From: a virus
Strand: one strand, 5' to 3'
IMG/VR virus record: IMGVR_UViG_3300039098_000030
Span: 1 to 43,382 of that record
DNA length: 43,382 nucleotides
In this document: positions 1 to 43,382 of the stretch, one piece after another
How positions within the stretch are numbered: position 1 is the first letter of the stretch
Layout: the number at the start of each line of letters is the position of its first letter
The notes under the pieces: generated by a model
Database searches by the model: none
What the model was told of the DNA's origin: nothing
The model's input: the letters and a program-made list of their open reading frames with translations, nothing else
Position numbers and translations under genes: made by a program

Positions 1-66
1 TATACCCTAACTCTATCAACTTTTGTTTATATTGTCAAGCTTTGTTGATGTTTATTTGAAAGAATT
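1..66 (-). promoter_or_regulatory. Promoter/operator repeat, copy 1
   Basis: This 66-bp element recurs at 39008-39073 with two mismatches, both in the -10 region. On the minus strand it carries TTGACA (33-38), a 17-bp spacer and TAGAGT (10-15), so the -10 is weaker than the perfect TATAAT of copy 2. ATCAAC (15-20) and GTTGAT (44-49) form an inverted repeat flanking the promoter, which would suit a repressor site. It fires left, out of the window. If the sequence is circular it would drive the methylase at 43382. The promoter is seen in sequence; the operator role is inferred. Confidence 0.7.
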
Positions 67-341
67 TATCTATTTCTCAACCCCTCAACCAACTCCAAAA
101 GCTCAACATTACTCTTAACATAATCAAATCTAACTGTCTTGATGAACTGTTTTTGTTTCTCTACCCACTCACTCTGTTTGAAGTGTGAACCTAAAACTAT
201 CCAGTTTCTTTTATCTCGTGTCATTTTGTCGTAGCTTACTTTGAACTTTATTGCTTTGCGTACTATTCTAAAGATAGTTCTTTCATCTACTTTTAACTCT
301 CTTAGTTTGTTTCGGCTTAGTATTAAATTGCTATCCCTCAT
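66..341 (-). CDS. Hypothetical protein, 91 aa
   Basis: A small, very basic protein rich in Lys and Arg with no domain I recognise. Its start overlaps the end of the 115-aa gene by 11 bp, which indicates translational coupling. It is the last gene of the replication-side operon and ends exactly where the 66-bp promoter repeat begins. The charge suggests nucleic-acid binding, but no helix-turn-helix can be defended. Confidence 0.7.
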   Translation of the reverse strand: MRDSNLILSRNKLRELKVDERTIFRIVRKAIKFKVSYDKMTRDKRNWIVLGSHFKQSEWVEKQKQFIKTVRFDYVKSNVELLELVEGLRNR

Positions 342-678
342 AAGTTGTAACCTCCTCTTGTATTGGTTTTCTTACTACTGAAAATAATGCCCCCTCAAAT
401 AAAATATCTCTCTCTTTAAAAGGTGCTATTTTTGAAAGCATTTTAAGAAATAATGGATAATTATTAACTTTATGTATCGGTGCAAAAAAACGATTAACTT
501 TATATAAATCATCAAAATTTTGATTTATTAGCATAATTAATTTATGAGGTAAAAGTTCTGGTGCTTTTGATTTTCCACATTTGATAAAATATAATTCAGA
601 ACCCTCAAACATTCCTATTCTCATACAAGCGTTCCAAATATGCTTCTCAAACTCTAATCTTGGCATTTGCTTATTCAT
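331..678 (-). CDS. Hypothetical protein, 115 aa
   Basis: No recognised domain. The protein looks soluble and mixed alpha/beta, with no signal peptide or membrane segment. It overlaps its neighbours at both ends (8 bp upstream, 11 bp downstream), so it is part of a tightly coupled four-gene operon headed by the replication-like gene at 1236-1880. A replication accessory role is inferred from position only. Confidence 0.7.
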   Translation of the reverse strand: MNKQMPRLEFEKHIWNACMRIGMFEGSELYFIKCGKSKAPELLPHKLIMLINQNFDDLYKVNRFFAPIHKVNNYPLFLKMLSKIAPFKERDILFEGALFSVVRKPIQEEVTTYEG

Positions 679-1243
679 TCGTTATTCCTTTTATCATTTG
701 AGATATTTTAGGACTTATATCATCGCTAAAACACTCTTGTTTATACTCTATTTGAATTTCATTAGTTTCTTGAACTCTTTGAATATTCCCTATTCTCTTA
801 GGATTTTCAAGCAACCATGATAAAACACTCTCAACATCTTCACTATTTAATTTTTTATAGTTCCCATATTCATTAATAACATATTTATTTATAAATTCTC
901 CATCTCTATCTAATCCGATAATTACAAAGTCTTTATAGCATCCTGCACCGTTTGCAATTTCTTTACCTTTATAGAATGATTGTAGATAATTATAAACACC
1001 CTTAGTATCATTAAATGGGTTCACTCCATCTTTTATGCCTAGTTCTATTTTCTTTCGATTGTAAGCAAACAATGCCTCTTTTGTTATAAGGTCTTTACTC
1101 TTCATAGGTTGGATAAATTCCATTCTAAAAACTAAAAACTTTGTCAAATCTTTATCTTCAATATCATGTATCATTTCAGATATGATTGTAGCTTGTACTA
1201 TATTTATTTCTAAAGCATCTTTTATAAAATCTATTCTATTCAT
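671..1243 (-). CDS. Hypothetical protein, 190 aa
   Basis: An acidic, mostly helical soluble protein with no family I can name. It follows the DnaT/helicase-loader-like gene with an 8-bp overlap and is followed by the 115-aa gene with another 8-bp overlap. A loader or replisome partner is possible by position, but no Walker motif or zinc motif is visible. Confidence 0.7.
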   Translation of the reverse strand: MNRIDFIKDALEINIVQATIISEMIHDIEDKDLTKFLVFRMEFIQPMKSKDLITKEALFAYNRKKIELGIKDGVNPFNDTKGVYNYLQSFYKGKEIANGAGCYKDFVIIGLDRDGEFINKYVINEYGNYKKLNSEDVESVLSWLLENPKRIGNIQRVQETNEIQIEYKQECFSDDISPKISQMIKGITNE

Positions 1244-1880
1244 TGATAAATCCTTGTGTTGGTAATCCTAATCCAAATTGAGAGTAATCTTGAACTTCTT
1301 GTTTTTTTTGTTGTTTTGGTTCAAATAAACCTTTCCATCCATTCATAATACTTGAGTTTATTATCTGCTCTTGAATTTCTTTAGAATAATCAGATAAAAA
1401 ATTAGCAGATAGTGTAACTCCATCTATTGATTTATACTTTTTGTAATTTAACCATTTTTTAAAAGCAATAGTATTTATAGTATTAGTATTTATAGTAGAT
1501 AAGTAATAAGTAATAGTATTAGTAGGGGTAGTTCGGGGGGTATCACTACTAGGTGTACTACTTGTATCTATACTCATATCTAATAGATTTTTAATATCAT
1601 CTATATTTACTAAATCTTCTTTTTTTAACATTGATTTAATTTTAAGAGTAATAGCTTTATACATAATAGAATATATATCTTCACTAATTTCTATTGTTTT
1701 TGTAATGGGTTTTTTGTTTTTATATCCAAAATACAGATTGATTTTAAAATGAATTTGAGTGTTATTATGTGTTAATGTATTTGATACACTTCCACCAGTG
1801 AACTCTTCTATTTTATAATCAGTATTTTTAACAATAAAAGCATTTAAAAGGTCTATATTTTGCTTATTTGTTAGTTTCAT
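1236..1880 (-). CDS. Putative phage replication protein (DnaT-like C-terminus)
   Basis: The 214-aa protein has an N-terminal alpha/beta part, a Ser/Thr/Pro-rich linker around residues 105-130, and a C-terminal helical module (about 138-185). That module has a Trp-Leu-x-Tyr start and ends in NGWKGLFEP. The NGWxGLF ending is typical of DnaT-like modules and C-termini of phage replisome organisers that recruit helicase, so a replication-initiation role is likely but not certain. No polymerase or helicase is in the window, so the phage may rely on host enzymes. The ATG has no clear Shine-Dalgarno and follows a strongly structured leader (1905-2005). Confidence 0.55.
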   Translation of the reverse strand: MKLTNKQNIDLLNAFIVKNTDYKIEEFTGGSVSNTLTHNNTQIHFKINLYFGYKNKKPITKTIEISEDIYSIMYKAITLKIKSMLKKEDLVNIDDIKNLLDMSIDTSSTPSSDTPRTTPTNTITYYLSTINTNTINTIAFKKWLNYKKYKSIDGVTLSANFLSDYSKEIQEQIINSSIMNGWKGLFEPKQQKKQEVQDYSQFGLGLPTQGFINE

Positions 1881-1904
1881 TTATTTAGGTGTTTTAAATT
1901 TACA

Positions 1905-2005
1905 CTCAACCAACTGAGAGGTTACCAAGCTTCTCGGTTGAGGTGTTCGGAGTGTATAAAGGTTATCAAAAAAGATAACCTCAGCTTGGTAACCTTTATA
2001 TACTC
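1905..2005 (-). ncRNA. Structured 5' leader RNA with loop-bulge pseudoknot
   Basis: Read on the minus strand, domain 1 pairs 1993-2005 with 1950-1962 (13 bp, one mismatch). It encloses a hairpin with arms 1974-1980 and 1961-1967 and a six-U loop, plus a 12-nt bulge (1981-1992). Domain 2 is a hairpin of CTCAACC/GGTTGAG and GAGA/TCTC pairs (1905-1942) with a 12-nt loop (1920-1931). That loop is perfectly complementary to 1983-1994, which spans the bulge and the edge of the domain 1 stem. The promoter at 2014-2019 would start RNA at about 2007, just before domain 1. It is probably a regulatory leader of the replication operon; a replication origin is the alternative. I do not recognise the class. 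Confidence 0.6.
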
Positions 2006-2013
2006 GTAGTGTC

Positions 2014-2019
2014 ATTATA
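2014..2019 (-). promoter_or_regulatory. Promoter (-10 TATAAT) for replication operon
   Basis: TATAAT on the minus strand is preceded by TTAGGG, giving TTAGGGTATA. The same ten bases occur in both copies of the 66-bp promoter repeat, where they lie just downstream of the -10. There is no good -35. A hairpin with 8-bp arms (2032-2039 and 2050-2057, AAGAGATA/TATCTCTT) covers the -35 region and could be an operator. Confidence 0.55.
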
Positions 2020-2091
2020 CCCTAATAAACCAAGAGATAAACCTAAATCTATCTCTTAATAATCAAATATACTTTGTAATTGTAACATAAA

Positions 2092-2122
2092 ACCTCTATA
2101 AGTGTCTTAAGTTTATAGAGGT
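2092..2122 (-). terminator. Intrinsic terminator-like hairpin
   Basis: A perfect 10-bp stem (2092-2101 with 2113-2122) with an 11-nt loop, followed on the minus strand by TTTT then A. It lies after the 96-aa gene and before the replication promoter, where a transcription stop would be expected. The U tract is short, so termination may be partial. Confidence 0.5.
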
Positions 2123-2160
2123 GTGATGAAGCTGGAACTTTCTCACGATGGTATTATAGC

Positions 2161-2451
2161 TTATTTACAAGTCTGATTCCAAACTTTTACCCACTCTGAA
2201 TATTTCATGTCTGATTCTAAGAAACCTATCGTTCCATTTCCTATGAACATTTGATAACCTGAATAGCCACCGTACGAGTTCTTTGCGTTCACTTTACCAC
2301 AAATAATGCGACCGTTAAACATATCTAACTCTTTGAATTTAGCACTTTCAGCGTCTTTTAGTCTGTCTCTTAGTGAGTTTTTTGCGTAACCCTCGTAACC
2401 CCATCCAGCGTATAGATTTAGTGCTAGTGCTATTATTATTAGTGATTTCAT
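2161..2451 (-). CDS. Secreted protein with signal peptide
   Basis: A 96-aa protein that begins with Met-Lys and a hydrophobic stretch ending near Tyr-Ala-Gly (residue about 16), a typical Sec signal. The mature part has a DAESAKF motif, then a Cys and AKNSYGGYSGY. This pattern occurs in small secreted proteins of many bacteria and prophages. The two mature-region cysteines could form a disulfide. Function is unknown. A cell-envelope role such as superinfection exclusion is a guess. It is followed by a terminator. Confidence 0.75.
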   Translation of the reverse strand: MKSLIIIALALNLYAGWGYEGYAKNSLRDRLKDAESAKFKELDMFNGRIICGKVNAKNSYGGYSGYQMFIGNGTIGFLESDMKYSEWVKVWNQTCK

Positions 2452-2454
2452 CTT

Positions 2455-2952
2455 TTATCCTTTGAAAATCAACTGTCTCGGCAGTATTTTATGACAAAAC
2501 CAAGCTACACCAAAATGTGGCGAACCTTTTTTTGTAAAATCTATTCTTTTATTTAGTGTTAATATCTCTATTCCATTTTCACTAAACATCTTACCTCTTG
2601 CTTGACCTTGTAGTGAGGATACTGGAAGCAGTAAAGCAAAAGGCTTTCCTAATTCATAACATTTTTTTATAAATTTATCTTTTTTACTGTACGGTGGGTT
2701 TGTTATTATTGCATCAACATTTGGAATATCATCTACTAAAAAATTAGAGCTTCCACTACTTAAACACCGATAACCTTTTTCATTTAAAAAATCTACCAAT
2801 TGTGAACTTTTGTCAGAAGTGCAATCATAATAAATCTTACCTTTATCCAAAAACTCTAGCAATGGTTCTAGTGCTTCTTTCGGGGTATAACACTCATCAC
2901 TTTTTGCATTGTTCCCTGTCTTTTTAAGCATTTCTATATTTGCACTTGCCAT
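2455..2952 (-). CDS. Adenine-specific DNA methylase-like protein
   Basis: A 165-aa protein with an N-terminal CYTPKEAL segment, a YDCTSD segment where the AdoMet-binding motif I should be, and a clear NPPYS motif (about 85-89) typical of N6-adenine methylases. Motif I lacks the usual glycines and there is no target-recognition domain. It may therefore be a minimal or degenerate enzyme, either modifying phage DNA or no longer active. The gene ends 3 bp before the secreted-protein gene. Confidence 0.6.
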   Translation of the reverse strand: MASANIEMLKKTGNNAKSDECYTPKEALEPLLEFLDKGKIYYDCTSDKSSQLVDFLNEKGYRCLSSGSSNFLVDDIPNVDAIITNPPYSKKDKFIKKCYELGKPFALLLPVSSLQGQARGKMFSENGIEILTLNKRIDFTKKGSPHFGVAWFCHKILPRQLIFKG

Positions 2953-2953
2953 C

Positions 2954-3049
2954 TTATTTTCCTTTTAGTATTTTGCTAAATTGTTTAGCAGTTAATTTTG
3001 GATTTTTAATCAACTCTTGTTTCATTATTTTATAATTTTTAGATATCAT
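2954..3049 (-). CDS. Small basic protein, 31 aa
   Basis: The ATG is preceded by AGAGGTAACGAC, a good Shine-Dalgarno, and the stop is 1 bp before the methylase-like gene. The peptide is Lys-rich and resembles a single short helix pair with no known family. It could be a real small protein or a leader coupling translation of the methylase. Confidence 0.45.
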   Translation of the reverse strand: MISKNYKIMKQELIKNPKLTAKQFSKILKGK

Positions 3050-3170
3050 GTCGTTACCTCTTAACTTTAGTCTGTTATTAGCGTGTATTTATTTGATGTG
3101 TCCTTTAACTTTTTACACATCAAACAATCCTTAAAAACCTAGTTATTTTTTCATCTTCTTTAGCTAGGTT

Positions 3171-3272
3171 TTAATTCAAATAGATACAGATATAAAAACA
3201 ATCTGCTAATCCTAAAAGTATCATTACTAAAACAGTTAGAAATATCTTTGAATCTGTTGCTAGTTTTCTCAT
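3171..3272 (-). CDS. Small membrane protein, 33 aa
   Basis: A single predicted transmembrane helix of about 20 hydrophobic residues. The start codon overlaps the stop of the 53-aa gene (ATGA), and AAGGATAAAAA precedes it. It is the last of three tiny coupled genes. Confidence 0.5.
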   Translation of the reverse strand: MRKLATDSKIFLTVLVMILLGLADCFYICIYLN

Positions 3273-3430
3273 TTTTTATCCTTGTAATCAAAATTATTTG
3301 ACCACACAAAAGTGAATACACCTAGTGCTGTTTGCCAATTTGAATAAAAGCCTATTAAAAACAACCCTCCTACAAATAGAATTGATTGAATTATGTTTGT
3401 TGGGTTTAGCTTATTAAATTTTATTTTCAT
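3269..3430 (-). CDS. Small membrane protein, 53 aa
   Basis: A basic N-terminus is followed by two hydrophobic segments (about 12-28 and 32-44), suggesting a helical hairpin in the membrane. ATGA overlaps link it to the genes on both sides, and AAGGATAAAAA precedes the start. Function is unknown; it is too far from the endolysin to be called a holin. Confidence 0.5.
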   Translation of the reverse strand: MKIKFNKLNPTNIIQSILFVGGLFLIGFYSNWQTALGVFTFVWSNNFDYKDKK

Positions 3431-3528
3431 TTTTTATCCTTGTAATATTTTATTTTGTGTTTCTTTTTGACTGGTATAGCAACAACAAAACCATGTTTGT
3501 TTATTGCTAGTTTTACTCGTTTAACCAT
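3427..3528 (-). CDS. Small basic protein, 33 aa
   Basis: A short Lys-rich protein whose start overlaps the stop of the Gln-rich gene by 8 bp and whose stop overlaps the next start (ATGA). No recognised domain. It is supported only by the unbroken chain of overlaps. Confidence 0.45.
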   Translation of the reverse strand: MVKRVKLAINKHGFVVAIPVKKKHKIKYYKDKK

Positions 3529-3865
3529 TTTGAGTTGGTTGCATCGGATTACCGTTTGCATCTACATAAGTAGTCGGTGGTGGTTGATATGATTGTTGCT
3601 GCTGTTGAGGTTGTTGGTAGTTTTGTTGCTGCTGAGGTGCTTGATAGCTTTGCTGTTGTCCTTGCTGAGCATCATCATAAACAGTACACATTACCATATC
3701 TTTACCCTCTTCTCTTTTAAATGCTGCAAGATTAACAGTCGGATCTAAAAGTACATATTCTTTACCACTTTGTGATACTCCGATAACTCCAACTTTAACC
3801 CAGTTTGTTGCCTCTACACCATCTTTATTTATATATTTTCCGTTTGCTACACTAATTTTACGCAT
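3521..3865 (-). CDS. Single-strand-binding-like protein with Gln-rich tail
   Basis: About 60 N-terminal residues could form a small beta barrel (ISVANGKY, WVKVGVIGV, YVLLDP). They are followed by a disordered Gln/Pro/Tyr-rich tail (about 65-114). The globular-domain-plus-tail layout and the position next to ERF suggest an SSB-like function, but an OB fold cannot be proven by eye and the tail does not end in the acidic SSB tip. Start chosen at 3865 because GGGAG lies 6 nt upstream; the ATG at 3877 lacks this. The start overlaps the end of the HNH gene. Confidence 0.55.
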   Translation of the reverse strand: MRKISVANGKYINKDGVEATNWVKVGVIGVSQSGKEYVLLDPTVNLAAFKREEGKDMVMCTVYDDAQQGQQQSYQAPQQQQNYQQPQQQQQSYQPPPTTYVDANGNPMQPTQNG

Positions 3866-4376
3866 AATTTCTCCCATTTTTAATATTTAATATTGTTCTT
3901 TTTGAAACACCAAACTCTACTGCAAGTTTTATGCTTGACTCTCCATTTAAAAATCTTTTTGTTATCTCTTCATCTTGTTTGATGTTAAGCTTTCTTGATT
4001 TAAAAACCTTTCCTTTATTTGCTAATCCAACAGCTTTACATGATTTTCTTAATATTTTTTTATGCTCAGTTCCGTTTACTAGCGAATTTTTATTAGCATG
4101 AATACTATTTTCTTTATATGTAACCCATTCAAGATTATTAACATTGTTATTGCTTTTTACTCCATCTTTATGATTAACTACATTTTTATCATCATTGTTT
4201 TCAATAAATGCTTTAGCCACTAATCTATGAATGAAATACTTAGTTCCTTTTAATTTAACGGTAAAATATCCATTTCCATTAGATATGGGGGTTAGATATT
4301 TTTCTTTCTTGCAACTCCAAACTCTACCATCTTCACTAATAGAATACAATTCATTTAGATTTTCAATATATTTCAT
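3858..4376 (-). CDS. HNH homing endonuclease (NUMOD4-HNH-HTH)
   Basis: A 172-aa protein. Residues 1-25 match the NUMOD4 pattern (LYSISEDGRVWS). Residues about 45-95 form the HNH nuclease with HRLVAKAFI, NHKDG and NNLEW, as in I-HmuI-type enzymes. Residues about 135-171 look like a helix-turn-helix (LAVEFGVSKRTI). The start overlaps the stop of a 35-aa RHH gene (ATGA), so the two form a unit behind a palindromic promoter. It has inserted between the ERF-side genes and the Gln-rich gene, and its last codons contain that gene's ribosome binding site. Confidence 0.88.
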   Translation of the reverse strand: MKYIENLNELYSISEDGRVWSCKKEKYLTPISNGNGYFTVKLKGTKYFIHRLVAKAFIENNDDKNVVNHKDGVKSNNNVNNLEWVTYKENSIHANKNSLVNGTEHKKILRKSCKAVGLANKGKVFKSRKLNIKQDEEITKRFLNGESSIKLAVEFGVSKRTILNIKNGRNYA

Positions 4377-4480
4377 CTTATTGATTCCTCTATAACTTTC
4401 GCAATTGTTGTATCTTTATCAAGTGCTAATTGTTTTAGCTTTCTCCATAAAGCAACTGGAACTTTTATACTTTTATACAT
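4373..4480 (-). CDS. Ribbon-helix-helix regulator, 35 aa
   Basis: The protein starts with a KSIKVPV beta strand, followed by two helices ending in TIAKVIEESI, the classic minimal RHH (Arc/CopG/antitoxin-like) pattern. AAGGAG lies 8 nt before the ATG. It overlaps the HNH gene by ATGA, and a palindrome (4493-4514) covers its -10 box. It is probably an autorepressor that also limits the nuclease. Confidence 0.72.
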   Translation of the reverse strand: MYKSIKVPVALWRKLKQLALDKDTTIAKVIEESIR

Positions 4481-4492
4481 TCTAACTCCTTA

Positions 4493-4514
4493 GTAGAATT
4501 ATACACTATTCTAC
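4493..4514 (-). promoter_or_regulatory. Promoter with palindromic operator for RHH-HNH unit
   Basis: GTAGAAT (4493-4499) and ATTCTAC (4508-4514) are perfect inverted arms with an 8-bp spacer. The -10 TATAAT (minus strand, 4498-4503) lies inside. This is a likely binding site for the RHH protein directly downstream. No convincing -35 is present. Confidence 0.6.
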
Positions 4515-4524
4515 CTTAAAGTAT

Positions 4525-4821
4525 TTATAAATCTTCATCTATTAAAACTTGAATCCAACTCATGTGATTATACATCTGTTCACGACTCAGTTTAGTTGAT
4601 GATATTGCTAAACCCTTATCTGTTTTAGGGTAGTTCATATCGAGTAACTTTAAAAGCCCTCTAAAGTCATTGTAACTATGACTCCTACATTTTATTACGA
4701 TCGGATTTGGATAACCCAACTCTTCAAAAGTTCCATCATAGACTAATAGCCTAAATCTTCTCCATAACTCTGTTACATACACATGATATAGAGAGTTTTG
4801 ATTATTATTTCTTTTAACCAT
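4525..4821 (-). CDS. Hypothetical protein, 98 aa
   Basis: A compact soluble protein ending in an acidic helix, with HMSWIQVLIDED near the C-terminus. It starts directly after the ERF stop codon, so it is probably part of the recombination module. I do not recognise the family; recombination-helper proteins of the Nin type occupy similar positions. Confidence 0.7.
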   Translation of the reverse strand: MVKRNNNQNSLYHVYVTELWRRFRLLVYDGTFEELGYPNPIVIKCRSHSYNDFRGLLKLLDMNYPKTDKGLAISSTKLSREQMYNHMSWIQVLIDEDL

Positions 4822-5514
4822 TTATTGACCTTTTAACCAATTCATAAACCCTTGAAAGTTTTGAGATTGTAATTGGTGCATCCCCTCTAAATTATTAGCT
4901 TTTGCAATAGCCATTATGTCGAAACCTTTTAGAGTTATTAAATTGGCTATCTCATCATACTGTGCTTTTGTGATTAGTTGTGGTGCGTTATTTGTTATAT
5001 TTCCACTTGCTTTATTCCCATCATCGTCTTCTTGCTCTAATCCTAAAACCGTTACAAGTTGGTATCTGCGAATATAAGTTAGTGCTGAACCTTGACCTTG
5101 ACTATCATCTTTTTTAAGTATCAAAGGCATAACACTTTCGATCATCTCACTTGGTTTATCTATATTTATTATTTGAGTTATTAAGTAGGTTTCATTATTA
5201 GAAACATCTGTTTTTTGAACTGATAATAAACCTGCATCTTTTAGTCTTGGAAGAACCTGCTCTAATACTGAATTAATATCAGCATATTTTGAGCCTTTAA
5301 AATATGCGTTTAATTTATCTTTACGAATAACCTCTACACTCTCTTGAAAGTCACTTAGTTTCTGATATATATTCTTAGTTGCATTAGCTGTCACTATCTC
5401 TTTATCAGCACTCTCTATGCTTTTAGTGGCTATCTCTAGTGATTTACTATTGTTAATTACTTTTTTGCCCTCTACACTCATTAGTGTATCGAACTCTTCA
5501 TCTTCTTTTTTCAT
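4822..5514 (-). CDS. erf: ERF-family single-strand annealing protein
   Basis: A 230-aa protein. Residues about 45-165 fit the ERF family: KYADINSVLEQVLPRL, then QGSALTYIRRYQLVTVLGL and an acidic EQEDDDGN. ERF proteins form rings on ssDNA and anneal complementary strands in phage recombination and genome circularisation. The first 40 residues are acidic and variable. It sits directly after the Gp157-like gene, the usual ERF/RecT neighbourhood. No partner exonuclease is adjacent; the VRR-NUC protein at 42508-42900 is distant. Confidence 0.88.
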   Translation of the reverse strand: MKKEDEEFDTLMSVEGKKVINNSKSLEIATKSIESADKEIVTANATKNIYQKLSDFQESVEVIRKDKLNAYFKGSKYADINSVLEQVLPRLKDAGLLSVQKTDVSNNETYLITQIINIDKPSEMIESVMPLILKKDDSQGQGSALTYIRRYQLVTVLGLEQEDDDGNKASGNITNNAPQLITKAQYDEIANLITLKGFDIMAIAKANNLEGMHQLQSQNFQGFMNWLKGQ

Positions 5515-5515
5515 T

Positions 5516-6001
5516 TTAAACCCTTTTTTTATTGATTTTTAATGTTTGGTTTTTAACAACTGTAATTAATTTAGCACCTTTTATTTCTTCACCATTTAAA
5601 AGAGCATTCTTAACTTTTGTTTTATCAATAGTAAACTTTTGAAAATCTTGCAGTTGTGTTTCATCTGAAATCTCAACTTCATAACTTGGTTGAGGTGTGT
5701 TGATAGTGATAGAACTAATTATAAGCCCGTTTAAACGACTTATTCCAACATCACTTAACCATTGAGCCGATTGAGTCTTAATCATCTCTATTTGGCTATT
5801 AGCATTAGCTTTCATTTGTTTTAGTTCTGCTGTTGCTTTATCCATTTTAGCTATTGCATCTTCAATATTGCCGATAGAAAATCCGACATAATCAACTAAA
5901 CTCTCTGGGCTTGTACTATTTAGTTTTGCATCTAAAATACCGTGTACTGTTTCAACACCTGCTGTTTCAAGTGATGTTATATAGCTTTCTTTAATTTTCA
6001 T
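5516..6001 (-). CDS. Siphovirus Gp157-like protein
   Basis: A 161-aa protein: an N-terminal helix, a coiled coil (about 40-80, IGNIEDAIAKMDKA), then a beta-rich C-terminus with DKTKVKNALLNGEEIKGAKL. This layout and the final Dk-x-k-x-aLk-x-Ge-x-x-Ga-L pattern fit the Gp157 family, found beside annealing proteins in phages and linked to resistance or recombination. The start overlaps the stop of the 58-aa gene (ATGA). Confidence 0.65.
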   Translation of the reverse strand: MKIKESYITSLETAGVETVHGILDAKLNSTSPESLVDYVGFSIGNIEDAIAKMDKATAELKQMKANANSQIEMIKTQSAQWLSDVGISRLNGLIISSITINTPQPSYEVEISDETQLQDFQKFTIDKTKVKNALLNGEEIKGAKLITVVKNQTLKINKKRV

Positions 6002-6174
6002 CTTTTATCCTTTACTAACATTTCATTTAGTTTTTGACCTAAGTCTCTATCAAAAACAACTGCTTCTAATTTTTGACTTTCACTCATTAATCTGTATTCA
6101 GCTAAATTCATAAGTATTGCTGTTGTTCTTTGGTTAAGTAAGTCCATCAGGTGGTGTATTTCTTCGTTATTCAT
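5998..6174 (-). CDS. Hypothetical protein, 58 aa
   Basis: A helical protein with no recognised domain. AAAAGGACAAGAAG precedes the start. Its stop overlaps the Gp157-like start (ATGA), so it is probably translated and coupled. Confidence 0.55.
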   Translation of the reverse strand: MNNEEIHHLMDLLNQRTTAILMNLAEYRLMSESQKLEAVVFDRDLGQKLNEMLVKDKR

Positions 6175-6187
6175 CTTCTTGTCCTTT

Positions 6188-6379
6188 TCAGAATGGTATC
6201 AATGTATAATCATTATATTTTAAATCAACTAAAACTTTTAAAGCCTCATCCCTATTTTCCCATATATTTATCATATGATAATTGTTATCCACATTTTTAT
6301 ATACTGTTGATACAGGTAAATGTTTTAAATTAAAATCAGCAAAAGATTCAATTTCTTTTATTATTTCAGTAAGTTTCAT
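6188..6379 (-). CDS. Hypothetical protein, 63 aa
   Basis: A small mixed alpha/beta protein with aromatic residues. A purine-rich GGGGTAGAAG precedes the ATG. It lies in the chain of small early genes upstream of Gp157. No family recognised. Confidence 0.55.
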   Translation of the reverse strand: MKLTEIIKEIESFADFNLKHLPVSTVYKNVDNNYHMINIWENRDEALKVLVDLKYNDYTLIPF

Positions 6380-6389
6380 CTTCTACCCC

Positions 6390-6494
6390 TTAAAATATTT
6401 TCTTCGGATTTTCTCCAAAAACTCTATTTGCTGTATATTCAGCGATTACAATCATTAGTCCTACGAGTGATAATACTATTATTGTTTCAATCAT
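6390..6494 (-). CDS. Small membrane protein, 34 aa
   Basis: One hydrophobic helix at residues 4-19 (IIVLSLVGLMIVI) followed by a short basic tail. It starts 12 bp after the 83-aa gene with AAAGGGACTTAAA upstream. Probably a single-pass inner-membrane peptide; function unknown. Confidence 0.5.
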   Translation of the reverse strand: MIETIIVLSLVGLMIVIAEYTANRVFGENPKKIF

Positions 6495-6505
6495 TTTAAG
6501 TCCCT

Positions 6506-6757
6506 TTATTCATTAATTCTATTTATACTTAAAGCGTCTGATAGGTCATTCATATCATCTTCAACACTATCATCAAATAAACAATTAAATATATCTATAG
6601 ACATGGCAGAATCATTAAATTTTCGGATAATTTCATCTTTTAAATCCTCATCAATTCTCTGATAAGATTCATCACTTACTACTGTTTGCAATATATCATA
6701 TAAACTATTCATATTATTTGTTGCATTTCTTCTCATTCCGTCAAAACTTGCTTTCAT
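6506..6757 (-). CDS. Hypothetical acidic protein, 83 aa
   Basis: A helical, acidic protein with no recognised motif. Its ATG overlaps the stop of the upstream 48-aa RHH-like gene (TAATG), and AAAGGATAAATA lies upstream. It is the second gene of the left early operon. Confidence 0.6.
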   Translation of the reverse strand: MKASFDGMRRNATNNMNSLYDILQTVVSDESYQRIDEDLKDEIIRKFNDSAMSIDIFNCLFDDSVEDDMNDLSDALSINRINE

Positions 6758-6903
6758 TATTTATCCTTTACATTTACACCAGACTCACTTTTACATCGAA
6801 TAACACAAAGTCTAATATATAATCTCATCGGCATTTTTGCTTTTTGTGATTGTTCTTTTATCATTTGATGTGTTTCTTCATCAAATTCTATTGTTTTTCT
6901 CAT
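6757..6903 (-). CDS. Ribbon-helix-helix-like regulator, 48 aa
   Basis: A KTIEFDEE strand is followed by two helices (HQMIKEQSQKAKMP and MRLYIRLCVI), which fits a short RHH DNA-binding protein. AAGGATTAAGATT precedes the ATG. The promoter upstream carries a CAGTATT-A-AATACTG palindrome. It is probably an autoregulator and the first gene of the 6903-2161 operon. Confidence 0.6.
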   Translation of the reverse strand: MRKTIEFDEETHQMIKEQSQKAKMPMRLYIRLCVIRCKSESGVNVKDK

Positions 6904-6944
6904 AATCTTAATCCTTATCTTGATATATTGTATTGTAATATATA

Positions 6945-6969
6945 CAGTATTAAATACTGCTTAATTATA
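6945..6969 (-). promoter_or_regulatory. Promoter and palindrome for left early operon
   Basis: The -10 TATAAT is at 6964-6969 (minus). Immediately downstream, over the expected start site, lies a palindrome with 7-bp arms CAGTATT and AATACTG separated by 1 bp (6945-6959). It probably starts the operon running from the RHH gene to the recombination genes. The wider stretch 6904-7082 holds nothing else I can support. Confidence 0.55.
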
Positions 6970-7082
6970 GTAATAATTTACAAGTATTATTGTTTATTTA
7001 TTGAAATAAGAACCAATAACGGAGTAGATTACAAAGGCTGTGAGAATTTTTAGAGAGGTGTAGACTGAGGATAGGAGGGTTT

Positions 7083-7232
7083 TCACTTGTTTTTATTATG
7101 TTCTTCTACTAATTTGTAAAGAGTATATGATTTTTCAGGTGGGTTATAAATAATATCTAATAGATACCCAAGATTATTTATGTGAGCATCTATTATATTT
7201 CTTGTGCTTTCAATGGCTTCTTTTTTATTCAT
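7083..7232 (-). CDS. Hypothetical protein, 49 aa
   Basis: A helical soluble protein without a recognised family. Its start overlaps the end of the endolysin-like gene by 8 bp, so it is the last gene of the lysis cluster. No signal peptide or membrane segment. Confidence 0.5.
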   Translation of the reverse strand: MNKKEAIESTRNIIDAHINNLGYLLDIIYNPPEKSYTLYKLVEEHNKNK

Positions 7233-7668
7233 CTATAATTTGTATGTTTACTTTAATCCCATTTAAAATCGCACCACTAATCATCTCATATAATGGAATA
7301 TAAGCATCTCTGCTCTCTCCTACCATCTTGCGATTGATATTTATATTTGCTATCTCTCCGACTAAAATACATCCATCAGTGTGAGCATCTGTATTTCCAG
7401 TATGAATATATATCCACTCAAAGTTCGGTACATCTTGAAGCCATAACATGCCTTTGTGATTTGCGTATCTTTTAGAGTATGTTTTATTCATACCCCCTGC
7501 ATCTCTAAGTTTTATCTGATATTTACCCATAGGTATTCTAGTTTTACTGTAGATTTTAGTATCGTGATGAGCATCTTCCATAGTGAAGCATTTAGGTTCG
7601 CCATCTATGTGTAAAGTTCCGATAGTTCCTTGTGTATCACTTATAAATCTTTTAAGTATTATTTGCAA
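7225..7668 (-). CDS. DUF5675-family protein, probable endolysin
   Basis: A 147-aa protein that fits DUF5675: GTIGTLHIDGE, then CFTMEDA, PMGKYQIKL, and IHTGN-x5-DGCILVG around 87-104. The His and Cys in the last motif resemble the His...Cys active site of YkuD-type L,D-transpeptidase folds. The family is common in phage lysis cassettes and is thought to act on peptidoglycan. It follows two membrane-protein genes, supporting a lysis role. The catalytic assignment is inferred. Confidence 0.72.
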   Translation of the reverse strand: MQIILKRFISDTQGTIGTLHIDGEPKCFTMEDAHHDTKIYSKTRIPMGKYQIKLRDAGGMNKTYSKRYANHKGMLWLQDVPNFEWIYIHTGNTDAHTDGCILVGEIANININRKMVGESRDAYIPLYEMISGAILNGIKVNIQIIDE

Positions 7669-7870
7669 TGTAAATTCCTAGTATTAGAATGTAGGGTGTT
7701 AGATTAAAAAGTGTTATTAACATCTTCTTTTTTAAGTAGTGGATAGTCACAAGTTTTTGAAGAGGTTTGTCGTTATCAAAATCATCTGTGATGGAACTAT
7801 ATAAAGCTATGTAATTCCATCCTCTCCATAAAGGGTACTCCTCTCTTGAAATACCCTTGTAAATATCCAT
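7652..7870 (-). CDS. Membrane protein, 72 aa, possible lysis accessory
   Basis: A soluble N-terminal part with YPLWRGWNY is followed by one hydrophobic segment (about 50-69, MLITLFNLTPYILILGIYIA). The gene overlaps the endolysin-like gene by 17 bp and follows the XhlA-like gene with a 1-bp overlap. A holin or spanin-like role is suggested by position, but a single C-terminal helix is not diagnostic. Confidence 0.55.
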   Translation of the reverse strand: MDIYKGISREEYPLWRGWNYIALYSSITDDFDNDKPLQKLVTIHYLKKKMLITLFNLTPYILILGIYIANNT

Positions 7871-8280
7871 TAGATACCTATTGATATTGGTGGAATGTTT
7901 GAGAATATTGCTGTCATTATAATTGTTAAAACTGTAACTATAAGAGCATTTCTCATTGTATTTTTATCATCTAATTGTTTAGATAACTTACCTATTCTCT
8001 CATCTTTGAGTTCGGTTTTTAAACTCATTAAACTATTAGATACTTCTTTAAGTGAACTATTCATCGTGTCCTCCAAATCAGCTATTTTTGATTCTATTTT
8101 AGCAAACTTTACTTCGCCTTTTAATAGTTCTTCATTATGGTGTTTTGATTCTAAATCAAATTTAGTAGATAATTCTTTAACTACATTAACTATTTTATTT
8201 TGTCCGTTTGCTAATTCAGTAATTGCTGGTAAATCTTTAATTTGATTATTTAGTGCTATTTGTTCAGGTGAGTGAGCCAC
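7870..8280 (-). CDS. XhlA-like coiled-coil membrane protein
   Basis: A 136-aa protein with a long coiled coil (about 35-105) followed by a single C-terminal transmembrane helix (NALIVTVLTIIMTAIFS). This coil-then-TM layout is that of haemolysin XhlA and related phage lysis proteins. Position next to the DUF5675 protein supports a role in lysis as holin partner or spanin. Sequence identity to XhlA is not visible, so the call rests on architecture. Confidence 0.55.
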   Translation of the reverse strand: MAHSPEQIALNNQIKDLPAITELANGQNKIVNVVKELSTKFDLESKHHNEELLKGEVKFAKIESKIADLEDTMNSSLKEVSNSLMSLKTELKDERIGKLSKQLDDKNTMRNALIVTVLTIIMTAIFSNIPPISIGI

Positions 8281-8304
8281 GATAATTCCTTTTGCTTTAT
8301 TGTA

Positions 8305-8496
8305 TCATTTTTTATCTGATGGGTTTATATAATATCCCTCGCATGGTACAGTTTTATTTGAATCTATATTGTAGATAAAGTTTGTTACGGCTCTGTCTGA
8401 TTCTTTATCGACTATTACTGTTCCTATTACTGTGATAACTGCTATGATTATTGATGCTGTTGCAGGGTCTATTATTGCTCTTCTAAAGTTTCTCAT
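8305..8496 (-). CDS. Small membrane protein, 63 aa, possible holin
   Basis: A basic N-terminus then a hydrophobic segment (about 12-28, ATASIIIAVITVIGTVI), then a soluble tail with one Cys. It overlaps the DUF1353 gene by 14 bp and lies in the lysis cluster. A one-helix holin is possible but unproven. Confidence 0.5.
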   Translation of the reverse strand: MRNFRRAIIDPATASIIIAVITVIGTVIVDKESDRAVTNFIYNIDSNKTVPCEGYYINPSDKK

Positions 8497-8872
8497 TTTG
8501 CTCCCTTTTTCTATAATTGTTATATGCTACCCACCCACCGACTTTTAATCCAGCCATAACGGTTTTGCGGGTAAACCATCCAACATTTAAAACTTTCATA
8601 GCTTCATCTAAGATTGCATCACATTTACTTCGTTCAAACATTCCTGTTTGATATAAGAGGTCGTGGATTACATATCCATATGTTGCTTTACCCGTTGGAG
8701 ATATTATATTGTGTAAAATTTTAGGAATACTTCCATAATCAGTAATCAATCCTTTTGGTGCTACTATGTTTAAATTAACCAAATCTGATACATATATTAA
8801 GTCCGATTCTAAAACTCTATCTCCACCATCTAAAGGCACTTTAACTATTAGGTCTGTTGTGAACTTGCTCAT
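8483..8872 (-). CDS. DUF1353 family protein
   Basis: A 129-aa protein matching DUF1353: a TDYGSIP motif (around 45), then PTGKATYGYVIHDLLY and a C-terminal amphipathic helix. The family is common between tail fibre and lysis genes of phages, and its role is unknown. Here it sits directly after the tailspike gene. Confidence 0.78.
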   Translation of the reverse strand: MSKFTTDLIVKVPLDGGDRVLESDLIYVSDLVNLNIVAPKGLITDYGSIPKILHNIISPTGKATYGYVIHDLLYQTGMFERSKCDAILDEAMKVLNVGWFTRKTVMAGLKVGGWVAYNNYRKREQNEKL

Positions 8873-11800
8873 TTATATTACCGTTGTTGTTGTAGCTGAA
8901 TTGTTAACTGCTGTTGCTGAACCCGTTAATAGCACATTACTTCCATGATAATAATCCGTTACAGTTCCTATTGCATAATCTCTTTGTGCATAAGTTTCCA
9001 CAGAACCAGTGAAATTATTAAACCATTTAACTTGTGTTGCTTTTGTAACATAAACACTTGCGTTTGTTGATGATGAACCTGTATCTTCTATGTTTCCATC
9101 AAGTGCAACATTTCCAGTAATATTTACTACTTTTATGCTAGACTCATCAGTTACCCCAGTAACCATAACACTACTATATTTCGCTCTGCTTATTTTATTG
9201 TTGGTAATATTAACAAAATTACACTCTAGCGAAAGGCAATAGATTCCATAACTATAAGGTGTATCAAGATGATTATTGTCTATGTCTACTGATTTAGATT
9301 TCCCTGCAAGATATATATTAGAGTTTGTTAAGCTATTATCTCTTATTATGATGTTTCCAAAACCATTAGTTAAATCTAAGTTTCTTATATAGACTTGATT
9401 GTCATCATTTTCTAATGTTTTAATAGTGTTCCCACTAATAATTATATCTATGTTGCTATCAATATCTGATGCACTTGTTCTATATAAATAGACTGCATTA
9501 TTAGAATTCGTATTGCCCTCGCTATTGATATTAAATACATTATCTTTGATGCTTAATAGTCCATCTCTTGTTATATTTTCAAATCCTTGAAAGTCTAATC
9601 CCAGTCCTCTTCCAGTTATACTGCTAGAAACTATTACTTCTATTTTATTATCACTAATCTCATAATTAAGTCCTATCGCCTCAGCTATATATATTGCACT
9701 ACTGTTAAATATTTTTCCCACAATTATATTACTTGTAATTATATGGTTATCCCCAGCTACTACAATTCCATGCTCTATGAGATTATTATTAAAATTAAAA
9801 TATTCTGCATTTCCGTGCATGTCTAAAGACTGTAAACTTTCTGAATAAAAATTACTATTAGATATATTGATGTATCTACAACTTACAGAATAATTATCTG
9901 CTCCCCCTGTTGCAAGTCCATGTCTTTGTCCAAAAGCAGAAATTCCTATAATATTAACTTCTTGTGAGTTTCCTATTGCAAGTCCATAATTTGTACCAGT
10001 AGCACCTATTTCTTTATTGTTATTGAAGATACAATTTTTTATATTTACGCCATAGCTTAATGATATTGACATTGATGTATTTCCACCATTGAATACAGCA
10101 ATATTGTTAATTAGGCTATCTTTAGCATATACAACATTTAATCCATTACTTCCCGACTCATCATTAGCTATTACTGAAAAACCTATTAAATTAACCTCAG
10201 CCATATTCATTTTATAAACATCCACATCTGCTACCACGTAATCATCAATTAAACTATTGTATAGTGATACTTCTGTAGAATTTGAATCGCCAGATACTCT
10301 ACACATCTCACCTGCTCTATAATAAGTTCTTGCTGCACTCCATGAATAATCTGTTGGGTTATAAATCATAACAATATCATTGTCAGATAAAGTTTCTGCA
10401 GATGCTAATGTAAAAGACTGTTCTCCTTTTACTGCATCTGTTGATAATTCTGCTATTTGGGTTGGTGCTGTTCCACCAAGAGTGATTCCATAAGTTGATG
10501 AAGTGCTTGTATCTTTTATAATTGTTGAATCTTTCCCTTCTCCAAAAATTGATACATTTCCATATTTAGTCAATGCTGTTGAGTGTAAGTAGATTCCACC
10601 AGGAAAATATATATTATTTGAGTTGTCTAGTGTAGCTTGAATTGATGCTGAATCATCTGTTGAATCATCCCCTTTTGCTCCAAACCATTTAACATTTACT
10701 GCACCAGAATATTGTCTTATCCAACCACTAAAATTTGTACCTTGATTATCATTTCCAACTTCCGTTGAATCATAAATAAACAAACCACCTCTATCTAAAT
10801 CGGTAACAATACAAGAATCATCATCAACTGGCGAATCTATTGATTCCATTTGTGCTACTGTATTTTTTCTAAACAATCCACAAGAATGTTCTCCAATATC
10901 AACCATTGCTGCACCAGTTATGGCATGACTTTTAACGACATATGCTACTGCTTGAAAAGTTCCATTTGGCTTATCAGGACTTGCTAATCCACCACCAATA
11001 GAGTACATTGTTGTACCACCAGTTTGACTTGATGTATCCATTCCCTCAATAAGTCCACGAGTTACAACATCTCCAAACTCATTTAAAGCCATATCTTCAT
11101 TCGCTATACCAATACAAGTATCTAGTTGTGTTATTGTTTTAACAACTTCGATTGCATCTTCGCCTGAATTGTATCCACTCCATTTTACTAAGTCACCTTT
11201 TGAAAGTGCCTCTGTTGCTTTTACTCTCATAGGAACGGTTCTATGTAAAATTGCACTTTCGCTTCGTGAATTTACATCAAGGCTTCCATTTTCTTCGTCT
11301 AAAGTAACTAAAGCATGTTGAACACTAACTAATGTATTATCAAGAGTTAAAATATCTAAAGTAACTGTTGTTTCATCTTGACCACCATCATAAACAGTCG
11401 AAACAACCTCGCCATAAACTACGCTAAACTCTAAGTTTACTTTTACTCTTCTATTTGCTAGAAAAATATCTGTTGTGTTTCCACTTGTTTTAAAGCTACT
11501 ACTATCAACATATGTAAAAGTATATCCACCTATCGTCCATTGACTTCCTGTTGTAGCTGTTGGTTTTAATGTACCATCTTCATTCATTATTACATCAAGT
11601 CTTTGATCTAATGTAAGTTTTGAGCCTCTAGCGTTTATTAGTTCGTTGGCAATTGTTGATGTTTCAAGGTCTAAAAGCCATCCACTCTCTCCTGCATTAG
11701 CGTTTCCTGAATAAATATACATTAGTCCAGTTATTCCACCACCTACAACATCTTCTCCTCTGTCTGTTCTAAAACAAGATTGTCCAGTTGTTGGATTTGC

Positions 11801-11914
11801 TGGAAATATTGTACCACTAAAATTACTTTGAAGAGTTAAAAAATTTGAATTTAAATCATCATCTAATGTACCGAAATCAGTATCATCTGTATAGACTACT
11901 ATGTTTTGAGCCAT
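8873..11914 (-). CDS. Tailspike/tail fibre with pectate-lyase-like beta helix
   Basis: A 1013-aa protein. Residues 1-110 form a virion-binding or generic fibre module; about 110-385 are beta-rich. A WFGAKGDDSTDD motif near 410 opens the Pectate_lyase_3-type parallel beta helix, continuing with Asn-rich repeats (NISNSNFY, NNNKEIG) to about 960. The fold is typical of spikes that bind or cleave surface polysaccharide. The protein would sit at the tail tip and set host range. Catalytic residues cannot be assigned by eye. It follows the gpJ-like gene by 1 bp. Confidence 0.82.
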   Translation of the reverse strand: MAQNIVVYTDDTDFGTLDDDLNSNFLTLQSNFSGTIFPANPTTGQSCFRTDRGEDVVGGGITGLMYIYSGNANAGESGWLLDLETSTIANELINARGSKLTLDQRLDVIMNEDGTLKPTATTGSQWTIGGYTFTYVDSSSFKTSGNTTDIFLANRRVKVNLEFSVVYGEVVSTVYDGGQDETTVTLDILTLDNTLVSVQHALVTLDEENGSLDVNSRSESAILHRTVPMRVKATEALSKGDLVKWSGYNSGEDAIEVVKTITQLDTCIGIANEDMALNEFGDVVTRGLIEGMDTSSQTGGTTMYSIGGGLASPDKPNGTFQAVAYVVKSHAITGAAMVDIGEHSCGLFRKNTVAQMESIDSPVDDDSCIVTDLDRGGLFIYDSTEVGNDNQGTNFSGWIRQYSGAVNVKWFGAKGDDSTDDSASIQATLDNSNNIYFPGGIYLHSTALTKYGNVSIFGEGKDSTIIKDTSTSSTYGITLGGTAPTQIAELSTDAVKGEQSFTLASAETLSDNDIVMIYNPTDYSWSAARTYYRAGEMCRVSGDSNSTEVSLYNSLIDDYVVADVDVYKMNMAEVNLIGFSVIANDESGSNGLNVVYAKDSLINNIAVFNGGNTSMSISLSYGVNIKNCIFNNNKEIGATGTNYGLAIGNSQEVNIIGISAFGQRHGLATGGADNYSVSCRYINISNSNFYSESLQSLDMHGNAEYFNFNNNLIEHGIVVAGDNHIITSNIIVGKIFNSSAIYIAEAIGLNYEISDNKIEVIVSSSITGRGLGLDFQGFENITRDGLLSIKDNVFNINSEGNTNSNNAVYLYRTSASDIDSNIDIIISGNTIKTLENDDNQVYIRNLDLTNGFGNIIIRDNSLTNSNIYLAGKSKSVDIDNNHLDTPYSYGIYCLSLECNFVNITNNKISRAKYSSVMVTGVTDESSIKVVNITGNVALDGNIEDTGSSSTNASVYVTKATQVKWFNNFTGSVETYAQRDYAIGTVTDYYHGSNVLLTGSATAVNNSATTTTVI

Positions 11915-11915
11915 T

Positions 11916-14900
11916 TTAATATCCTTTTATTGAAATATTGAAATTTGATGTTGTTGCTACACCATCAGAATCATAAGCTTCTAAAGTGAAGCTAGTATTA
12001 GTTATATTTTTAACAACTGGGAGACTTATACTATCTTTGCTAGTAACTCCTATATATGGTGGTTGATAAAAAGCTAATCCATAAGTATTATAGCTAATTA
12101 TCTCGCTTTCTACGATTTCTTTATCCAGTATCTCATATTCTATGTCTGGTACATCTAATATAGCTTTGAAGTCATCTATTGATACTTCTAGTCCTGTTAA
12201 ATCATCAAGAAAAGCATACTTAAACTTTATATATCTAAATGTTTCATCTAGTATCCCTGTATATTCTATAAAATCAGTATAGGTAATAGCATCATCACTT
12301 AGTGCATAATACATTTTAAATGTTGTTTCAGCTGTCACACTATCTAGTGTATCAAAAGGGAAATCACCAAATTTTCTATCTGGAAAATCGCCAAATCTTG
12401 AATTTACAGAAATTGCTGAATAATTAGCAAGTAATCTAATTTTAGTTATTCCGATATGTCCAGTATCTTGGTCACACGATTCAAAACTTACATCACTATT
12501 ATTAAAAACATTTGTGTTTAAATCTGCAAAAGTTAGTAATGGGATGTCTCCAAAAGTCGTTACCGATATAGGTTGATAACCTACTCCTTGTATAAACACT
12601 AAGCCGTTTGTTATTCCACATGGTGGAGTATCAGTATCTAATCCATCATAGTCTATTACAATATTTAAATTACTTATGATGTTTGTTATATTAAATTGTA
12701 TCTCTAGTGCATCTGAACTATAAACATCAGTTTCATCAATAGATTTAATCCAAAATTTATAAGTACCATCCATATCTGGAAACCACTCAAAAGTAGTAAC
12801 ATTCCCAACTAATCCTATTTTAAATCCAGTTTCCCATGACAAACCATTTCTAATCTCATATTTTGTAACATCTAGAGAAATTGATTTTATCCAACTAAAT
12901 CTCACCAGATTATCATTTTGAATAACTGTAAAATCTTTTGGTGGTTCGGGTGGTGCAAATCTACCCAATAACCCTACACTAATTTCTTCTTTGTCTCCGA
13001 AACTATCTCTAATTTCAATTGCTATTGTTGCAGGTGCAGGGATATTTTCAATATTTGCATAACTTGTAAAAACTCTCTGATTAAAAATTTCATCTAAATA
13101 AATATCATACCACATAGATTCGCCAACCCATGAAGCCGTTACATTTGCAACTGCACTTGTGCCTTGATATGTTATATATTCATTCGCTCTTAAATGCTTA
13201 ATGCCGAAATATCCATCAATTGAAACATCAATAATTTCAGTATCATTATAAACTTCTGGTACATATTCAATAGCTGATATTGTACTTCTTAGTTTTGAAG
13301 TGTTTGAGATATTTATTATTCTCATCTTCTTTGATGTTCGGCTTAGTTCTCCGAAACTATAAACATCATATTGATTAAGTGGTATTTCCATTGTTTCGAC
13401 TAAAGTCAATTCATTTGTAATTATTTCACTATTTACAACTTCTAACATCTCTATAATATTAATTGAACTTCGTCTTACTTCTAGGTAGTAACTTTTACCA
13501 AGTTCCATATCTACATTAACATCTAATGAAACATTGGTATTTGTTGCTGATAAAATTCTACCACTTGCCATGCTTAGTTCTGGCACATCGTGAGCGACTT
13601 TTACAATATCACCAACACGAGCAACAATAGCCTCTAAGTCAATTTGAAAGCTTTGAGTAATGGTTAGGTATCTATTGTTATTTAAGAGGTATTTAGAGTA
13701 TTTAATAGCCATATCTCTATCGGTACAGCCGATATATTGAATAGATGAGGAATTGATTTCTACAGCATTATCATAAGTTGAGTTAGTAACTTCTAATATT
13801 TGAGGTTCATAATCATAATTTTTATCATAGTATGTAAGTTCTATTTTGTTCGCTCTATCTTGAATCGGCAAAAAAGTCTCACTAAAGCTATCTTTTACAA
13901 TATTTCCCATTGTAAATAGAAATCCTTGCACTGGAGTTTCATCGGCTCTATCAACTATCACCCTCCAACTACTACCCGATTGTAAGACATTCCCTCTTCC
14001 AAGTGGTGCGATAATATCTAAGACTTTACGAACTGTTTGAATTGAATCTATGTAAATGTTGCATGAGTAATTTTTATCATTACAATGTTGTTCCCAGTCG
14101 CTAAATGAATCTAATGCGTTTTGATTTAAAGTCACACCTGTTTTTTCTAATACATCCTTACATGCTGTTGATGGATTATTAAATGAGTTACTTGCTATTA
14201 CTGATACAGTTGGAATTGTTCCACTTAGTTGGTCTGTTGCTAATATTCTTAATGCTAATAATGAAGTGTTTGGATAAGTAAAAGCATCTTCTATCTCTTC
14301 TTGTAAGTAGTCGAGAATAAAAGTATCTCCGTGAGGGTCGCCACTATCATAAACACTTGAATGATGCTTCGCTCTTATTTGATATTTAAATGCTGGTAAA
14401 TTTTGAACAGCGTAAGTGAATCTCTTTGGTGTTTGAGAGTTTCCACTTAACTCGACCTCTGATGTAATATATGAATAATCTTCTCTCTCTTCATATACAA
14501 TAGAAGCAAATACACTTTCATCACTTTTAACTGCGACACTATTTAAAGGTAGCGATGTTGATGTTTCTACATAGTCTCCATAATCCCCACGACACCCTAA
14601 ATTTAAAGCTTCATCATATGTGCTATATTTATAGAAATAATATGTTGTTTCGTATTCGCCATCAACTAGGTTTTTTTCTGAATCACCCCTAGCCCAATAT
14701 CCTAAAACATTATAATCAGATACTAGCCCCCCTGATATTGGTATCCATTGGTCATTGTTAGATAAATATTCAACTGATACAATAGCTGTTAATGTTCTAG
14801 TTTTACCATTTTCGTTAATTCGCCATAAACCACTTGGAACATTTAAAGATACAGTTAATCCAGTTACATTATTACCAACCGTTTCAGAGTAAACATAATC

Positions 14901-15662
14901 ACCACCTTTTTCCATAGTTTTATTAACGCTTTTATCTGAACGAGTCGAACTAAATATCCCTATTGGTGTTTGGTCTATTTCACCTCTACGACTATAAACA
15001 ACAGCATCTTTATAATTAGAAATTGTTTCGCCATTGATAAAAACTGAATCATGGTTTATCTCTGCATATCCATCTGAAACGGCATATAAAAGATTGATAT
15101 ATTGGTCTGTATCTATTGACTCTATATATTTACCTACGAGTGGTGGTGTTACTCTGTGAGTACCGTATAAAACGGGTACTGCTCCACCTTGTGTTGCTGT
15201 ATTTCGCTTTGAATCCCATGAGTAAGTTGGTGAAGCATTAAGCCCTGCCATGCTACCTAAATCTGGAACTTTTGGTGCAAATAATGCGTTCATTAAAAGA
15301 GAACCACCAACCGTTGTAATTGCACCAACTAAAGCAAGAGTACCAAAACCCCATGCTGCCATTGATGATATTCCTAGTGCTGTTACTACTGTTGCACCAG
15401 TTGCAGCAAGTGAAGTCATTACGGCTGTAAATGCAGTAGCAATACCCGTAAAAGCAGGAGTAAAACTAATAGCAACTATATCATCCTCTTCTATAAAAAA
15501 GTTATCTGTTGTTATTACACCATTTCTTGATACTACTACATGATAATGTTCTTTAGATATTTCAATATTATCAATAGCATCATTTATGTATCCACTCTCA
15601 ACAACTTTTTTGCTTACATTTTCGGGATTAAAAGCGTTTGAATATGTGACTAATGTTGCCAT
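11916..15662 (-). CDS. Central tail tip / host specificity protein J-like
   Basis: A 1248-aa protein, near the length of lambda gpJ. A hydrophobic Ala/Gly-rich stretch (about 75-130) is followed by GGAVPVLYGTHRV, the conserved VP-V-YG entry of gpJ-type tip proteins. Beta domains follow and a fibronectin type III-like domain sits around 890-985 (FTVIQNDNLVRFSW). Trimers of such proteins form the tail tip cone and contact the receptor. The order L-K-J matches lambda. No separate gpI-like gene is seen, although the hydrophobic N-terminal stretch recalls gpI and may be fused. Confidence 0.85.
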   Translation of the reverse strand: MATLVTYSNAFNPENVSKKVVESGYINDAIDNIEISKEHYHVVVSRNGVITTDNFFIEEDDIVAISFTPAFTGIATAFTAVMTSLAATGATVVTALGISSMAAWGFGTLALVGAITTVGGSLLMNALFAPKVPDLGSMAGLNASPTYSWDSKRNTATQGGAVPVLYGTHRVTPPLVGKYIESIDTDQYINLLYAVSDGYAEINHDSVFINGETISNYKDAVVYSRRGEIDQTPIGIFSSTRSDKSVNKTMEKGGDYVYSETVGNNVTGLTVSLNVPSGLWRINENGKTRTLTAIVSVEYLSNNDQWIPISGGLVSDYNVLGYWARGDSEKNLVDGEYETTYYFYKYSTYDEALNLGCRGDYGDYVETSTSLPLNSVAVKSDESVFASIVYEEREDYSYITSEVELSGNSQTPKRFTYAVQNLPAFKYQIRAKHHSSVYDSGDPHGDTFILDYLQEEIEDAFTYPNTSLLALRILATDQLSGTIPTVSVIASNSFNNPSTACKDVLEKTGVTLNQNALDSFSDWEQHCNDKNYSCNIYIDSIQTVRKVLDIIAPLGRGNVLQSGSSWRVIVDRADETPVQGFLFTMGNIVKDSFSETFLPIQDRANKIELTYYDKNYDYEPQILEVTNSTYDNAVEINSSSIQYIGCTDRDMAIKYSKYLLNNNRYLTITQSFQIDLEAIVARVGDIVKVAHDVPELSMASGRILSATNTNVSLDVNVDMELGKSYYLEVRRSSINIIEMLEVVNSEIITNELTLVETMEIPLNQYDVYSFGELSRTSKKMRIINISNTSKLRSTISAIEYVPEVYNDTEIIDVSIDGYFGIKHLRANEYITYQGTSAVANVTASWVGESMWYDIYLDEIFNQRVFTSYANIENIPAPATIAIEIRDSFGDKEEISVGLLGRFAPPEPPKDFTVIQNDNLVRFSWIKSISLDVTKYEIRNGLSWETGFKIGLVGNVTTFEWFPDMDGTYKFWIKSIDETDVYSSDALEIQFNITNIISNLNIVIDYDGLDTDTPPCGITNGLVFIQGVGYQPISVTTFGDIPLLTFADLNTNVFNNSDVSFESCDQDTGHIGITKIRLLANYSAISVNSRFGDFPDRKFGDFPFDTLDSVTAETTFKMYYALSDDAITYTDFIEYTGILDETFRYIKFKYAFLDDLTGLEVSIDDFKAILDVPDIEYEILDKEIVESEIISYNTYGLAFYQPPYIGVTSKDSISLPVVKNITNTSFTLEAYDSDGVATTSNFNISIKGY

Positions 15663-16057
15663 CTGTGATAACCTTTTATGAAATATTTATAACTTTTTAC
15701 TGATGTAATATGAGTTCCCATTTTACCTTTAGTGTGTAGCATTTTACCATTCCCTAAATAGATTCCAAAGTGCTGTACTATGTCTGGCATTTTTGTATCA
15801 TCTGCAATGGCTATTACATCATGCAACTGAGGTTCACTTACACTCTTCCAATCTTTAGCAATTTCACGAATATAACTATCGAATATCCCTTTAGAGTCAA
15901 ATTCTGTTTGTTTAGGGTCTGGAACATCTATGCTTAATTGATGTTTGTAATACAATCTTACAATCCCGTAACAATCACATCCATTGAATGTTGCTTCATC
16001 TCTAACAAAAGGGATTCCTATATATCTCTCGATATTTACTTTTTTATTAATTAACAA
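15650..16057 (-). CDS. NlpC/P60-type tail assembly protein (gpK-like)
   Basis: A 135-aa protein. CDCYGIVRLYY (about 27-37) supplies the catalytic Cys in the DCxG pattern, and HFGIYLGNGKMLH (about 95-107) supplies the His region of NlpC/P60 cysteine peptidases. Such proteins act in tail tip assembly or as tail-borne muralytic enzymes. It corresponds to the C-terminal half of lambda gpK; the N-terminal JAMM/Mov34 half is absent. It overlaps both neighbours. Confidence 0.85.
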   Translation of the reverse strand: MLINKKVNIERYIGIPFVRDEATFNGCDCYGIVRLYYKHQLSIDVPDPKQTEFDSKGIFDSYIREIAKDWKSVSEPQLHDVIAIADDTKMPDIVQHFGIYLGNGKMLHTKGKMGTHITSVKSYKYFIKGYHRWQH

Positions 16058-16682
16058 GCGTTATCCCCGAGCCCGAAGCAGATATAAATCCACCAAAACG
16101 ATGAGAGTTTCCATAAGTCCTACAATTTACTAAAGTTTTATCACAAAATTCAGCATCACCGTTATATTTACAAATTAATCCTTTGAATTTAAATCCACAA
16201 AAGTTCTTTAATATTTTACGAGTTGGAAAATTATGATTGTATGGACTTTTTGCACTTAATTTAAAAGTCGCAAACCGTGCATCTGTTGAGGGTTGAGATA
16301 AAACACTTTCATATTCTGTTATTGGTTCGGTATTTTCTAACTCTTTACTATTCACTAATCGAATAGTACAAGTGATTTCATTCCCCTCTATACCATTTAG
16401 TTTTAAGTATCTATCATACTCTTGTAAATGTCGCTCCATAACTCTATTGACATTTGATATTCTCATTGTCCACTGTGGAACTGAGGCTGTTGAAGACTCA
16501 CTTAAATCTTCAAAATCAAAAGGGAACATTAAATATTCGTTACCATTCCATGTGATATTTTCTGTATTGTTTACGATATAAACTGAGGCTTGATTTGGCA
16601 TACTGATTTCTAAAAGGTGCAAAAATACTGCATCTGTAGAGAGATTATTTATATCAGCTGTAGTTTGAGTGCTTAATACCAT
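16047..16682 (-). CDS. Minor tail protein L-like, Cys cluster
   Basis: A 211-aa protein. The N-terminal two thirds are beta-rich, and the C-terminus carries CGFKFKGLICKY, FCDKTLVNC and RFGGF (about 160-200). This four-Cys pattern and the gene order M-L-K-J match lambda gpL, whose C-terminal cysteines are reported to bind an iron-sulfur cluster. It would join the tip complex between the distal tail and gpJ. All four Cys are retained. Confidence 0.82.
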   Translation of the reverse strand: MVLSTQTTADINNLSTDAVFLHLLEISMPNQASVYIVNNTENITWNGNEYLMFPFDFEDLSESSTASVPQWTMRISNVNRVMERHLQEYDRYLKLNGIEGNEITCTIRLVNSKELENTEPITEYESVLSQPSTDARFATFKLSAKSPYNHNFPTRKILKNFCGFKFKGLICKYNGDAEFCDKTLVNCRTYGNSHRFGGFISASGSGITLVN

Positions 16683-17015
16683 TTAAACCTCTTCTAGTAT
16701 CATATCTGTGTCGATATGAACACCTTTATAGTTTTTACCTAACTCTGATTGATTAAAAATACAATTATAAGAAATGCTTGTAACGGGATGAACGAATATA
16801 AAAGCTATGCCTTGATTTGCTTCAAAAAAAGCATCTAAAGTATTAAACTCATCTGATGTGATAGTGTTGTATTTAAGATTGAATTTCATTCTAGCTTTAG
16901 TGGTTACTCTTCTTACTTTAGTATAATTCCCCTCGCTTTCACTTTTTACAATAGGGATTATCTTTGTATCTTTTGAGCCGATTCTAGGGGTAGGTGTTGT
17001 TGGGTAAGTATTCAT
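16683..17015 (-). CDS. Minor tail protein M-like
   Basis: A 110-aa protein directly after the tape measure gene. Its size, beta-rich content and position between tape measure and gpL-like genes match lambda gpM (distal tail). A KFNLKYNTIT strand and the C-terminal DMILEEV are consistent with the fold. The start overlaps the tape measure stop (TAATG). Confidence 0.75.
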   Translation of the reverse strand: MNTYPTTPTPRIGSKDTKIIPIVKSESEGNYTKVRRVTTKARMKFNLKYNTITSDEFNTLDAFFEANQGIAFIFVHPVTSISYNCIFNQSELGKNYKGVHIDTDMILEEV

Positions 17016-19360
17016 TATCCATTTCCTATCATGTTTCTAGCGTTGTATTTATTTGAACTAACGCTGTTTAAAACTATGTGCATAACCATTGATTCCATAT
17101 CAAACTGAGCATCGCTACTTGAAACTTCTAAGTTTTCTCCACTCTCATTTGTAATGTTTACTGATACATTTTTGATTGAATTGTTATTTTCTCCAACCAT
17201 TTTAACCCCTAAATCGCCATCACTTGTACGAGTTAAAGGCATAATAGCTTCACTTCCAGCTTCTCCGAAAACTCCTACATTATTACCAGGTGTTCCCCCC
17301 GATGCAAACATAAATGGTGTAGGCTGAGAAACAACTGTATTAGAATAAGCACTTAATGATGGGCTACTTATCGCTCCACCTTGAGCGAAAAAAGATGAAG
17401 TTATCGCTCCAACAATTCCACTCCCTGCACTTGTAGATGACGCAGCTTGACCGATAACATAATTCTTCAATAAAGCTTGATAAATAGACTGAGCCATATC
17501 TAAGCCGAGTGCTTTTAGATCCCCGAACTTCTCACTTGTAGCATCTGCGAATTGCATGAAACTATTTTCCATTGATTGTCCGACCGTTTCCATAGTTCGT
17601 CCGTATGCTGAATAACCCTCGACTAACTTTTCAGTATGTTCATCTGCTAATCTTGAAAGTTCTTCTGCATCGGCTTTAGCTAATGTTCCCATTTGAACTC
17701 TTAACTGATATTCATCTTTTATTCGTTGAAGAGATAGATTTGCCATTGCTACGGCTCTATCATCTGTATCTTTTAATAAGTTTGCTTGTGCTGTTTGAAA
17801 TTCGTAGTCAAGTTCTTGTTGTTTTCTTTTTTCTTCTATTGCTGCTGTATCTATTTGTGTTATTGGTGCTTCTTGCATTAATGCTTCATAATATTTATCA
17901 AGTGAGATTGTAGCATCGTCTGTACTTTTTGACATCTCTATCATTTTTCTAGTGACATCTGCCATAAAAATTTCATACTCTGTACCGACTATTGAATCAT
18001 AAGTTAATTGAAGTCGTGCATTTAATTTAGCTTGTTTTTCTGCAGCTTCTATTTGTTTTTTTGTTAATTTTGTTTGTTTAGCTATTTCTTCATTTAATTT
18101 CTTTTGAATTTCTACGCTTTTACTTACTTCTACTGAATTTGTTGCTAATTCTAAAGTTGATTGTTCTATTGATTTTTGAAGTTCTATTATTCTATTTGTT
18201 GATTCTATTACTCTTTTATTTAAATCGTCTGAATCAAGTCTAAGTTCTGGAAAATCAACTGTTCCCACTGCTCCAAAATCAATATCTAAAGCATCACCCC
18301 ACCACTTAGAAGTAGTATTTATTTCATTAGAGATGAAATTTATAGCATCTTCTGTTAATTGCATAACATTACTTAATGATGTATTTATTCCATCTTCAAA
18401 GTCTAAATACATTTGACTAAAATGTAATCTACTTGTTTGGAATACTAACTCTAATCCATTAGCACTCATTGTTGCAGTTGCTATTATATCTTCAACTGTA
18501 TCAACTATACTATCTCTATTTTCATCTATGTATTTACTAATATCTCTGATTGAAGATGATAGTGATTGACTTGCTTTTTGAGTCTCATCTATACGACCTA
18601 CTAAGCCTAAAAACGAGTTATCCATAGTAGTAGTTGATTGTCCAACCGTCATAGCCATTTGACTAAATTCAGTATTTACAGATTTACCGCTTTTTAAAAT
18701 AGCATTAACAACTTTTTCAGTAGTTAATAAGCCCTCTGCTGCAACTGCTCTTAATTCGCCTAATCCTATTCCTAAACCCTCTGCCATAGCCTGAGCTAAT
18801 CTAGGTGTTTGTTCCATTACAGAGTTAAGCTCTTGACCTCTTAAAGCATCAGCTGCGAAACCCTGACCTAGTTGCACGAGTGCAGCATTAGCACTTTCAG
18901 CACTAGAACCTGAAATAATAAGTGATTTTGAGATAGTATCTGTAACTTTTAGGAGTTCTTCTTGCGTGATTGTTGTATTTTTAACACTTCGCCCCATACG
19001 AGCGTATAAATCTGCTGTATCAGCATAACCTACTCTTGCATTTTGAGAGATTTTAAAAAGTTCTTTTTCAACTTTTATGAGGTCTTGATTTGACTTAGTA
19101 ACAAGTTTAATTTTTGAGTTAATTTGAGTCATCTCATCGGCATATTTTATAAGCCTTTGAGCCGCCATAACTGCTGCGAAACCTGTCATTGCTACATTCA
19201 TTAGTGATATTGAACTAGCAGTCATTTTAAAGCTTTTGTTTAGTTTATCTGTAGATCTCTCAGTAGTAGCACCTTTTCTAGCAAGTTTATCAAGTTCAAT
19301 AGACGCTCTTTTTAAATCGCCTGAGTCAATACTTATCCTAAGTGCTGCGACATCTACCAT
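17015..19360 (-). CDS. Tape measure protein
   Basis: A 781-aa protein. The N-terminal tape-measure domain (about 40-230) contains ARMGRSVKNT, LVQLGQGFAADALRGQELNSV and EQTPRLAQAMA. Coiled coils follow (about 380-470, 520-600), then a hydrophobic Gly/Ala/Ser-rich C-terminus with FGEAGSEAIMPL, a motif common near phage tape-measure C-termini. It sets tail length; at roughly 1.5 angstrom per residue a tail near 120 nm is expected (inference). AAAAGGGG precedes the ATG. An HNH gene separates it from its chaperones. Confidence 0.93.
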   Translation of the reverse strand: MVDVAALRISIDSGDLKRASIELDKLARKGATTERSTDKLNKSFKMTASSISLMNVAMTGFAAVMAAQRLIKYADEMTQINSKIKLVTKSNQDLIKVEKELFKISQNARVGYADTADLYARMGRSVKNTTITQEELLKVTDTISKSLIISGSSAESANAALVQLGQGFAADALRGQELNSVMEQTPRLAQAMAEGLGIGLGELRAVAAEGLLTTEKVVNAILKSGKSVNTEFSQMAMTVGQSTTTMDNSFLGLVGRIDETQKASQSLSSSIRDISKYIDENRDSIVDTVEDIIATATMSANGLELVFQTSRLHFSQMYLDFEDGINTSLSNVMQLTEDAINFISNEINTTSKWWGDALDIDFGAVGTVDFPELRLDSDDLNKRVIESTNRIIELQKSIEQSTLELATNSVEVSKSVEIQKKLNEEIAKQTKLTKKQIEAAEKQAKLNARLQLTYDSIVGTEYEIFMADVTRKMIEMSKSTDDATISLDKYYEALMQEAPITQIDTAAIEEKRKQQELDYEFQTAQANLLKDTDDRAVAMANLSLQRIKDEYQLRVQMGTLAKADAEELSRLADEHTEKLVEGYSAYGRTMETVGQSMENSFMQFADATSEKFGDLKALGLDMAQSIYQALLKNYVIGQAASSTSAGSGIVGAITSSFFAQGGAISSPSLSAYSNTVVSQPTPFMFASGGTPGNNVGVFGEAGSEAIMPLTRTSDGDLGVKMVGENNNSIKNVSVNITNESGENLEVSSSDAQFDMESMVMHIVLNSVSSNKYNARNMIGNG

Positions 19361-19398
19361 GTTGGACCCCTTTTATTATCATTATTATATCTAAAATA

Positions 19399-19478
19399 TG
19401 TTATAATACACTTCTAAGTTGAGGGTCTAATTAACCCTCGTTTCATTGAACTTAGAAAACTTAACTTAGGAACTTCAA
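19399..19478 (+). promoter_or_regulatory. Promoter and bistable leader of HNH gene (copy 1)
   Basis: The extended -10 TGTTATAAT (TATAAT at 19402-19407) is followed by TTCTAAGTT (19412-19420), a GAGGGT/ACCCTC hairpin (19421-19439), AACTTAGAA (19449-19457) and AACTTAGGAA (19463-19472). The last contains the Shine-Dalgarno 7 nt before the ATG. TTCTAAGTT can pair perfectly with the first repeat or, with one G-U, with the second, which would hide the Shine-Dalgarno. A homologous leader precedes the other HNH gene (26484-26558). Confidence 0.7.
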
Positions 19479-20153
19479 ATGGAAACACTTCAAATACCTC
19501 GTTTAAAAAAATGCTCAAAATGTAAAGAAATAAAACAGCTAAGATTCTTTGAATTTAGAAAAGATAATCAAAAATATAGAAGTTGGTGTAAAAAATGCGA
19601 ATCAATAAGAAGTAAAAAATAGAGAGATTGTCAAGGTGATGTTTTATTAAAGAAAAAAAGAGATTTTAGGAAAAACAATCTTCAATTATTAAGAGATAGA
19701 GAGCGTGAATATCTACAGAAAAATAAAAAAGTAAGATATGAAAAAAATAAAGAATATAGAGAGATAAACAAGAAAAGCATATCAATTCAGAGAAGCTTAT
19801 ACTATTTTGAAAATAAAGAACTAATTAGAATAAAGACTAAAATACATAGAAAAACGGGTGCTTGCAAAATGAGTGATATTTCATCACATCACAAAAGAAA
19901 AGCATTAAAAATATCTACAGACGATGGTACAATTAATAAAAAGTCACTCGAGAGTTTACTTATTAAGCAAAATAACAAGTGCTATTATTGTGAATGTGTT
20001 TTAGTTGAAAAACACTTAGACCACTATATACCACTTTCAAAAGGTGGAGCTAATAGTATCTATAATGTAGTATGGAGCTGCCCATCTTGTAATCTCAAAA
20101 AAGGTGCTAAAGACCCTATAGAATTCGCAAACAATATAGGGAAACTTTTTTAG
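19479..20153 (+). pseudogene. HNH endonuclease interrupted by an amber codon
   Basis: One reading frame of 224 codons is open from ATG to the stop except for TAG at codon 48 (19620-19622). The N-terminal part has a zinc knuckle (CSKCKEIKQ...WCKKC), the middle is Lys/Glu/Tyr-rich, and the C-terminus is a full HNH domain: CYYCEC, HLDHYIPLSKGG, NVVWSCPSCNLKKG. This order is typical of free-standing phage HNH homing enzymes. TAG ends other genes here, so it is a real stop. ATG at 19869 could still yield a 94-aa HNH domain, with a weak ribosome site. It is the only plus-strand gene and ends 1 bp from the tail chaperone stop. Confidence 0.82.
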
Positions 20154-20154
20154 C

Positions 20155-20966
20155 TTATTTTTTCTTTTTAAACGATTTCACTCTATCCATCATTTCGTCT
20201 AATTTCTCAATAGATATTGTTGCACTACCAAATGGAATATCAGCATATTCATCTTTATCCATTAATTGATTAGTATATTCAACGCTTAATATTTTTAATG
20301 TTCTAAATTCCCACGACTTTAAATTTAAACACATCACATCTGCATAAGACTTAATCTCACTAAAACTTAATGAAGCCCTACCCATAACACCATTTATAGA
20401 GTATCCCATATCTTCTAAATAACTTAATAAATATTTACCGTGATTTAACGGTGGGAAGTGATGTTCTATTTGTGAATCGTATCTTGATTTTTTTTGATTA
20501 TCGGGTATCGTTCTATAATATGCTAGTTGCCTCACATATAAAGTGAGGCTATCTGTTACTTTTTTAAGAAGTTTTCACGCTTTCCTATAAAAACATTTGC
20601 TTGGTCTACTAAAGATGGACTATTATCAAATAGGTATCTTGCATTTTCTGGATTGAAGTCTAGTAACATATCTTCATTCCAAATATTACCCCATCCAACT
20701 ACACAAGAAGTCATAAGAGTATTCACACGCTCTGTCGTTTCTTTTGCTGTCTCTCTGTAATCGTCATCTTCGATTCTCGCTGAAACTAACTTAAATTGAA
20801 GTTCACCCTCGACTGAACGAAACTCATCTGAATCTTTACCAAGTAAAACTAGAAAAGGTTTATCCTCTTCAATGTCTGTTAGTGATTTTCCATTAGTGTT
20901 TAAGATTTCCATCTTTTCACCTTGATTTGCACTACCTATACCAATTTCTTCTAGTAAATTAATCAT
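20155..20966 (-). CDS. Tail assembly chaperone fusion (G-T type, -1 frameshift)
   Basis: The second chaperone frame has no ribosome site of its own. Its only early start, GTG at 20535, lies inside a hairpin. The frame is open back to the slip site at 20559-20565, where a -1 shift joins it to the 136-aa protein to give about 270 aa. The T part is Lys-rich at its end (KSFKKKK) and carries YADIPFGSATISIEKLDEMMDRV. As with lambda gpGT, the fusion should recruit tail tube subunits to the tape measure. The HNH gene lies between it and the tape measure. Confidence 0.8.
20529..20565 (-). other. Programmed -1 frameshift signal
   Basis: The slippery heptamer A AAA AAG (20559-20565) is in the correct zero-frame phase (TTA AAA AAG TAA). 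Nine nt downstream is a perfect 7-bp hairpin GCCTCAC/GTGAGGC with a 7-nt loop (20529-20549). The zero-frame stop TAA follows the heptamer directly, and the -1 frame continues into the T ORF. Confidence 0.88.
20556..20966 (-). CDS. Tail assembly chaperone, short form (gpG-like)
   Basis: The zero-frame product is 136 aa. It is acidic and helical, with DKPFLVLLGKDSDEF and a C-terminal SLVDQANVFIGKRENFLKK, in the position of lambda gpG between tail tube and tape measure. Start chosen at 20966 (MINLLEE) because AAGGG lies 7 nt upstream; the longer start at 21011 adds 15 residues without a ribosome site. Confidence 0.82.
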   Translation of the reverse strand: MINLLEEIGIGSANQGEKMEILNTNGKSLTDIEEDKPFLVLLGKDSDEFRSVEGELQFKLVSARIEDDDYRETAKETTERVNTLMTSCVVGWGNIWNEDMLLDFNPENARYLFDNSPSLVDQANVFIGKRENFLKK

Positions 20967-21045
20967 AATTAACCCTTGCATTAAATTAAGCCTAATGGCT
21001 TCAAACAACATACCATCAACAAGGAATGATATGCTGTTTGAAACC

Positions 21046-21059
21046 CTCTCGCTAGAGAG
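21046..21059 (-). terminator. Short hairpin after tail tube gene
   Basis: CTCTC/GAGAG arms with a 4-nt loop lie between the tail tube gene and the chaperones, followed on the minus strand by GGGTTTC. The stem is short and the U tract poor. It might reduce read-through after the highly expressed tube gene, but could be chance. Confidence 0.3.
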
Positions 21060-21067
21060 AGAATCAA

Positions 21068-21517
21068 CTAAGTAGCAGCTACTTCAACAAAATCAGTATC
21101 AAATTCAACTTTAGAAGTTTGTTTTAACACATCACTCGAACCACCACCTGACTCTCTTGAACTTAAAATGATACCTGTTACATATTTAACACGACCATCT
21201 TGATAAGTAAAAGACATTGCATAGCTATCATCGCTTTCAGCAGCAGCCTCTAAAAGGACTTGACCACCATCTACTTTTTTAAGTGCGTAAACAAAGTCAC
21301 CACCACCATTATCGTAACCACCTTTTGCTTTTGATGTTTTTCTAGTTCCTAGTTCATCAAAAGTAACTAATACAAACTCTTTACCCGTATCTGGAATTGA
21401 TTCAACTAAACCAATATCCGTAAAAGTTAAAGCTGCAAAACCTACAGCATCATGAGTTGCTGGAAGTGTTTCACTCATTCCTACTACTGTTCCTGCTAAT
21501 GTTTGAAATTCTGCCAT
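21068..21517 (-). CDS. Major tail tube protein
   Basis: A 149-aa beta-rich protein upstream of the chaperones. It has the pattern of tail tube proteins with a Gly-rich loop (GGYDNGGGDFVYAL) and an ending of alternating hydrophobics (QTSKVEFDTDFVEV). Hexameric rings of such proteins stack into the tail tube. Position between the tail terminator and the G-T chaperones matches siphophages. Confidence 0.82.
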   Translation of the reverse strand: MAEFQTLAGTVVGMSETLPATHDAVGFAALTFTDIGLVESIPDTGKEFVLVTFDELGTRKTSKAKGGYDNGGGDFVYALKKVDGGQVLLEAAAESDDSYAMSFTYQDGRVKYVTGIILSSRESGGGSSDVLKQTSKVEFDTDFVEVAAT

Positions 21518-21532
21518 TATTTCTCCCTTATT

Positions 21533-21937
21533 TTAAACGATATTGTAAGCTTCATATACAATACTTACAGCCACTAACAATCTATCATCTAAGATGCCTA
21601 AATTCTTCATAGTTGGTGACTTTTGTACTCTTATTTGAATATCGTTTTTATTAATAATCGTACTTCTTTTAAAATGCTCGATTATTCTAAGTGCTTCTGA
21701 TTCTGCACCACCACTACCTTGACCCGTGGGAAATCTCAAAGTAACTTGAAATATCCCATTAAATCTTTTTTTTTCATCATAAGCTATATTTAAATCATCC
21801 GTTTCTGCTCTTAGAACATAACATGATTGATAAGCCACATCATTTTGAGGAGTAAAAGAAACACTTTCATATTCGGTTTTTAAAACATTTGTAAGTGTTG
21901 CTAAATGACTTTCAAGACCACTTCTGATATTATCCAT
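21533..21937 (-). CDS. Tail terminator, DUF4128-like (gpU-like)
   Basis: A 134-aa alpha/beta protein. YQSCYVLRAETDD and FQVTLRFPTGQG followed by ESEALRIIEHFKR fit the DUF4128/gpU-like terminators that cap the tail tube and join it to the head. It overlaps the tail completion gene by 1 bp. Confidence 0.75.
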   Translation of the reverse strand: MDNIRSGLESHLATLTNVLKTEYESVSFTPQNDVAYQSCYVLRAETDDLNIAYDEKKRFNGIFQVTLRFPTGQGSGGAESEALRIIEHFKRSTIINKNDIQIRVQKSPTMKNLGILDDRLLVAVSIVYEAYNIV

Positions 21938-22341
21938 TATTTAACACTCCTTGCATTTTTATCTACCCACTTTTGAAAGCGATTAATATTAAGTCGTACC
22001 ATGCCACTAGGTGATTTAGCACTCCATCCGTCATACTCTATTCTTTCAGCGTATGGCATATTATTAGTGATTGAAATCATTTTGCCTAATTTAAACTCAT
22101 TTGTATCGCTTATCATATTTGATATGACTTCATCGCTTTTGCTAGTTCTATCACTAACACCAGATGCAAATCCTTCAACTGCTACAAACCATGAGTTTCT
22201 AAGTCTTCCACTTAAAACGGGTGTATCTTTAATAATCGCTGTTGATAAATCAATGAAAGTCTTTTTAACTACTTTCTCTAGTTTATTCTCTGTTAAGTGA
22301 GTAAACTTGGATAAATCAAGAGCGAAGCTACCTTTTGACAT
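21937..22341 (-). CDS. HK97 gp10-like tail completion protein
   Basis: A 134-aa basic protein with TPVLSGRLRNSWF (about 42-54) and NNMPYAERIEYDGWSAKSPSGMVRLNI (about 90-118). These are the two signatures of the HK97 gp10/minor tail family (an L-x-G-x-L-x-x-S-W entry and a YA-x-x-x-EYG loop). It acts at the neck where the tail docks. Confidence 0.85.
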   Translation of the reverse strand: MSKGSFALDLSKFTHLTENKLEKVVKKTFIDLSTAIIKDTPVLSGRLRNSWFVAVEGFASGVSDRTSKSDEVISNMISDTNEFKLGKMISITNNMPYAERIEYDGWSAKSPSGMVRLNINRFQKWVDKNARSVK

Positions 22342-22712
22342 TAACTAATCACACAAACTAATCTATGCAACGCAACCAACTCACCTGAATAGATAGGTAA
22401 ATCACTCTTAATTTGATAAGTCTTATCGCTAAATATTATATCGTGTCCAGCTTGTGGTATGATACCTAACTCTTTAGCACTTACAAGTATTAATGTATCA
22501 CTTGCTAAAACTAAACCACTTGATATTTCACCGTCACTAGCTTTGTCGATATAAACCGTGATAGGATATAAGTTTATTGTTGGTGGTGGAGTAGAACCCG
22601 TATCGGGATCATATACTCCTGCAATTTCTTCTCTGAACTGAGCAACTTTACCAAACTTTTTTAATAGTTTTTCTGTTGTCGCTCTTGCTTTAGAATCTAA
22701 TGCACCACTCAT
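22341..22712 (-). CDS. Head closure / head-tail joining protein
   Basis: A 123-aa protein with a helical N-terminus, a disordered Pro/Thr loop (GSTPPPTINLYP) and a beta barrel ending in ALHRLVCVIS. Length and position between the adaptor and the gp10-like gene fit a stopper or head closure protein. The family name is inferred mainly from gene order. Confidence 0.65.
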   Translation of the reverse strand: MSGALDSKARATTEKLLKKFGKVAQFREEIAGVYDPDTGSTPPPTINLYPITVYIDKASDGEISSGLVLASDTLILVSAKELGIIPQAGHDIIFSDKTYQIKSDLPIYSGELVALHRLVCVIS

Positions 22713-22713
22713 T

Positions 22714-23190
22714 TTAAACCCTTACCACACTATGAGATACACTACTTGAATTTTCCAAGTAAGGCATTAATAATTGATAAACAAAAGAATACTGAGTTAG
22801 TTGGTCTGAGTATTCAGCATATTTAACTTTAATACTACTAACCTGCTCTTCTAATACTCTCTGTTCAACATCAATCAACAGCTCACCACTTATTGATTTA
22901 AGAGCAAGTTCACAAACTGCATTTTGAAGTGCAACGGGATAAATAGTTTCTCCATCTAATAAACGAGGCATAGTTAAAGCCTGAGTATCATTTAGTGTTG
23001 TACCTACCCATTTTTGACCATAAACTGCTTCGATATAATTCATAGCTTTATATACATAAGCTTCTTTAACTGCATTATCTGTTAATTCAATCCACGCAGT
23101 GTTGAGAAGTTTAGTATGATAAGTATCTACGAACGCAATATCAGCATAAGTGTCTGAGTTTGTAAGTCCTGAGCCGTCTTCAATAAGCAT
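22714..23190 (-). CDS. Head-tail adaptor (DnaT-like ssDNA-binding fold family)
   Basis: A 158-aa protein. DGSGLTNSDTYADIAFVDTYH at the start and KAMNYIEAVYGQKWVGT with TMPRL fit the phage family annotated as DnaT-like ssDNA-binding, which occupies the head-tail connector position. It is mainly helical and should form the ring under the portal. Confidence 0.75.
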   Translation of the reverse strand: MLIEDGSGLTNSDTYADIAFVDTYHTKLLNTAWIELTDNAVKEAYVYKAMNYIEAVYGQKWVGTTLNDTQALTMPRLLDGETIYPVALQNAVCELALKSISGELLIDVEQRVLEEQVSSIKVKYAEYSDQLTQYSFVYQLLMPYLENSSSVSHSVVRV

Positions 23191-23193
23191 CTA

Positions 23194-23352
23194 TTAATCC
23201 TCTAAAAGAGTTTCTTTAGGTTTTTTTGGAGTAGCTTTTTTTGGAACTACTTTTTTAACCTCTTTTTTAACTACATCAACATGAGGGCAATTTTTCATGC
23301 CTTGCTTGGTCTCATGGAAGCGATTGCATTTCAGACATAAAAATTGACTCAT
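23194..23352 (-). CDS. Small zinc-ribbon protein with basic tail, 52 aa
   Basis: CLKC (6-9) and Cys-Pro-His (22-24) form a possible zinc site, followed by a Lys/Val/Pro-rich tail (KKVVPKKATPKK). It lies between the decoration protein and the adaptor and ends 3 bp before the adaptor gene. A virion or assembly role is possible; no family recognised. Confidence 0.6.
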   Translation of the reverse strand: MSQFLCLKCNRFHETKQGMKNCPHVDVVKKEVKKVVPKKATPKKPKETLLED

Positions 23353-23361
23353 GTTTTAGTC

Positions 23362-23769
23362 CTAACGGTGGATTTGACGAATATAACCGTCCACTGCACC
23401 AACCACTAAAGTGTCATCAGTTGTGATTACTGCTTTTTGAAACATGGGGTCTGATGGTTTAACAATATATCTAGCTAATTCAGTACCAGCTGTTACAGTT
23501 GTTTCTCCACTTGCAGTTACAGAATAAAGATTAACTAAATCAGTATAAGAACCGTCAATAGTTGTAGCACCTTGCAATTTTAAAGATACTACTTTAGTAT
23601 CAGTAATCACGATGTCTGTTTTAGCGATAAAAACTAATTCTAAAGCACCTTGAGCACCACCAACTTGTTTTGCTGTACTATCTGTTGAAGTGTTAGCTGG
23701 AACAGTTACACCATCATATAACCAGTCTTGGGCTGATTTTATCTCTTCTGAAAATTTATTAATAGCCAT
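23362..23769 (-). CDS. Capsid decoration protein (Bbp16-like)
   Basis: A 135-aa beta-rich protein directly after the major capsid gene. QGALELVFIAKTDIVITDTKVVSLKL and the closing TTDDTLVVGAVDGYIRQ fit the Bbp16-like group of capsid cement proteins. It probably binds the outer capsid surface; the exact family is inferred from position and composition. Confidence 0.68.
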   Translation of the reverse strand: MAINKFSEEIKSAQDWLYDGVTVPANTSTDSTAKQVGGAQGALELVFIAKTDIVITDTKVVSLKLQGATTIDGSYTDLVNLYSVTASGETTVTAGTELARYIVKPSDPMFQKAVITTDDTLVVGAVDGYIRQIHR

Positions 23770-23798
23770 AATGACTCCTTAATTATTTGCAGTAGCGA

Positions 23799-24728
23799 TT
23801 AAGCTACTGTTACTTTTGCTTCAAGAGCATTTAAGAAATTGTAAGATGTAACAATCGGAGTACCATTCCAGTAACCAATTACTCTATCAACATTTCTATC
23901 ACCTACACTCATTTGTAAACGACTTGATTTATAGTTATAAAGTTCTGTTAAAACTCTAGGGTGCATATAAATAACCGTTGAGTTATTCCCTCTACAATCA
24001 AGTAAAAGTTTATCCATCGCTCTTTCAGTTGGAGGCTTTGGAGTATCATCATCTAAATCAATATTTACGATACCACTTACTAATTTGTGATTGTTAAGCT
24101 GAATACCAAGAGTTGATTTGATACGAGTACCATAACCAAGGATAGTTTTACTTCCTATTGTTTTCTCGTATAAAGCACCACCATTGATTGCTTGAATGTC
24201 AAAAACTTTACCGTTACCGTATGACTCTGGATCATATAAACCAGTGATTTCTCCACGCTTCCAAGTTACTGCAATAATAGAATAATTCACGGCACCCGTA
24301 CCACCAGCATCTTCTACATTGTCATTATCAATAGCAAAAGCACGAATGTTATTATAAAGAATTGCTTTTTCTACATCTTCACCCGTTTTACTAAGAATAG
24401 TAGGCATTTTGTTTGAGAAATAACTAGCTGCTCCACCTAATTTTTTAGCTTTATCTTCACCAACAAACATCGTACCACCAAGGATAGATAAATCTGTTTG
24501 TAATAGTTCGCTAGTTGTAGCGATTTCTGGAAGTTCATCATCAATATCAATCATACCAGCACCAGTTACATCACTTAGTTTTTCAAATACATTACTAAAT
24601 CCGTGAGTAGATGGTTGCATCGGCATCATTGCTAATATCGGAGCTTCCTCTAAAAGTGTATCAACCATTCCCGGCTGTTTACCTGAGTTCGCAATAGCTA
24701 ACTCTCTAAATAAATCTGTTACTGCCAT
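23799..24728 (-). CDS. Major capsid protein
   Basis: A 309-aa protein. The N-terminal DLFRELAIANSG, EAPILAMMPMQPSTHG and a central EDVEKAILYNNIRAFA match the GP7/P22-like group of HK97-fold capsid proteins usually found with DUF4055 portals. It ends in IVTSYNFLNALEAKVTVA. It is preceded by the scaffold gene and a dedicated promoter (25394), as expected for the most abundant protein. Confidence 0.9.
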   Translation of the reverse strand: MAVTDLFRELAIANSGKQPGMVDTLLEEAPILAMMPMQPSTHGFSNVFEKLSDVTGAGMIDIDDELPEIATTSELLQTDLSILGGTMFVGEDKAKKLGGAASYFSNKMPTILSKTGEDVEKAILYNNIRAFAIDNDNVEDAGGTGAVNYSIIAVTWKRGEITGLYDPESYGNGKVFDIQAINGGALYEKTIGSKTILGYGTRIKSTLGIQLNNHKLVSGIVNIDLDDDTPKPPTERAMDKLLLDCRGNNSTVIYMHPRVLTELYNYKSSRLQMSVGDRNVDRVIGYWNGTPIVTSYNFLNALEAKVTVA

Positions 24729-24741
24729 TATTTATTCCTTA

Positions 24742-25338
24742 TTAATTAAAGCCTAAATCCGTGAAGATTTGCTTTGTGTCTTTAGGTGTATCATCTTGAC
24801 CACCACTATTGTTGTTTCCACCACCAGAACCCGAACCTGAGTTGTTAGGGGCAACTATGAACGATTTTCCATCTGCACCACCCCACTCTGTTAGAAATTC
24901 AGATAAAGGCTTGTCACCAACAACTGCTTTGTTATCAGTTATTGATACTTGTCCTCTAAGGAGTGCTTTTGTGGCATCCATAAACTGAGGCATAACACCC
25001 AACTTTGAAAGATTATCACTTAACCCTCCGTCAATTATTAATGACTCTAAACTACCATTAAGCTCTTTATTTAATCCAGTAAATCTCTCTACATCTTTAC
25101 CACTAAGTTTTAAATCTCTCTCTAGCTTAACCTTATCGGCTTCTAGTGCTGTGATTTTATCCTCAGCTTGAAATAGTTTCTCTACTGAACTATCAGACTT
25201 TCTATCTTCACTTCTAAAATCTCTAACCTCATTTGTAAGCTTTTTGTTATTCTTACTTAATGCGTCATTCCCTTTAGTTAGTTCGTCAATCTCTGTCGAT
25301 TGTTCGTCAATCTTTGCTAATGCTTCATCTAATGTCAT
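24742..25338 (-). CDS. Scaffolding protein
   Basis: A 198-aa protein with a long N-terminal coiled coil (about 5-105) and a conserved-looking GLSDNLSKLGVMPQFMDAT segment (about 113-131). A Gly/Ser/Asn-rich linker (about 160-180) precedes a short C-terminal capsid-binding tail. This is the usual layout of scaffold proteins that precede capsid genes in this phage type. Confidence 0.85.
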   Translation of the reverse strand: MTLDEALAKIDEQSTEIDELTKGNDALSKNNKKLTNEVRDFRSEDRKSDSSVEKLFQAEDKITALEADKVKLERDLKLSGKDVERFTGLNKELNGSLESLIIDGGLSDNLSKLGVMPQFMDATKALLRGQVSITDNKAVVGDKPLSEFLTEWGGADGKSFIVAPNNSGSGSGGGNNNSGGQDDTPKDTKQIFTDLGFN

Positions 25339-25393
25339 ATGCCATCCTCGCTGGATTATATTTTAAACAACTCTCTGATGTTTAATTGTTGTA

Positions 25394-25399
25394 ATTATA
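25394..25399 (-). promoter_or_regulatory. Promoter for scaffold/capsid operon
   Basis: TATAAT on the minus strand in the 130-bp gap after the zinc-finger HNH gene, with TTATAC about 13 nt upstream as a weak -35. It drives the scaffold gene at 25338. The surrounding bases resemble the palindromic late promoters (30472, 32428, 34875). Confidence 0.55.
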
Positions 25400-25469
25400 T
25401 CATAATCTTGTATAAATATTAATCAGTATTATTTATGGTGTGTTGTATAAAAAATAGGCAGGGGGTTGG

Positions 25470-26483
25470 TTAGTAATTAAACAAACTATTACTATCAACC
25501 CCTAATTTTTTGAGTTCTTTAATTTTTTTATCTGAGTAAAAGTCTGTTGGTAATTTTGCATTTTTAGAAGAGTTACAACTTCTACACAATAGAACAGTAT
25601 TAGATAAAGTTAATCTTCCCCCTCTACTGAATGGTACATTGTGGTCTATTGTTAAATTATCAGTTCCATTACAGTTAAAGCACTTATTGTTAAATTTTTT
25701 AAATACTTCTTTTTTGTCTCTTGCACCAAAATTCTCTTTAATATCTGTTTTTCTTATTCTACCATTGTAACTTGCTCCGTTTACATAGTTTGGATGATTA
25801 GTACCACTAAATGCTTTAGATATTTTTTCTTTTCGTGATTCATCTGTCCTATAAAATTCGTGATGGCATTTTTGCGAACATACTTTTCTAAAAGGTCTAA
25901 CAATAGTAAACCCTTTTTTATTGTTAGATTTTCTATATTGAAACGCACAAAACAAAGTTTTACAAACTGCACAAATTAATACTTTATCTCTATTACTTCT
26001 ACATTCATCAGAACAATATATTTTTTTATATTTAAACTTATGTGATTCTCTAGTAACATCTTTGCCACAAATATCACATTTTTTTGTAAGATACTCTATC
26101 TTACTCCCATCTTTTTTTAATCCTTTTGAGTGATGTTCTAAATAACATTTTCTATCACAAAAAACATTTTTACTTTCAGTTCCATCCCTATTTTTACTCT
26201 TGGTTCTGGTTACATCTTTGTTACAATTTGCACATGGCTGAGACTTTATTTTTTTTGATGCTTTTGTTTGACAATCTTTGCCACAAAACTTTTGATTAAT
26301 ATGCTTTGATTTATATTCAATACTACAATACTCGCATATTTTTAATGGGGAATTTTCAGACTTCTTTTTATATTTGTTTTTATATTGACATTTTTTTGAA
26401 CAATATAATGCTCTTCCACTCTTTGTTTCAAATTTATCATTACAAACTAAACAGTTTTTTATAATCTTTGGAGAATTTTCCAT
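25470..26483 (-). CDS. Multi-zinc-finger HNH homing endonuclease
   Basis: A 337-aa protein. Five tandem zinc modules carry CxxC...CxxxC at Cys 11/14/28/32, 50/53/67/71, 84/87/109/113, 136/139/157/161 and 171/174/202/206. A NUMOD3-like segment follows (KISKAFSGTNHPNY, about 221-233). The C-terminal HNH domain has CFNC, IDHNVPFSRGG and LCRSCNSSKN (268-309). The fingers probably read a long DNA target. It sits between the minor head and scaffold genes as an inserted gene with its own promoter and leader, so it is likely a free-standing homing enzyme. Confidence 0.88.
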   Translation of the reverse strand: MENSPKIIKNCLVCNDKFETKSGRALYCSKKCQYKNKYKKKSENSPLKICEYCSIEYKSKHINQKFCGKDCQTKASKKIKSQPCANCNKDVTRTKSKNRDGTESKNVFCDRKCYLEHHSKGLKKDGSKIEYLTKKCDICGKDVTRESHKFKYKKIYCSDECRSNRDKVLICAVCKTLFCAFQYRKSNNKKGFTIVRPFRKVCSQKCHHEFYRTDESRKEKISKAFSGTNHPNYVNGASYNGRIRKTDIKENFGARDKKEVFKKFNNKCFNCNGTDNLTIDHNVPFSRGGRLTLSNTVLLCRSCNSSKNAKLPTDFYSDKKIKELKKLGVDSNSLFNY

Positions 26484-26558
26484 CTGTAGTTCCTAGTTCA
26501 ATTTCTAGTTTTAATGAAGCGAGGGGTAATTAATCCCTCAAACTAGGAGTGTATTATA
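26484..26558 (-). promoter_or_regulatory. Promoter and bistable leader of HNH gene (copy 2)
   Basis: The minus-strand extended -10 TGTTATAAT (26553-26558) is followed by TCCTAGTTT (26540-26548) and a GAGGG/CCCTC hairpin (26521-26539). A first repeat containing AAACTAGA (within 26502-26512) and a second repeat AACTAGGAA (26490-26498) carrying the Shine-Dalgarno come next. TCCTAGTT pairs perfectly (8 bp) with the second repeat. Order, spacing and sequence align with the leader at 19399-19478 although the paired bases differ, which looks like covariation. Confidence 0.7.
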
Positions 26559-26565
26559 ACATCAT

Positions 26566-27591
26566 TTATCCATATTTCTCTTTAAGCATTTGAACAGATA
26601 GTTCACTTCCACTCTGATTTACAAGGTCACTAAAAGTTATTTTTTTATCTTTATACATTTTATATCTACTTATTCCTAAGTATTTTTCTTGAAATGTTTT
26701 TGGCTTTGACTCAAACCATTTTGAAAATGAAATACTACTTGATATTTGACCATTTATGCTAGACCTTGTACCCTCACTAATTTCTTCAATATCTCCAAGA
26801 CCTAACTCTTCCCAAGATTTTAAAACTGGAACTAGAACACTTCTACATTGAAAATGTAAAGGTGGAACTCTATATCTATACTTTTTTCCAAGTGAATTTA
26901 ACCCTACTCCATTTAAATCCCACATTGCTGAATCTCTTGTAGCACATATAAAAGATACTTTTGAGTCCATTGTACTTAGATGTTGTATTCCCTTTATCAC
27001 ATCGTCATTCGCATCATATACAGATTGTCTAGCCTGATTTGATACAGTTGCAACACTCGTTCTTGCTATCGTTCTCGCATGGTTCATTCCCTTGTTTAAA
27101 ACTCCATCAACTCTTTTAGCTAACTCGTAATTATTCTCTCCGATTGAAGCACCAAGTTTTATAGCTCTCTCTAAATCTGTTTGCATTGATTTATCTAATG
27201 AAGTGAACCATGATTTTATAGTAGCTCCCTCGATTAAAGAAGTTTTAGCAATGTTTACTAAAGTGCTATCTTTTACTACTTTTGAGAAAATATCAGCACC
27301 GATAACAGCATTAGTTGAAGCCATTACATAACCAGCCTCAGTCTTTGCAAGTTCGCCTAAATCTTCATATTGACTTGATAAATCTACATCAACACGGCTT
27401 TTTAATTCTTTTACTGTTGCATTTGCATTTCTAAGATTAATAGGGTCGGCTGTTTTTATAGCTAAATCAACATCATCAAGTATCTCTTTGTATATTAAAG
27501 CTACTTCATTTGATAATCCATTGCTTACTTTTTGTAGGACTAAAGAGCGTGTAATAGCAATATCTGCCATTGTATCAGCAATATTAGCCAC
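26566..27591 (-). CDS. Minor head protein (Mu F / SPP1 gp7 family)
   Basis: A 341-aa protein. The C-terminal morphogenesis domain has HARTIARTSVATVSNQARQ (about 165-183), QHLSTMDSKVSFICATRD, and PPLHFQCRSVLVPV (about 240-253), the Cys/His pattern of the Mu F/SPP1 gp7 family. These proteins sit near the portal inside the head and assist ejection or assembly. Start is GTG, overlapping the TAG of the 84-aa gene. Confidence 0.87.
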   Translation of the reverse strand: MANIADTMADIAITRSLVLQKVSNGLSNEVALIYKEILDDVDLAIKTADPINLRNANATVKELKSRVDVDLSSQYEDLGELAKTEAGYVMASTNAVIGADIFSKVVKDSTLVNIAKTSLIEGATIKSWFTSLDKSMQTDLERAIKLGASIGENNYELAKRVDGVLNKGMNHARTIARTSVATVSNQARQSVYDANDDVIKGIQHLSTMDSKVSFICATRDSAMWDLNGVGLNSLGKKYRYRVPPLHFQCRSVLVPVLKSWEELGLGDIEEISEGTRSSINGQISSSISFSKWFESKPKTFQEKYLGISRYKMYKDKKITFSDLVNQSGSELSVQMLKEKYG

Positions 27592-27845
27592 TACCCTAGT
27601 CCATCAATCTTAGCTTTAGCCTCTCCAAGTATCATAGCAACTTTTGAGGCATATTCTAAATCTTCTTGTGAAGCCATTGATATAAACTGTTCTATTTTTA
27701 TGTTACTACCCATAACCTCTTGATATTCAATTAAAATGTTTTCAATATCTCTATATATTTTTATAGTACCACTTGCTAATTTCTCGCCTGTTGCACCGAT
27801 TATCTTAGTTTCTTGAAATGTTTGGTTTAGTGTTTCTAATTTCAT
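27591..27845 (-). CDS. Hypothetical virion-cluster protein, 84 aa
   Basis: A helical protein with no recognised family, located between a structural protein and the minor head protein and coupled to the latter by a TAGTG overlap. It may be an assembly partner of the minor head protein. Its stop codon is TAG, which shows that TAG is used as a true stop in this genome. Confidence 0.65.
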   Translation of the reverse strand: MKLETLNQTFQETKIIGATGEKLASGTIKIYRDIENILIEYQEVMGSNIKIEQFISMASQEDLEYASKVAMILGEAKAKIDGLG

Positions 27846-27854
27846 TTGTTTATC

Positions 27855-28643
27855 CTATAAAAAAGCTGCATTTATCACATCACTTTTACTTGATGATTCC
27901 ATTAGTTTATCATGCTGTTCTTGTGTTAATACTCCACTATCTACAACTGCGATATATTCAACATTTGCATAATTAGAGTTGCTTGTTTCATTCCCTGCTA
28001 TATCAATCGCACGAACTCCGATATAGTAAGTGGTTAAATCTTGTAACGGCTCTGCTGTATCACTACTTATTGATAAAAAGTGTCCTTGACTTGCTGTAAG
28101 TAAATTTGAAGAACTAAAAATATCTGTATCAAATTTTGATATGTAAATGTTGTATCTCACTTCGTTTTTATCTGATGCACTTCCCCAAGTTATGTTAATA
28201 AGTGAGCCGTTTTGATAAGCGTTTATTATACCTGTTGTTGTATCCCATGTTGGAGCGTATGTGTCTTCTATTCCTATTGTATTATCAATAAGTCCTGCTG
28301 AGTTGTTTGGTCTAATTGATACATTATTTACATTTGTAACATCAGCAATATTATTATTTGAGCCTAAGAAGTTTACGGCATAAGGAGTTCCAACATCTTC
28401 AAAAGTAACAGTATATCCATTTATTATTTCTATTGTTCTAGCATAAGGAATACCACCAAGAACAACAACAGTATTATGACTAATAACATCGGGATTAACC
28501 ATACCCTCTGCATTATCCATAATATCGTTTATATCTTTTTTAAATTGATGCGTATCAAGATTGTAAATAGCACCCGATACTAAATCTAAATATGATTGCG
28601 GAACTGTTATTATCCTAGTAATCCAATCAATACTTAATGCCAT
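27855..28643 (-). CDS. Virion structural protein with FN3-like domain
   Basis: A 262-aa protein. The N-terminal module starts with SIDWITRIITVPQSYL and contains GGIPYARTIEIINGYTVTF and NNSAGLI, a pattern I know from uncharacterised structural proteins of several siphophages. The C-terminal half (about 130-235) looks like a fibronectin type III domain (WGSASDKNEVRYNIYI, YYIGVRAID). It probably decorates the capsid. Confidence 0.68.
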   Translation of the reverse strand: MALSIDWITRIITVPQSYLDLVSGAIYNLDTHQFKKDINDIMDNAEGMVNPDVISHNTVVVLGGIPYARTIEIINGYTVTFEDVGTPYAVNFLGSNNNIADVTNVNNVSIRPNNSAGLIDNTIGIEDTYAPTWDTTTGIINAYQNGSLINITWGSASDKNEVRYNIYISKFDTDIFSSSNLLTASQGHFLSISSDTAEPLQDLTTYYIGVRAIDIAGNETSNSNYANVEYIAVVDSGVLTQEQHDKLMESSSKSDVINAAFL

Positions 28644-28691
28644 TATTATCCTTTAAGTTTTAGTGACCACCTCGAAAGGTAGTCTAAAAAG

Positions 28692-30443
28692 TTAAATATC
28701 TGCTGATAAAACCGCTGATGTTGAACTACCTAATGAAAGTGTAGTTTGAAATGTTTTTACTGGAGTTCCATTAACTGTTCCACCATCACGAACACGAACA
28801 TATAAAGTTCTTGCTGAGTGAAATACTGCTGTAAAAGTCGTTGAAGTACCACTAACCAACTCATCAGTATAAGCAATAAAAGAGTTATTTCCTGCTGTTG
28901 CTGCTGGAGTTCCCGTACAACCTAAGAATGTCATAGTAGAAGCTTCAACTGTATAAGATGTATAAGAAACGATATGAGAGACACCTGCATCATCATATAG
29001 TCTAAATTGACCTGTTGCTGGAGTATCTTTTGCTGATTGAGTTGCAGTACCAAGAGTTTCAATATTAGAAGTTAATATAACCGTACCAGCATCAGCTATT
29101 ACAGTTGTATCTAGTGCAAATTGGTCAATCATTAATCCGCTGTTATCTGGAGCAACTAAAACACGAGACTCACCATCATCTAAACCAGTAACAGAAGTTT
29201 GTCTATAATCGGGAGGTTGAACAGAAGCATTTGTAAGATCAACAACTTTATCACTTGCTCCTAAATCTGTTTTAAGCACACCAAAACCATAAGCACCATT
29301 TAAAGCTGTACCCGTAGAAGAACCAGCAACGATAAATGATATAGGTCTTTCTTGAATAGTTACTGCCATTGTAACGGTTGCACCCGATGTACCACCAGCT
29401 ATAACTTCATCATTATTTGGAATAACACCCGTTAAGATTTGCATCCATAACTTAGAAGCTGTTGTTGCACTATCTACTGCTAACATTTGTCCAGTACCAC
29501 CAGTCCAACTAATAGGCTCTGGGTCTCCATTTGGATTTGTTGCAGTACCAAAAGCACCAGTTGCACCATCTACATCAATCTCATGTGTAATACCTCTAAA
29601 GATTTTACCATCTAAGCCATATAAAGTATCTGTTGAATCATAAGCTGTAATTGCTTTGATTTTCTCTACAAATGTATTGATGTCATTTGCACCACGAGTC
29701 CACTTAGAATAGTAATCTTCATCTGTACCATCAATATCAACATCATAAGAGTTAAAACCCTCTACATTTGTAACATCAGCAAGTGCATCAATAGTAACAC
29801 GAGAAGTTGTGTTATTTCCATCAAGTACATTATCAAGTGCTAGTGTATTATTTCCACGACCTGTACCATTAACTTTAAACTCTTTAAATGTTTTTAAATA
29901 CTCTCTAGTCATACCAATAAGTCTACGACCATCAACATCACCACCTGAACCTACAAAGTCATGTACTAAAACAATAAAACGATGCGAGATACCATTTGTT
30001 ACATCAGCATTTAATCCACTTGTACCAGCACCAAAAACTGTATTGTTCCAAAAGTCATCCGCTATGTAGGCACCACTTTGTAATAGTTGGATATTAACAC
30101 CAGCATTTCCGTAGTTTACAAAACCATCATAAATCTTTCTATCAACACCCTCAACACCTTGAATAATTGAACCATCATAGATATGCTGTGAAGCTGTATC
30201 ATCAATGTTGTAATCTCCAAGTAATTGAACGATATTATCAATACCTAGTCTATCTGATGGAGTGCTAGAAGTAATATCTACTAAATCATCACCAATTGCA
30301 CTTGCATCATCTGCTTTATCTTGCAAATATCTGTGAAGTTCGATAGTTGTAACATATCCTGCTCCATCAGCTTCATGAACTGCTCCGATATACCTAATAT
30401 CACCGTTTAGGTCTACCGACCAATCATTTTCAACTAAAGCCAT
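28692..30443 (-). CDS. Virion structural protein, 583 aa
   Basis: A large beta-rich, acidic protein rich in Asp, Gly and Thr, with no signal or membrane segment. It begins WSVDLNGDIRYIG and includes DRLGIDNIVQLLGDYNID. It is flanked by head genes and driven by its own palindromic promoter, so it is an abundant virion component, perhaps a head fibre or decoration protein. No enzymatic motif is visible. Confidence 0.6.
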   Translation of the reverse strand: MALVENDWSVDLNGDIRYIGAVHEADGAGYVTTIELHRYLQDKADDASAIGDDLVDITSSTPSDRLGIDNIVQLLGDYNIDDTASQHIYDGSIIQGVEGVDRKIYDGFVNYGNAGVNIQLLQSGAYIADDFWNNTVFGAGTSGLNADVTNGISHRFIVLVHDFVGSGGDVDGRRLIGMTREYLKTFKEFKVNGTGRGNNTLALDNVLDGNNTTSRVTIDALADVTNVEGFNSYDVDIDGTDEDYYSKWTRGANDINTFVEKIKAITAYDSTDTLYGLDGKIFRGITHEIDVDGATGAFGTATNPNGDPEPISWTGGTGQMLAVDSATTASKLWMQILTGVIPNNDEVIAGGTSGATVTMAVTIQERPISFIVAGSSTGTALNGAYGFGVLKTDLGASDKVVDLTNASVQPPDYRQTSVTGLDDGESRVLVAPDNSGLMIDQFALDTTVIADAGTVILTSNIETLGTATQSAKDTPATGQFRLYDDAGVSHIVSYTSYTVEASTMTFLGCTGTPAATAGNNSFIAYTDELVSGTSTTFTAVFHSARTLYVRVRDGGTVNGTPVKTFQTTLSLGSSTSAVLSADI

Positions 30444-30471
30444 TGTAATTCCTTATGTTAAATTATAATTG

Positions 30472-30488
30472 TAATTATAGCATAATTA
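30472..30488 (-). promoter_or_regulatory. Palindromic extended -10 promoter (583-aa gene)
   Basis: TAATTAT-AGC-ATAATTA is a perfect palindrome with a 3-bp centre. On the minus strand it contains TGCTATAAT, an extended -10, with no -35. The TAA stop of the upstream 67-aa gene (30486-30488) lies inside it. An identical copy is at 32428-32444. Confidence 0.65.
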
Positions 30489-30689
30489 AGTAGTGCTTCC
30501 ATTCCCTCTATTTGTAGCTAAAAATATGTTTAATTTCTGTTGCATTTGTTGAAGTTGTTGCTGTAAAATCGTGTTTGTTGTAGTTAATCCACCGACTACA
30601 TCTTCAAGTTTTTTAATCTTTGATTGTAATATTTGTTGGTTTTGGTGGATACCCTCGATATTCTTTTTATTAATTATTTCTTGTGACAT
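30486..30689 (-). CDS. Coiled-coil protein, 67 aa
   Basis: An almost continuous heptad pattern with Gln-rich stretches (LQQQLQQMQQKL), so probably an oligomeric coiled coil. It lies between two large virion proteins and its start abuts the stop of the 572-aa gene. It could trimerise a head fibre. Confidence 0.65.
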   Translation of the reverse strand: MSQEIINKKNIEGIHQNQQILQSKIKKLEDVVGGLTTTNTILQQQLQQMQQKLNIFLATNRGNGSTT

Positions 30690-32407
30690 TATTCATCCAG
30701 TATTAGATATAAAGTAAGTGATAATCCATTAGCACTATCAATAGTTTCTCCGATAGGCTCTGTTTTATAAAATGGTGTTACAGTTGATTTTCTAGCACGA
30801 CCTAGAACGGGTTGATTTGATGATAGTGACCTTGTATCACTAACTTGACCGTTTACATCTGTAAGTAGTTTATTGATGATTACAGTACCCTCTGTAAGTC
30901 CACCACCTGCATCTGCCCAAACATATACCATAGCATTTTGAATAATTGCTTTTGTGAGCTTATCTCTTACTGTGATAGTAGTGGTTACTTGACCAGCTAC
31001 AACATTAACTGTTGCACCTGCACTTCTTATTGATGGTATCCCAGCACCAGTTGCTACTGATATTGTAACTTCTCCTGATGTAGCACTTATATAAATAGCT
31101 TCATTGCCAGTTGATGTTGGAGTGATAGGACTTCCAGTTGAACCACTATCGAAGTTTGATAACAGACAATTCCAGTCCATTGTACCATCGCCAACCGTTG
31201 TTAATTCTACTCCATGATTAGAACCTGAACTATTTATCGAACTTGTGGATATGTGTGCTAAATCAGCAACTATCATACTTGTAACACCCGAAACACCATT
31301 GATTATATTATTGTTTGCAAAGTCTGATGATGCTGTTAATGTGAGAGAATTTGAACCATCAAAAGTACATTTATTATAAGGCTCTGCTCCTAAAGTTCTT
31401 GCATCGTATAAAGAAATAACAACCCCTGAATACTCATCATTAGCTGTTGAACTCATAGTGCTTAAATATTTTATATACCCACCTGATTTTGTGAAGCCTG
31501 TAGCTGATGAAGTGTCTATGCTTACTTTATTTGAATCGTTACCAGCTAGACCGATATTAGTATCAGTCATACTTGCTGTATTTCCACCCGTTGCATTTAC
31601 TGTTATTACATTTGCTGTGGTGGGATAACTTGTAACCCATGCTGAACCACTATAGTGCTCTGATTTTTCATACTCAACATTAGATCCATCTGAGGATACC
31701 GTTGTGTTTGCAGTGTCGCTATGTATTGTTAAACTACCAAGAGAGAAATAAGTTTGTCCTCTTGATTGAAACATACCAGCAGCACGATTTGCATAGTCTT
31801 CAGCCCACAAAACTATATCATCATACATAGTTGTAGAAGTACCCTCGACTTTTAAACCTTTAGCACTTATGATTTGTGATATAAAGAATGACTCAGCTCG
31901 AACTGATACATCTGTATCCATCCAAACACCTATCGTATCAATTGCACTTAAATCAGCACCACCGTTGATTGTTGGAGTTGTTGTCGGATCTATACAGAAA
32001 ACCCTCCATCTTCCATCCCATTTATTAGAGTCTGATTTACTTGCAACTGTGTACTCATTAAAAGAACCTGTACCATCGCCTATACAGATATTATATGGAG
32101 TGTTTGCGATAGTTTTTAATGGAGTTGGCGAGAGAGTCATAACCCAAATATAGATAAATTCGCCCTCTTGAGCACCTCCACCACTATAATCTAAAGGAGT
32201 TATCCCATCTATGTAAGTGTAACCACTTTTTGAGGCATATTTTGAACCGATTGAAGCGACTCCATACTTTGAAGCATCTGGACTTAGTGAGTATGAACCA
32301 CCACCAAGTTCTTTCCAGTCTCCAGTTCCTGAGCCTCCAGTATCATTAGTAAGTGAGTCGGCATTTGCTACAACACCGTAACCGTCATAAGTAATTGTTA
32401 ATGCCAT
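30689..32407 (-). CDS. Virion structural protein, 572 aa, beta-rich
   Basis: Residues 1-180 are beta-rich and Gly/Ser-rich, opening with ALTITYDGYG. About 220-450 is a repetitive Thr/Ser/Asn region that looks like a beta-helix or fibre. About 465-570 resembles an Ig or transthyretin-like fold (AGQVTTTITVRDKLTKAI, VTDVNGQVSDT type pattern). Probably a head fibre or decoration protein with its own promoter. No catalytic motif found. Confidence 0.6.
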   Translation of the reverse strand: MALTITYDGYGVVANADSLTNDTGGSGTGDWKELGGGSYSLSPDASKYGVASIGSKYASKSGYTYIDGITPLDYSGGGAQEGEFIYIWVMTLSPTPLKTIANTPYNICIGDGTGSFNEYTVASKSDSNKWDGRWRVFCIDPTTTPTINGGADLSAIDTIGVWMDTDVSVRAESFFISQIISAKGLKVEGTSTTMYDDIVLWAEDYANRAAGMFQSRGQTYFSLGSLTIHSDTANTTVSSDGSNVEYEKSEHYSGSAWVTSYPTTANVITVNATGGNTASMTDTNIGLAGNDSNKVSIDTSSATGFTKSGGYIKYLSTMSSTANDEYSGVVISLYDARTLGAEPYNKCTFDGSNSLTLTASSDFANNNIINGVSGVTSMIVADLAHISTSSINSSGSNHGVELTTVGDGTMDWNCLLSNFDSGSTGSPITPTSTGNEAIYISATSGEVTISVATGAGIPSIRSAGATVNVVAGQVTTTITVRDKLTKAIIQNAMVYVWADAGGGLTEGTVIINKLLTDVNGQVSDTRSLSSNQPVLGRARKSTVTPFYKTEPIGETIDSANGLSLTLYLILDE

Positions 32408-32427
32408 TGATTACCTCTTTATTTGTG

Positions 32428-32444
32428 TAATTATAGCATAATTA
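32428..32444 (-). promoter_or_regulatory. Palindromic extended -10 promoter (572-aa gene)
   Basis: The same 17-bp palindrome as at 30472, with the -10 TATAAT at 32430-32435. It again contains the TAA stop of the upstream gene (32442-32444). The repetition of both the palindrome and its placement over a stop codon points to a selected regulatory unit. Confidence 0.65.
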
Positions 32445-33377
32445 AGCTACAGAAATATTAGTAATATTCCCATCTAAATAGCTTATTGTTTTAATTATTG
32501 ATTGATTAGAGATATTATTTGTGATTGTTACTGTTTCAATGTTTCCATCACTATAAAGTATTTCTTTAGTGAAGAGTTTGGTTGTTTTGGTATCGTTTAT
32601 ATATACATTAATTTGAGTTATATTTCCATCAACATAAATTAATTCAGAGTATGAAGTTTTGTAAGTGCTATTAAACATATGCAATAATTCATCGGATGAT
32701 ACATGAGAGTCGTATTTTGAGGTGTCTATTGAACCGCCACCACCACCGACTAAAACCTTTTGTTTAGGGAGTTTGATTTTATCTTCTGTATCGTCTGAAT
32801 ATGTGATTATTAGATAGTCATTTTTAATTTCAGCTTTGACTATGCCTCGACCGTCTTCGCCATCGATTCCATCACGACCATCTTTACCTTTTACACTTTT
32901 ACCATCATCACCTTTTAATCTATCAAAATTATCATCTATCCAAAGTGATAAAGCATTAGATATTTGTAAGTCTGTAACTTCCTTTGCATCTCTGCCATCA
33001 CGACCTTTTGGAACTTGTATATTTTTGACTGCTTGTAATACTTCACTCTTTATTTTTTCCGTTTCTAAATTTCTTTGTTTGACTAACTTGTTTATTTCTG
33101 CTTTTAATAGTGCTTTTGCAACTACACTATCGTAGTCTTTACCATCTTTACCGTTTATTGCAATAGGTAGTTTTTTGATTTCTGTTTGAATTGTTTTATA
33201 TATCTGAACATTTAAACTATCAATTCTTTCATGTAAAAGCTTTTTTTCTTTATCATAATCATTTTCAAAACTATTTATTTCACTCTTTGTTTCATCTACA
33301 TCGCTCTCTAGGTCTTTTAGTGATTGATTAAGTACCGATATGGCTTCAATGAGTGATACAAGTAATTCTGAATCCAT
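32442..33377 (-). CDS. Coiled-coil and collagen-like virion protein
   Basis: A 311-aa protein: a coiled coil at about 10-70, a short G-K-D-G-K-D stretch near 75, a second coil at 85-120, and Gly-X-Y repeats (GRDGRDAK, GKSVKGKDGRDGIDGEDGRG, about 125-175). A GGGGGS hinge and three similar C-terminal repeats containing YxDGNI (about 245-310) follow. The layout implies a trimeric fibre, perhaps on the head, as the gene follows the portal. Gly-X-Y content is rich in Lys-Asp pairs, which stabilise bacterial collagens. Confidence 0.72.
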   Translation of the reverse strand: MDSELLVSLIEAISVLNQSLKDLESDVDETKSEINSFENDYDKEKKLLHERIDSLNVQIYKTIQTEIKKLPIAINGKDGKDYDSVVAKALLKAEINKLVKQRNLETEKIKSEVLQAVKNIQVPKGRDGRDAKEVTDLQISNALSLWIDDNFDRLKGDDGKSVKGKDGRDGIDGEDGRGIVKAEIKNDYLIITYSDDTEDKIKLPKQKVLVGGGGGSIDTSKYDSHVSSDELLHMFNSTYKTSYSELIYVDGNITQINVYINDTKTTKLFTKEILYSDGNIETVTITNNISNQSIIKTISYLDGNITNISVA

Positions 33378-34846
33378 TAGATACCCATCTTCTCTCTAAT
33401 TGATTGTAGGGTGCTTTTGTCGGTTGATTTGTTTGTAGCTTTAATCGGACTCTCTGTTAATGTAGGTGTAGCTGTTTGTATCTCGGTCTGCTGTTCATCA
33501 AAAGTCTTAGTCTCTTCTATAAGTTCACCATTTTTAAGATTAAAGAATAAGTCCTGAGAACTAATCGCACCACTAAGCCATGATGTAGTTAATGCTGTGA
33601 TTGTTTGTGAGTCCATTATTGTTAAATGATAATCAGTATTTAGTTTATAAGTTACTTTATCGCCTGTACCTACCCACTCACTCATAATTATAAGAGCTTT
33701 TTGAATACCACGACTTGCTGTATCTGCTAAAGATATTAGTGAAGCATTTTGTCCACTTGTTCGCATAGCTACCGTGTTTTCAGACTCAGCTGCTCTTTTA
33801 TCCATTTGTAGCATTGAACTACCTAATACTACCATTGACTCTTTAAGGTCTGCATTTTCTTCTCTGTACTGTGGTAAAGTTTTACCCTCTATTTCCATAT
33901 ATTCTGCGTGACCTTGTGGATTCGCAAAACCTTTTACATTCGTAGTACCTACTTTAAATGTACCCTCTACTTCTTTAGGTTGGACACCCCAAAGTATAGG
34001 AGTTGGTGCTGCGAAGTGTAAGGTATGTCTATAATCAACTTTAAGTGCAAATTGACTAACATTTACCTCTGATAAATCATATAGTGGGCTTTTTGCTGGT
34101 GTTAATGTAAGTGAAACTGGTGTGATTGATATAAAAGGGATTTCTGTTAAAGATTCTCCATTCATTTTAGGTAAAAAAGTTTGAGTAATTGTATATTCTC
34201 CACTCTTTTTTCCATCACTTTCGCCCTCTTCAAATATTCTAACCGTGTAAATTCCATCATCTAAAGTAAGAACTCTATATATATCCTCTTCTTTATTTGT
34301 GAACTCATCTACCCATTTGTCTTTTGATTCTTTTAAAACTACCATTGTTAAAACTTGACGATTGTTTATAGTCTCATATTTCCAGTTGATGATTGATTCA
34401 GTTGGATATGACTTAATGTATGGTCTTATGTTTAACTGTTCCACATCGGCAGCACTAAGCCCCTCCGTATCTACACTAGCCATATCCACAAGTAACCCAA
34501 CTCTACCAACTGAAATAAGTTCATCTACTGTATCTTGAGCTAAATCCATTAAAGTTTTATCTGCTAAATCTATGTTATCAAAGAGAGTTTCTAATGTTGA
34601 TGGTGCTTCGATTGTAGGTTTTTTACTAAAGATTAAGCCACTAAGTCCATCTAATGTTCTTGCTACAAAGTTCTCAAAAGGTGGTCTGTTTTTATAGTCT
34701 TCATATTCTTGAGTATCAAAGCTTGATAATGTTGGTACATATTTAACACCTTTTGATTTAACCTGCTCACTACCACTTATAGCATCTCTTACCATGCTCC
34801 ATTGGTTTAGTTTTGCATCATAAAGTTTGTGAGTAGTGTTTACCAT
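33377..34846 (-). CDS. Portal protein, DUF4055 family
   Basis: A 489-aa protein that fits DUF4055: an N-terminal W-x-x-V/M-RD-A-x-x-G segment, PPFENFVARTLDGLSGLIFSKKP (about 54-76) and a central LISVGRVGLLVDM. A long helical C-terminal half carries RAAESENTVAMRTSGQNASL. This family is the dodecameric portal at the capsid vertex that drives DNA packaging. It follows the terminase genes, with the tRNA and ribozyme between, and has its own promoter. Confidence 0.9.
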   Translation of the reverse strand: MVNTTHKLYDAKLNQWSMVRDAISGSEQVKSKGVKYVPTLSSFDTQEYEDYKNRPPFENFVARTLDGLSGLIFSKKPTIEAPSTLETLFDNIDLADKTLMDLAQDTVDELISVGRVGLLVDMASVDTEGLSAADVEQLNIRPYIKSYPTESIINWKYETINNRQVLTMVVLKESKDKWVDEFTNKEEDIYRVLTLDDGIYTVRIFEEGESDGKKSGEYTITQTFLPKMNGESLTEIPFISITPVSLTLTPAKSPLYDLSEVNVSQFALKVDYRHTLHFAAPTPILWGVQPKEVEGTFKVGTTNVKGFANPQGHAEYMEIEGKTLPQYREENADLKESMVVLGSSMLQMDKRAAESENTVAMRTSGQNASLISLADTASRGIQKALIIMSEWVGTGDKVTYKLNTDYHLTIMDSQTITALTTSWLSGAISSQDLFFNLKNGELIEETKTFDEQQTEIQTATPTLTESPIKATNKSTDKSTLQSIREKMGI

Positions 34847-34874
34847 TTAGAACCTTTATAGTATTATTTATGTG

Positions 34875-34891
34875 TAATTATAGCATATTAA
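34875..34891 (-). promoter_or_regulatory. Extended -10 promoter for portal gene
   Basis: Near-copy of the palindromic promoter (TAATTATAGCAT then ATTAA; one arm degraded) with TGCTATAAT on the minus strand (-10 at 34877-34882), 29 bp before the portal start. It lets the portal be transcribed independently of terL and of the tRNA transcript. Confidence 0.6.
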
Positions 34892-34906
34892 GATTTGTTT
34901 TTAAAG

Positions 34907-34991
34907 TGGAGGAAGATAAGAGAATCGAACTCTTTACTGTTTTACCAGCCAGTCCTTAGCAAGGACTTTATCTACCTTAGATGTATCTTCC
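34907..34991 (-). tRNA. tRNA-Ser(GCU)
   Basis: The 85-nt cloverleaf has acceptor GGAAGAT/ATCTTCC (7 bp) and anticodon arm AGTCC-TTGCTAA-GGACT with anticodon GCT. A long variable arm with CTG/CAG stem, T arm AAGAG-TTCGATT-CTCTT and encoded CCA follow. The long variable arm supports Ser (AGC/AGU codons). Oddities are a short D loop and discriminator T instead of the usual G of Ser tRNAs. It lies between the hammerhead ribozyme and the portal promoter. Confidence 0.85.
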
Positions 34992-34996
34992 ATTTA

Positions 34997-35020
34997 TCTA
35001 TAAAGACTTAACTTTATAGA
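34997..35020 (-). other. AT-rich hairpin before the tRNA
   Basis: A perfect 9-bp stem TCTATAAAG/CTTTATAGA with a 6-nt loop, ending 5 nt before the tRNA 5' end. It could guide 5' processing of the tRNA or protect the ribozyme product. There is no U tract on the minus strand typical of a terminator. Confidence 0.5.
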
Positions 35021-35048
35021 AGTGAGTTGTCTAGGTCTCCAGTTATTC

Positions 35049-35124
35049 CCCTACTTGGGAGACTCCACGGTACAAATTAATGTTTCGGATTTAAAATCCT
35101 CGTCAGCCGTGCTGTGGTGTAGGG
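35049..35124 (-). ncRNA. Type I hammerhead ribozyme
   Basis: On the minus strand: stem I outer helix CCCTAC/GTAGGG (35119-35124 with 35049-35054), an internal loop, then stem I inner helix CACGG/CCGTG (35107-35111 with 35066-35070). The core is CTGACGA (35100-35106), stem II GGATT-TTA-AATCC (35087-35099), GAAA (35083-35086), stem III ACA/TGT with a 6-nt loop, and cleavage triplet GTA. Every conserved hammerhead position is present (C3 to A9, G12 to A15.1, U16.1, H17 = A). Predicted cut is between 35071 and 35070. Stem I carries the open ends, hence type I. Confidence 0.85.
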
Positions 35125-35170
35125 CTAGATGCTTCAAATGTCAACAACTCTGTGAAGCCCACGGATTAAC

Positions 35171-35176
35171 ATTATA
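35171..35176 (-). promoter_or_regulatory. Promoter of ribozyme-tRNA transcript
   Basis: The minus-strand TATAAT is preceded by a T-rich tract and TTGCTT about 15 nt upstream. A start near 35166 would give an RNA that opens with a GGGCTTCA...TGAAGC...GCCC hairpin, then the hammerhead, then tRNA-Ser, reading into the portal gene. Confidence 0.6.
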
Positions 35177-35200
35177 GCGAAATAAAAATAAAAGCAAGAT

Positions 35201-35225
35201 AAATCACCCCTATTTTTAGGGATTT
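35201..35225 (-). terminator. Possible terminator after terL
   Basis: On the minus strand AAATCCCTA...TAGGG...GATTT forms a hairpin with a small bulge, followed about 5 nt later by TTGCTTTTATTTTTATTT. It lies between the terL stop and the ribozyme promoter. The spacing to the T-rich tract is not ideal. Confidence 0.4.
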
Positions 35226-35256
35226 AAATGCTCTCTACCCCCGTAGTGGTAAGATT

Positions 35257-36540
35257 CTAAATACCACTCATTTTTATATCAAATGTTGATACAACAACTG
35301 GGTATAATCTACCAACAACATAGCCAAATGCGTCAGTAAAATCATCCTGAGCACCACCTTTATGGTTAGTAAACTTCTCTGGTTGTCCACGCTCGTCATA
35401 TGCGTGTACTTGTAAACTCTCATTAGTCTTTTGAGCTGTTATCGGATTGACTAAAAGAGTATTTGACATAAGTTTTCTATTACAAGCATTGTACCTTGTA
35501 GCAGTTGCTCCATTTTCAGTAGGTACATTACAGTAATATCCAGCTTGTTTAAGCATATCAATATCAGTCACGGTTGAGTTAGTACTACGATTCCCACCAC
35601 TAACATCGGGATATAAGATTAAATCGTGATTAAAGTATCTATTTTGAAGTTCTTGTATAATCATTTCAGTATCGTACACTACAAATTCATCTACAATATG
35701 TGCTATTCCTTTATTATCTTCTCCTAAAACGACACCAACACTTCCCCCAATATTAAAATCTAATCCTATATGTAAAGTAACAAAATCATCTACTGTTTTA
35801 TCTGATATGTGTACCTTATAGTCATACCTATGATGGATTATATTATTGTTTAAAACACCCCACTCATTAAGTGCGTAGATTCTATATTGTTGATAATCGT
35901 ATCGCTCCATATCTCTTAAAACTTCCCTATCCTCTTCGGGTAGTTTAGGATTATCTAAAAATGTAGTTTCAATAATATCTAAGTTTTTAGGTGGATTATC
36001 AAAGAACCTAGTCTTTAACCAATGAAGATGAGAAATAGGATTGAACGAAATATGTATCTGTTTGTAGTGTGGTAAATTCCCTCTAAGTCGTCTATCTAAC
36101 TCATTAAAGTCCTTTTCATCAAGTTCACTAGCCTCTTCAATCCATACAGAGGTTATTTTTTCTATTGATTTAAGTTTCTCAGGATTATCAACTCCCATAA
36201 ATAAGATACCGTTTTGAGTTGCTTTGTGTACTATCTTCATAGGGCTTTCAGTTATGTGAAACTTTGACTCAACACCCCACGAATAAATATAATCTTTGAA
36301 TAGTTGAAATACTGAGGCTTTCATAGTGTCTTTTACTTTACGGATTACTAAGTACCTATGACCTTTTTGATATATGATTCTATAGAGTATCTTTTGTGCA
36401 ACAAATCTACTCTTACCACTTCCAGCACCACCCTTATACACATCATACCGTGCTTCACTTCTAAATTTTTCTCTATAAACTGGCAATACTGTTTTGTTTA
36501 GTACATTTGACATATCAATATCAGGTTTATATACACTCAT
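35257..36540 (-). CDS. terL: Terminase large subunit
   Basis: A 427-aa protein with a PBSX-type layout. The ATPase carries YKGGAGSGKSRF (Walker A, about 36-47) and VWIEEASEL (Walker B with catalytic Glu, about 130-138). The nuclease domain has acidic clusters at LDFNIGG (about 248), LYPDVSGG (about 303) and DDFTDAFGYV (about 400). It cuts and pumps concatemeric DNA into proheads. It overlaps terS by 1 bp and ends in TAG. A GTGGTA/TACCAC hairpin surrounds that stop codon. Confidence 0.95.
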   Translation of the reverse strand: MSVYKPDIDMSNVLNKTVLPVYREKFRSEARYDVYKGGAGSGKSRFVAQKILYRIIYQKGHRYLVIRKVKDTMKASVFQLFKDYIYSWGVESKFHITESPMKIVHKATQNGILFMGVDNPEKLKSIEKITSVWIEEASELDEKDFNELDRRLRGNLPHYKQIHISFNPISHLHWLKTRFFDNPPKNLDIIETTFLDNPKLPEEDREVLRDMERYDYQQYRIYALNEWGVLNNNIIHHRYDYKVHISDKTVDDFVTLHIGLDFNIGGSVGVVLGEDNKGIAHIVDEFVVYDTEMIIQELQNRYFNHDLILYPDVSGGNRSTNSTVTDIDMLKQAGYYCNVPTENGATATRYNACNRKLMSNTLLVNPITAQKTNESLQVHAYDERGQPEKFTNHKGGAQDDFTDAFGYVVGRLYPVVVSTFDIKMSGI

Positions 36541-37043
36541 TAGAACTCAGGCTCTTTTGCTTCAACTACTACTGTGCTTTGCTGTGTATTATCTCTCTCG
36601 TATAATCCAAGATGTTTACTAAGCATATCAAGAGCTTTTAGTTTATCATTTGACTTAACCTCGACTACCTCAGCAAAGTTTTCGCCATCAAGTTTTTCTA
36701 TTCGTGACTTAACGCTACTTAATGCCCTTGCTGTTTTATCATCTAATTTGTCTATCTCTTTCAGTGAACTTCCATCAAATATGTTTCTAATGTCAAAAAA
36801 TGCAATATGTGCTAATTCTTCTAATACTCTATCAGCTGTAATATCTAGCTTTTCTGCTACTTTATCGGTCTTTTTGTTGAGAAACTTTTTAATGTTGGCA
36901 TTTGTCAACATTCTACTTGCTTGACTTCTAGCATTACTTTCACTATACCCTGCCTTAAGTGCGGCTCTTGTAGCATTAAAGTCTATTAGGTACTCCATAC
37001 AAAAGATATACTGTTTTGTTGTTAAGTCTTTACTTTTTGCCAA
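36540..37043 (-). CDS. terS: Terminase small subunit
   Basis: A 167-aa protein. The N-terminal helix-turn-helix with LTTKQYIFCMEYLIDFNATRAALKAGYSESNARSQASRML is the signature of Terminase_2 (SPP1 G1P-like) small subunits; the KxLDMLSKHLGLYE segment near the C-terminus fits too. It recognises the packaging site and loads TerL. Start is TTG at 37043, with AAGGGG 6 nt upstream. The start codon lies in a possible stem (37039-37044 with 37067-37072). Confidence 0.92.
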   Translation of the reverse strand: MAKSKDLTTKQYIFCMEYLIDFNATRAALKAGYSESNARSQASRMLTNANIKKFLNKKTDKVAEKLDITADRVLEELAHIAFFDIRNIFDGSSLKEIDKLDDKTARALSSVKSRIEKLDGENFAEVVEVKSNDKLKALDMLSKHLGLYERDNTQQSTVVVEAKEPEF

Positions 37044-37080
37044 CTATTGCCCCTTTAATGCTAAATGTTGGCATATTATA
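37039..37080 (-). promoter_or_regulatory. terS promoter and start-codon hairpin
   Basis: TGTTATAAT on the minus strand (TATAAT 37075-37080) would start RNA near 37068. GCCAAC (37067-37072) can pair with GTTGGC (37039-37044), the second arm containing the TTG start codon while the Shine-Dalgarno sits in the loop. This could lower terS translation. Confidence 0.5.
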
Positions 37081-37105
37081 ACATTTATCGACAAACTAAC
37101 TCTTT

Positions 37106-37759
37106 TTATATCCTTGCATTAAACTTTATACCATTAAATACTAGTGACTGCTCAAGATACTTTATATAGTCTTTATCATTAAGCCATTTATCTTTTCTTA
37201 GGAAGTCTAAGTGTTCATCAAGTGTTAAATAATAGTCGTGTAGTTCTCTATTGCTTCCAATTTCTATTATTTTTAACATATTTTTAGCTGTTAAATCAAA
37301 CCACTCTCCTGATAATCTCTTATTTTTAAAGGTCTTATGTAGTTCTGATTCTAAATTTATCGCATCCTTTACACTAAAGCTTGTAATTAAATCTATGTCG
37401 AATGGTATTTTTACTTCAAACCTTTTTAGTCTCTCTTTGATACTATTTGCTTTACCTATCTTATACTTAGTCGTGCCGTTATGTGTTCCTGATATTACAT
37501 ATACATAATTGAATTTATAAATCTCTGCAATAGCAAAAAACTTAACTGCCTCAATTACATATATATGCTTATCTGCTAACTCAAACATATTCTCTGCCCA
37601 TCTATTAGACCAAAAGGCTACTCCACCCTCTCTTTTGTCTACTAGTTCATTGAACAGCTTATATTGTTTTACTATATCATAGAATACAACTTTTGTTAAG
37701 TCTGTTTTATTGTTTAGTCTGCAATGGTAAAATGGTTTTTTTAATTTGTGTGATTTCAT
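37106..37759 (-). CDS. GIY-YIG nuclease-like protein (T5orf172/MUG113 type)
   Basis: A 217-aa protein. Residues about 84-160 match the T5orf172/MUG113 branch of the GIY-YIG superfamily: YVYVISGT, YKIGKA, IKERLKRF, ESELHKTFKNKR and GEWFDL. The N-terminal 80 residues have no recognised domain; the C-terminal 55 are helical and may bind DNA. It is a solo gene with its own promoter and hairpin leader between small early genes and terS, so a mobile or homing gene is plausible. Confidence 0.8.
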   Translation of the reverse strand: MKSHKLKKPFYHCRLNNKTDLTKVVFYDIVKQYKLFNELVDKREGGVAFWSNRWAENMFELADKHIYVIEAVKFFAIAEIYKFNYVYVISGTHNGTTKYKIGKANSIKERLKRFEVKIPFDIDLITSFSVKDAINLESELHKTFKNKRLSGEWFDLTAKNMLKIIEIGSNRELHDYYLTLDEHLDFLRKDKWLNDKDYIKYLEQSLVFNGIKFNARI

Positions 37760-37764
37760 AATGT

Positions 37765-37815
37765 GTCTCCTGAATAGACTGCAAGAGATTCAGGCTCTTG
37801 CATGGGGACATTGTA
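37765..37815 (-). promoter_or_regulatory. Promoter and two-state leader of GIY-YIG gene
   Basis: The minus-strand TGATACAAT (TACAAT 37810-37815) is followed by hairpin A, TGCAAGAG/CTCTTGCA (37795-37802 with 37780-37787), whose loop is CCTGAAT (37788-37794). That loop is also perfectly complementary to ATTCAGG (37769-37775), part of the AGGAG Shine-Dalgarno. The two hairpins exclude each other. Confidence 0.6.
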
Positions 37816-37903
37816 TCATTTTATAGGTATATTCTTGCTTTATCCCATATCTCTTTAGCTATTGCCATTTACTCTCATCCTTTTGGTGTCTCTTGCTTAT
37901 TGG

Positions 37904-38113
37904 TTAAATCTTGTTAGCTTTTTCATACCAAGAGTAACCACACTCTTTACATTTTAAATTTAATAAATCGTGTTTAGGATAATAATCCCATCCAAAGTCA
38001 TATTCACTCTTATTAAAATGCTCTTCGGGTTTAGCTTTAGTTCCACACCAAGTTCCCTCTTTTATGAATTTCTTTTTTAATTCTTTACTTTCACAAACTT
38101 TACAATTTTCCAT
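37904..38113 (-). CDS. Zinc-ribbon protein, 69 aa
   Basis: CKVC at 4-7, a middle Cys at 23, and CKEC at 55-58 give a probable zinc site; aromatic residues are frequent between (FGWDYYPKHDL). Resembles small phage restriction-alleviation-like zinc proteins, but no family can be assigned safely. AAAAAGGATATAAG precedes the start. Confidence 0.6.
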   Translation of the reverse strand: MENCKVCESKELKKKFIKEGTWCGTKAKPEEHFNKSEYDFGWDYYPKHDLLNLKCKECGYSWYEKANKI

Positions 38114-38125
38114 CTTATATCCTTT

Positions 38126-38230
38126 TTAAAATAACGAACCCTGAACTGCACTTAGTCTTTTTTGTATTATCTCATAGTAGTCTTTGTCTAGTTCGCTTCC
38201 TATGTAGTTTAAGGCTCTATTTGATTTCAT
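38126..38230 (-). pseudogene. Fragment of DNA methyltransferase C-terminus
   Basis: The 34-aa ORF reads NRALNYIGSELDKDYYEIIQKRL, then a short tail. Its first 19 residues are the pattern that ends beta-class N4/N6 DNA methyltransferases (N-R-x-y-I-G-x-E-l-d-x-x-Y). No upstream methylase frame is left. The ATG overlaps the stop of the 53-aa gene (ATGA). It is most likely a remnant, or a tiny gene re-used after deletion of the rest. Confidence 0.6.
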
Positions 38231-38388
38231 TTAAGGCTCTCTCTAGTGTCGTAGTTGTAGGCTTTTACATAGATAACCCAAAGGCTTTCAAGTCCTTTGC
38301 TGTGTCTTTGTTTTAGTTGGTGCATTGCTTGTATTGTCTTGTTGAAATGCTTTGCTAGTATTTTGTGGTCTATGTTTATGTTAGTCAT
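38227..38388 (-). CDS. Hypothetical protein, 53 aa
   Basis: A basic, helical protein with HQLKQRHSKGLESLWVIY, no recognised family. It overlaps the 152-aa gene by 8 bp and the methyltransferase fragment by 4 bp. It may mark the junction of a deletion that removed most of the methyltransferase. Confidence 0.5.
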   Translation of the reverse strand: MTNINIDHKILAKHFNKTIQAMHQLKQRHSKGLESLWVIYVKAYNYDTRESLK

Positions 38389-38839
38389 TTTTAAGTATCC
38401 ATTCACAAGCTTTTATAATTGACTCAGGCTCGGTTTCTGCACCCTCATAAGGATATGGCTTAAAAGGTTCTTTTGTTATCCATATGTGCTCACTTTTGTA
38501 ACTTGCAAGTTGAAACCCTTTTTTGTATGCCCATTCTTTACATCTATGTGCTAGTCTATAAACATCTATGTTGTTCTTTGAGACAAAATCGCAATTTGAC
38601 TCATGCGCTTCATCTTTTGCTATTCCAAAACTTGCATTATATTTATAATTTACAGCTAAAGCATTATCCCATACTTCTATAATATCTAACTCTAAAACAT
38701 CACTAAGCAATTCAACACTGATTAAATCTTCTTCATCCATTGCATTTTCCTTTGTTATTTTATTCATTTCAATTACATAGTCATCAAGCGAAATCCGTAG
38801 ATTTATAGAAAAATCCACAAGGTCTTGACATGTTTTCAT
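38381..38839 (-). CDS. Hypothetical protein, 152 aa (paralogue of 40726-41079)
   Basis: No named family. It shares three blocks with the 117-aa protein at 40726-41079: LIS-x-ELLS near the start, CKEW-x-x-K-K in the middle, and E-x-IIKA-EW at the end. It is longer by about 35 N-terminal residues. The fold is probably a small alpha/beta domain. Both copies lie in early operons. The role is unknown; host takeover is a guess. Confidence 0.68.
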   Translation of the reverse strand: MKTCQDLVDFSINLRISLDDYVIEMNKITKENAMDEEDLISVELLSDVLELDIIEVWDNALAVNYKYNASFGIAKDEAHESNCDFVSKNNIDVYRLAHRCKEWAYKKGFQLASYKSEHIWITKEPFKPYPYEGAETEPESIIKACEWILKND

Positions 38840-38994
38840 TAAATCTCAATCCCTCTAAGAGTTAAGATTTTAGCTAAATGTCCATCATCTTCAGAATTGT
38901 ATGTGCTGTAAAGTTCAGCCACTTTATTTCTTGTAAGTTGTGTCTTGATTTTACTTAAATTCTCGCTGTAAGTCTTGATTGTGCTAGAGTTCAT
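38839..38994 (-). CDS. Hypothetical protein, 51 aa
   Basis: First gene after the consensus promoter repeat (39008-39073), with AAAAAGGATAAAAG before the ATG. The protein is helical and basic. Its TAA overlaps the next ATG (TAATG). As the first product of a strong early promoter it may be a host-takeover peptide; no family recognised. Confidence 0.55.
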   Translation of the reverse strand: MNSSTIKTYSENLSKIKTQLTRNKVAELYSTYNSEDDGHLAKILTLRGIEI

Positions 38995-39007
38995 CTTTTA
39001 TCCTTTT

Positions 39008-39073
39008 TATACCCTAATTATATCAACTTTTGTTTATATTGTCAAGCTTTGTTGATGTTTATTTGAAAGAATT
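39008..39073 (-). promoter_or_regulatory. Promoter/operator repeat, copy 2 (perfect consensus)
   Basis: Copy of 1-66. The minus strand has TTGACA (39040-39045), a 17-bp spacer and TATAAT (39017-39022), a perfect sigma-70 promoter. The ATCAAC/GTTGAT inverted repeat flanks it. It drives 38994 to 37904. Copy 1 differs only at two -10 positions, which suggests tuning of promoter strength. Confidence 0.82.
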
Positions 39074-39074
39074 G

Positions 39075-39512
39075 TTAAGTTTGTAGTTCCTTATAATTTT
39101 CATTGCTTTTGAACTCATCTAAAGACTCTCTCCATTCTTTACCATCTATCCTGCTCCAAAACATATTAGGCAGTACGAAATATTTTCCATAGCCCTCATC
39201 AATCAAATAACCGTGTTCTACGAGCTTTTTAATGTTTCTTGATATAGTTTCTCTATTTGAGTGTAACTTCTTTGCTATCTCTTGTTTTATTAGTCTAATT
39301 CTATATTTATTATCTGTGTTATCTCTAATTAGCATTAATAGATTTAAGCCAACTTTCGAACATAATAATAATTGTGATGTATCATAAGCTCCCATAACTC
39401 TACTGTATCTCCTTGGACCACTATATAATTTTTTATTTGGAGTCACTTCAACCTCTGAAAGTTGTCCTGTCTCTATGTTTATTACCATTAATTCGCTATA
39501 ATTACCCAACAA
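39075..39512 (-). CDS. Winged-helix protein, RepL-like
   Basis: A 145-aa protein. A clear winged helix-turn-helix spans about 70-115 (IKQEIAKKLHSNRETISRNIKKLVEHGYLI) followed by a YFVLPNMFW strand, as in RepL-type plasmid replication proteins and related phage regulators. It may bind the origin or act as a regulator. Start TTG at 39512 is preferred because AAGGAA lies 5 nt upstream; ATG at 39488 has no ribosome site. Gene has its own promoter. Confidence 0.65.
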   Translation of the reverse strand: MLGNYSELMVINIETGQLSEVEVTPNKKLYSGPRRYSRVMGAYDTSQLLLCSKVGLNLLMLIRDNTDNKYRIRLIKQEIAKKLHSNRETISRNIKKLVEHGYLIDEGYGKYFVLPNMFWSRIDGKEWRESLDEFKSNENYKELQT

Positions 39513-39598
39513 GTTATTCCTTGCGGTCCTTGATGTTTCGAAGCTACAAGACCGTGATTTCTAAGTCACATTATAGCATAATCGAAGTCACATAGCAA
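39513..39598 (-). promoter_or_regulatory. Promoter, direct repeats and leader hairpin of RepL-like gene
   Basis: The minus-strand TTGCTA (39593-39598), a 17-bp spacer and TATAAT (39570-39575) with an extended TG form a strong promoter. Two direct repeats AAGTCACAT (39563-39571 and 39585-39593) lie 22 bp apart, two helical turns, over the spacer and start site. The leader contains a GGTC...GGACC hairpin before AAGGAA and the TTG start. The remaining gap up to 39713 holds only a 9-codon ORF, which I do not call. Confidence 0.6.
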
Positions 39599-39713
39599 AT
39601 CGGCTTTAAACCCCGCTCCCAACAAACTAACAACGACTTTTAAGTTTACACCCCTCTATAATATAACAACTGCATCCCTTACTTGAAAAAAGAAAATACA
39701 TTAAGTCTAGCAG

Positions 39714-39911
39714 TTATTCTTTAGCCGACTTATTATTTGTCCACTCTTTAGGAGCATCTAAAAATATAGGTTCTTTCTCTTCAAATATTGACAACACAAA
39801 TTCCATTCCGTTATACATACCGTGCATATATGGGTCAAAATCGTAACTATCTTTTTGAACTTGAAGCATTTGATTTGCCTCTTCTAGCTTTTCTTTTAAT
39901 TTTCTTTCCAT
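39714..39911 (-). CDS. Hypothetical protein, 65 aa
   Basis: A helical N-terminus (KLKEKLEEANQML), then an aromatic/acidic middle. Start chosen at 39911 because AAAAGGAAAACAA precedes it; an upstream GTG or TTG extension would run through an atypical GC-rich segment. No family recognised. Confidence 0.55.
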   Translation of the reverse strand: MERKLKEKLEEANQMLQVQKDSYDFDPYMHGMYNGMEFVLSIFEEKEPIFLDAPKEWTNNKSAKE

Positions 39912-40014
39912 TTGTTTTCCTTTTAATCTTATAGAGAAGAAACAAGTTCTTCCGCTCACTTCGTTACACGAGGGCAACGCTTCGCTTTATTCGCTATCGC
40001 TCATGGTACTCCAA
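39912..40014. other. GC-rich spacer of repeated GCGA/GAAG words
   Basis: A 103-bp gap with base composition unlike its neighbours. On the minus strand it holds repeated GCGA and GCGAAG words (GAGCGATAGCGAATAAAGCG, then CGAAGTGAGCG), and a GAAGAA/TTCTTC hairpin precedes the ribosome site of the 65-aa gene. No gene is seen. It may be acquired DNA or a protein-binding array. Confidence 0.35.
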
Positions 40015-40257
40015 CTAATCGCACTTCCAAAACAAACAATAAAACTCTTCTGGTGGTAACGATTGACCAGCGTTTTCAAACTTAACTCTTAAATCCCTAT
40101 ATGTGCTACAAACTTTATCTTCTTGCTTTAATAATCTGCAATTGTTGCATCTATCTGGATCTTTATCTATTTCTGAAACCATAAAAGGTTCTATCTCTTC
40201 TATCACTTCAAACTTATCTGATTCTACGCTCTCTTTGTTGTATGTATTTGCTAACAT
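40015..40257 (-). CDS. Cys-rich hypothetical protein, 80 aa
   Basis: Five cysteines in the C-terminal half: CNNC (37-40), C at 50, and two more (about 74, 79) suggest zinc or iron-sulfur binding. The N-terminus is acidic. The start overlaps the HNH-type gene by 1 bp. No family recognised; it may be an accessory of the neighbouring nuclease-like gene. Confidence 0.6.
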   Translation of the reverse strand: MLANTYNKESVESDKFEVIEEIEPFMVSEIDKDPDRCNNCRLLKQEDKVCSTYRDLRVKFENAGQSLPPEEFYCLFWKCD

Positions 40258-40589
40258 TATTTTTCCTTTTTGTATTGATTGTATAATTTTTCAGCATTTT
40301 CCAACTGAACTTCAATAGGGTATGCCTCACGAAACATTTTAGGTGTCCCATGTGCTGATAAAATTGCACCGTTTCTATGGCATTCTTCACCACAAAGCAT
40401 GATAATTTTTCTATCATCTTTTACATCTGTTGAGAATTGCTTTATATGATGGCATTCAAGCTTATTTTGTTTACCACACGCAAAGCAAAAAATATCACTT
40501 TGATTATGAAGCCAACTTAAGTATTTCGGCTCTTTTGGTGCTTTAGGTCTCAATCTGTTATGCTTGACTTTTTTATTTAACATGTTCAT
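40257..40589 (-). CDS. HNH-like zinc protein (Ref/DUF968-type)
   Basis: A 110-aa protein with CFACG (about 35-39), CHHIKQF (about 46-52), CGEECHR (about 66-72) and a C-terminal helical region. The C-x2-C...HH...C-x3-CH order resembles DUF968/Ref-type HNH proteins of phage recombination regions. Probably a small DNA endonuclease or DNA-binding protein of early recombination. The start overlaps the preceding 25-aa ORF. Confidence 0.68.
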   Translation of the reverse strand: MNMLNKKVKHNRLRPKAPKEPKYLSWLHNQSDIFCFACGKQNKLECHHIKQFSTDVKDDRKIIMLCGEECHRNGAILSAHGTPKMFREAYPIEVQLENAEKLYNQYKKEK

Positions 40590-40666
40590 TATTTTCTCAC
40601 ATCATAACTAAATGTCTTTGATGTTGATTTTATAAACTCATGCCATTTTTCTAAATTTTTACTCAT
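40589..40666 (-). CDS. Tiny ORF, 25 aa
   Basis: The start overlaps the end of the 26-aa ORF by 8 bp and its TAA overlaps the next ATG (TAATG). TAGGAG lies 8 nt upstream. The peptide is basic and has no known family. It may serve as a coupling leader for the HNH-like gene. Confidence 0.4.
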   Translation of the reverse strand: MSKNLEKWHEFIKSTSKTFSYDVRK

Positions 40667-40739
40667 GTAAATATACTCCTATACTTATTACTATTATTGC
40701 TAAAATGAAAAAAGTTATTTCTAGGTTATCTTGTTTCAT
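40659..40739 (-). CDS. Tiny membrane ORF, 26 aa
   Basis: One hydrophobic helix (FFILAIIVISIGVYL) with a short N-terminus. It overlaps the 117-aa gene by 14 bp. Phage early regions often carry such one-helix peptides. The call rests on the unbroken overlap chain and clear hydrophobic pattern. Confidence 0.45.
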   Translation of the reverse strand: MKQDNLEITFFILAIIVISIGVYLHE

Positions 40740-41079
40740 TTTGAGCCTTTACCCATTCTGTGGCTTTGATTATTGCTTCTAGTTCTGTACTTGCTTCAAA
40801 AGAATTAGTTTTAAAATCTATGTTTTGAACTGTTGCAATATATATATTTTCTCTTTTGCTAAAAATATCCCATCCACTAGAAATGCTCCACTTTTTTGCT
40901 TTACACCACTCTTTACAAAATATTCCCAATGTATCCAAATTTAAAATATCATTTCTTTTTGTGAAGTGGTCTAAAATCAAGAAATAATTAAAATGTAAGT
41001 CGTTACTAAAAGTATCTAATTCTACTACTTTAATTTTCAATATCTCACTTAACAACTCTTTACTAATTAAATTATTCAT
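40726..41079 (-). CDS. Hypothetical protein, 117 aa (paralogue of 38381-38839)
   Basis: Shares ELLSEILKIKVVELD, CKEW-x-KAKKW and ELEAIIKATEWV with the 152-aa protein. Start chosen at ATG 41079, which overlaps the upstream TGA (TGATG); a GTG one codon earlier is possible. Unknown function; the duplication suggests a dosage or partner-specific role in early infection. Confidence 0.68.
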   Translation of the reverse strand: MNNLISKELLSEILKIKVVELDTFSNDLHFNYFLILDHFTKRNDILNLDTLGIFCKEWCKAKKWSISSGWDIFSKRENIYIATVQNIDFKTNSFEASTELEAIIKATEWVKAQNETR

Positions 41080-41228
41080 CACTTACTCCCTATCATATTA
41101 GCGATTTCCGTCATAAGATTGTCTTTTAATCGCTTAAACATATCTCTTAATTGATGGTTCTCTTTTTGTAATCTGGTTATCTGTTGTGACTGTTGGTACA
41201 CTAGGTTTATTAGTTGCTTTTTTTTCAT
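41079..41228 (-). CDS. Coiled-coil protein, 49 aa
   Basis: Basic start then heptads (LINLVYQQSQQITRLQKENH) giving a short leucine-zipper-like coil. Linked by ATGA to the GIY-YIG gene and by TGATG to the next gene. Could oligomerise or bind DNA; no family. Confidence 0.5.
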   Translation of the reverse strand: MKKKQLINLVYQQSQQITRLQKENHQLRDMFKRLKDNLMTEIANMIGSK

Positions 41229-41596
41229 TTGTTGTCCTTTTTAATTAACATTATTAAATAGCCTCTGAGTGTCATTCCTAGTTTTCTAGCCTTATCTTTT
41301 GCAATCGCATGAATATCATCTTCTAATTGAACAATCTTCATTCCTTTTTGAGACTCATAAACTTTTAATCTTTTACCTGTTTTTATCTCAGCTCTTCTTA
41401 TATTAAGTTTTGGATTAAATAAAAGTATATAAGCCTCTTCTGTTGAGTTTAAAAGATTTTTGCAACATTCAATACTGATATAATTAGTAAAATCTTTTCC
41501 ATCTTTTTTATGAGCTTTTATTCTATTTTTAATATCAACTGATTGTCCAACATATACCACTTCATCATCTTGTTGTAATAAATAAACACCAATCAT
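41225..41596 (-). CDS. GIY-YIG nuclease fused to RHH-like C-terminus
   Basis: A 123-aa protein. Residues 2-80 are a GIY-YIG domain: GVYLL (GIY), VVYVGQS (YIG), the Arg in NRIKAHKK, and TEEAYILLFNP with the catalytic Glu. Residues about 85-123 (MKIVQLEDDIHAIAKDKARKLGMTLRGYL) resemble an RHH or related DNA-binding tail. The start overlaps the stop of a 40-aa RHH gene (ATGA). Probably a small homing or mobile nuclease. Confidence 0.82.
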   Translation of the reverse strand: MIGVYLLQQDDEVVYVGQSVDIKNRIKAHKKDGKDFTNYISIECCKNLLNSTEEAYILLFNPKLNIRRAEIKTGKRLKVYESQKGMKIVQLEDDIHAIAKDKARKLGMTLRGYLIMLIKKDNK

Positions 41597-41715
41597 TTAT
41601 ACGCCTTTATCAAAAGTAAAATAGTATCTGATAGTGACTTACTCTCAGTATCTATTTTAATTTTTTGAAGTTCTTTATAAACATCTTTAAAGATTTTCAT
41701 TGTAACTTTATCCAT
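41593..41715 (-). CDS. Ribbon-helix-helix regulator, 40 aa
   Basis: DKVTMKIFKDVYKELQKIK followed by SLSDTILLLIKAY fits a minimal RHH fold (strand, helix, turn, helix). AAAAGGATTT lies upstream of the ATG. It overlaps the GIY-YIG gene by ATGA, and its promoter holds a palindrome (41735-41750). Likely autorepressor of the pair. Confidence 0.65.
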   Translation of the reverse strand: MDKVTMKIFKDVYKELQKIKIDTESKSLSDTILLLIKAYK

Positions 41716-41734
41716 TTTTTTAAATCCTTTTAGT

Positions 41735-41750
41735 GTAGTAATTATACTAC
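41735..41750 (-). promoter_or_regulatory. Promoter/palindrome of RHH-GIY-YIG unit
   Basis: GTAGTA-ATTA-TACTAC, 6-bp inverted arms with a 4-bp centre, covers the -10 TATAAT (minus, 41741-41746). The site overlaps the end of the upstream gene (41742). A 14-of-16 match occurs at 42441-42456 over another -10 box. Confidence 0.6.
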
Positions 41751-42194
41751 TTTTTTACTTAATCCATAATTATAATGGCATTTTTCAAACTCTATATTTT
41801 CTATCAATAGATTAGTTACTTTCAAGCTACTCATATTATATTGTCCGTTGTATTCTAAACCATCAAACCCATCTCCAAAACCTTTTAAATACTTATCATT
41901 GAAGTTATAATATTTCTTTAGTTCTGGCATTTTAAACATGAACGACCTAATCATTCTATTGATAGTTATTCCCACTGCATCACTTTTTAATATAGTGCTT
42001 TTATATGCTTTATCAGCTATTCTTACATGCTGTAACCATCTATCATAAGACTTGTTTCTAATTGGTGCTATCTTGGTTTTAATGCGTCTTAGTATGTGTT
42101 GAATATTTTTGTCTTTCATTTTCTCTTCATTACTAAACTCATCTAAAAAAGCCATCATCATAAACCCTACACATATTCTGTTATCTATTAACAT
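41742..42194 (-). CDS. Hypothetical protein, 150 aa
   Basis: Basic and helical in the middle (IQHILRRIKTKIAPIRNKSYDRW), no recognised motif, no membrane segment. TAAGGAAAATAA precedes the start. It is the second gene behind the operator at 42441, upstream of the RHH-GIY-YIG unit, whose promoter lies in its last codons. Confidence 0.65.
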   Translation of the reverse strand: MLIDNRICVGFMMMAFLDEFSNEEKMKDKNIQHILRRIKTKIAPIRNKSYDRWLQHVRIADKAYKSTILKSDAVGITINRMIRSFMFKMPELKKYYNFNDKYLKGFGDGFDGLEYNGQYNMSSLKVTNLLIENIEFEKCHYNYGLSKKVV

Positions 42195-42210
42195 TTATTT
42201 TCCTTACTAA

Positions 42211-42420
42211 TCAAAGTAAATCCATTACTTGTTGTTTAATTTCACTATTGTAGTCGTAATCTTCATAACCTCTTTCAATGTCTTTTATTTTCTCAACTAA
42301 AACTGATATTTCATCAATTATTGGCTCTATGTCGGAATTAAAATTATCAAGCATACTTTCATCTTTATCTATTCCTCTGTAATAAGCGTTTAAACTCTCT
42401 TCAACTGCACATCTACTCAT
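42211..42420 (-). CDS. Hypothetical acidic protein, 69 aa
   Basis: An acidic helical protein without recognised domains. AAAGGACAACAAT precedes the ATG. Its promoter contains a copy of the RHH-type palindrome, so it may belong to the same regulon as the RHH-GIY-YIG pair. Confidence 0.6.
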   Translation of the reverse strand: MSRCAVEESLNAYYRGIDKDESMLDNFNSDIEPIIDEISVLVEKIKDIERGYEDYDYNSEIKQQVMDLL

Positions 42421-42440
42421 ATTGTTGTCCTTTATTTGAT

Positions 42441-42456
42441 ATAGTAATTGTACTAC
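42441..42456 (-). promoter_or_regulatory. Second copy of the RHH-type palindromic promoter
   Basis: The 16 bases match 41735-41750 at 14 positions and keep TAGTA...TACTA arms with a 4-bp centre. The -10 on the minus strand is TACAAT (42447-42452). The same regulator could act here and at 41735. Confidence 0.5.
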
Positions 42457-42507
42457 TTATAGTATATATAATCAAGCTATTATTTTAATATTATTTAGTA
42501 TGATTGA

Positions 42508-42900
42508 TTAAGTGTTACTCATATACTCATCAATAATCTCAATAGTTTCTTTTAAATGTGTTGCAAAAGTCACGAAATAGCCCTCATCTCTTAACCGTTG
42601 ATGATACTTAGCTTGTTTCTCTAAATGCTTATCTTTTTTTAGTGTTCTTCCATCTTTTAAGTAGGGTGAAGTTATTTTAAGTTCAATCATTAGTGCGTGA
42701 TAATACTTATTAGCCTTGTAGAGAGTTAAATCTGGAAAACCCGACCCATTCTTCCCTTGTAACTTTTTATGCTTTGTGGCTTGTCCTATGGACATCTTGA
42801 AACCACTTGCAAAATCGAATCTATATATTACTTTTGGGTATCTTAATTGTAGATAGTCTGATACATCTTGACTTAGGTCGCTTTCAGAGTATTTTTTCAT
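42508..42900 (-). CDS. VRR-NUC domain nuclease
   Basis: A 130-aa protein. SESDLSQDVSDYLQLRYPK at the start, GSGFPDLTLY (about 52-61) with catalytic Asp, and ALMIELKI (about 68-75) with the E-x-K pair fit a stand-alone VRR-NUC nuclease. Such proteins occur in phage replication or recombination regions and act on branched or flapped DNA. The start abuts the methylase stop. Confidence 0.85.
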   Translation of the reverse strand: MKKYSESDLSQDVSDYLQLRYPKVIYRFDFASGFKMSIGQATKHKKLQGKNGSGFPDLTLYKANKYYHALMIELKITSPYLKDGRTLKKDKHLEKQAKYHQRLRDEGYFVTFATHLKETIEIIDEYMSNT

Positions 42901-43382
42901 TATCTGTTAGCCTCATAGAATGCTTTTGCGAAACCTTGACTGCACATTGACCTTATATCTGCATCACATTTTATATGCTCTCTTGCAAACTCAAACTCTG
43001 GAATTAAATCTATTGCTGATTTATGAAGATACACAAGTGCAGGTTTTTTTCTTTTAGGTCTAATATAAAGTTCATCTATTTTTGGCACATCTTCCCATTT
43101 TGTAAATAATGGCTTAGGCATATTAAAATCACCCCATAAAGCCGTGTGTTTTGTCCAAGGGCTTCCATATTCCCACGGCTGATATTTAGCTGCTGGATTT
43201 CCTATATGTTCTTTTAATCTTCCTCTTGCTGGATTTTCAATAACCCAAAACTTAGGATTACACTCTTTTATTATTCTGCAGCAGTGATTTACTAACTCCA
43301 TTCCTCTACCAATTGTTGGTGAAGAAGCATTCTGACTCTCCCATTGCATTTGCTTTGTACTTAATATTTCATCCTTATAATC
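42900..43382 (-). CDS. Cytosine-C5 DNA methylase-like protein, 5' end missing
   Basis: The reading frame is open to the window edge, so the gene is cut. The visible 160 residues contain PKFWVIENPARGRL (the ENP/ENV motif), YGSPWTKHTALWGDF and CSQGFAKAFYEANR at the end, as in phage C5-cytosine methylase-like proteins. The catalytic PPC motif would lie just beyond the edge. The ATG at 43349 is not a credible start because conserved sequence continues upstream without a ribosome site at that ATG. Confidence 0.72.
   Translation of the reverse strand, partial: DYKDEILSTKQMQWESQNASSPTIGRGMELVNHCCRIIKECNPKFWVIENPARGRLKEHIGNPAAKYQPWEYGSPWTKHTALWGDFNMPKPLFTKWEDVPKIDELYIRPKRKKPALVYLHKSAIDLIPEFEFAREHIKCDADIRSMCSQGFAKAFYEANR

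Follow-up and report, generated by a model that had tools for sequence, protein, structure and literature searches.

The intergenic stretch 1881-2160, which lies between two minus-strand genes (2161-2451 and 1236-1880), raises the question of what function a densely self-complementary sequence serves directly upstream of a replication gene. The window, i.e. the whole stretch of 43,382 nt that was analysed, is part of a 44,628-base IMG/VR virus record, and its main early genes are on the minus strand. The element is real, strongly conserved, and rare; two other phages, only remotely related to this one, carry nearly identical copies. We give about even chances to its being a conserved bistable 5' leader RNA, transcribed from the minus strand, that controls the downstream replication operon, and consider it a probable new and rare switch in the control of phage replication.

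The first-pass annotation had reported a 12-nt complementarity between 1920-1931 and 1983-1994. This complementarity is confirmed and is one base longer, as 1919-1931 (AGGTTACCAAGCT) and 1983-1995 (AGCTTGGTAACCT) match perfectly (13/13 nt). It is the longest perfect inverted repeat of the 110-nt element; in 2000 dinucleotide shuffles of this element, the longest repeat averaged 6.1, with a maximum of 11, and 0/2000 reached 13. Further complementary arms are observed at 1950-1969/1986-2005 (20 nt, 90%), 1960-1967/1974-1981 (8 nt), 1905-1911/1936-1942 (7 nt), and 1901-1907/1950-1956 (7 nt), and the motif AGGTTAYC occurs in four copies, two in each direction (AGGUUAYC and its complement in the RNA). 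On the minus strand, the four segments listed in Table 1 can pair in several ways, segment 1 with 3 (helix A) or 4 (helix B), and segment 2 with 3 (hairpin I) or 4 (7 nt). All four segments are employed in two mutually exclusive arrangements, either helix B and hairpin I, which are nested, or helix A and hairpin C, which bears out the earlier suggestion that the element can pair in two ways. In the latter arrangement, the 12-nt loop of hairpin C, located in segment 4, is able to kiss loop A over 7 bp (CCAAGCU/AGCUUGG). The description of 1920-1931 as a complete loop holds when the minus strand is folded, but not in the minimum-energy fold of the plus strand, where G-U pairs close part of it and leave a 4-nt loop.

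Table 1. Features of the predicted replication-gene leader region, in window coordinates.
Feature	Position	Strand	Remarks
O-like replication gene P0001 (214 aa), lacking a Shine-Dalgarno	1236..1880	-	PHROG 678 'replication initiation O-like', E 3.6e-7
Predicted 5' leader RNA, about 127 nt	1881..2007	-	Starts 6 nt past TATAAT, ends at ATG of 1236-1880
Predicted -10 box TATAAT	2014..2019	-	From sequence; same distance in L013, absent there in L012
Campylobacter-like -35, TTTAGGTTTA	2038-2047	-	18 nt before TATAAT; Campylobacterota only a guess for the host
Terminator-like hairpin upstream of leader (predicted)	2086..2128	-	16-nt arms, 88%, inverted repeat I2; T-rich tail
Conserved structured core, 110 nt	1898..2007	-	Also present in L012 and L013; no fourth copy with model R1
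Segment 1, AGGUUACCAAGCU	1983..1995	-	Forms helix A with segment 3, helix B with segment 4
Segment 2, GAGGUUAUC	1974..1982	-	Partner is segment 3 (hairpin I) or segment 4 (7 nt)
Segment 3, GAUAACCUUUAUACACUC	1950..1967	-	Supplies the 3' arm in helix A (1950-1965 against 1990-2005) and in hairpin I
Segment 4, AGCUUGGUAACCU	1919..1931	-	Hairpin C loop and one further base; pairs with all of segment 1
Hairpin C	1906..1941	-	1936-1941/1906-1911 (6 bp), 1932-1935/1916-1919 (4 bp), 4-nt bulge, 12-nt loop

The folding energy of the element is below that of 200/200 shuffles on either strand. On the minus strand, it amounts to -35.7, -35.9, and -35.2 kcal/mol (z -5.0, -5.7, and -5.1) in the window and in the related viral contigs L012 and L013, respectively. 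When the kiss is left aside, the A+C and B+I arrangements have energies of -33.7 and -36.5 kcal/mol in the window, -32.8 and -38.2 kcal/mol in L012, and -33.0 and -35.7 kcal/mol in L013. The gap between the two folds is thus 2.7-5.4 kcal/mol in all three sequences, and the 7-bp kiss could level or reverse it. Prefixes of the window leader adopt fold A at 55 to 85 nt and B+I from 90 nt, as segment 4 appears, which makes refolding during transcription plausible.

With regard to orientation, the genes are on the minus strand and a TATAAT places the predicted transcription start near 2007, so the element is read as the 5' leader of 1236-1880. The structured leader proposed for the replication gene is supported, with the correction that such an RNA would be complementary to the printed strand, since the genes are on the other one. 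The predicted start falls at the border of the structure, 2 nt ahead of helix A; the first conserved bases, ACGAG (2007-2003), are found 6 nt after TATAAT. The -35 box was assigned with the Campylobacter promoter consensus, as given in an excerpt of PMC3824568. A palindrome at 2032-2057 with perfect 8-bp arms (AAGAGATA-10-TATCTCTT) overlaps the -35 region of the leader promoter and is possibly a repressor operator. A second intact copy of it was not found within the window; a 16-nt match at 19685-19700 is an A-rich stretch devoid of the palindrome and was dropped. Further upstream, a second TATAAT (2158-2153, minus strand) is followed, about 60 nt on, by the terminator-like hairpin (2128-2086), which carries a short T run. 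The minus-strand stretch 2086-2160 may possibly correspond to a small RNA or to the end of the upstream operon.

The product of P0001 also weakly matches replication O proteins in 12 Klebsiella, Escherichia, and Hafnia phage records, and searches of viral contigs with P0001 and P0002 as single proteins retrieved no relatives. The absence of a clear Shine-Dalgarno sequence in this gene, noticed in the first-pass annotation, is confirmed. Among 48 window genes chosen by hand, 42 exhibit a Shine-Dalgarno (a match of at least 4 nt within 20 nt), and the pairing of P0001 (+1.3 kcal/mol) is the weakest of the 48, tied with one other. The genes that follow the leader in L012 and L013 score -0.8 and -0.4, respectively, compared with -7.1 in L019, -5.5 in L020, and a weak -2.9 in L022, three contigs with related replication genes in which the leader is absent. 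A Shine-Dalgarno is thus lacking in 3/3 leader genes and a Shine-Dalgarno-like sequence is present in 2/3 leaderless relatives, which suggests, from few cases, that the presence of the leader is linked to the missing Shine-Dalgarno. As neither nested fold clearly hides the start codon, the start region being half open in the nested models, we can only infer control of translation.

Pattern scans of IMG/VR revealed two copies of the element besides that of the window, in L012 and L013, so that at least three copies exist, one per record. By blastn, the L012 and L013 elements are 89% identical to that of the window over 132 and 133 nt. The three upstream sequences have only short weak matches in common; the similarity therefore begins where the transcript is predicted to start. 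The three copies were used to build a covariance model (R1), which returned, in 286,614 bases from 18 sources, the copies themselves, weaker hits to their reverse strands, and three further matches with E-values of 2.7-6.3. A pattern scan of 84,980 genomes yielded 22 stretches, all of which were judged by eye to be chance occurrences (other hairpins or repeats, with the remainder of the element missing), hence no convincing copy, and the scan of viral contigs yielded L012 and L013 only. In blastn searches with the intergenic region, 8 short weak matches (9-16% coverage) were obtained in 50,697 phage records and none in plasmids. The seven contigs with relatives of the Erf protein all lack the element, and a stretch of L011 (9265-9300) considered as a partial copy was rejected, as it lies inside an ORF. 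The Rfam search that had been recommended gave no match in the window at the gathering thresholds of Rfam 15; in a permissive search with the region and L013, the best score was 20.3 bits against a threshold of 50, which was rejected, so no family matches the element. No described equivalent of the leader was found in searches of open-access papers.

The leader is markedly more conserved than its surroundings. Between L012 and L013, it shows 1 substitution in 110 columns, versus 26/132 bases, with 14/44 third positions, in the first 44 codons of the gene (Fisher p 6.6e-7). Matches to seven ORFs of the window are present in the L013 contig, with a protein identity of 27-63% versus a DNA identity of 89% for the leader. 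The window differs from L012 at columns 7, 67, 71, 72, 94, 95, 96, and 99 of alignment A2, and 7/8 of these differences are located in the outer stem, the bulge, or the edge of hairpin C. All ten pairs of hairpin C are kept in 3/3 sequences, and its outer stem keeps 6/6 pairs with one double change (C-G to U-A) and one wobble change (A-U to G-U). The sequence engaged in the alternative pairings is invariant across the three copies, and one stem changes in register. Random helix changes without compensation, named in the first-pass annotation as speaking against the structure, were not seen, as the pairs of helix A, the kiss, and hairpin C are all kept in both relatives. The counts are not above those of shuffles, though, of which 176/500 do as well; with three sequences, the covariation is suggestive and not significant, and helices B and I are uninformative in this respect. 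The invariance of the core could be partly due to recent transfer, but a block of changes flanked on both sides by invariant sequence speaks for selection.

The genes that follow the leader differ. The L013 gene begins with MKIDKKAINYY and has no PHROG match, and its product is 62% identical over 97 aa to that of the L012 gene, which matches the PHROG 'replication protein' (E 1.5e-24). The N-terminus of P0001 is unlike those of L012 and L013. As the N-termini differ and L019, L020, and L022 are leaderless, the leader is a module that is not tied to one protein. The replication proteins encoded at 1236-1880 of the window and at L051:16259-16948 are mosaic; P0001 shares a C-terminus only (58% over 59 aa with the L020 replication protein), and the protein sharing it has an L013-like N-terminus. 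In L012 (4853-5278), an HNH domain (PF01844, E 9e-7) is fused to the first ~38 residues of an L013-type replication protein and is followed by the complete replication gene, an arrangement suggestive of a homing-type insertion in which the leader was retained. Direct repeats are found within the replication genes of the window (1463-1532, between the parts coding for the N- and C-terminus), L013 (12983-13103), and L020 (6253-6327), and are candidate lambda-like origins.

Based on these observations, the proposed bistable leader would act on the expression of the replication gene, probably at the level of translation. Helix A (1:3) would form first, as the RNA polymerase leaves the promoter, followed by hairpin C, the loop of which could then kiss loop A. 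Alternatively, segment 4 would invade segment 1, and the RNA would refold into helix B and hairpin I (1:4, 2:3). As the start codon lacks a Shine-Dalgarno, the fold probably sets the efficiency with which ribosomes start on the A-rich tail, or the lifetime of the mRNA. The N-terminus of the product is an unlikely route of feedback, since it differs between phages. In favour of the leader, we count the 13-nt complementarity, the low folding energy in 3/3 sequences, the TATAAT at the same spacing in 2/3, the similarity that starts sharply at the predicted start, the conservation exceeding that of the gene, the register of hairpin C maintained through a double and a wobble change, the latter pairing on the minus strand only, the closeness of the two folds in energy, the passage of the prefixes from A to B+I, the Shine-Dalgarno pattern, and the differing N-termini downstream. 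Against it, we count the small number of copies (n=3), the covariation not exceeding that of shuffles, the better folding of the plus strand, a start codon that neither fold clearly hides, the lack of a TATAAT at the expected place in L012, a possible contribution of recent transfer to the invariance, and the weak Shine-Dalgarno of the leaderless L022.

The plus strand could itself be the working RNA, i.e. a two-hairpin antisense to the leader that would act alone or paired with it, on the model of plasmid copy control by CopA/CopT, RNAI/RNAII, and Inc RNA/repZ. This is the chief rival explanation, although a doubtful one. The plus strand is more stable than the minus strand in 3/3 sequences (-46.1, -42.0, and -46.8 kcal/mol, with z of -8.8, -6.5, and -9.1 in the window, L012, and L013, respectively), and a strand difference as large occurs in 0, 32, and 0 of 400 shuffles, so that it is beyond shuffles in 2/3. 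This advantage is largely due to pairs that are G-U on the plus strand and A-C on the minus strand, such as the helix A mismatches of the window and L013. However, the helix A change in L012 breaks the plus-strand wobble, and the kept register of hairpin C has an A-C mismatch on the plus strand in L012 and L013. Moreover, 1881-2160 contains no plus-strand TATAAT, with only weak -10-like words near 1854-1901, and a T run is absent after the element in the window. A role of the RNA in steering the transcription machinery or the fate of the mRNA, as a put-like antiterminator or as a 5' stem that protects the mRNA or is cut, is improbable. Such a signal would fit an element that opens the transcript of a long block of genes running in one direction, is under strong sequence constraint, and does not depend on the gene downstream, but it leaves the missing Shine-Dalgarno unexplained. 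The put RNA of HK022 likewise forms two hairpins where an early phage transcript begins, but HK022 has two put sites, whereas the element is present in a single copy per record. R1 has no match up to E 10 in 40,000 of the 40,751 bases of HK022, which is a weak argument across such a distance.

A DNA element at a replication origin, whether as binding sites for the initiator or another protein or as hairpins for single-strand initiation, seems quite improbable. The repeats in both directions beside a replication gene are what would be expected of it, and each strand can fold as DNA as well (z -4.8 and -5.9), but the loop length varies (T6/T5), which a dimer site would tolerate badly. An initiator-binding origin, and hence the DNA origin structure considered in the first-pass annotation, is unlikely because the element is kept unchanged where the N-termini of the following proteins differ, while other repeats, candidate counterparts of the initiator-bound iterons of a lambda-type origin, sit inside the replication genes, as in lambda. 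A coding function, as a leader peptide or an N-terminal extension, is very hard to credit: a TTG frame passes through the leader into the gene in L012, but an in-frame TAA directly precedes the ATG in the window, and in L019 and L020, where the leader is absent, the protein has this same Met as its first residue. Since 1-nt indels in the loop and linker break the frame, a leader peptide was rejected.

Returning to the bistable leader, a more elaborate version can be put forward only tentatively, as we think it rather unlikely to hold in full. In this version, a kissing or pseudoknotted leader fold, unlike described families, would replace the Shine-Dalgarno as a two-state switch timing the replication protein, perhaps with a plus-strand partner RNA, and the module would move between phages before unrelated replication genes. 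Plasmids provide classic examples of RNA switches on initiator genes, and one on a phage replication operon would, if true, link the phage and plasmid fields. It would also offer a small defined RNA in which alternative pairing, Shine-Dalgarno-less translation, and co-transcriptional refolding are directly testable.

The loop pairing of ColIb-P9 repZ is reportedly short. In proposed mode of action, the repZ leader and Inc RNA of this IncI-alpha plasmid are the closest known system, as described in an excerpt of PMC8383071: repZ translation needs a pseudoknot, which the antisense RNA blocks, and the likeness comprises the leader of an initiator gene, a loop that can pair at a distance, and, as predicted for the phage, fold-dependent translation. 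Compared by description, the phage leader differs in its 12-13 nt pairing, two complete folds, and Shine-Dalgarno-less start, and in belonging to a phage. Complementarity between a loop and a remote stretch of the leader is shared by the phage element (13 nt). As regards exposure of the ribosome-binding site by the pairing, the phage gene has no Shine-Dalgarno and its start region is half open in the nested models; as regards a competing antisense RNA, the plus strand folds well but has no clear promoter. According to an excerpt of PMC4485353, pMV158 repB has an atypical translation start just behind the region targeted by the antisense RNAII, which resembles the situation of the phage replication gene; RNAII is 48 nt long with one hairpin, whereas the phage element has 110 nt and two hairpins, and its antisense is putative. 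In lambda, RNA signals are also located directly upstream of O, and OOP RNA (pO promoter), encoded beside O, acts on cII (excerpt of PMC3985674). The likeness would extend to the opposite strand if the plus strand is the working RNA; in contrast to lambda, there is no such target gene here and no terminator for a plus-strand transcript.

Helicobacter pullorum prophages are among the best matches of the terminase (46% over 61% of the query), from which a Campylobacterota host is suggested as a guess only. A phage-borne tRNA-Ser (gct) at 34907-34991 on the minus strand adjoins the portal gene.

Follow-up and report, generated by a model that had tools for sequence, protein, structure and literature searches.

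A phage RNA family with an embedded hammerhead ribozyme and two circularly permuted layouts

Hammerhead ribozymes are known from phages and prophages, where they are often clustered around single genes (Perreault et al. 2011, PMC3088659), and the published surveys consulted leave open what purpose bacterial and phage hammerheads serve. The sequence studied here is a 43,382-nucleotide viral genome sequence (IMG/VR record IMGVR_UViG_3300039098_000030), the whole of which we call the window. An earlier note on this DNA had placed a hammerhead between the terminase large subunit gene and a tRNA-Ser gene, and had read it as a free-standing processing site that separates the tRNA, and perhaps the portal message, from the RNA upstream. 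Is there a hammerhead at this locus, and is cutting off its neighbors what it is for? Our analysis supports that interpretation in part. The hammerhead is there, but it forms part of a larger conserved RNA, designated X, with two pseudoknots that the earlier note does not mention, and its position among the terminase, tRNA, and portal genes is incidental.

Read from the sequence, positions 35111-35066 of the minus strand form a complete type I hammerhead, CACGG-CTGACGA-GGATT-TTA-AATCC-GAAA-CATTAATTTGT-A-CCGTG, and every hammerhead element that the earlier note had listed was found in its place on the minus strand. All core positions agree with the hammerhead class (C3-A9, with C as N7; G12-A14; A15.1-U16.1; A as H17), stems I, II, and III comprise 5, 5, and 3 bp, and all helices in the window are intact (Table 1). 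A strict core pattern matches the window once and none of 100 shuffles, while a lenient descriptor, which requires stems of 5/5/3 pairs or more and permits G-U pairs and long loops, gave a mean of 0.0025 matches per shuffled window of the same composition, or about 1 in 400. By itself, the single window sequence is suggestive but not conclusive evidence for a hammerhead. Thus, the very low odds of a chance match that had been claimed do not hold for a lone sequence in a scan of many windows; the family evidence described below answers this doubt. Rfam hammerhead models had been proposed as a check, with a miss to count against the ribozyme, and none matches the window, either at gathering score or at E <= 10. 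We attribute this to short stems and odd flanks. The gathering threshold is a database threshold and not a biochemical requirement, and a clear sister locus (L236), which scores best among the relatives, reaches only 14.5 bits with Rfam Hammerhead_3. When 91 nt are folded in isolation, the lowest-energy structure (-19.2 kcal/mol) is not the hammerhead (-17.4 kcal/mol), in a fold model that covers neither pseudoknots nor tertiary contacts.

Table 1. Coordinates of RNA X, its parts, and its surroundings in the window
Feature	Position	Strand	Basis or remark
Terminase large subunit	35257..36540	minus	PHROG 3717, E 1.8e-68
TATAAT, -10-like hexamer, 6 nt upstream of the first conserved motif of X	35171..35176	minus	sequence
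Structured and conserved RNA X (form A), including the hammerhead, ~140 nt	35024..35164	minus	model R1 and covariation
CCGTGGG, 5' repeat of the predicted product end CCGTGGAG	35158..35164	minus	alternative partner of stem I strand CACGG
Hairpin P2, GCTTCA (35158-35153) / TGAAGC (35136-35131)	35131..35158	minus	100% of cells paired, 4/5 pairs covary
PK2 5' strand GAGTTGTT, in P2 loop	35143..35150	minus	7/7 pairs covary with 35031-35024
CATCTAG (invariant motif CATCTNG)	35125..35131	minus	invariant alignment columns
P3 5' strand CCCTAC	35119..35124	minus	99.2% paired with 35054-35049, 5/6 pairs covary
Hammerhead stem I 5' strand CACGG	35107..35111	minus	sequence and family alignment
Hammerhead core CTGACGA (35106-35100), stem II GGATT/AATCC (35099-35095/35091-35087), GAAA (35086-35083)	35083..35106	minus	core intact in 57/62 form A, 21/21 form B
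Stem III ACA-TTAATT-TGT (strands 35083-35081/35074-35072) and cleavage triplet GTA (A17 at 35071)	35071..35083	minus	predicted cut between 35071 and 35070
CCGTGGAG, 3' strand of stem I (CCGTG, 35070-35066, partner of CACGG); the 3' product is predicted to begin here with a 5'-OH	35063..35070	minus	kept even in hammerhead-less members
PK1 5' strand GTCTCC	35058..35063	minus	100% paired with 35040-35035, 5/6 pairs covary
P3 3' strand GTAGGG	35049..35054	minus	covariation
GAATAAC, pseudoknot loop 3, spans P3	35042..35048	minus	invariant alignment columns
PK1 3' strand GGAGAC	35035..35040	minus	covariation
PK2 3' strand GACAACTC	35024..35031	minus	covariation
tRNA-Ser (GCT), beginning 32 nt downstream of X	34907..34991	minus	ARAGORN
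Portal protein	33377..34846	minus	PHROG 145, E 3e-113

A sensitive blastn search of phage genomes matched exactly this region in Arthrobacter phages Constance and Karkharias and in Pectobacterium and Dickeya phages, and pattern scans of IMG/VR returned large numbers of loci, with counts that are lower bounds for two of the scans. Besides the ribozyme, the family loci share CATCTNG upstream (downstream in a second layout, form B) and GGGAATAACTGG downstream. After removal of duplicates, at least 85 distinct phage or prophage loci are members. An initial pattern that demanded an exact hammerhead and loops of set length had yielded four loci in IMG/VR that looked like chance matches inside genes, and it was abandoned. 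Most of 29 pattern matches in cellular genomes likewise look like chance within genes, the clear cases being Pseudomonas nitroreducens, Bordetella trematum, and a Rhodobacteraceae MAG. A query with the portal found no relatives, and PaP3, which has a published hammerhead, was rejected as a member; its genome lacks the X motifs and its match to the model is not convincing. A 147-position covariance model (R1), built from 42 members with the window excluded, matches positions 35164-35019 with 129.2 bits (E 2.7e-34), which is the sole R1 match in the window's record and removes the doubt about chance.

Judged from sequence comparison, window positions 35164-35024 on the minus strand belong to an uncatalogued family of phage RNAs. 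X folds into the hairpin P2, an H-type pseudoknot formed by P3 and PK1 with the invariant loop GAATAAC, and a second, long-range pseudoknot, PK2, that connects the P2 loop to the 3' side. In most members, the hammerhead occupies loop 1 of the P3/PK1 pseudoknot. The motifs CATCTNG and NCGTGGG are invariant, and a second copy of the latter, NCGYGGAG, directly follows the predicted cut. The window has the whole NCGTGGG-P2/PK2-CATCTNG-P3/PK1-GAATAAC architecture, with every helix present. Across 43 distinct sequences, 92.9% of cells are paired over 37 pairs, 28 pairs are changed on both sides, and the covariation score is 0.641, compared with 0.164 ± 0.010 in shuffles and no more than 0.106 for slid partners. 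Covariation in related phages, which had been suggested as a check on stems I and II, is observed for both stems in these sequences; the closing pairs of stem III are invariant. The innermost pair of stem I varies (G-C, C-G, A-U, U-G), yet it is paired in 43 of 43. Two structural details in the earlier note are read differently here. The outer CCCTAC/GTAGGG pairing is present, but it is helix P3 of X rather than an outer stem I, and the internal loop of stem I, where the note placed tertiary contacts, holds one strand of the 6-bp PK1, whose partner lies downstream.

As a control for bias, members were also gathered through the X motifs alone, ignoring the ribozyme. The hammerhead core is intact in 78 of the 83 members picked in this way: 57 of 62 distinct form A loci with room for a hammerhead, the five exceptions being degenerate or without it, and all 21 distinct form B loci. 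The cleavage triplets that could be parsed in the family are GTC (32), GTA (15), and GTT (2), and G never occurs at position 17. Retention of the core together with the absence of G17 suggests that catalysis is under selection. Positions 10.1 and 11.1 (columns 75 and 97 of alignment A1) are non-standard in 24 of 73 family hammerheads (A.A in 13, U.U in 10, C.A in one; for example L134, L136, L148, and L161), the core being otherwise perfect, and the window itself has G-C; a published survey treated mismatches at 10.1/11.1 as disqualifying (PMC3088659). On this comparative evidence, the hammerhead in the window is real and under selection, and it belongs to the hammerhead class by anatomy and selection, with cleavage as a prediction.

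Form B arranges the same parts in the order hammerhead, PK1, P3 3' strand, GAATAAC, PK1 3' strand, PK2 3' strand, closing hairpin, NCGTGGG, P2, CATCTNG, and P3 5' strand. The form A model gives two matches at each form B locus, with the halves in reversed order, indicating that the two forms are circular permutations of each other. Form A has a closed connection between P3 and stem I and an open outer end, and the opposite is true of form B; in both, the predicted break precedes NCGYGGAG. Cleavage of form B would free the 5' end of X by removing a 5' leader and cleavage of form A would nick X, and we take form B as support for the idea that a break at this point, and not the order of the pieces, may be what matters. 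The first base is shared by NCGTGGG and NCGYGGAG in 82 of 85 members (C, G, or T in two), compared with 39.8 expected and a maximum of 55 in 10,000 shuffles, a contrast that relatedness inflates. This identity indicates that NCGTG can pair with the 5' strand of stem I in place of the product strand, and the alternative helix is 90.5% paired, with 22 cells changed on both sides. Hammerhead-less members also keep both repeats identical. Strand exchange alone leaves that identity unexplained, and another explanation is possible; the strand-exchange step draws mainly on one covarying base, and another contact could underlie it.

X also exists without a working hammerhead. In ten IMG/VR loci (L275-L284) and Microcystis phage Mwe-JY26, a short linker takes the place of the hammerhead, and the X helices and CCGYGGAG/GCGYGGAG are retained. 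Mycobacterium phage Gaia retains X with a decayed hammerhead core, TTGATAA. On Acinetobacter pittii plasmid p1_005046 (L300, positions 2773-2904), a form B X follows a tRNA-like sequence and has AAAA in place of GAAA, so its hammerhead is probably dead; form B X is found on 10 further Acinetobacter plasmids, and the plasmid sizes are ~100-160 kb. The persistence of X without the hammerhead suggests that X has a function of its own, for which the hammerhead is frequent but dispensable. At one further locus (L292, 9489-9578, minus strand), the place of the hammerhead ahead of GCGCGGAG is taken by an unrelated stem-loop, TAAAGAGCTAACGCAGGCAACGCCTCGAAAGAGGTA, which could be another cleaving motif or a wreck.

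In the annotated examples inspected, X is intergenic and unannotated, with small overlapping hypothetical ORFs in some records, and its surroundings vary widely. It lies near the right end of the genome in Arthrobacter phage Constance, beside tRNA-Met and head genes in Pectobacterium phage Pappous, after tRNA-Ser in Gaia, and among arrayed tRNA genes in Mwe-JY26. Capsid and tail genes flank it in Enterobacter podophage SDFMU_EhYP, as do portal-side and terminase genes in a prophage of E. coli that is present in 15 of 5426 E. coli genomes; an Aquitalea plasmid that carries terminase genes also bears X. A same-strand tRNA lies within 300 nt of X at 23 of 85 loci, compared with 6.6 expected, and within 40 nt at 17. 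Where a tRNA abuts X, on either side, its end adjoins the first part of X or the ribozyme leader and not the cut site. The motif had been expected at the same position in close relatives, but two terminase relatives (L001 and L002, 67-69% identity) have neither the ribozyme nor the tRNA there. The varied neighbors and this absence indicate that cutting off the tRNA or portal message, the purpose proposed in the earlier note, is not the shared purpose of X.

The -10-like TATAAT upstream of X in the window has a weak -35 and is not listed by a consensus promoter scan; we infer a transcription start just before CCGTGGG. A dedicated promoter was rejected as a family trait, a perfect TATAAT at that spacing being found in the window only, and a terminator follows X in only 6 of 66 cases. 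Between X and tRNA-Ser, at 35020-34995 on the minus strand, the window has an AT-rich strong hairpin, TCTATAAAG...CTTTATAGA, without a T-run. The X of the E. coli prophage and that of SDFMU_EhYP are 98.5% identical over 205 nt, and Enterobacter phage phiKDA1 (L296) has no X at the site equivalent to that in SDFMU_EhYP. Near-identical copies and this absence suggest that X moves between phages. At about 710-830 in phiKDA1, the outer hairpin strands ACAACAGGTAAGAGCA and TGCTCTTTCCGTTGT are common with SDFMU_EhYP and a different insert replaces X. ORFs that resemble HNH and homing endonucleases by PHROGs matches adjoin the head and terminase genes of the window (25470-26483 and 37106-37759).

The best explanation, and one that we consider likely, is that X is an RNA that is nicked by its own embedded hammerhead, undergoes strand exchange, and then acts in trans. 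Hammerhead cleavage leaves a 2',3'-cyclic phosphate and a 5'-OH. By this chemistry, the transcript would cut itself before CCGTGGAG, leaving the cyclic phosphate on the 5' piece and the 5'-OH on CCGTGGAG, so that the 3' piece of the window transcript is predicted to begin CCGUGGAG. P3 (6 bp) and PK2 (8 bp) would hold the pieces together, giving a nicked yet folded X. Less surely, the upstream CCGTGGG might then pair with the freed CACGG, which would disassemble the ribozyme and make the cut one-way. During infection, X would then act in trans; the frequent tRNA neighbors prompt the guess that its role is close to translation or to the fate of tRNAs.

Cleavage might instead serve local processing, in which the hammerhead cuts the terL-tRNA-portal transcript and thereby releases or stabilizes tRNA-Ser, the portal mRNA, or both. 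Phage ribozymes that process tRNAs are known (PMC10879173), tRNA-Ser closely follows X in the window, and tRNAs adjoin X above expectation. However, 62 of the 85 members have no same-strand tRNA within 300 nt in the sequence examined, the tRNA ends that abut X lie away from the cut site, the cut in the window would leave a 79-nt leader on the tRNA, and hammerhead-less X also lies beside tRNAs (L276, L279). We regard local processing as very unlikely, and tRNA maturation as a shared function was rejected on the distance of the cut from the window's only tRNA and from tRNA ends elsewhere. An allosteric ribozyme, in which X senses a small molecule, a tRNA, or a protein and gates the choice of the stem I strand between CCGTGGG and CCGTGGAG, would fit a compact, pseudoknotted RNA with invariant unpaired motifs and two conserved, mutually exclusive partners for that strand. 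Such a device seems unlikely for X, whose neighboring genes vary among phages as those of a cis-regulator would not, and which remains where the ribozyme is absent.

X might also be a selfish mobile RNA of the retrozyme or viroid kind, its hammerhead making circular or unit-length RNA. The near-identical copies shared by the E. coli prophage and the podophage SDFMU_EhYP, the lack of X at the equivalent phiKDA1 site, and the existence of two circular permutants point that way, but a short pattern found X at one place per record in most of 17 records checked, one ribozyme per copy yields no unit-length monomer, no flanking direct repeats are shown, and hammerhead-less members persist, which together make a selfish element highly improbable. 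Finally, the missing Rfam match and the rate at which the lenient descriptor matches shuffled windows could be taken to mean that the window holds a chance resemblance or a decayed remnant. We give this practically no credence: the match to the window-free model is strong, the helices are intact, the core is unchanged, and chance is already refuted. Self-nicking followed by strand exchange and action in trans is therefore the reading that we prefer. On its fullest version, that X is an undescribed class of trans-acting phage RNA that nicks itself by a hammerhead, exchanges strands, occurs in two permuted layouts, has spread between unrelated phages, and perhaps acts on tRNAs or translation, we are evenly divided.

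Because the host molecule of the ribozyme is fixed and conserved, and the cut site lies inside a larger fold, the purpose of the ribozyme is testable. X with an intact hammerhead, with a dead one, and naturally without one form a comparable set, and permuted genes for one pseudoknotted RNA are a natural experiment on RNA topology. Common to phages of Proteobacteria, Actinobacteria, and Cyanobacteria and enriched near tRNA genes, X is a candidate for involvement in host takeover.

Among the members scanned, no Rfam 15 model matches X, and the literature search found no description of it, supplementary files, preprints, and subscription papers being outside its scope, so that a prior description is possible; a search of literature text for the literal GGGAAUAACUGG matched only unrelated plant reference-gene papers. 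X thus appears to be an unannotated family, carried by many unrelated phages, that is not found in the databases and literature searched. Type I hammerheads (RF00163, with phage and prophage examples in PMC3088659) share with X the core residues, three helices, an open stem I, a GUH triplet, the location in phages and prophages, and a pseudoknot near stem I; tertiary pseudoknots of this kind were already known for hammerheads. Unlike RF00163 hammerheads, that of X is embedded in a ~140-nt RNA that survives without it, falls below every Rfam hammerhead threshold, and in a third of relatives has A.A or U.U at 10.1/11.1. X is usually present once per genome, whereas the hammerheads of PMC3088659 are clustered and flank single genes. 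Five IMG/VR phage contigs (L032, L054, L092, L117, L065) each contain several hammerheads at separate places, many of them shortly before a ribosome-binding site and start codon, and resemble the hammerhead clusters that Perreault et al. 2011 describe in prophages.

Theta ribozymes, which are HDV-like and located at the 3' ends of phage tRNAs (PMC10879173), resemble X in being self-cleaving-type ribozymes beside phage tRNA genes, cleavage being predicted in the case of X. Theta ribozymes cut within 5 nt of the tRNA 3' end, unlike X, most loci of which have no adjacent tRNA; in the window, 79 nt separate the predicted cut from the 5' end of the only tRNA, which is downstream of it. The folds differ as well: no Rfam HDV-like model matches the window, whose fold is a hammerhead plus an H-type pseudoknot. 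The large phage RNAs GOLLD and ROOL, known near tRNA islands (PMC12286853), are, like X, structured, pseudoknotted phage or prophage RNAs often located near tRNA islands. They are several times larger (many GOLLD exceed 800 nt) and are not reported to contain a hammerhead, and their Rfam models do not match X. Retrozymes and hammerhead circular RNAs (PMC7761336) likewise place a type I hammerhead inside a small mobile RNA, but X has one hammerhead per copy rather than two cut sites or a tandem or unit-length arrangement, lies in dsDNA phage genomes, and comes with no evidence of circles. The non-circularly permuted hammerheads of types SGC and CSG (PMC10085705) share with X a rearranged, hammerhead-containing RNA with multiple pseudoknots; there it is the ribozyme that is rearranged, whereas the hammerhead in X retains the order C-G-S and the permutation affects the host RNA that surrounds it.

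Follow-up and report, generated by a model that had tools for sequence, protein, structure and literature searches.

In this report, we describe a compact minus-strand operon of a tailed phage in which a 40-aa ribbon-helix-helix (RHH) gene overlaps a GIY-YIG nuclease gene, the nuclease itself ends in a second RHH unit as judged by sequence, and a palindrome over the -10 box of the operon recurs as a near-copy farther upstream. We tentatively read this layout as an autorepressed, free-standing, homing-like nuclease cassette whose RHH tail would dimerise the enzyme and target it to DNA, a reading in which our confidence falls somewhat short of even. The window, that is, the whole stretch of 43,382 nt that was analysed, is part of a 44.6-kb virus record. 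The nearest relatives found were two virus fragments (G001 and G002), with terminases 67-69% identical, and a scan of genome contigs with the terminase returned zero relatives; terminase matches at 46% identity in Helicobacter pullorum prophages hint at a Campylobacterota host for the phage. The features of the operon and its surroundings are the following.

41593-41715, minus strand: gene for a predicted RHH autorepressor of 40 aa; residues 6-38 match Pfam PF02697 (VAPB_antitox) at E 2.6e-5
41225-41596, minus strand: GIY-YIG nuclease, 123 aa; PF01541, E 1.8e-5, above cut-off
41228-41347, minus strand: RHH tail, residues 84-123 of the nuclease; stand-alone homologue in G001 and hhalign profile match
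41079-41228, minus strand: 49-aa predicted coiled-coil gene, weak SlyX-like match; its start and the nuclease stop share 4 bp
40726-41082, minus strand: 118-aa gene that begins with GTG; 4-bp overlap with the 49-aa gene
41734-41751, minus strand: operator-like palindrome GTAGTA-TAAT-TACTAC (GTAGTANNNNTACTAC / GTAGTATAATTACTAC, 41735-41750; extended form AGTAGTATAATTACTACA) covering the RHH gene's TATAAT box
42440-42457, minus strand: near-copy of the element, AGTAGTACAATTACTATA, 16/18 bases, with TACAAT at the -10 position; the ATG of a 69-aa gene follows after 19 nt
42211-42420, minus strand: the 69-aa gene behind the near-copy

An earlier note on this DNA had proposed that a 40-aa RHH gene precedes the GIY-YIG gene and overlaps it by ATGA, and both the coordinates and the Pfam matches (PF02697 and PF01541) bear this out. 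The order of genes is 40-aa RHH, GIY-YIG, 49-aa and 118-aa, with a 4-bp overlap at each junction; the 49-aa gene is presumed to belong to the same operon as RHH and nuclease, and no partner methyltransferase gene adjoins the pair. The 118-aa gene is paralogous with another gene for a small protein at 38381-38839 (34% identity, E 2e-11). The 40-aa protein scores 25.3 bits against PF02697, just below the curated cut-off of 27.9, and a six-frame search with the same model recovered its gene at E 1.9e-5; VAPB_antitox is an RHH family. By this strand-helix-helix profile match the protein is placed in the RHH (MetJ/Arc) superfamily, and its core takes up all 40 residues, leaving zero residues past it and no toxin-binding tail. 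The protein had no relative in the phage collection, and a home-made profile from eight RHH cores was powerless, missing even a Pfam-recognised RHH protein of 35 aa, and is uninformative here.

The nuclease consists of a catalytic domain (about residues 1-65), a linker and the RHH tail (about residues 84-123). It carries the GIY and YIG motifs and the catalytic Tyr, Arg, Glu and Asn of the GIY-YIG superfamily, and its match to the group I intron endonuclease model TIGR01453 (E 9.2e-8) lies under the cut-off. Because these catalytic residues are kept, and Y5, Y15, G17, R25, E53 and N65 are invariant in an alignment with six relatives, the enzyme looks catalytically intact, with the reservation that catalytic residues do not prove activity. 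No NUMOD match was found in the 123-aa protein, which thus falls outside the 'orthodox' GIY-YIG homing endonucleases, defined by a C-terminal NUMOD (PMC1564403). The nuclease tail had no Pfam RHH match, and that it is RHH by sequence, as had been suggested from its appearance, was upheld by two lines of evidence. The related phage G001 encodes, between methylase/HNH genes and terminase genes, a free-standing protein of 41 aa that is 40% identical to nuclease residues 84-123, and a profile of three tails, aligned with seven known RHH repressors and antitoxins, gave an hhalign probability of 82 (E 1.1e-5) and a score of 26.3, against a maximum of 12.4 among 100 column-shuffled profiles. On this evidence the tail is assigned to the RHH (MetJ/Arc) superfamily. 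No relatives came from viral or genome contigs scanned with the nuclease by itself or with the RHH tail alignment.

The palindrome over the -10 box, which the earlier note had also pointed out, was confirmed at 41735-41750, where the window has its single exact match to GTAGTANNNNTACTAC, with TATAAT at its centre on the minus strand; it lies 18 nt before the ATG of the RHH gene, and its left half doubles as the last codons (KVV-stop) of an upstream 150-aa gene. The -35 box of this promoter is poor. A palindrome equally good is expected by chance in a 60-nt leader with P ~0.16 (dinucleotide model), and the window shows no excess of inverted repeats with 6-bp arms, which number 128 against 155-184 in simulations; as stand-alone proof of regulation the palindrome was therefore dropped as within chance. 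Its operator-like character is backed by the near-copy at 42440-42457: since this copy agrees at 16 of its 18 bases, shares the strand and lies at a like distance from a start codon, and only 0.015 copies this good are expected per window, the element stands above chance, and palindrome and near-copy together are probably a real regulatory element. No third copy was found in the 44.6-kb record. A separate palindrome, CAGTAGC-TTAATC-GCTACTG at 23790-23809, lies between two structural genes and is probably a terminator; its GTAG/CTAC arms are common to the RHH-gene element, by chance or otherwise.

A second RHH-nuclease pair lies near the other end of the window.

4373-4480, minus strand: RHH gene, 35 aa; PF20605, E 0.0028; PHROG 2639 (Arc-like repressor), E 3.6e-4; ATGA overlap with the HNH nuclease
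3858-4376, minus strand: NUMOD4-HNH-HTH homing-type endonuclease, 172 aa; PF13392, E 3.7e-9, and PF07463, E 8.5e-8; matches to homing endonuclease models
4493-4514: inverted repeat GTAGAAT-AGTGTATA-ATTCTAC (N8 spacer) spanning the 35-aa RHH gene's TATAAT box

By Pfam, the GIY-YIG and HNH nucleases belong to unrelated superfamilies, as had been proposed, and the two RHH proteins are mutually dissimilar; two different nucleases behind two such RHH genes fit the suggestion that the arrangement was assembled twice in this genome. In six-frame searches of the record, PF02697 and PF20605 each recovered one gene, namely the two RHH genes that abut nucleases, and PF01402 (RHH_1) recovered none. Inverted repeats are likewise present in the leaders of the G001 and G002 RHH genes, and the leader palindromes of the four RHH genes have P values of 0.16, 0.06, 0.16 and 0.06, each within chance alone and together ~0.02 by Fisher's method, a value that makes autoregulation likely but falls short of proof. 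In G002, the RHH gene (53 aa; 1426-1647 of locus L084) heads an early operon, with TTGACAA...TTGTCAA across its promoter and without a nuclease. The 35-aa RHH-HNH pair lies between ERF (4822-5514) and a gene in the SSB position (3521-3877, without a Pfam match), and unrelated nucleases thus occupy similar positions beside recombination genes, the HNH pair here and GIY-YIG pairs before ERF or annealing-protein genes in Vibrio phages. Other nuclease-type genes in the window are MUG113/T5orf172 (37106-37759), HNH (19869-20153), HNH with NUMOD3 (25470-26483) and VRR-NUC (42508-42900); with a possible HNH gene at 40257-40589 (without a Pfam match) and the two RHH-paired enzymes, the phage has about seven nucleases among about 75 genes.

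To survey the arrangement elsewhere, we combined 14 phage records from a tblastn search with the nuclease, 53 GIY-YIG loci from a viral-contig scan and other fetched loci into 37 clusters at 50% identity, the window not being counted. The full layout was repeated in one of them: in Vibrio phage 1.085.O (98% of the query, E 8e-9), a 47-aa RHH-like ORF overlaps by 4 bp a GIY-YIG gene with an RHH-like tail, which is followed by ERF. This ORF is RHH by pattern only, with 9 of 100 shuffles scoring equally high, and its leader has no palindrome. An upstream RHH gene was absent in most clusters, many of which have an N-terminal extension instead, and the DNA-binding part varies elsewhere in the family. 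In other Vibrio phages, small ORFs overlapping the nuclease are RHH-like by eye and not clearly above shuffles; in Pseudoalteromonas phage Pq0, an XRE protein accompanies the nuclease; and in several Vibrio and Pseudoalteromonas phages the nuclease stands immediately before ERF, an annealing protein or SSB. Matches on plasmids have only the nuclease domain in common. The 57-aa ORFs that precede four GIY-YIG genes (the L030 group) were dropped as RHH candidates, resembling coiled coils. For the HNH enzyme, an RHH ORF was found upstream in 0 of 10 relatives, and scans of viral and genome contigs gave zero relatives. The idea of a general RHH-plus-nuclease system is thus not supported by this neighbourhood survey. 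No paper on such an arrangement turned up in a literature search that combined GIY-YIG and ribbon-helix-helix, and the 2006 survey of the GIY-YIG superfamily lists as partners NUMOD, HTH and wHTH, the word 'ribbon' being absent from it (PMC1564403).

Our data suggest a model whereby the 40-aa RHH protein would dimerise and occupy the GTAG...CTAC palindrome that covers the -10 box of its gene, probably together with the near-copy 700 bp upstream, so that the RHH-nuclease-49aa-118aa operon would be shut off after a brief burst. The GIY-YIG domain would then cut DNA, and the RHH tail would dimerise the nuclease and aim it at a site different from that of the repressor; we infer a homing-endonuclease-like action on the DNA of competing or co-infecting phages. 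A precedent for such self-limitation is I-TevI, which acts as its own repressor by binding an operator that covers its late promoter (PMC2988022). The RHH assignments of repressor and tail, the repeated element, the conserved catalytic residues, the match to the intron endonuclease model, the layout of Vibrio phage 1.085.O and the leader repeats of RHH genes in related phages speak for the model; the poor -35 box, palindromes that are each within chance and the lack of one in Vibrio phage 1.085.O speak against it. The relatives yielded no empty site, because these have only terminase, portal and one more gene in common with the window and no common flanks.

Several other explanations have to be weighed against this model. 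It is possible, if unlikely, that the RHH protein acts as a general, Cro/Arc-like repressor of an early operon, in which the nuclease is a passenger with a task in the recombination or DNA processing of the phage instead of homing. Such a role would suit the Vibrio and Pseudoalteromonas phages, where the nuclease follows a small DNA-binding ORF (one of XRE type) and has ERF, annealing-protein or SSB genes immediately after it, as well as the location of the HNH pair between ERF and the SSB-position gene and the fact that the element recurs in front of a gene with no relation to the nuclease; however, the GIY-YIG operon of the window is distant from ERF, and each of the two unrelated nucleases comes with an RHH gene and promoter of its own. 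We consider it rather improbable that nuclease genes merely landed next to resident small RHH genes with no functional link. Stand-alone small RHH genes are present in related phages, from which the adjacency may have come in this way, and the scarcity of upstream RHH genes among HNH relatives and in most GIY-YIG clusters points in the same direction; against this, both RHH genes detectable with the two family models abut a nuclease by ATGA (rough chance 0.01 with about seven nuclease genes among about 75, calculated post hoc), and the layout recurs in a distant Vibrio phage.

We give little credence to a type II toxin-antitoxin pair, with RHH as antitoxin and the nuclease as toxin, for which gene order, overlap, an operator suggestive of autoregulation and a top Pfam match to an antitoxin family would speak. 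RHH antitoxins neutralise their toxins via a C-terminal segment, but the 40-aa protein stops at its second helix and has no such segment; moreover, the nuclease has a DNA-binding tail of its own, like targeted enzymes, and the RHH protein had no PADLOC match. Equally doubtful is the proposal, raised as a possibility by the earlier note, that tail and repressor form mixed dimers or bind a common operator; the two would then act as one regulatory unit. RHH domains require a partner, and two RHH units occur per operon here and probably also in Vibrio phage 1.085.O; yet similarity between the 40-aa protein and the tail-bearing nuclease is undetectable, the residues expected to face DNA from the strand (aligned to CopG) are M, I and Q in the tail versus K, T and K in the repressor, a residue-level reading that is itself inferential, and a nuclease cutting its own operator would harm the phage. 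The proposal is thus left without support, and more improbable still is a variant in which repressor and tail swap partners, the mixed dimers either tethering the nuclease to the operator or keeping it away until entry into a new cell dilutes the repressor.

If the model of an autorepressed nuclease cassette is true, it would describe a GIY-YIG nuclease aimed by an RHH domain, a pairing that the superfamily survey does not name (PMC1564403), and provided with an RHH autorepressor of its own, and it would offer a second route, besides I-TevI, by which a phage nuclease limits itself. A close parallel is the pair NVP1085O_34 and _33 of Vibrio phage 1.085.O (MG592460.1), which has the RHH-like ORF, the 4-bp overlap and the RHH-like nuclease tail but differs in the adjoining ERF and in lacking a leader palindrome. 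Repressors and antitoxins of the Arc/CopG/VapB type belong to the fold family to which the 40-aa protein and the tail of the nuclease are assigned, whereas here RHH is fused to, or encoded with, a GIY-YIG nuclease, and the free protein is without an antitoxin tail. In type II restriction-modification systems, the gene for the C protein, a small autoregulator, precedes and overlaps the nuclease gene, an order and overlap also seen here; C proteins are helix-turn-helix proteins that control a nuclease paired with a methyltransferase, in contrast to the RHH protein described here, which with its nuclease forms a pair that no partner methyltransferase gene adjoins. I-TevI and other GIY-YIG homing endonucleases, including the free-standing Seg enzymes of T4, are alike in being phage proteins with an N-terminal GIY-YIG domain and a C-terminal DNA-binding part; their tails are built of zinc finger, NUMOD or HTH elements instead of the single RHH unit found here, and while I-TevI represses its own promoter, in this intron-free operon a separate upstream RHH gene would act as the repressor.
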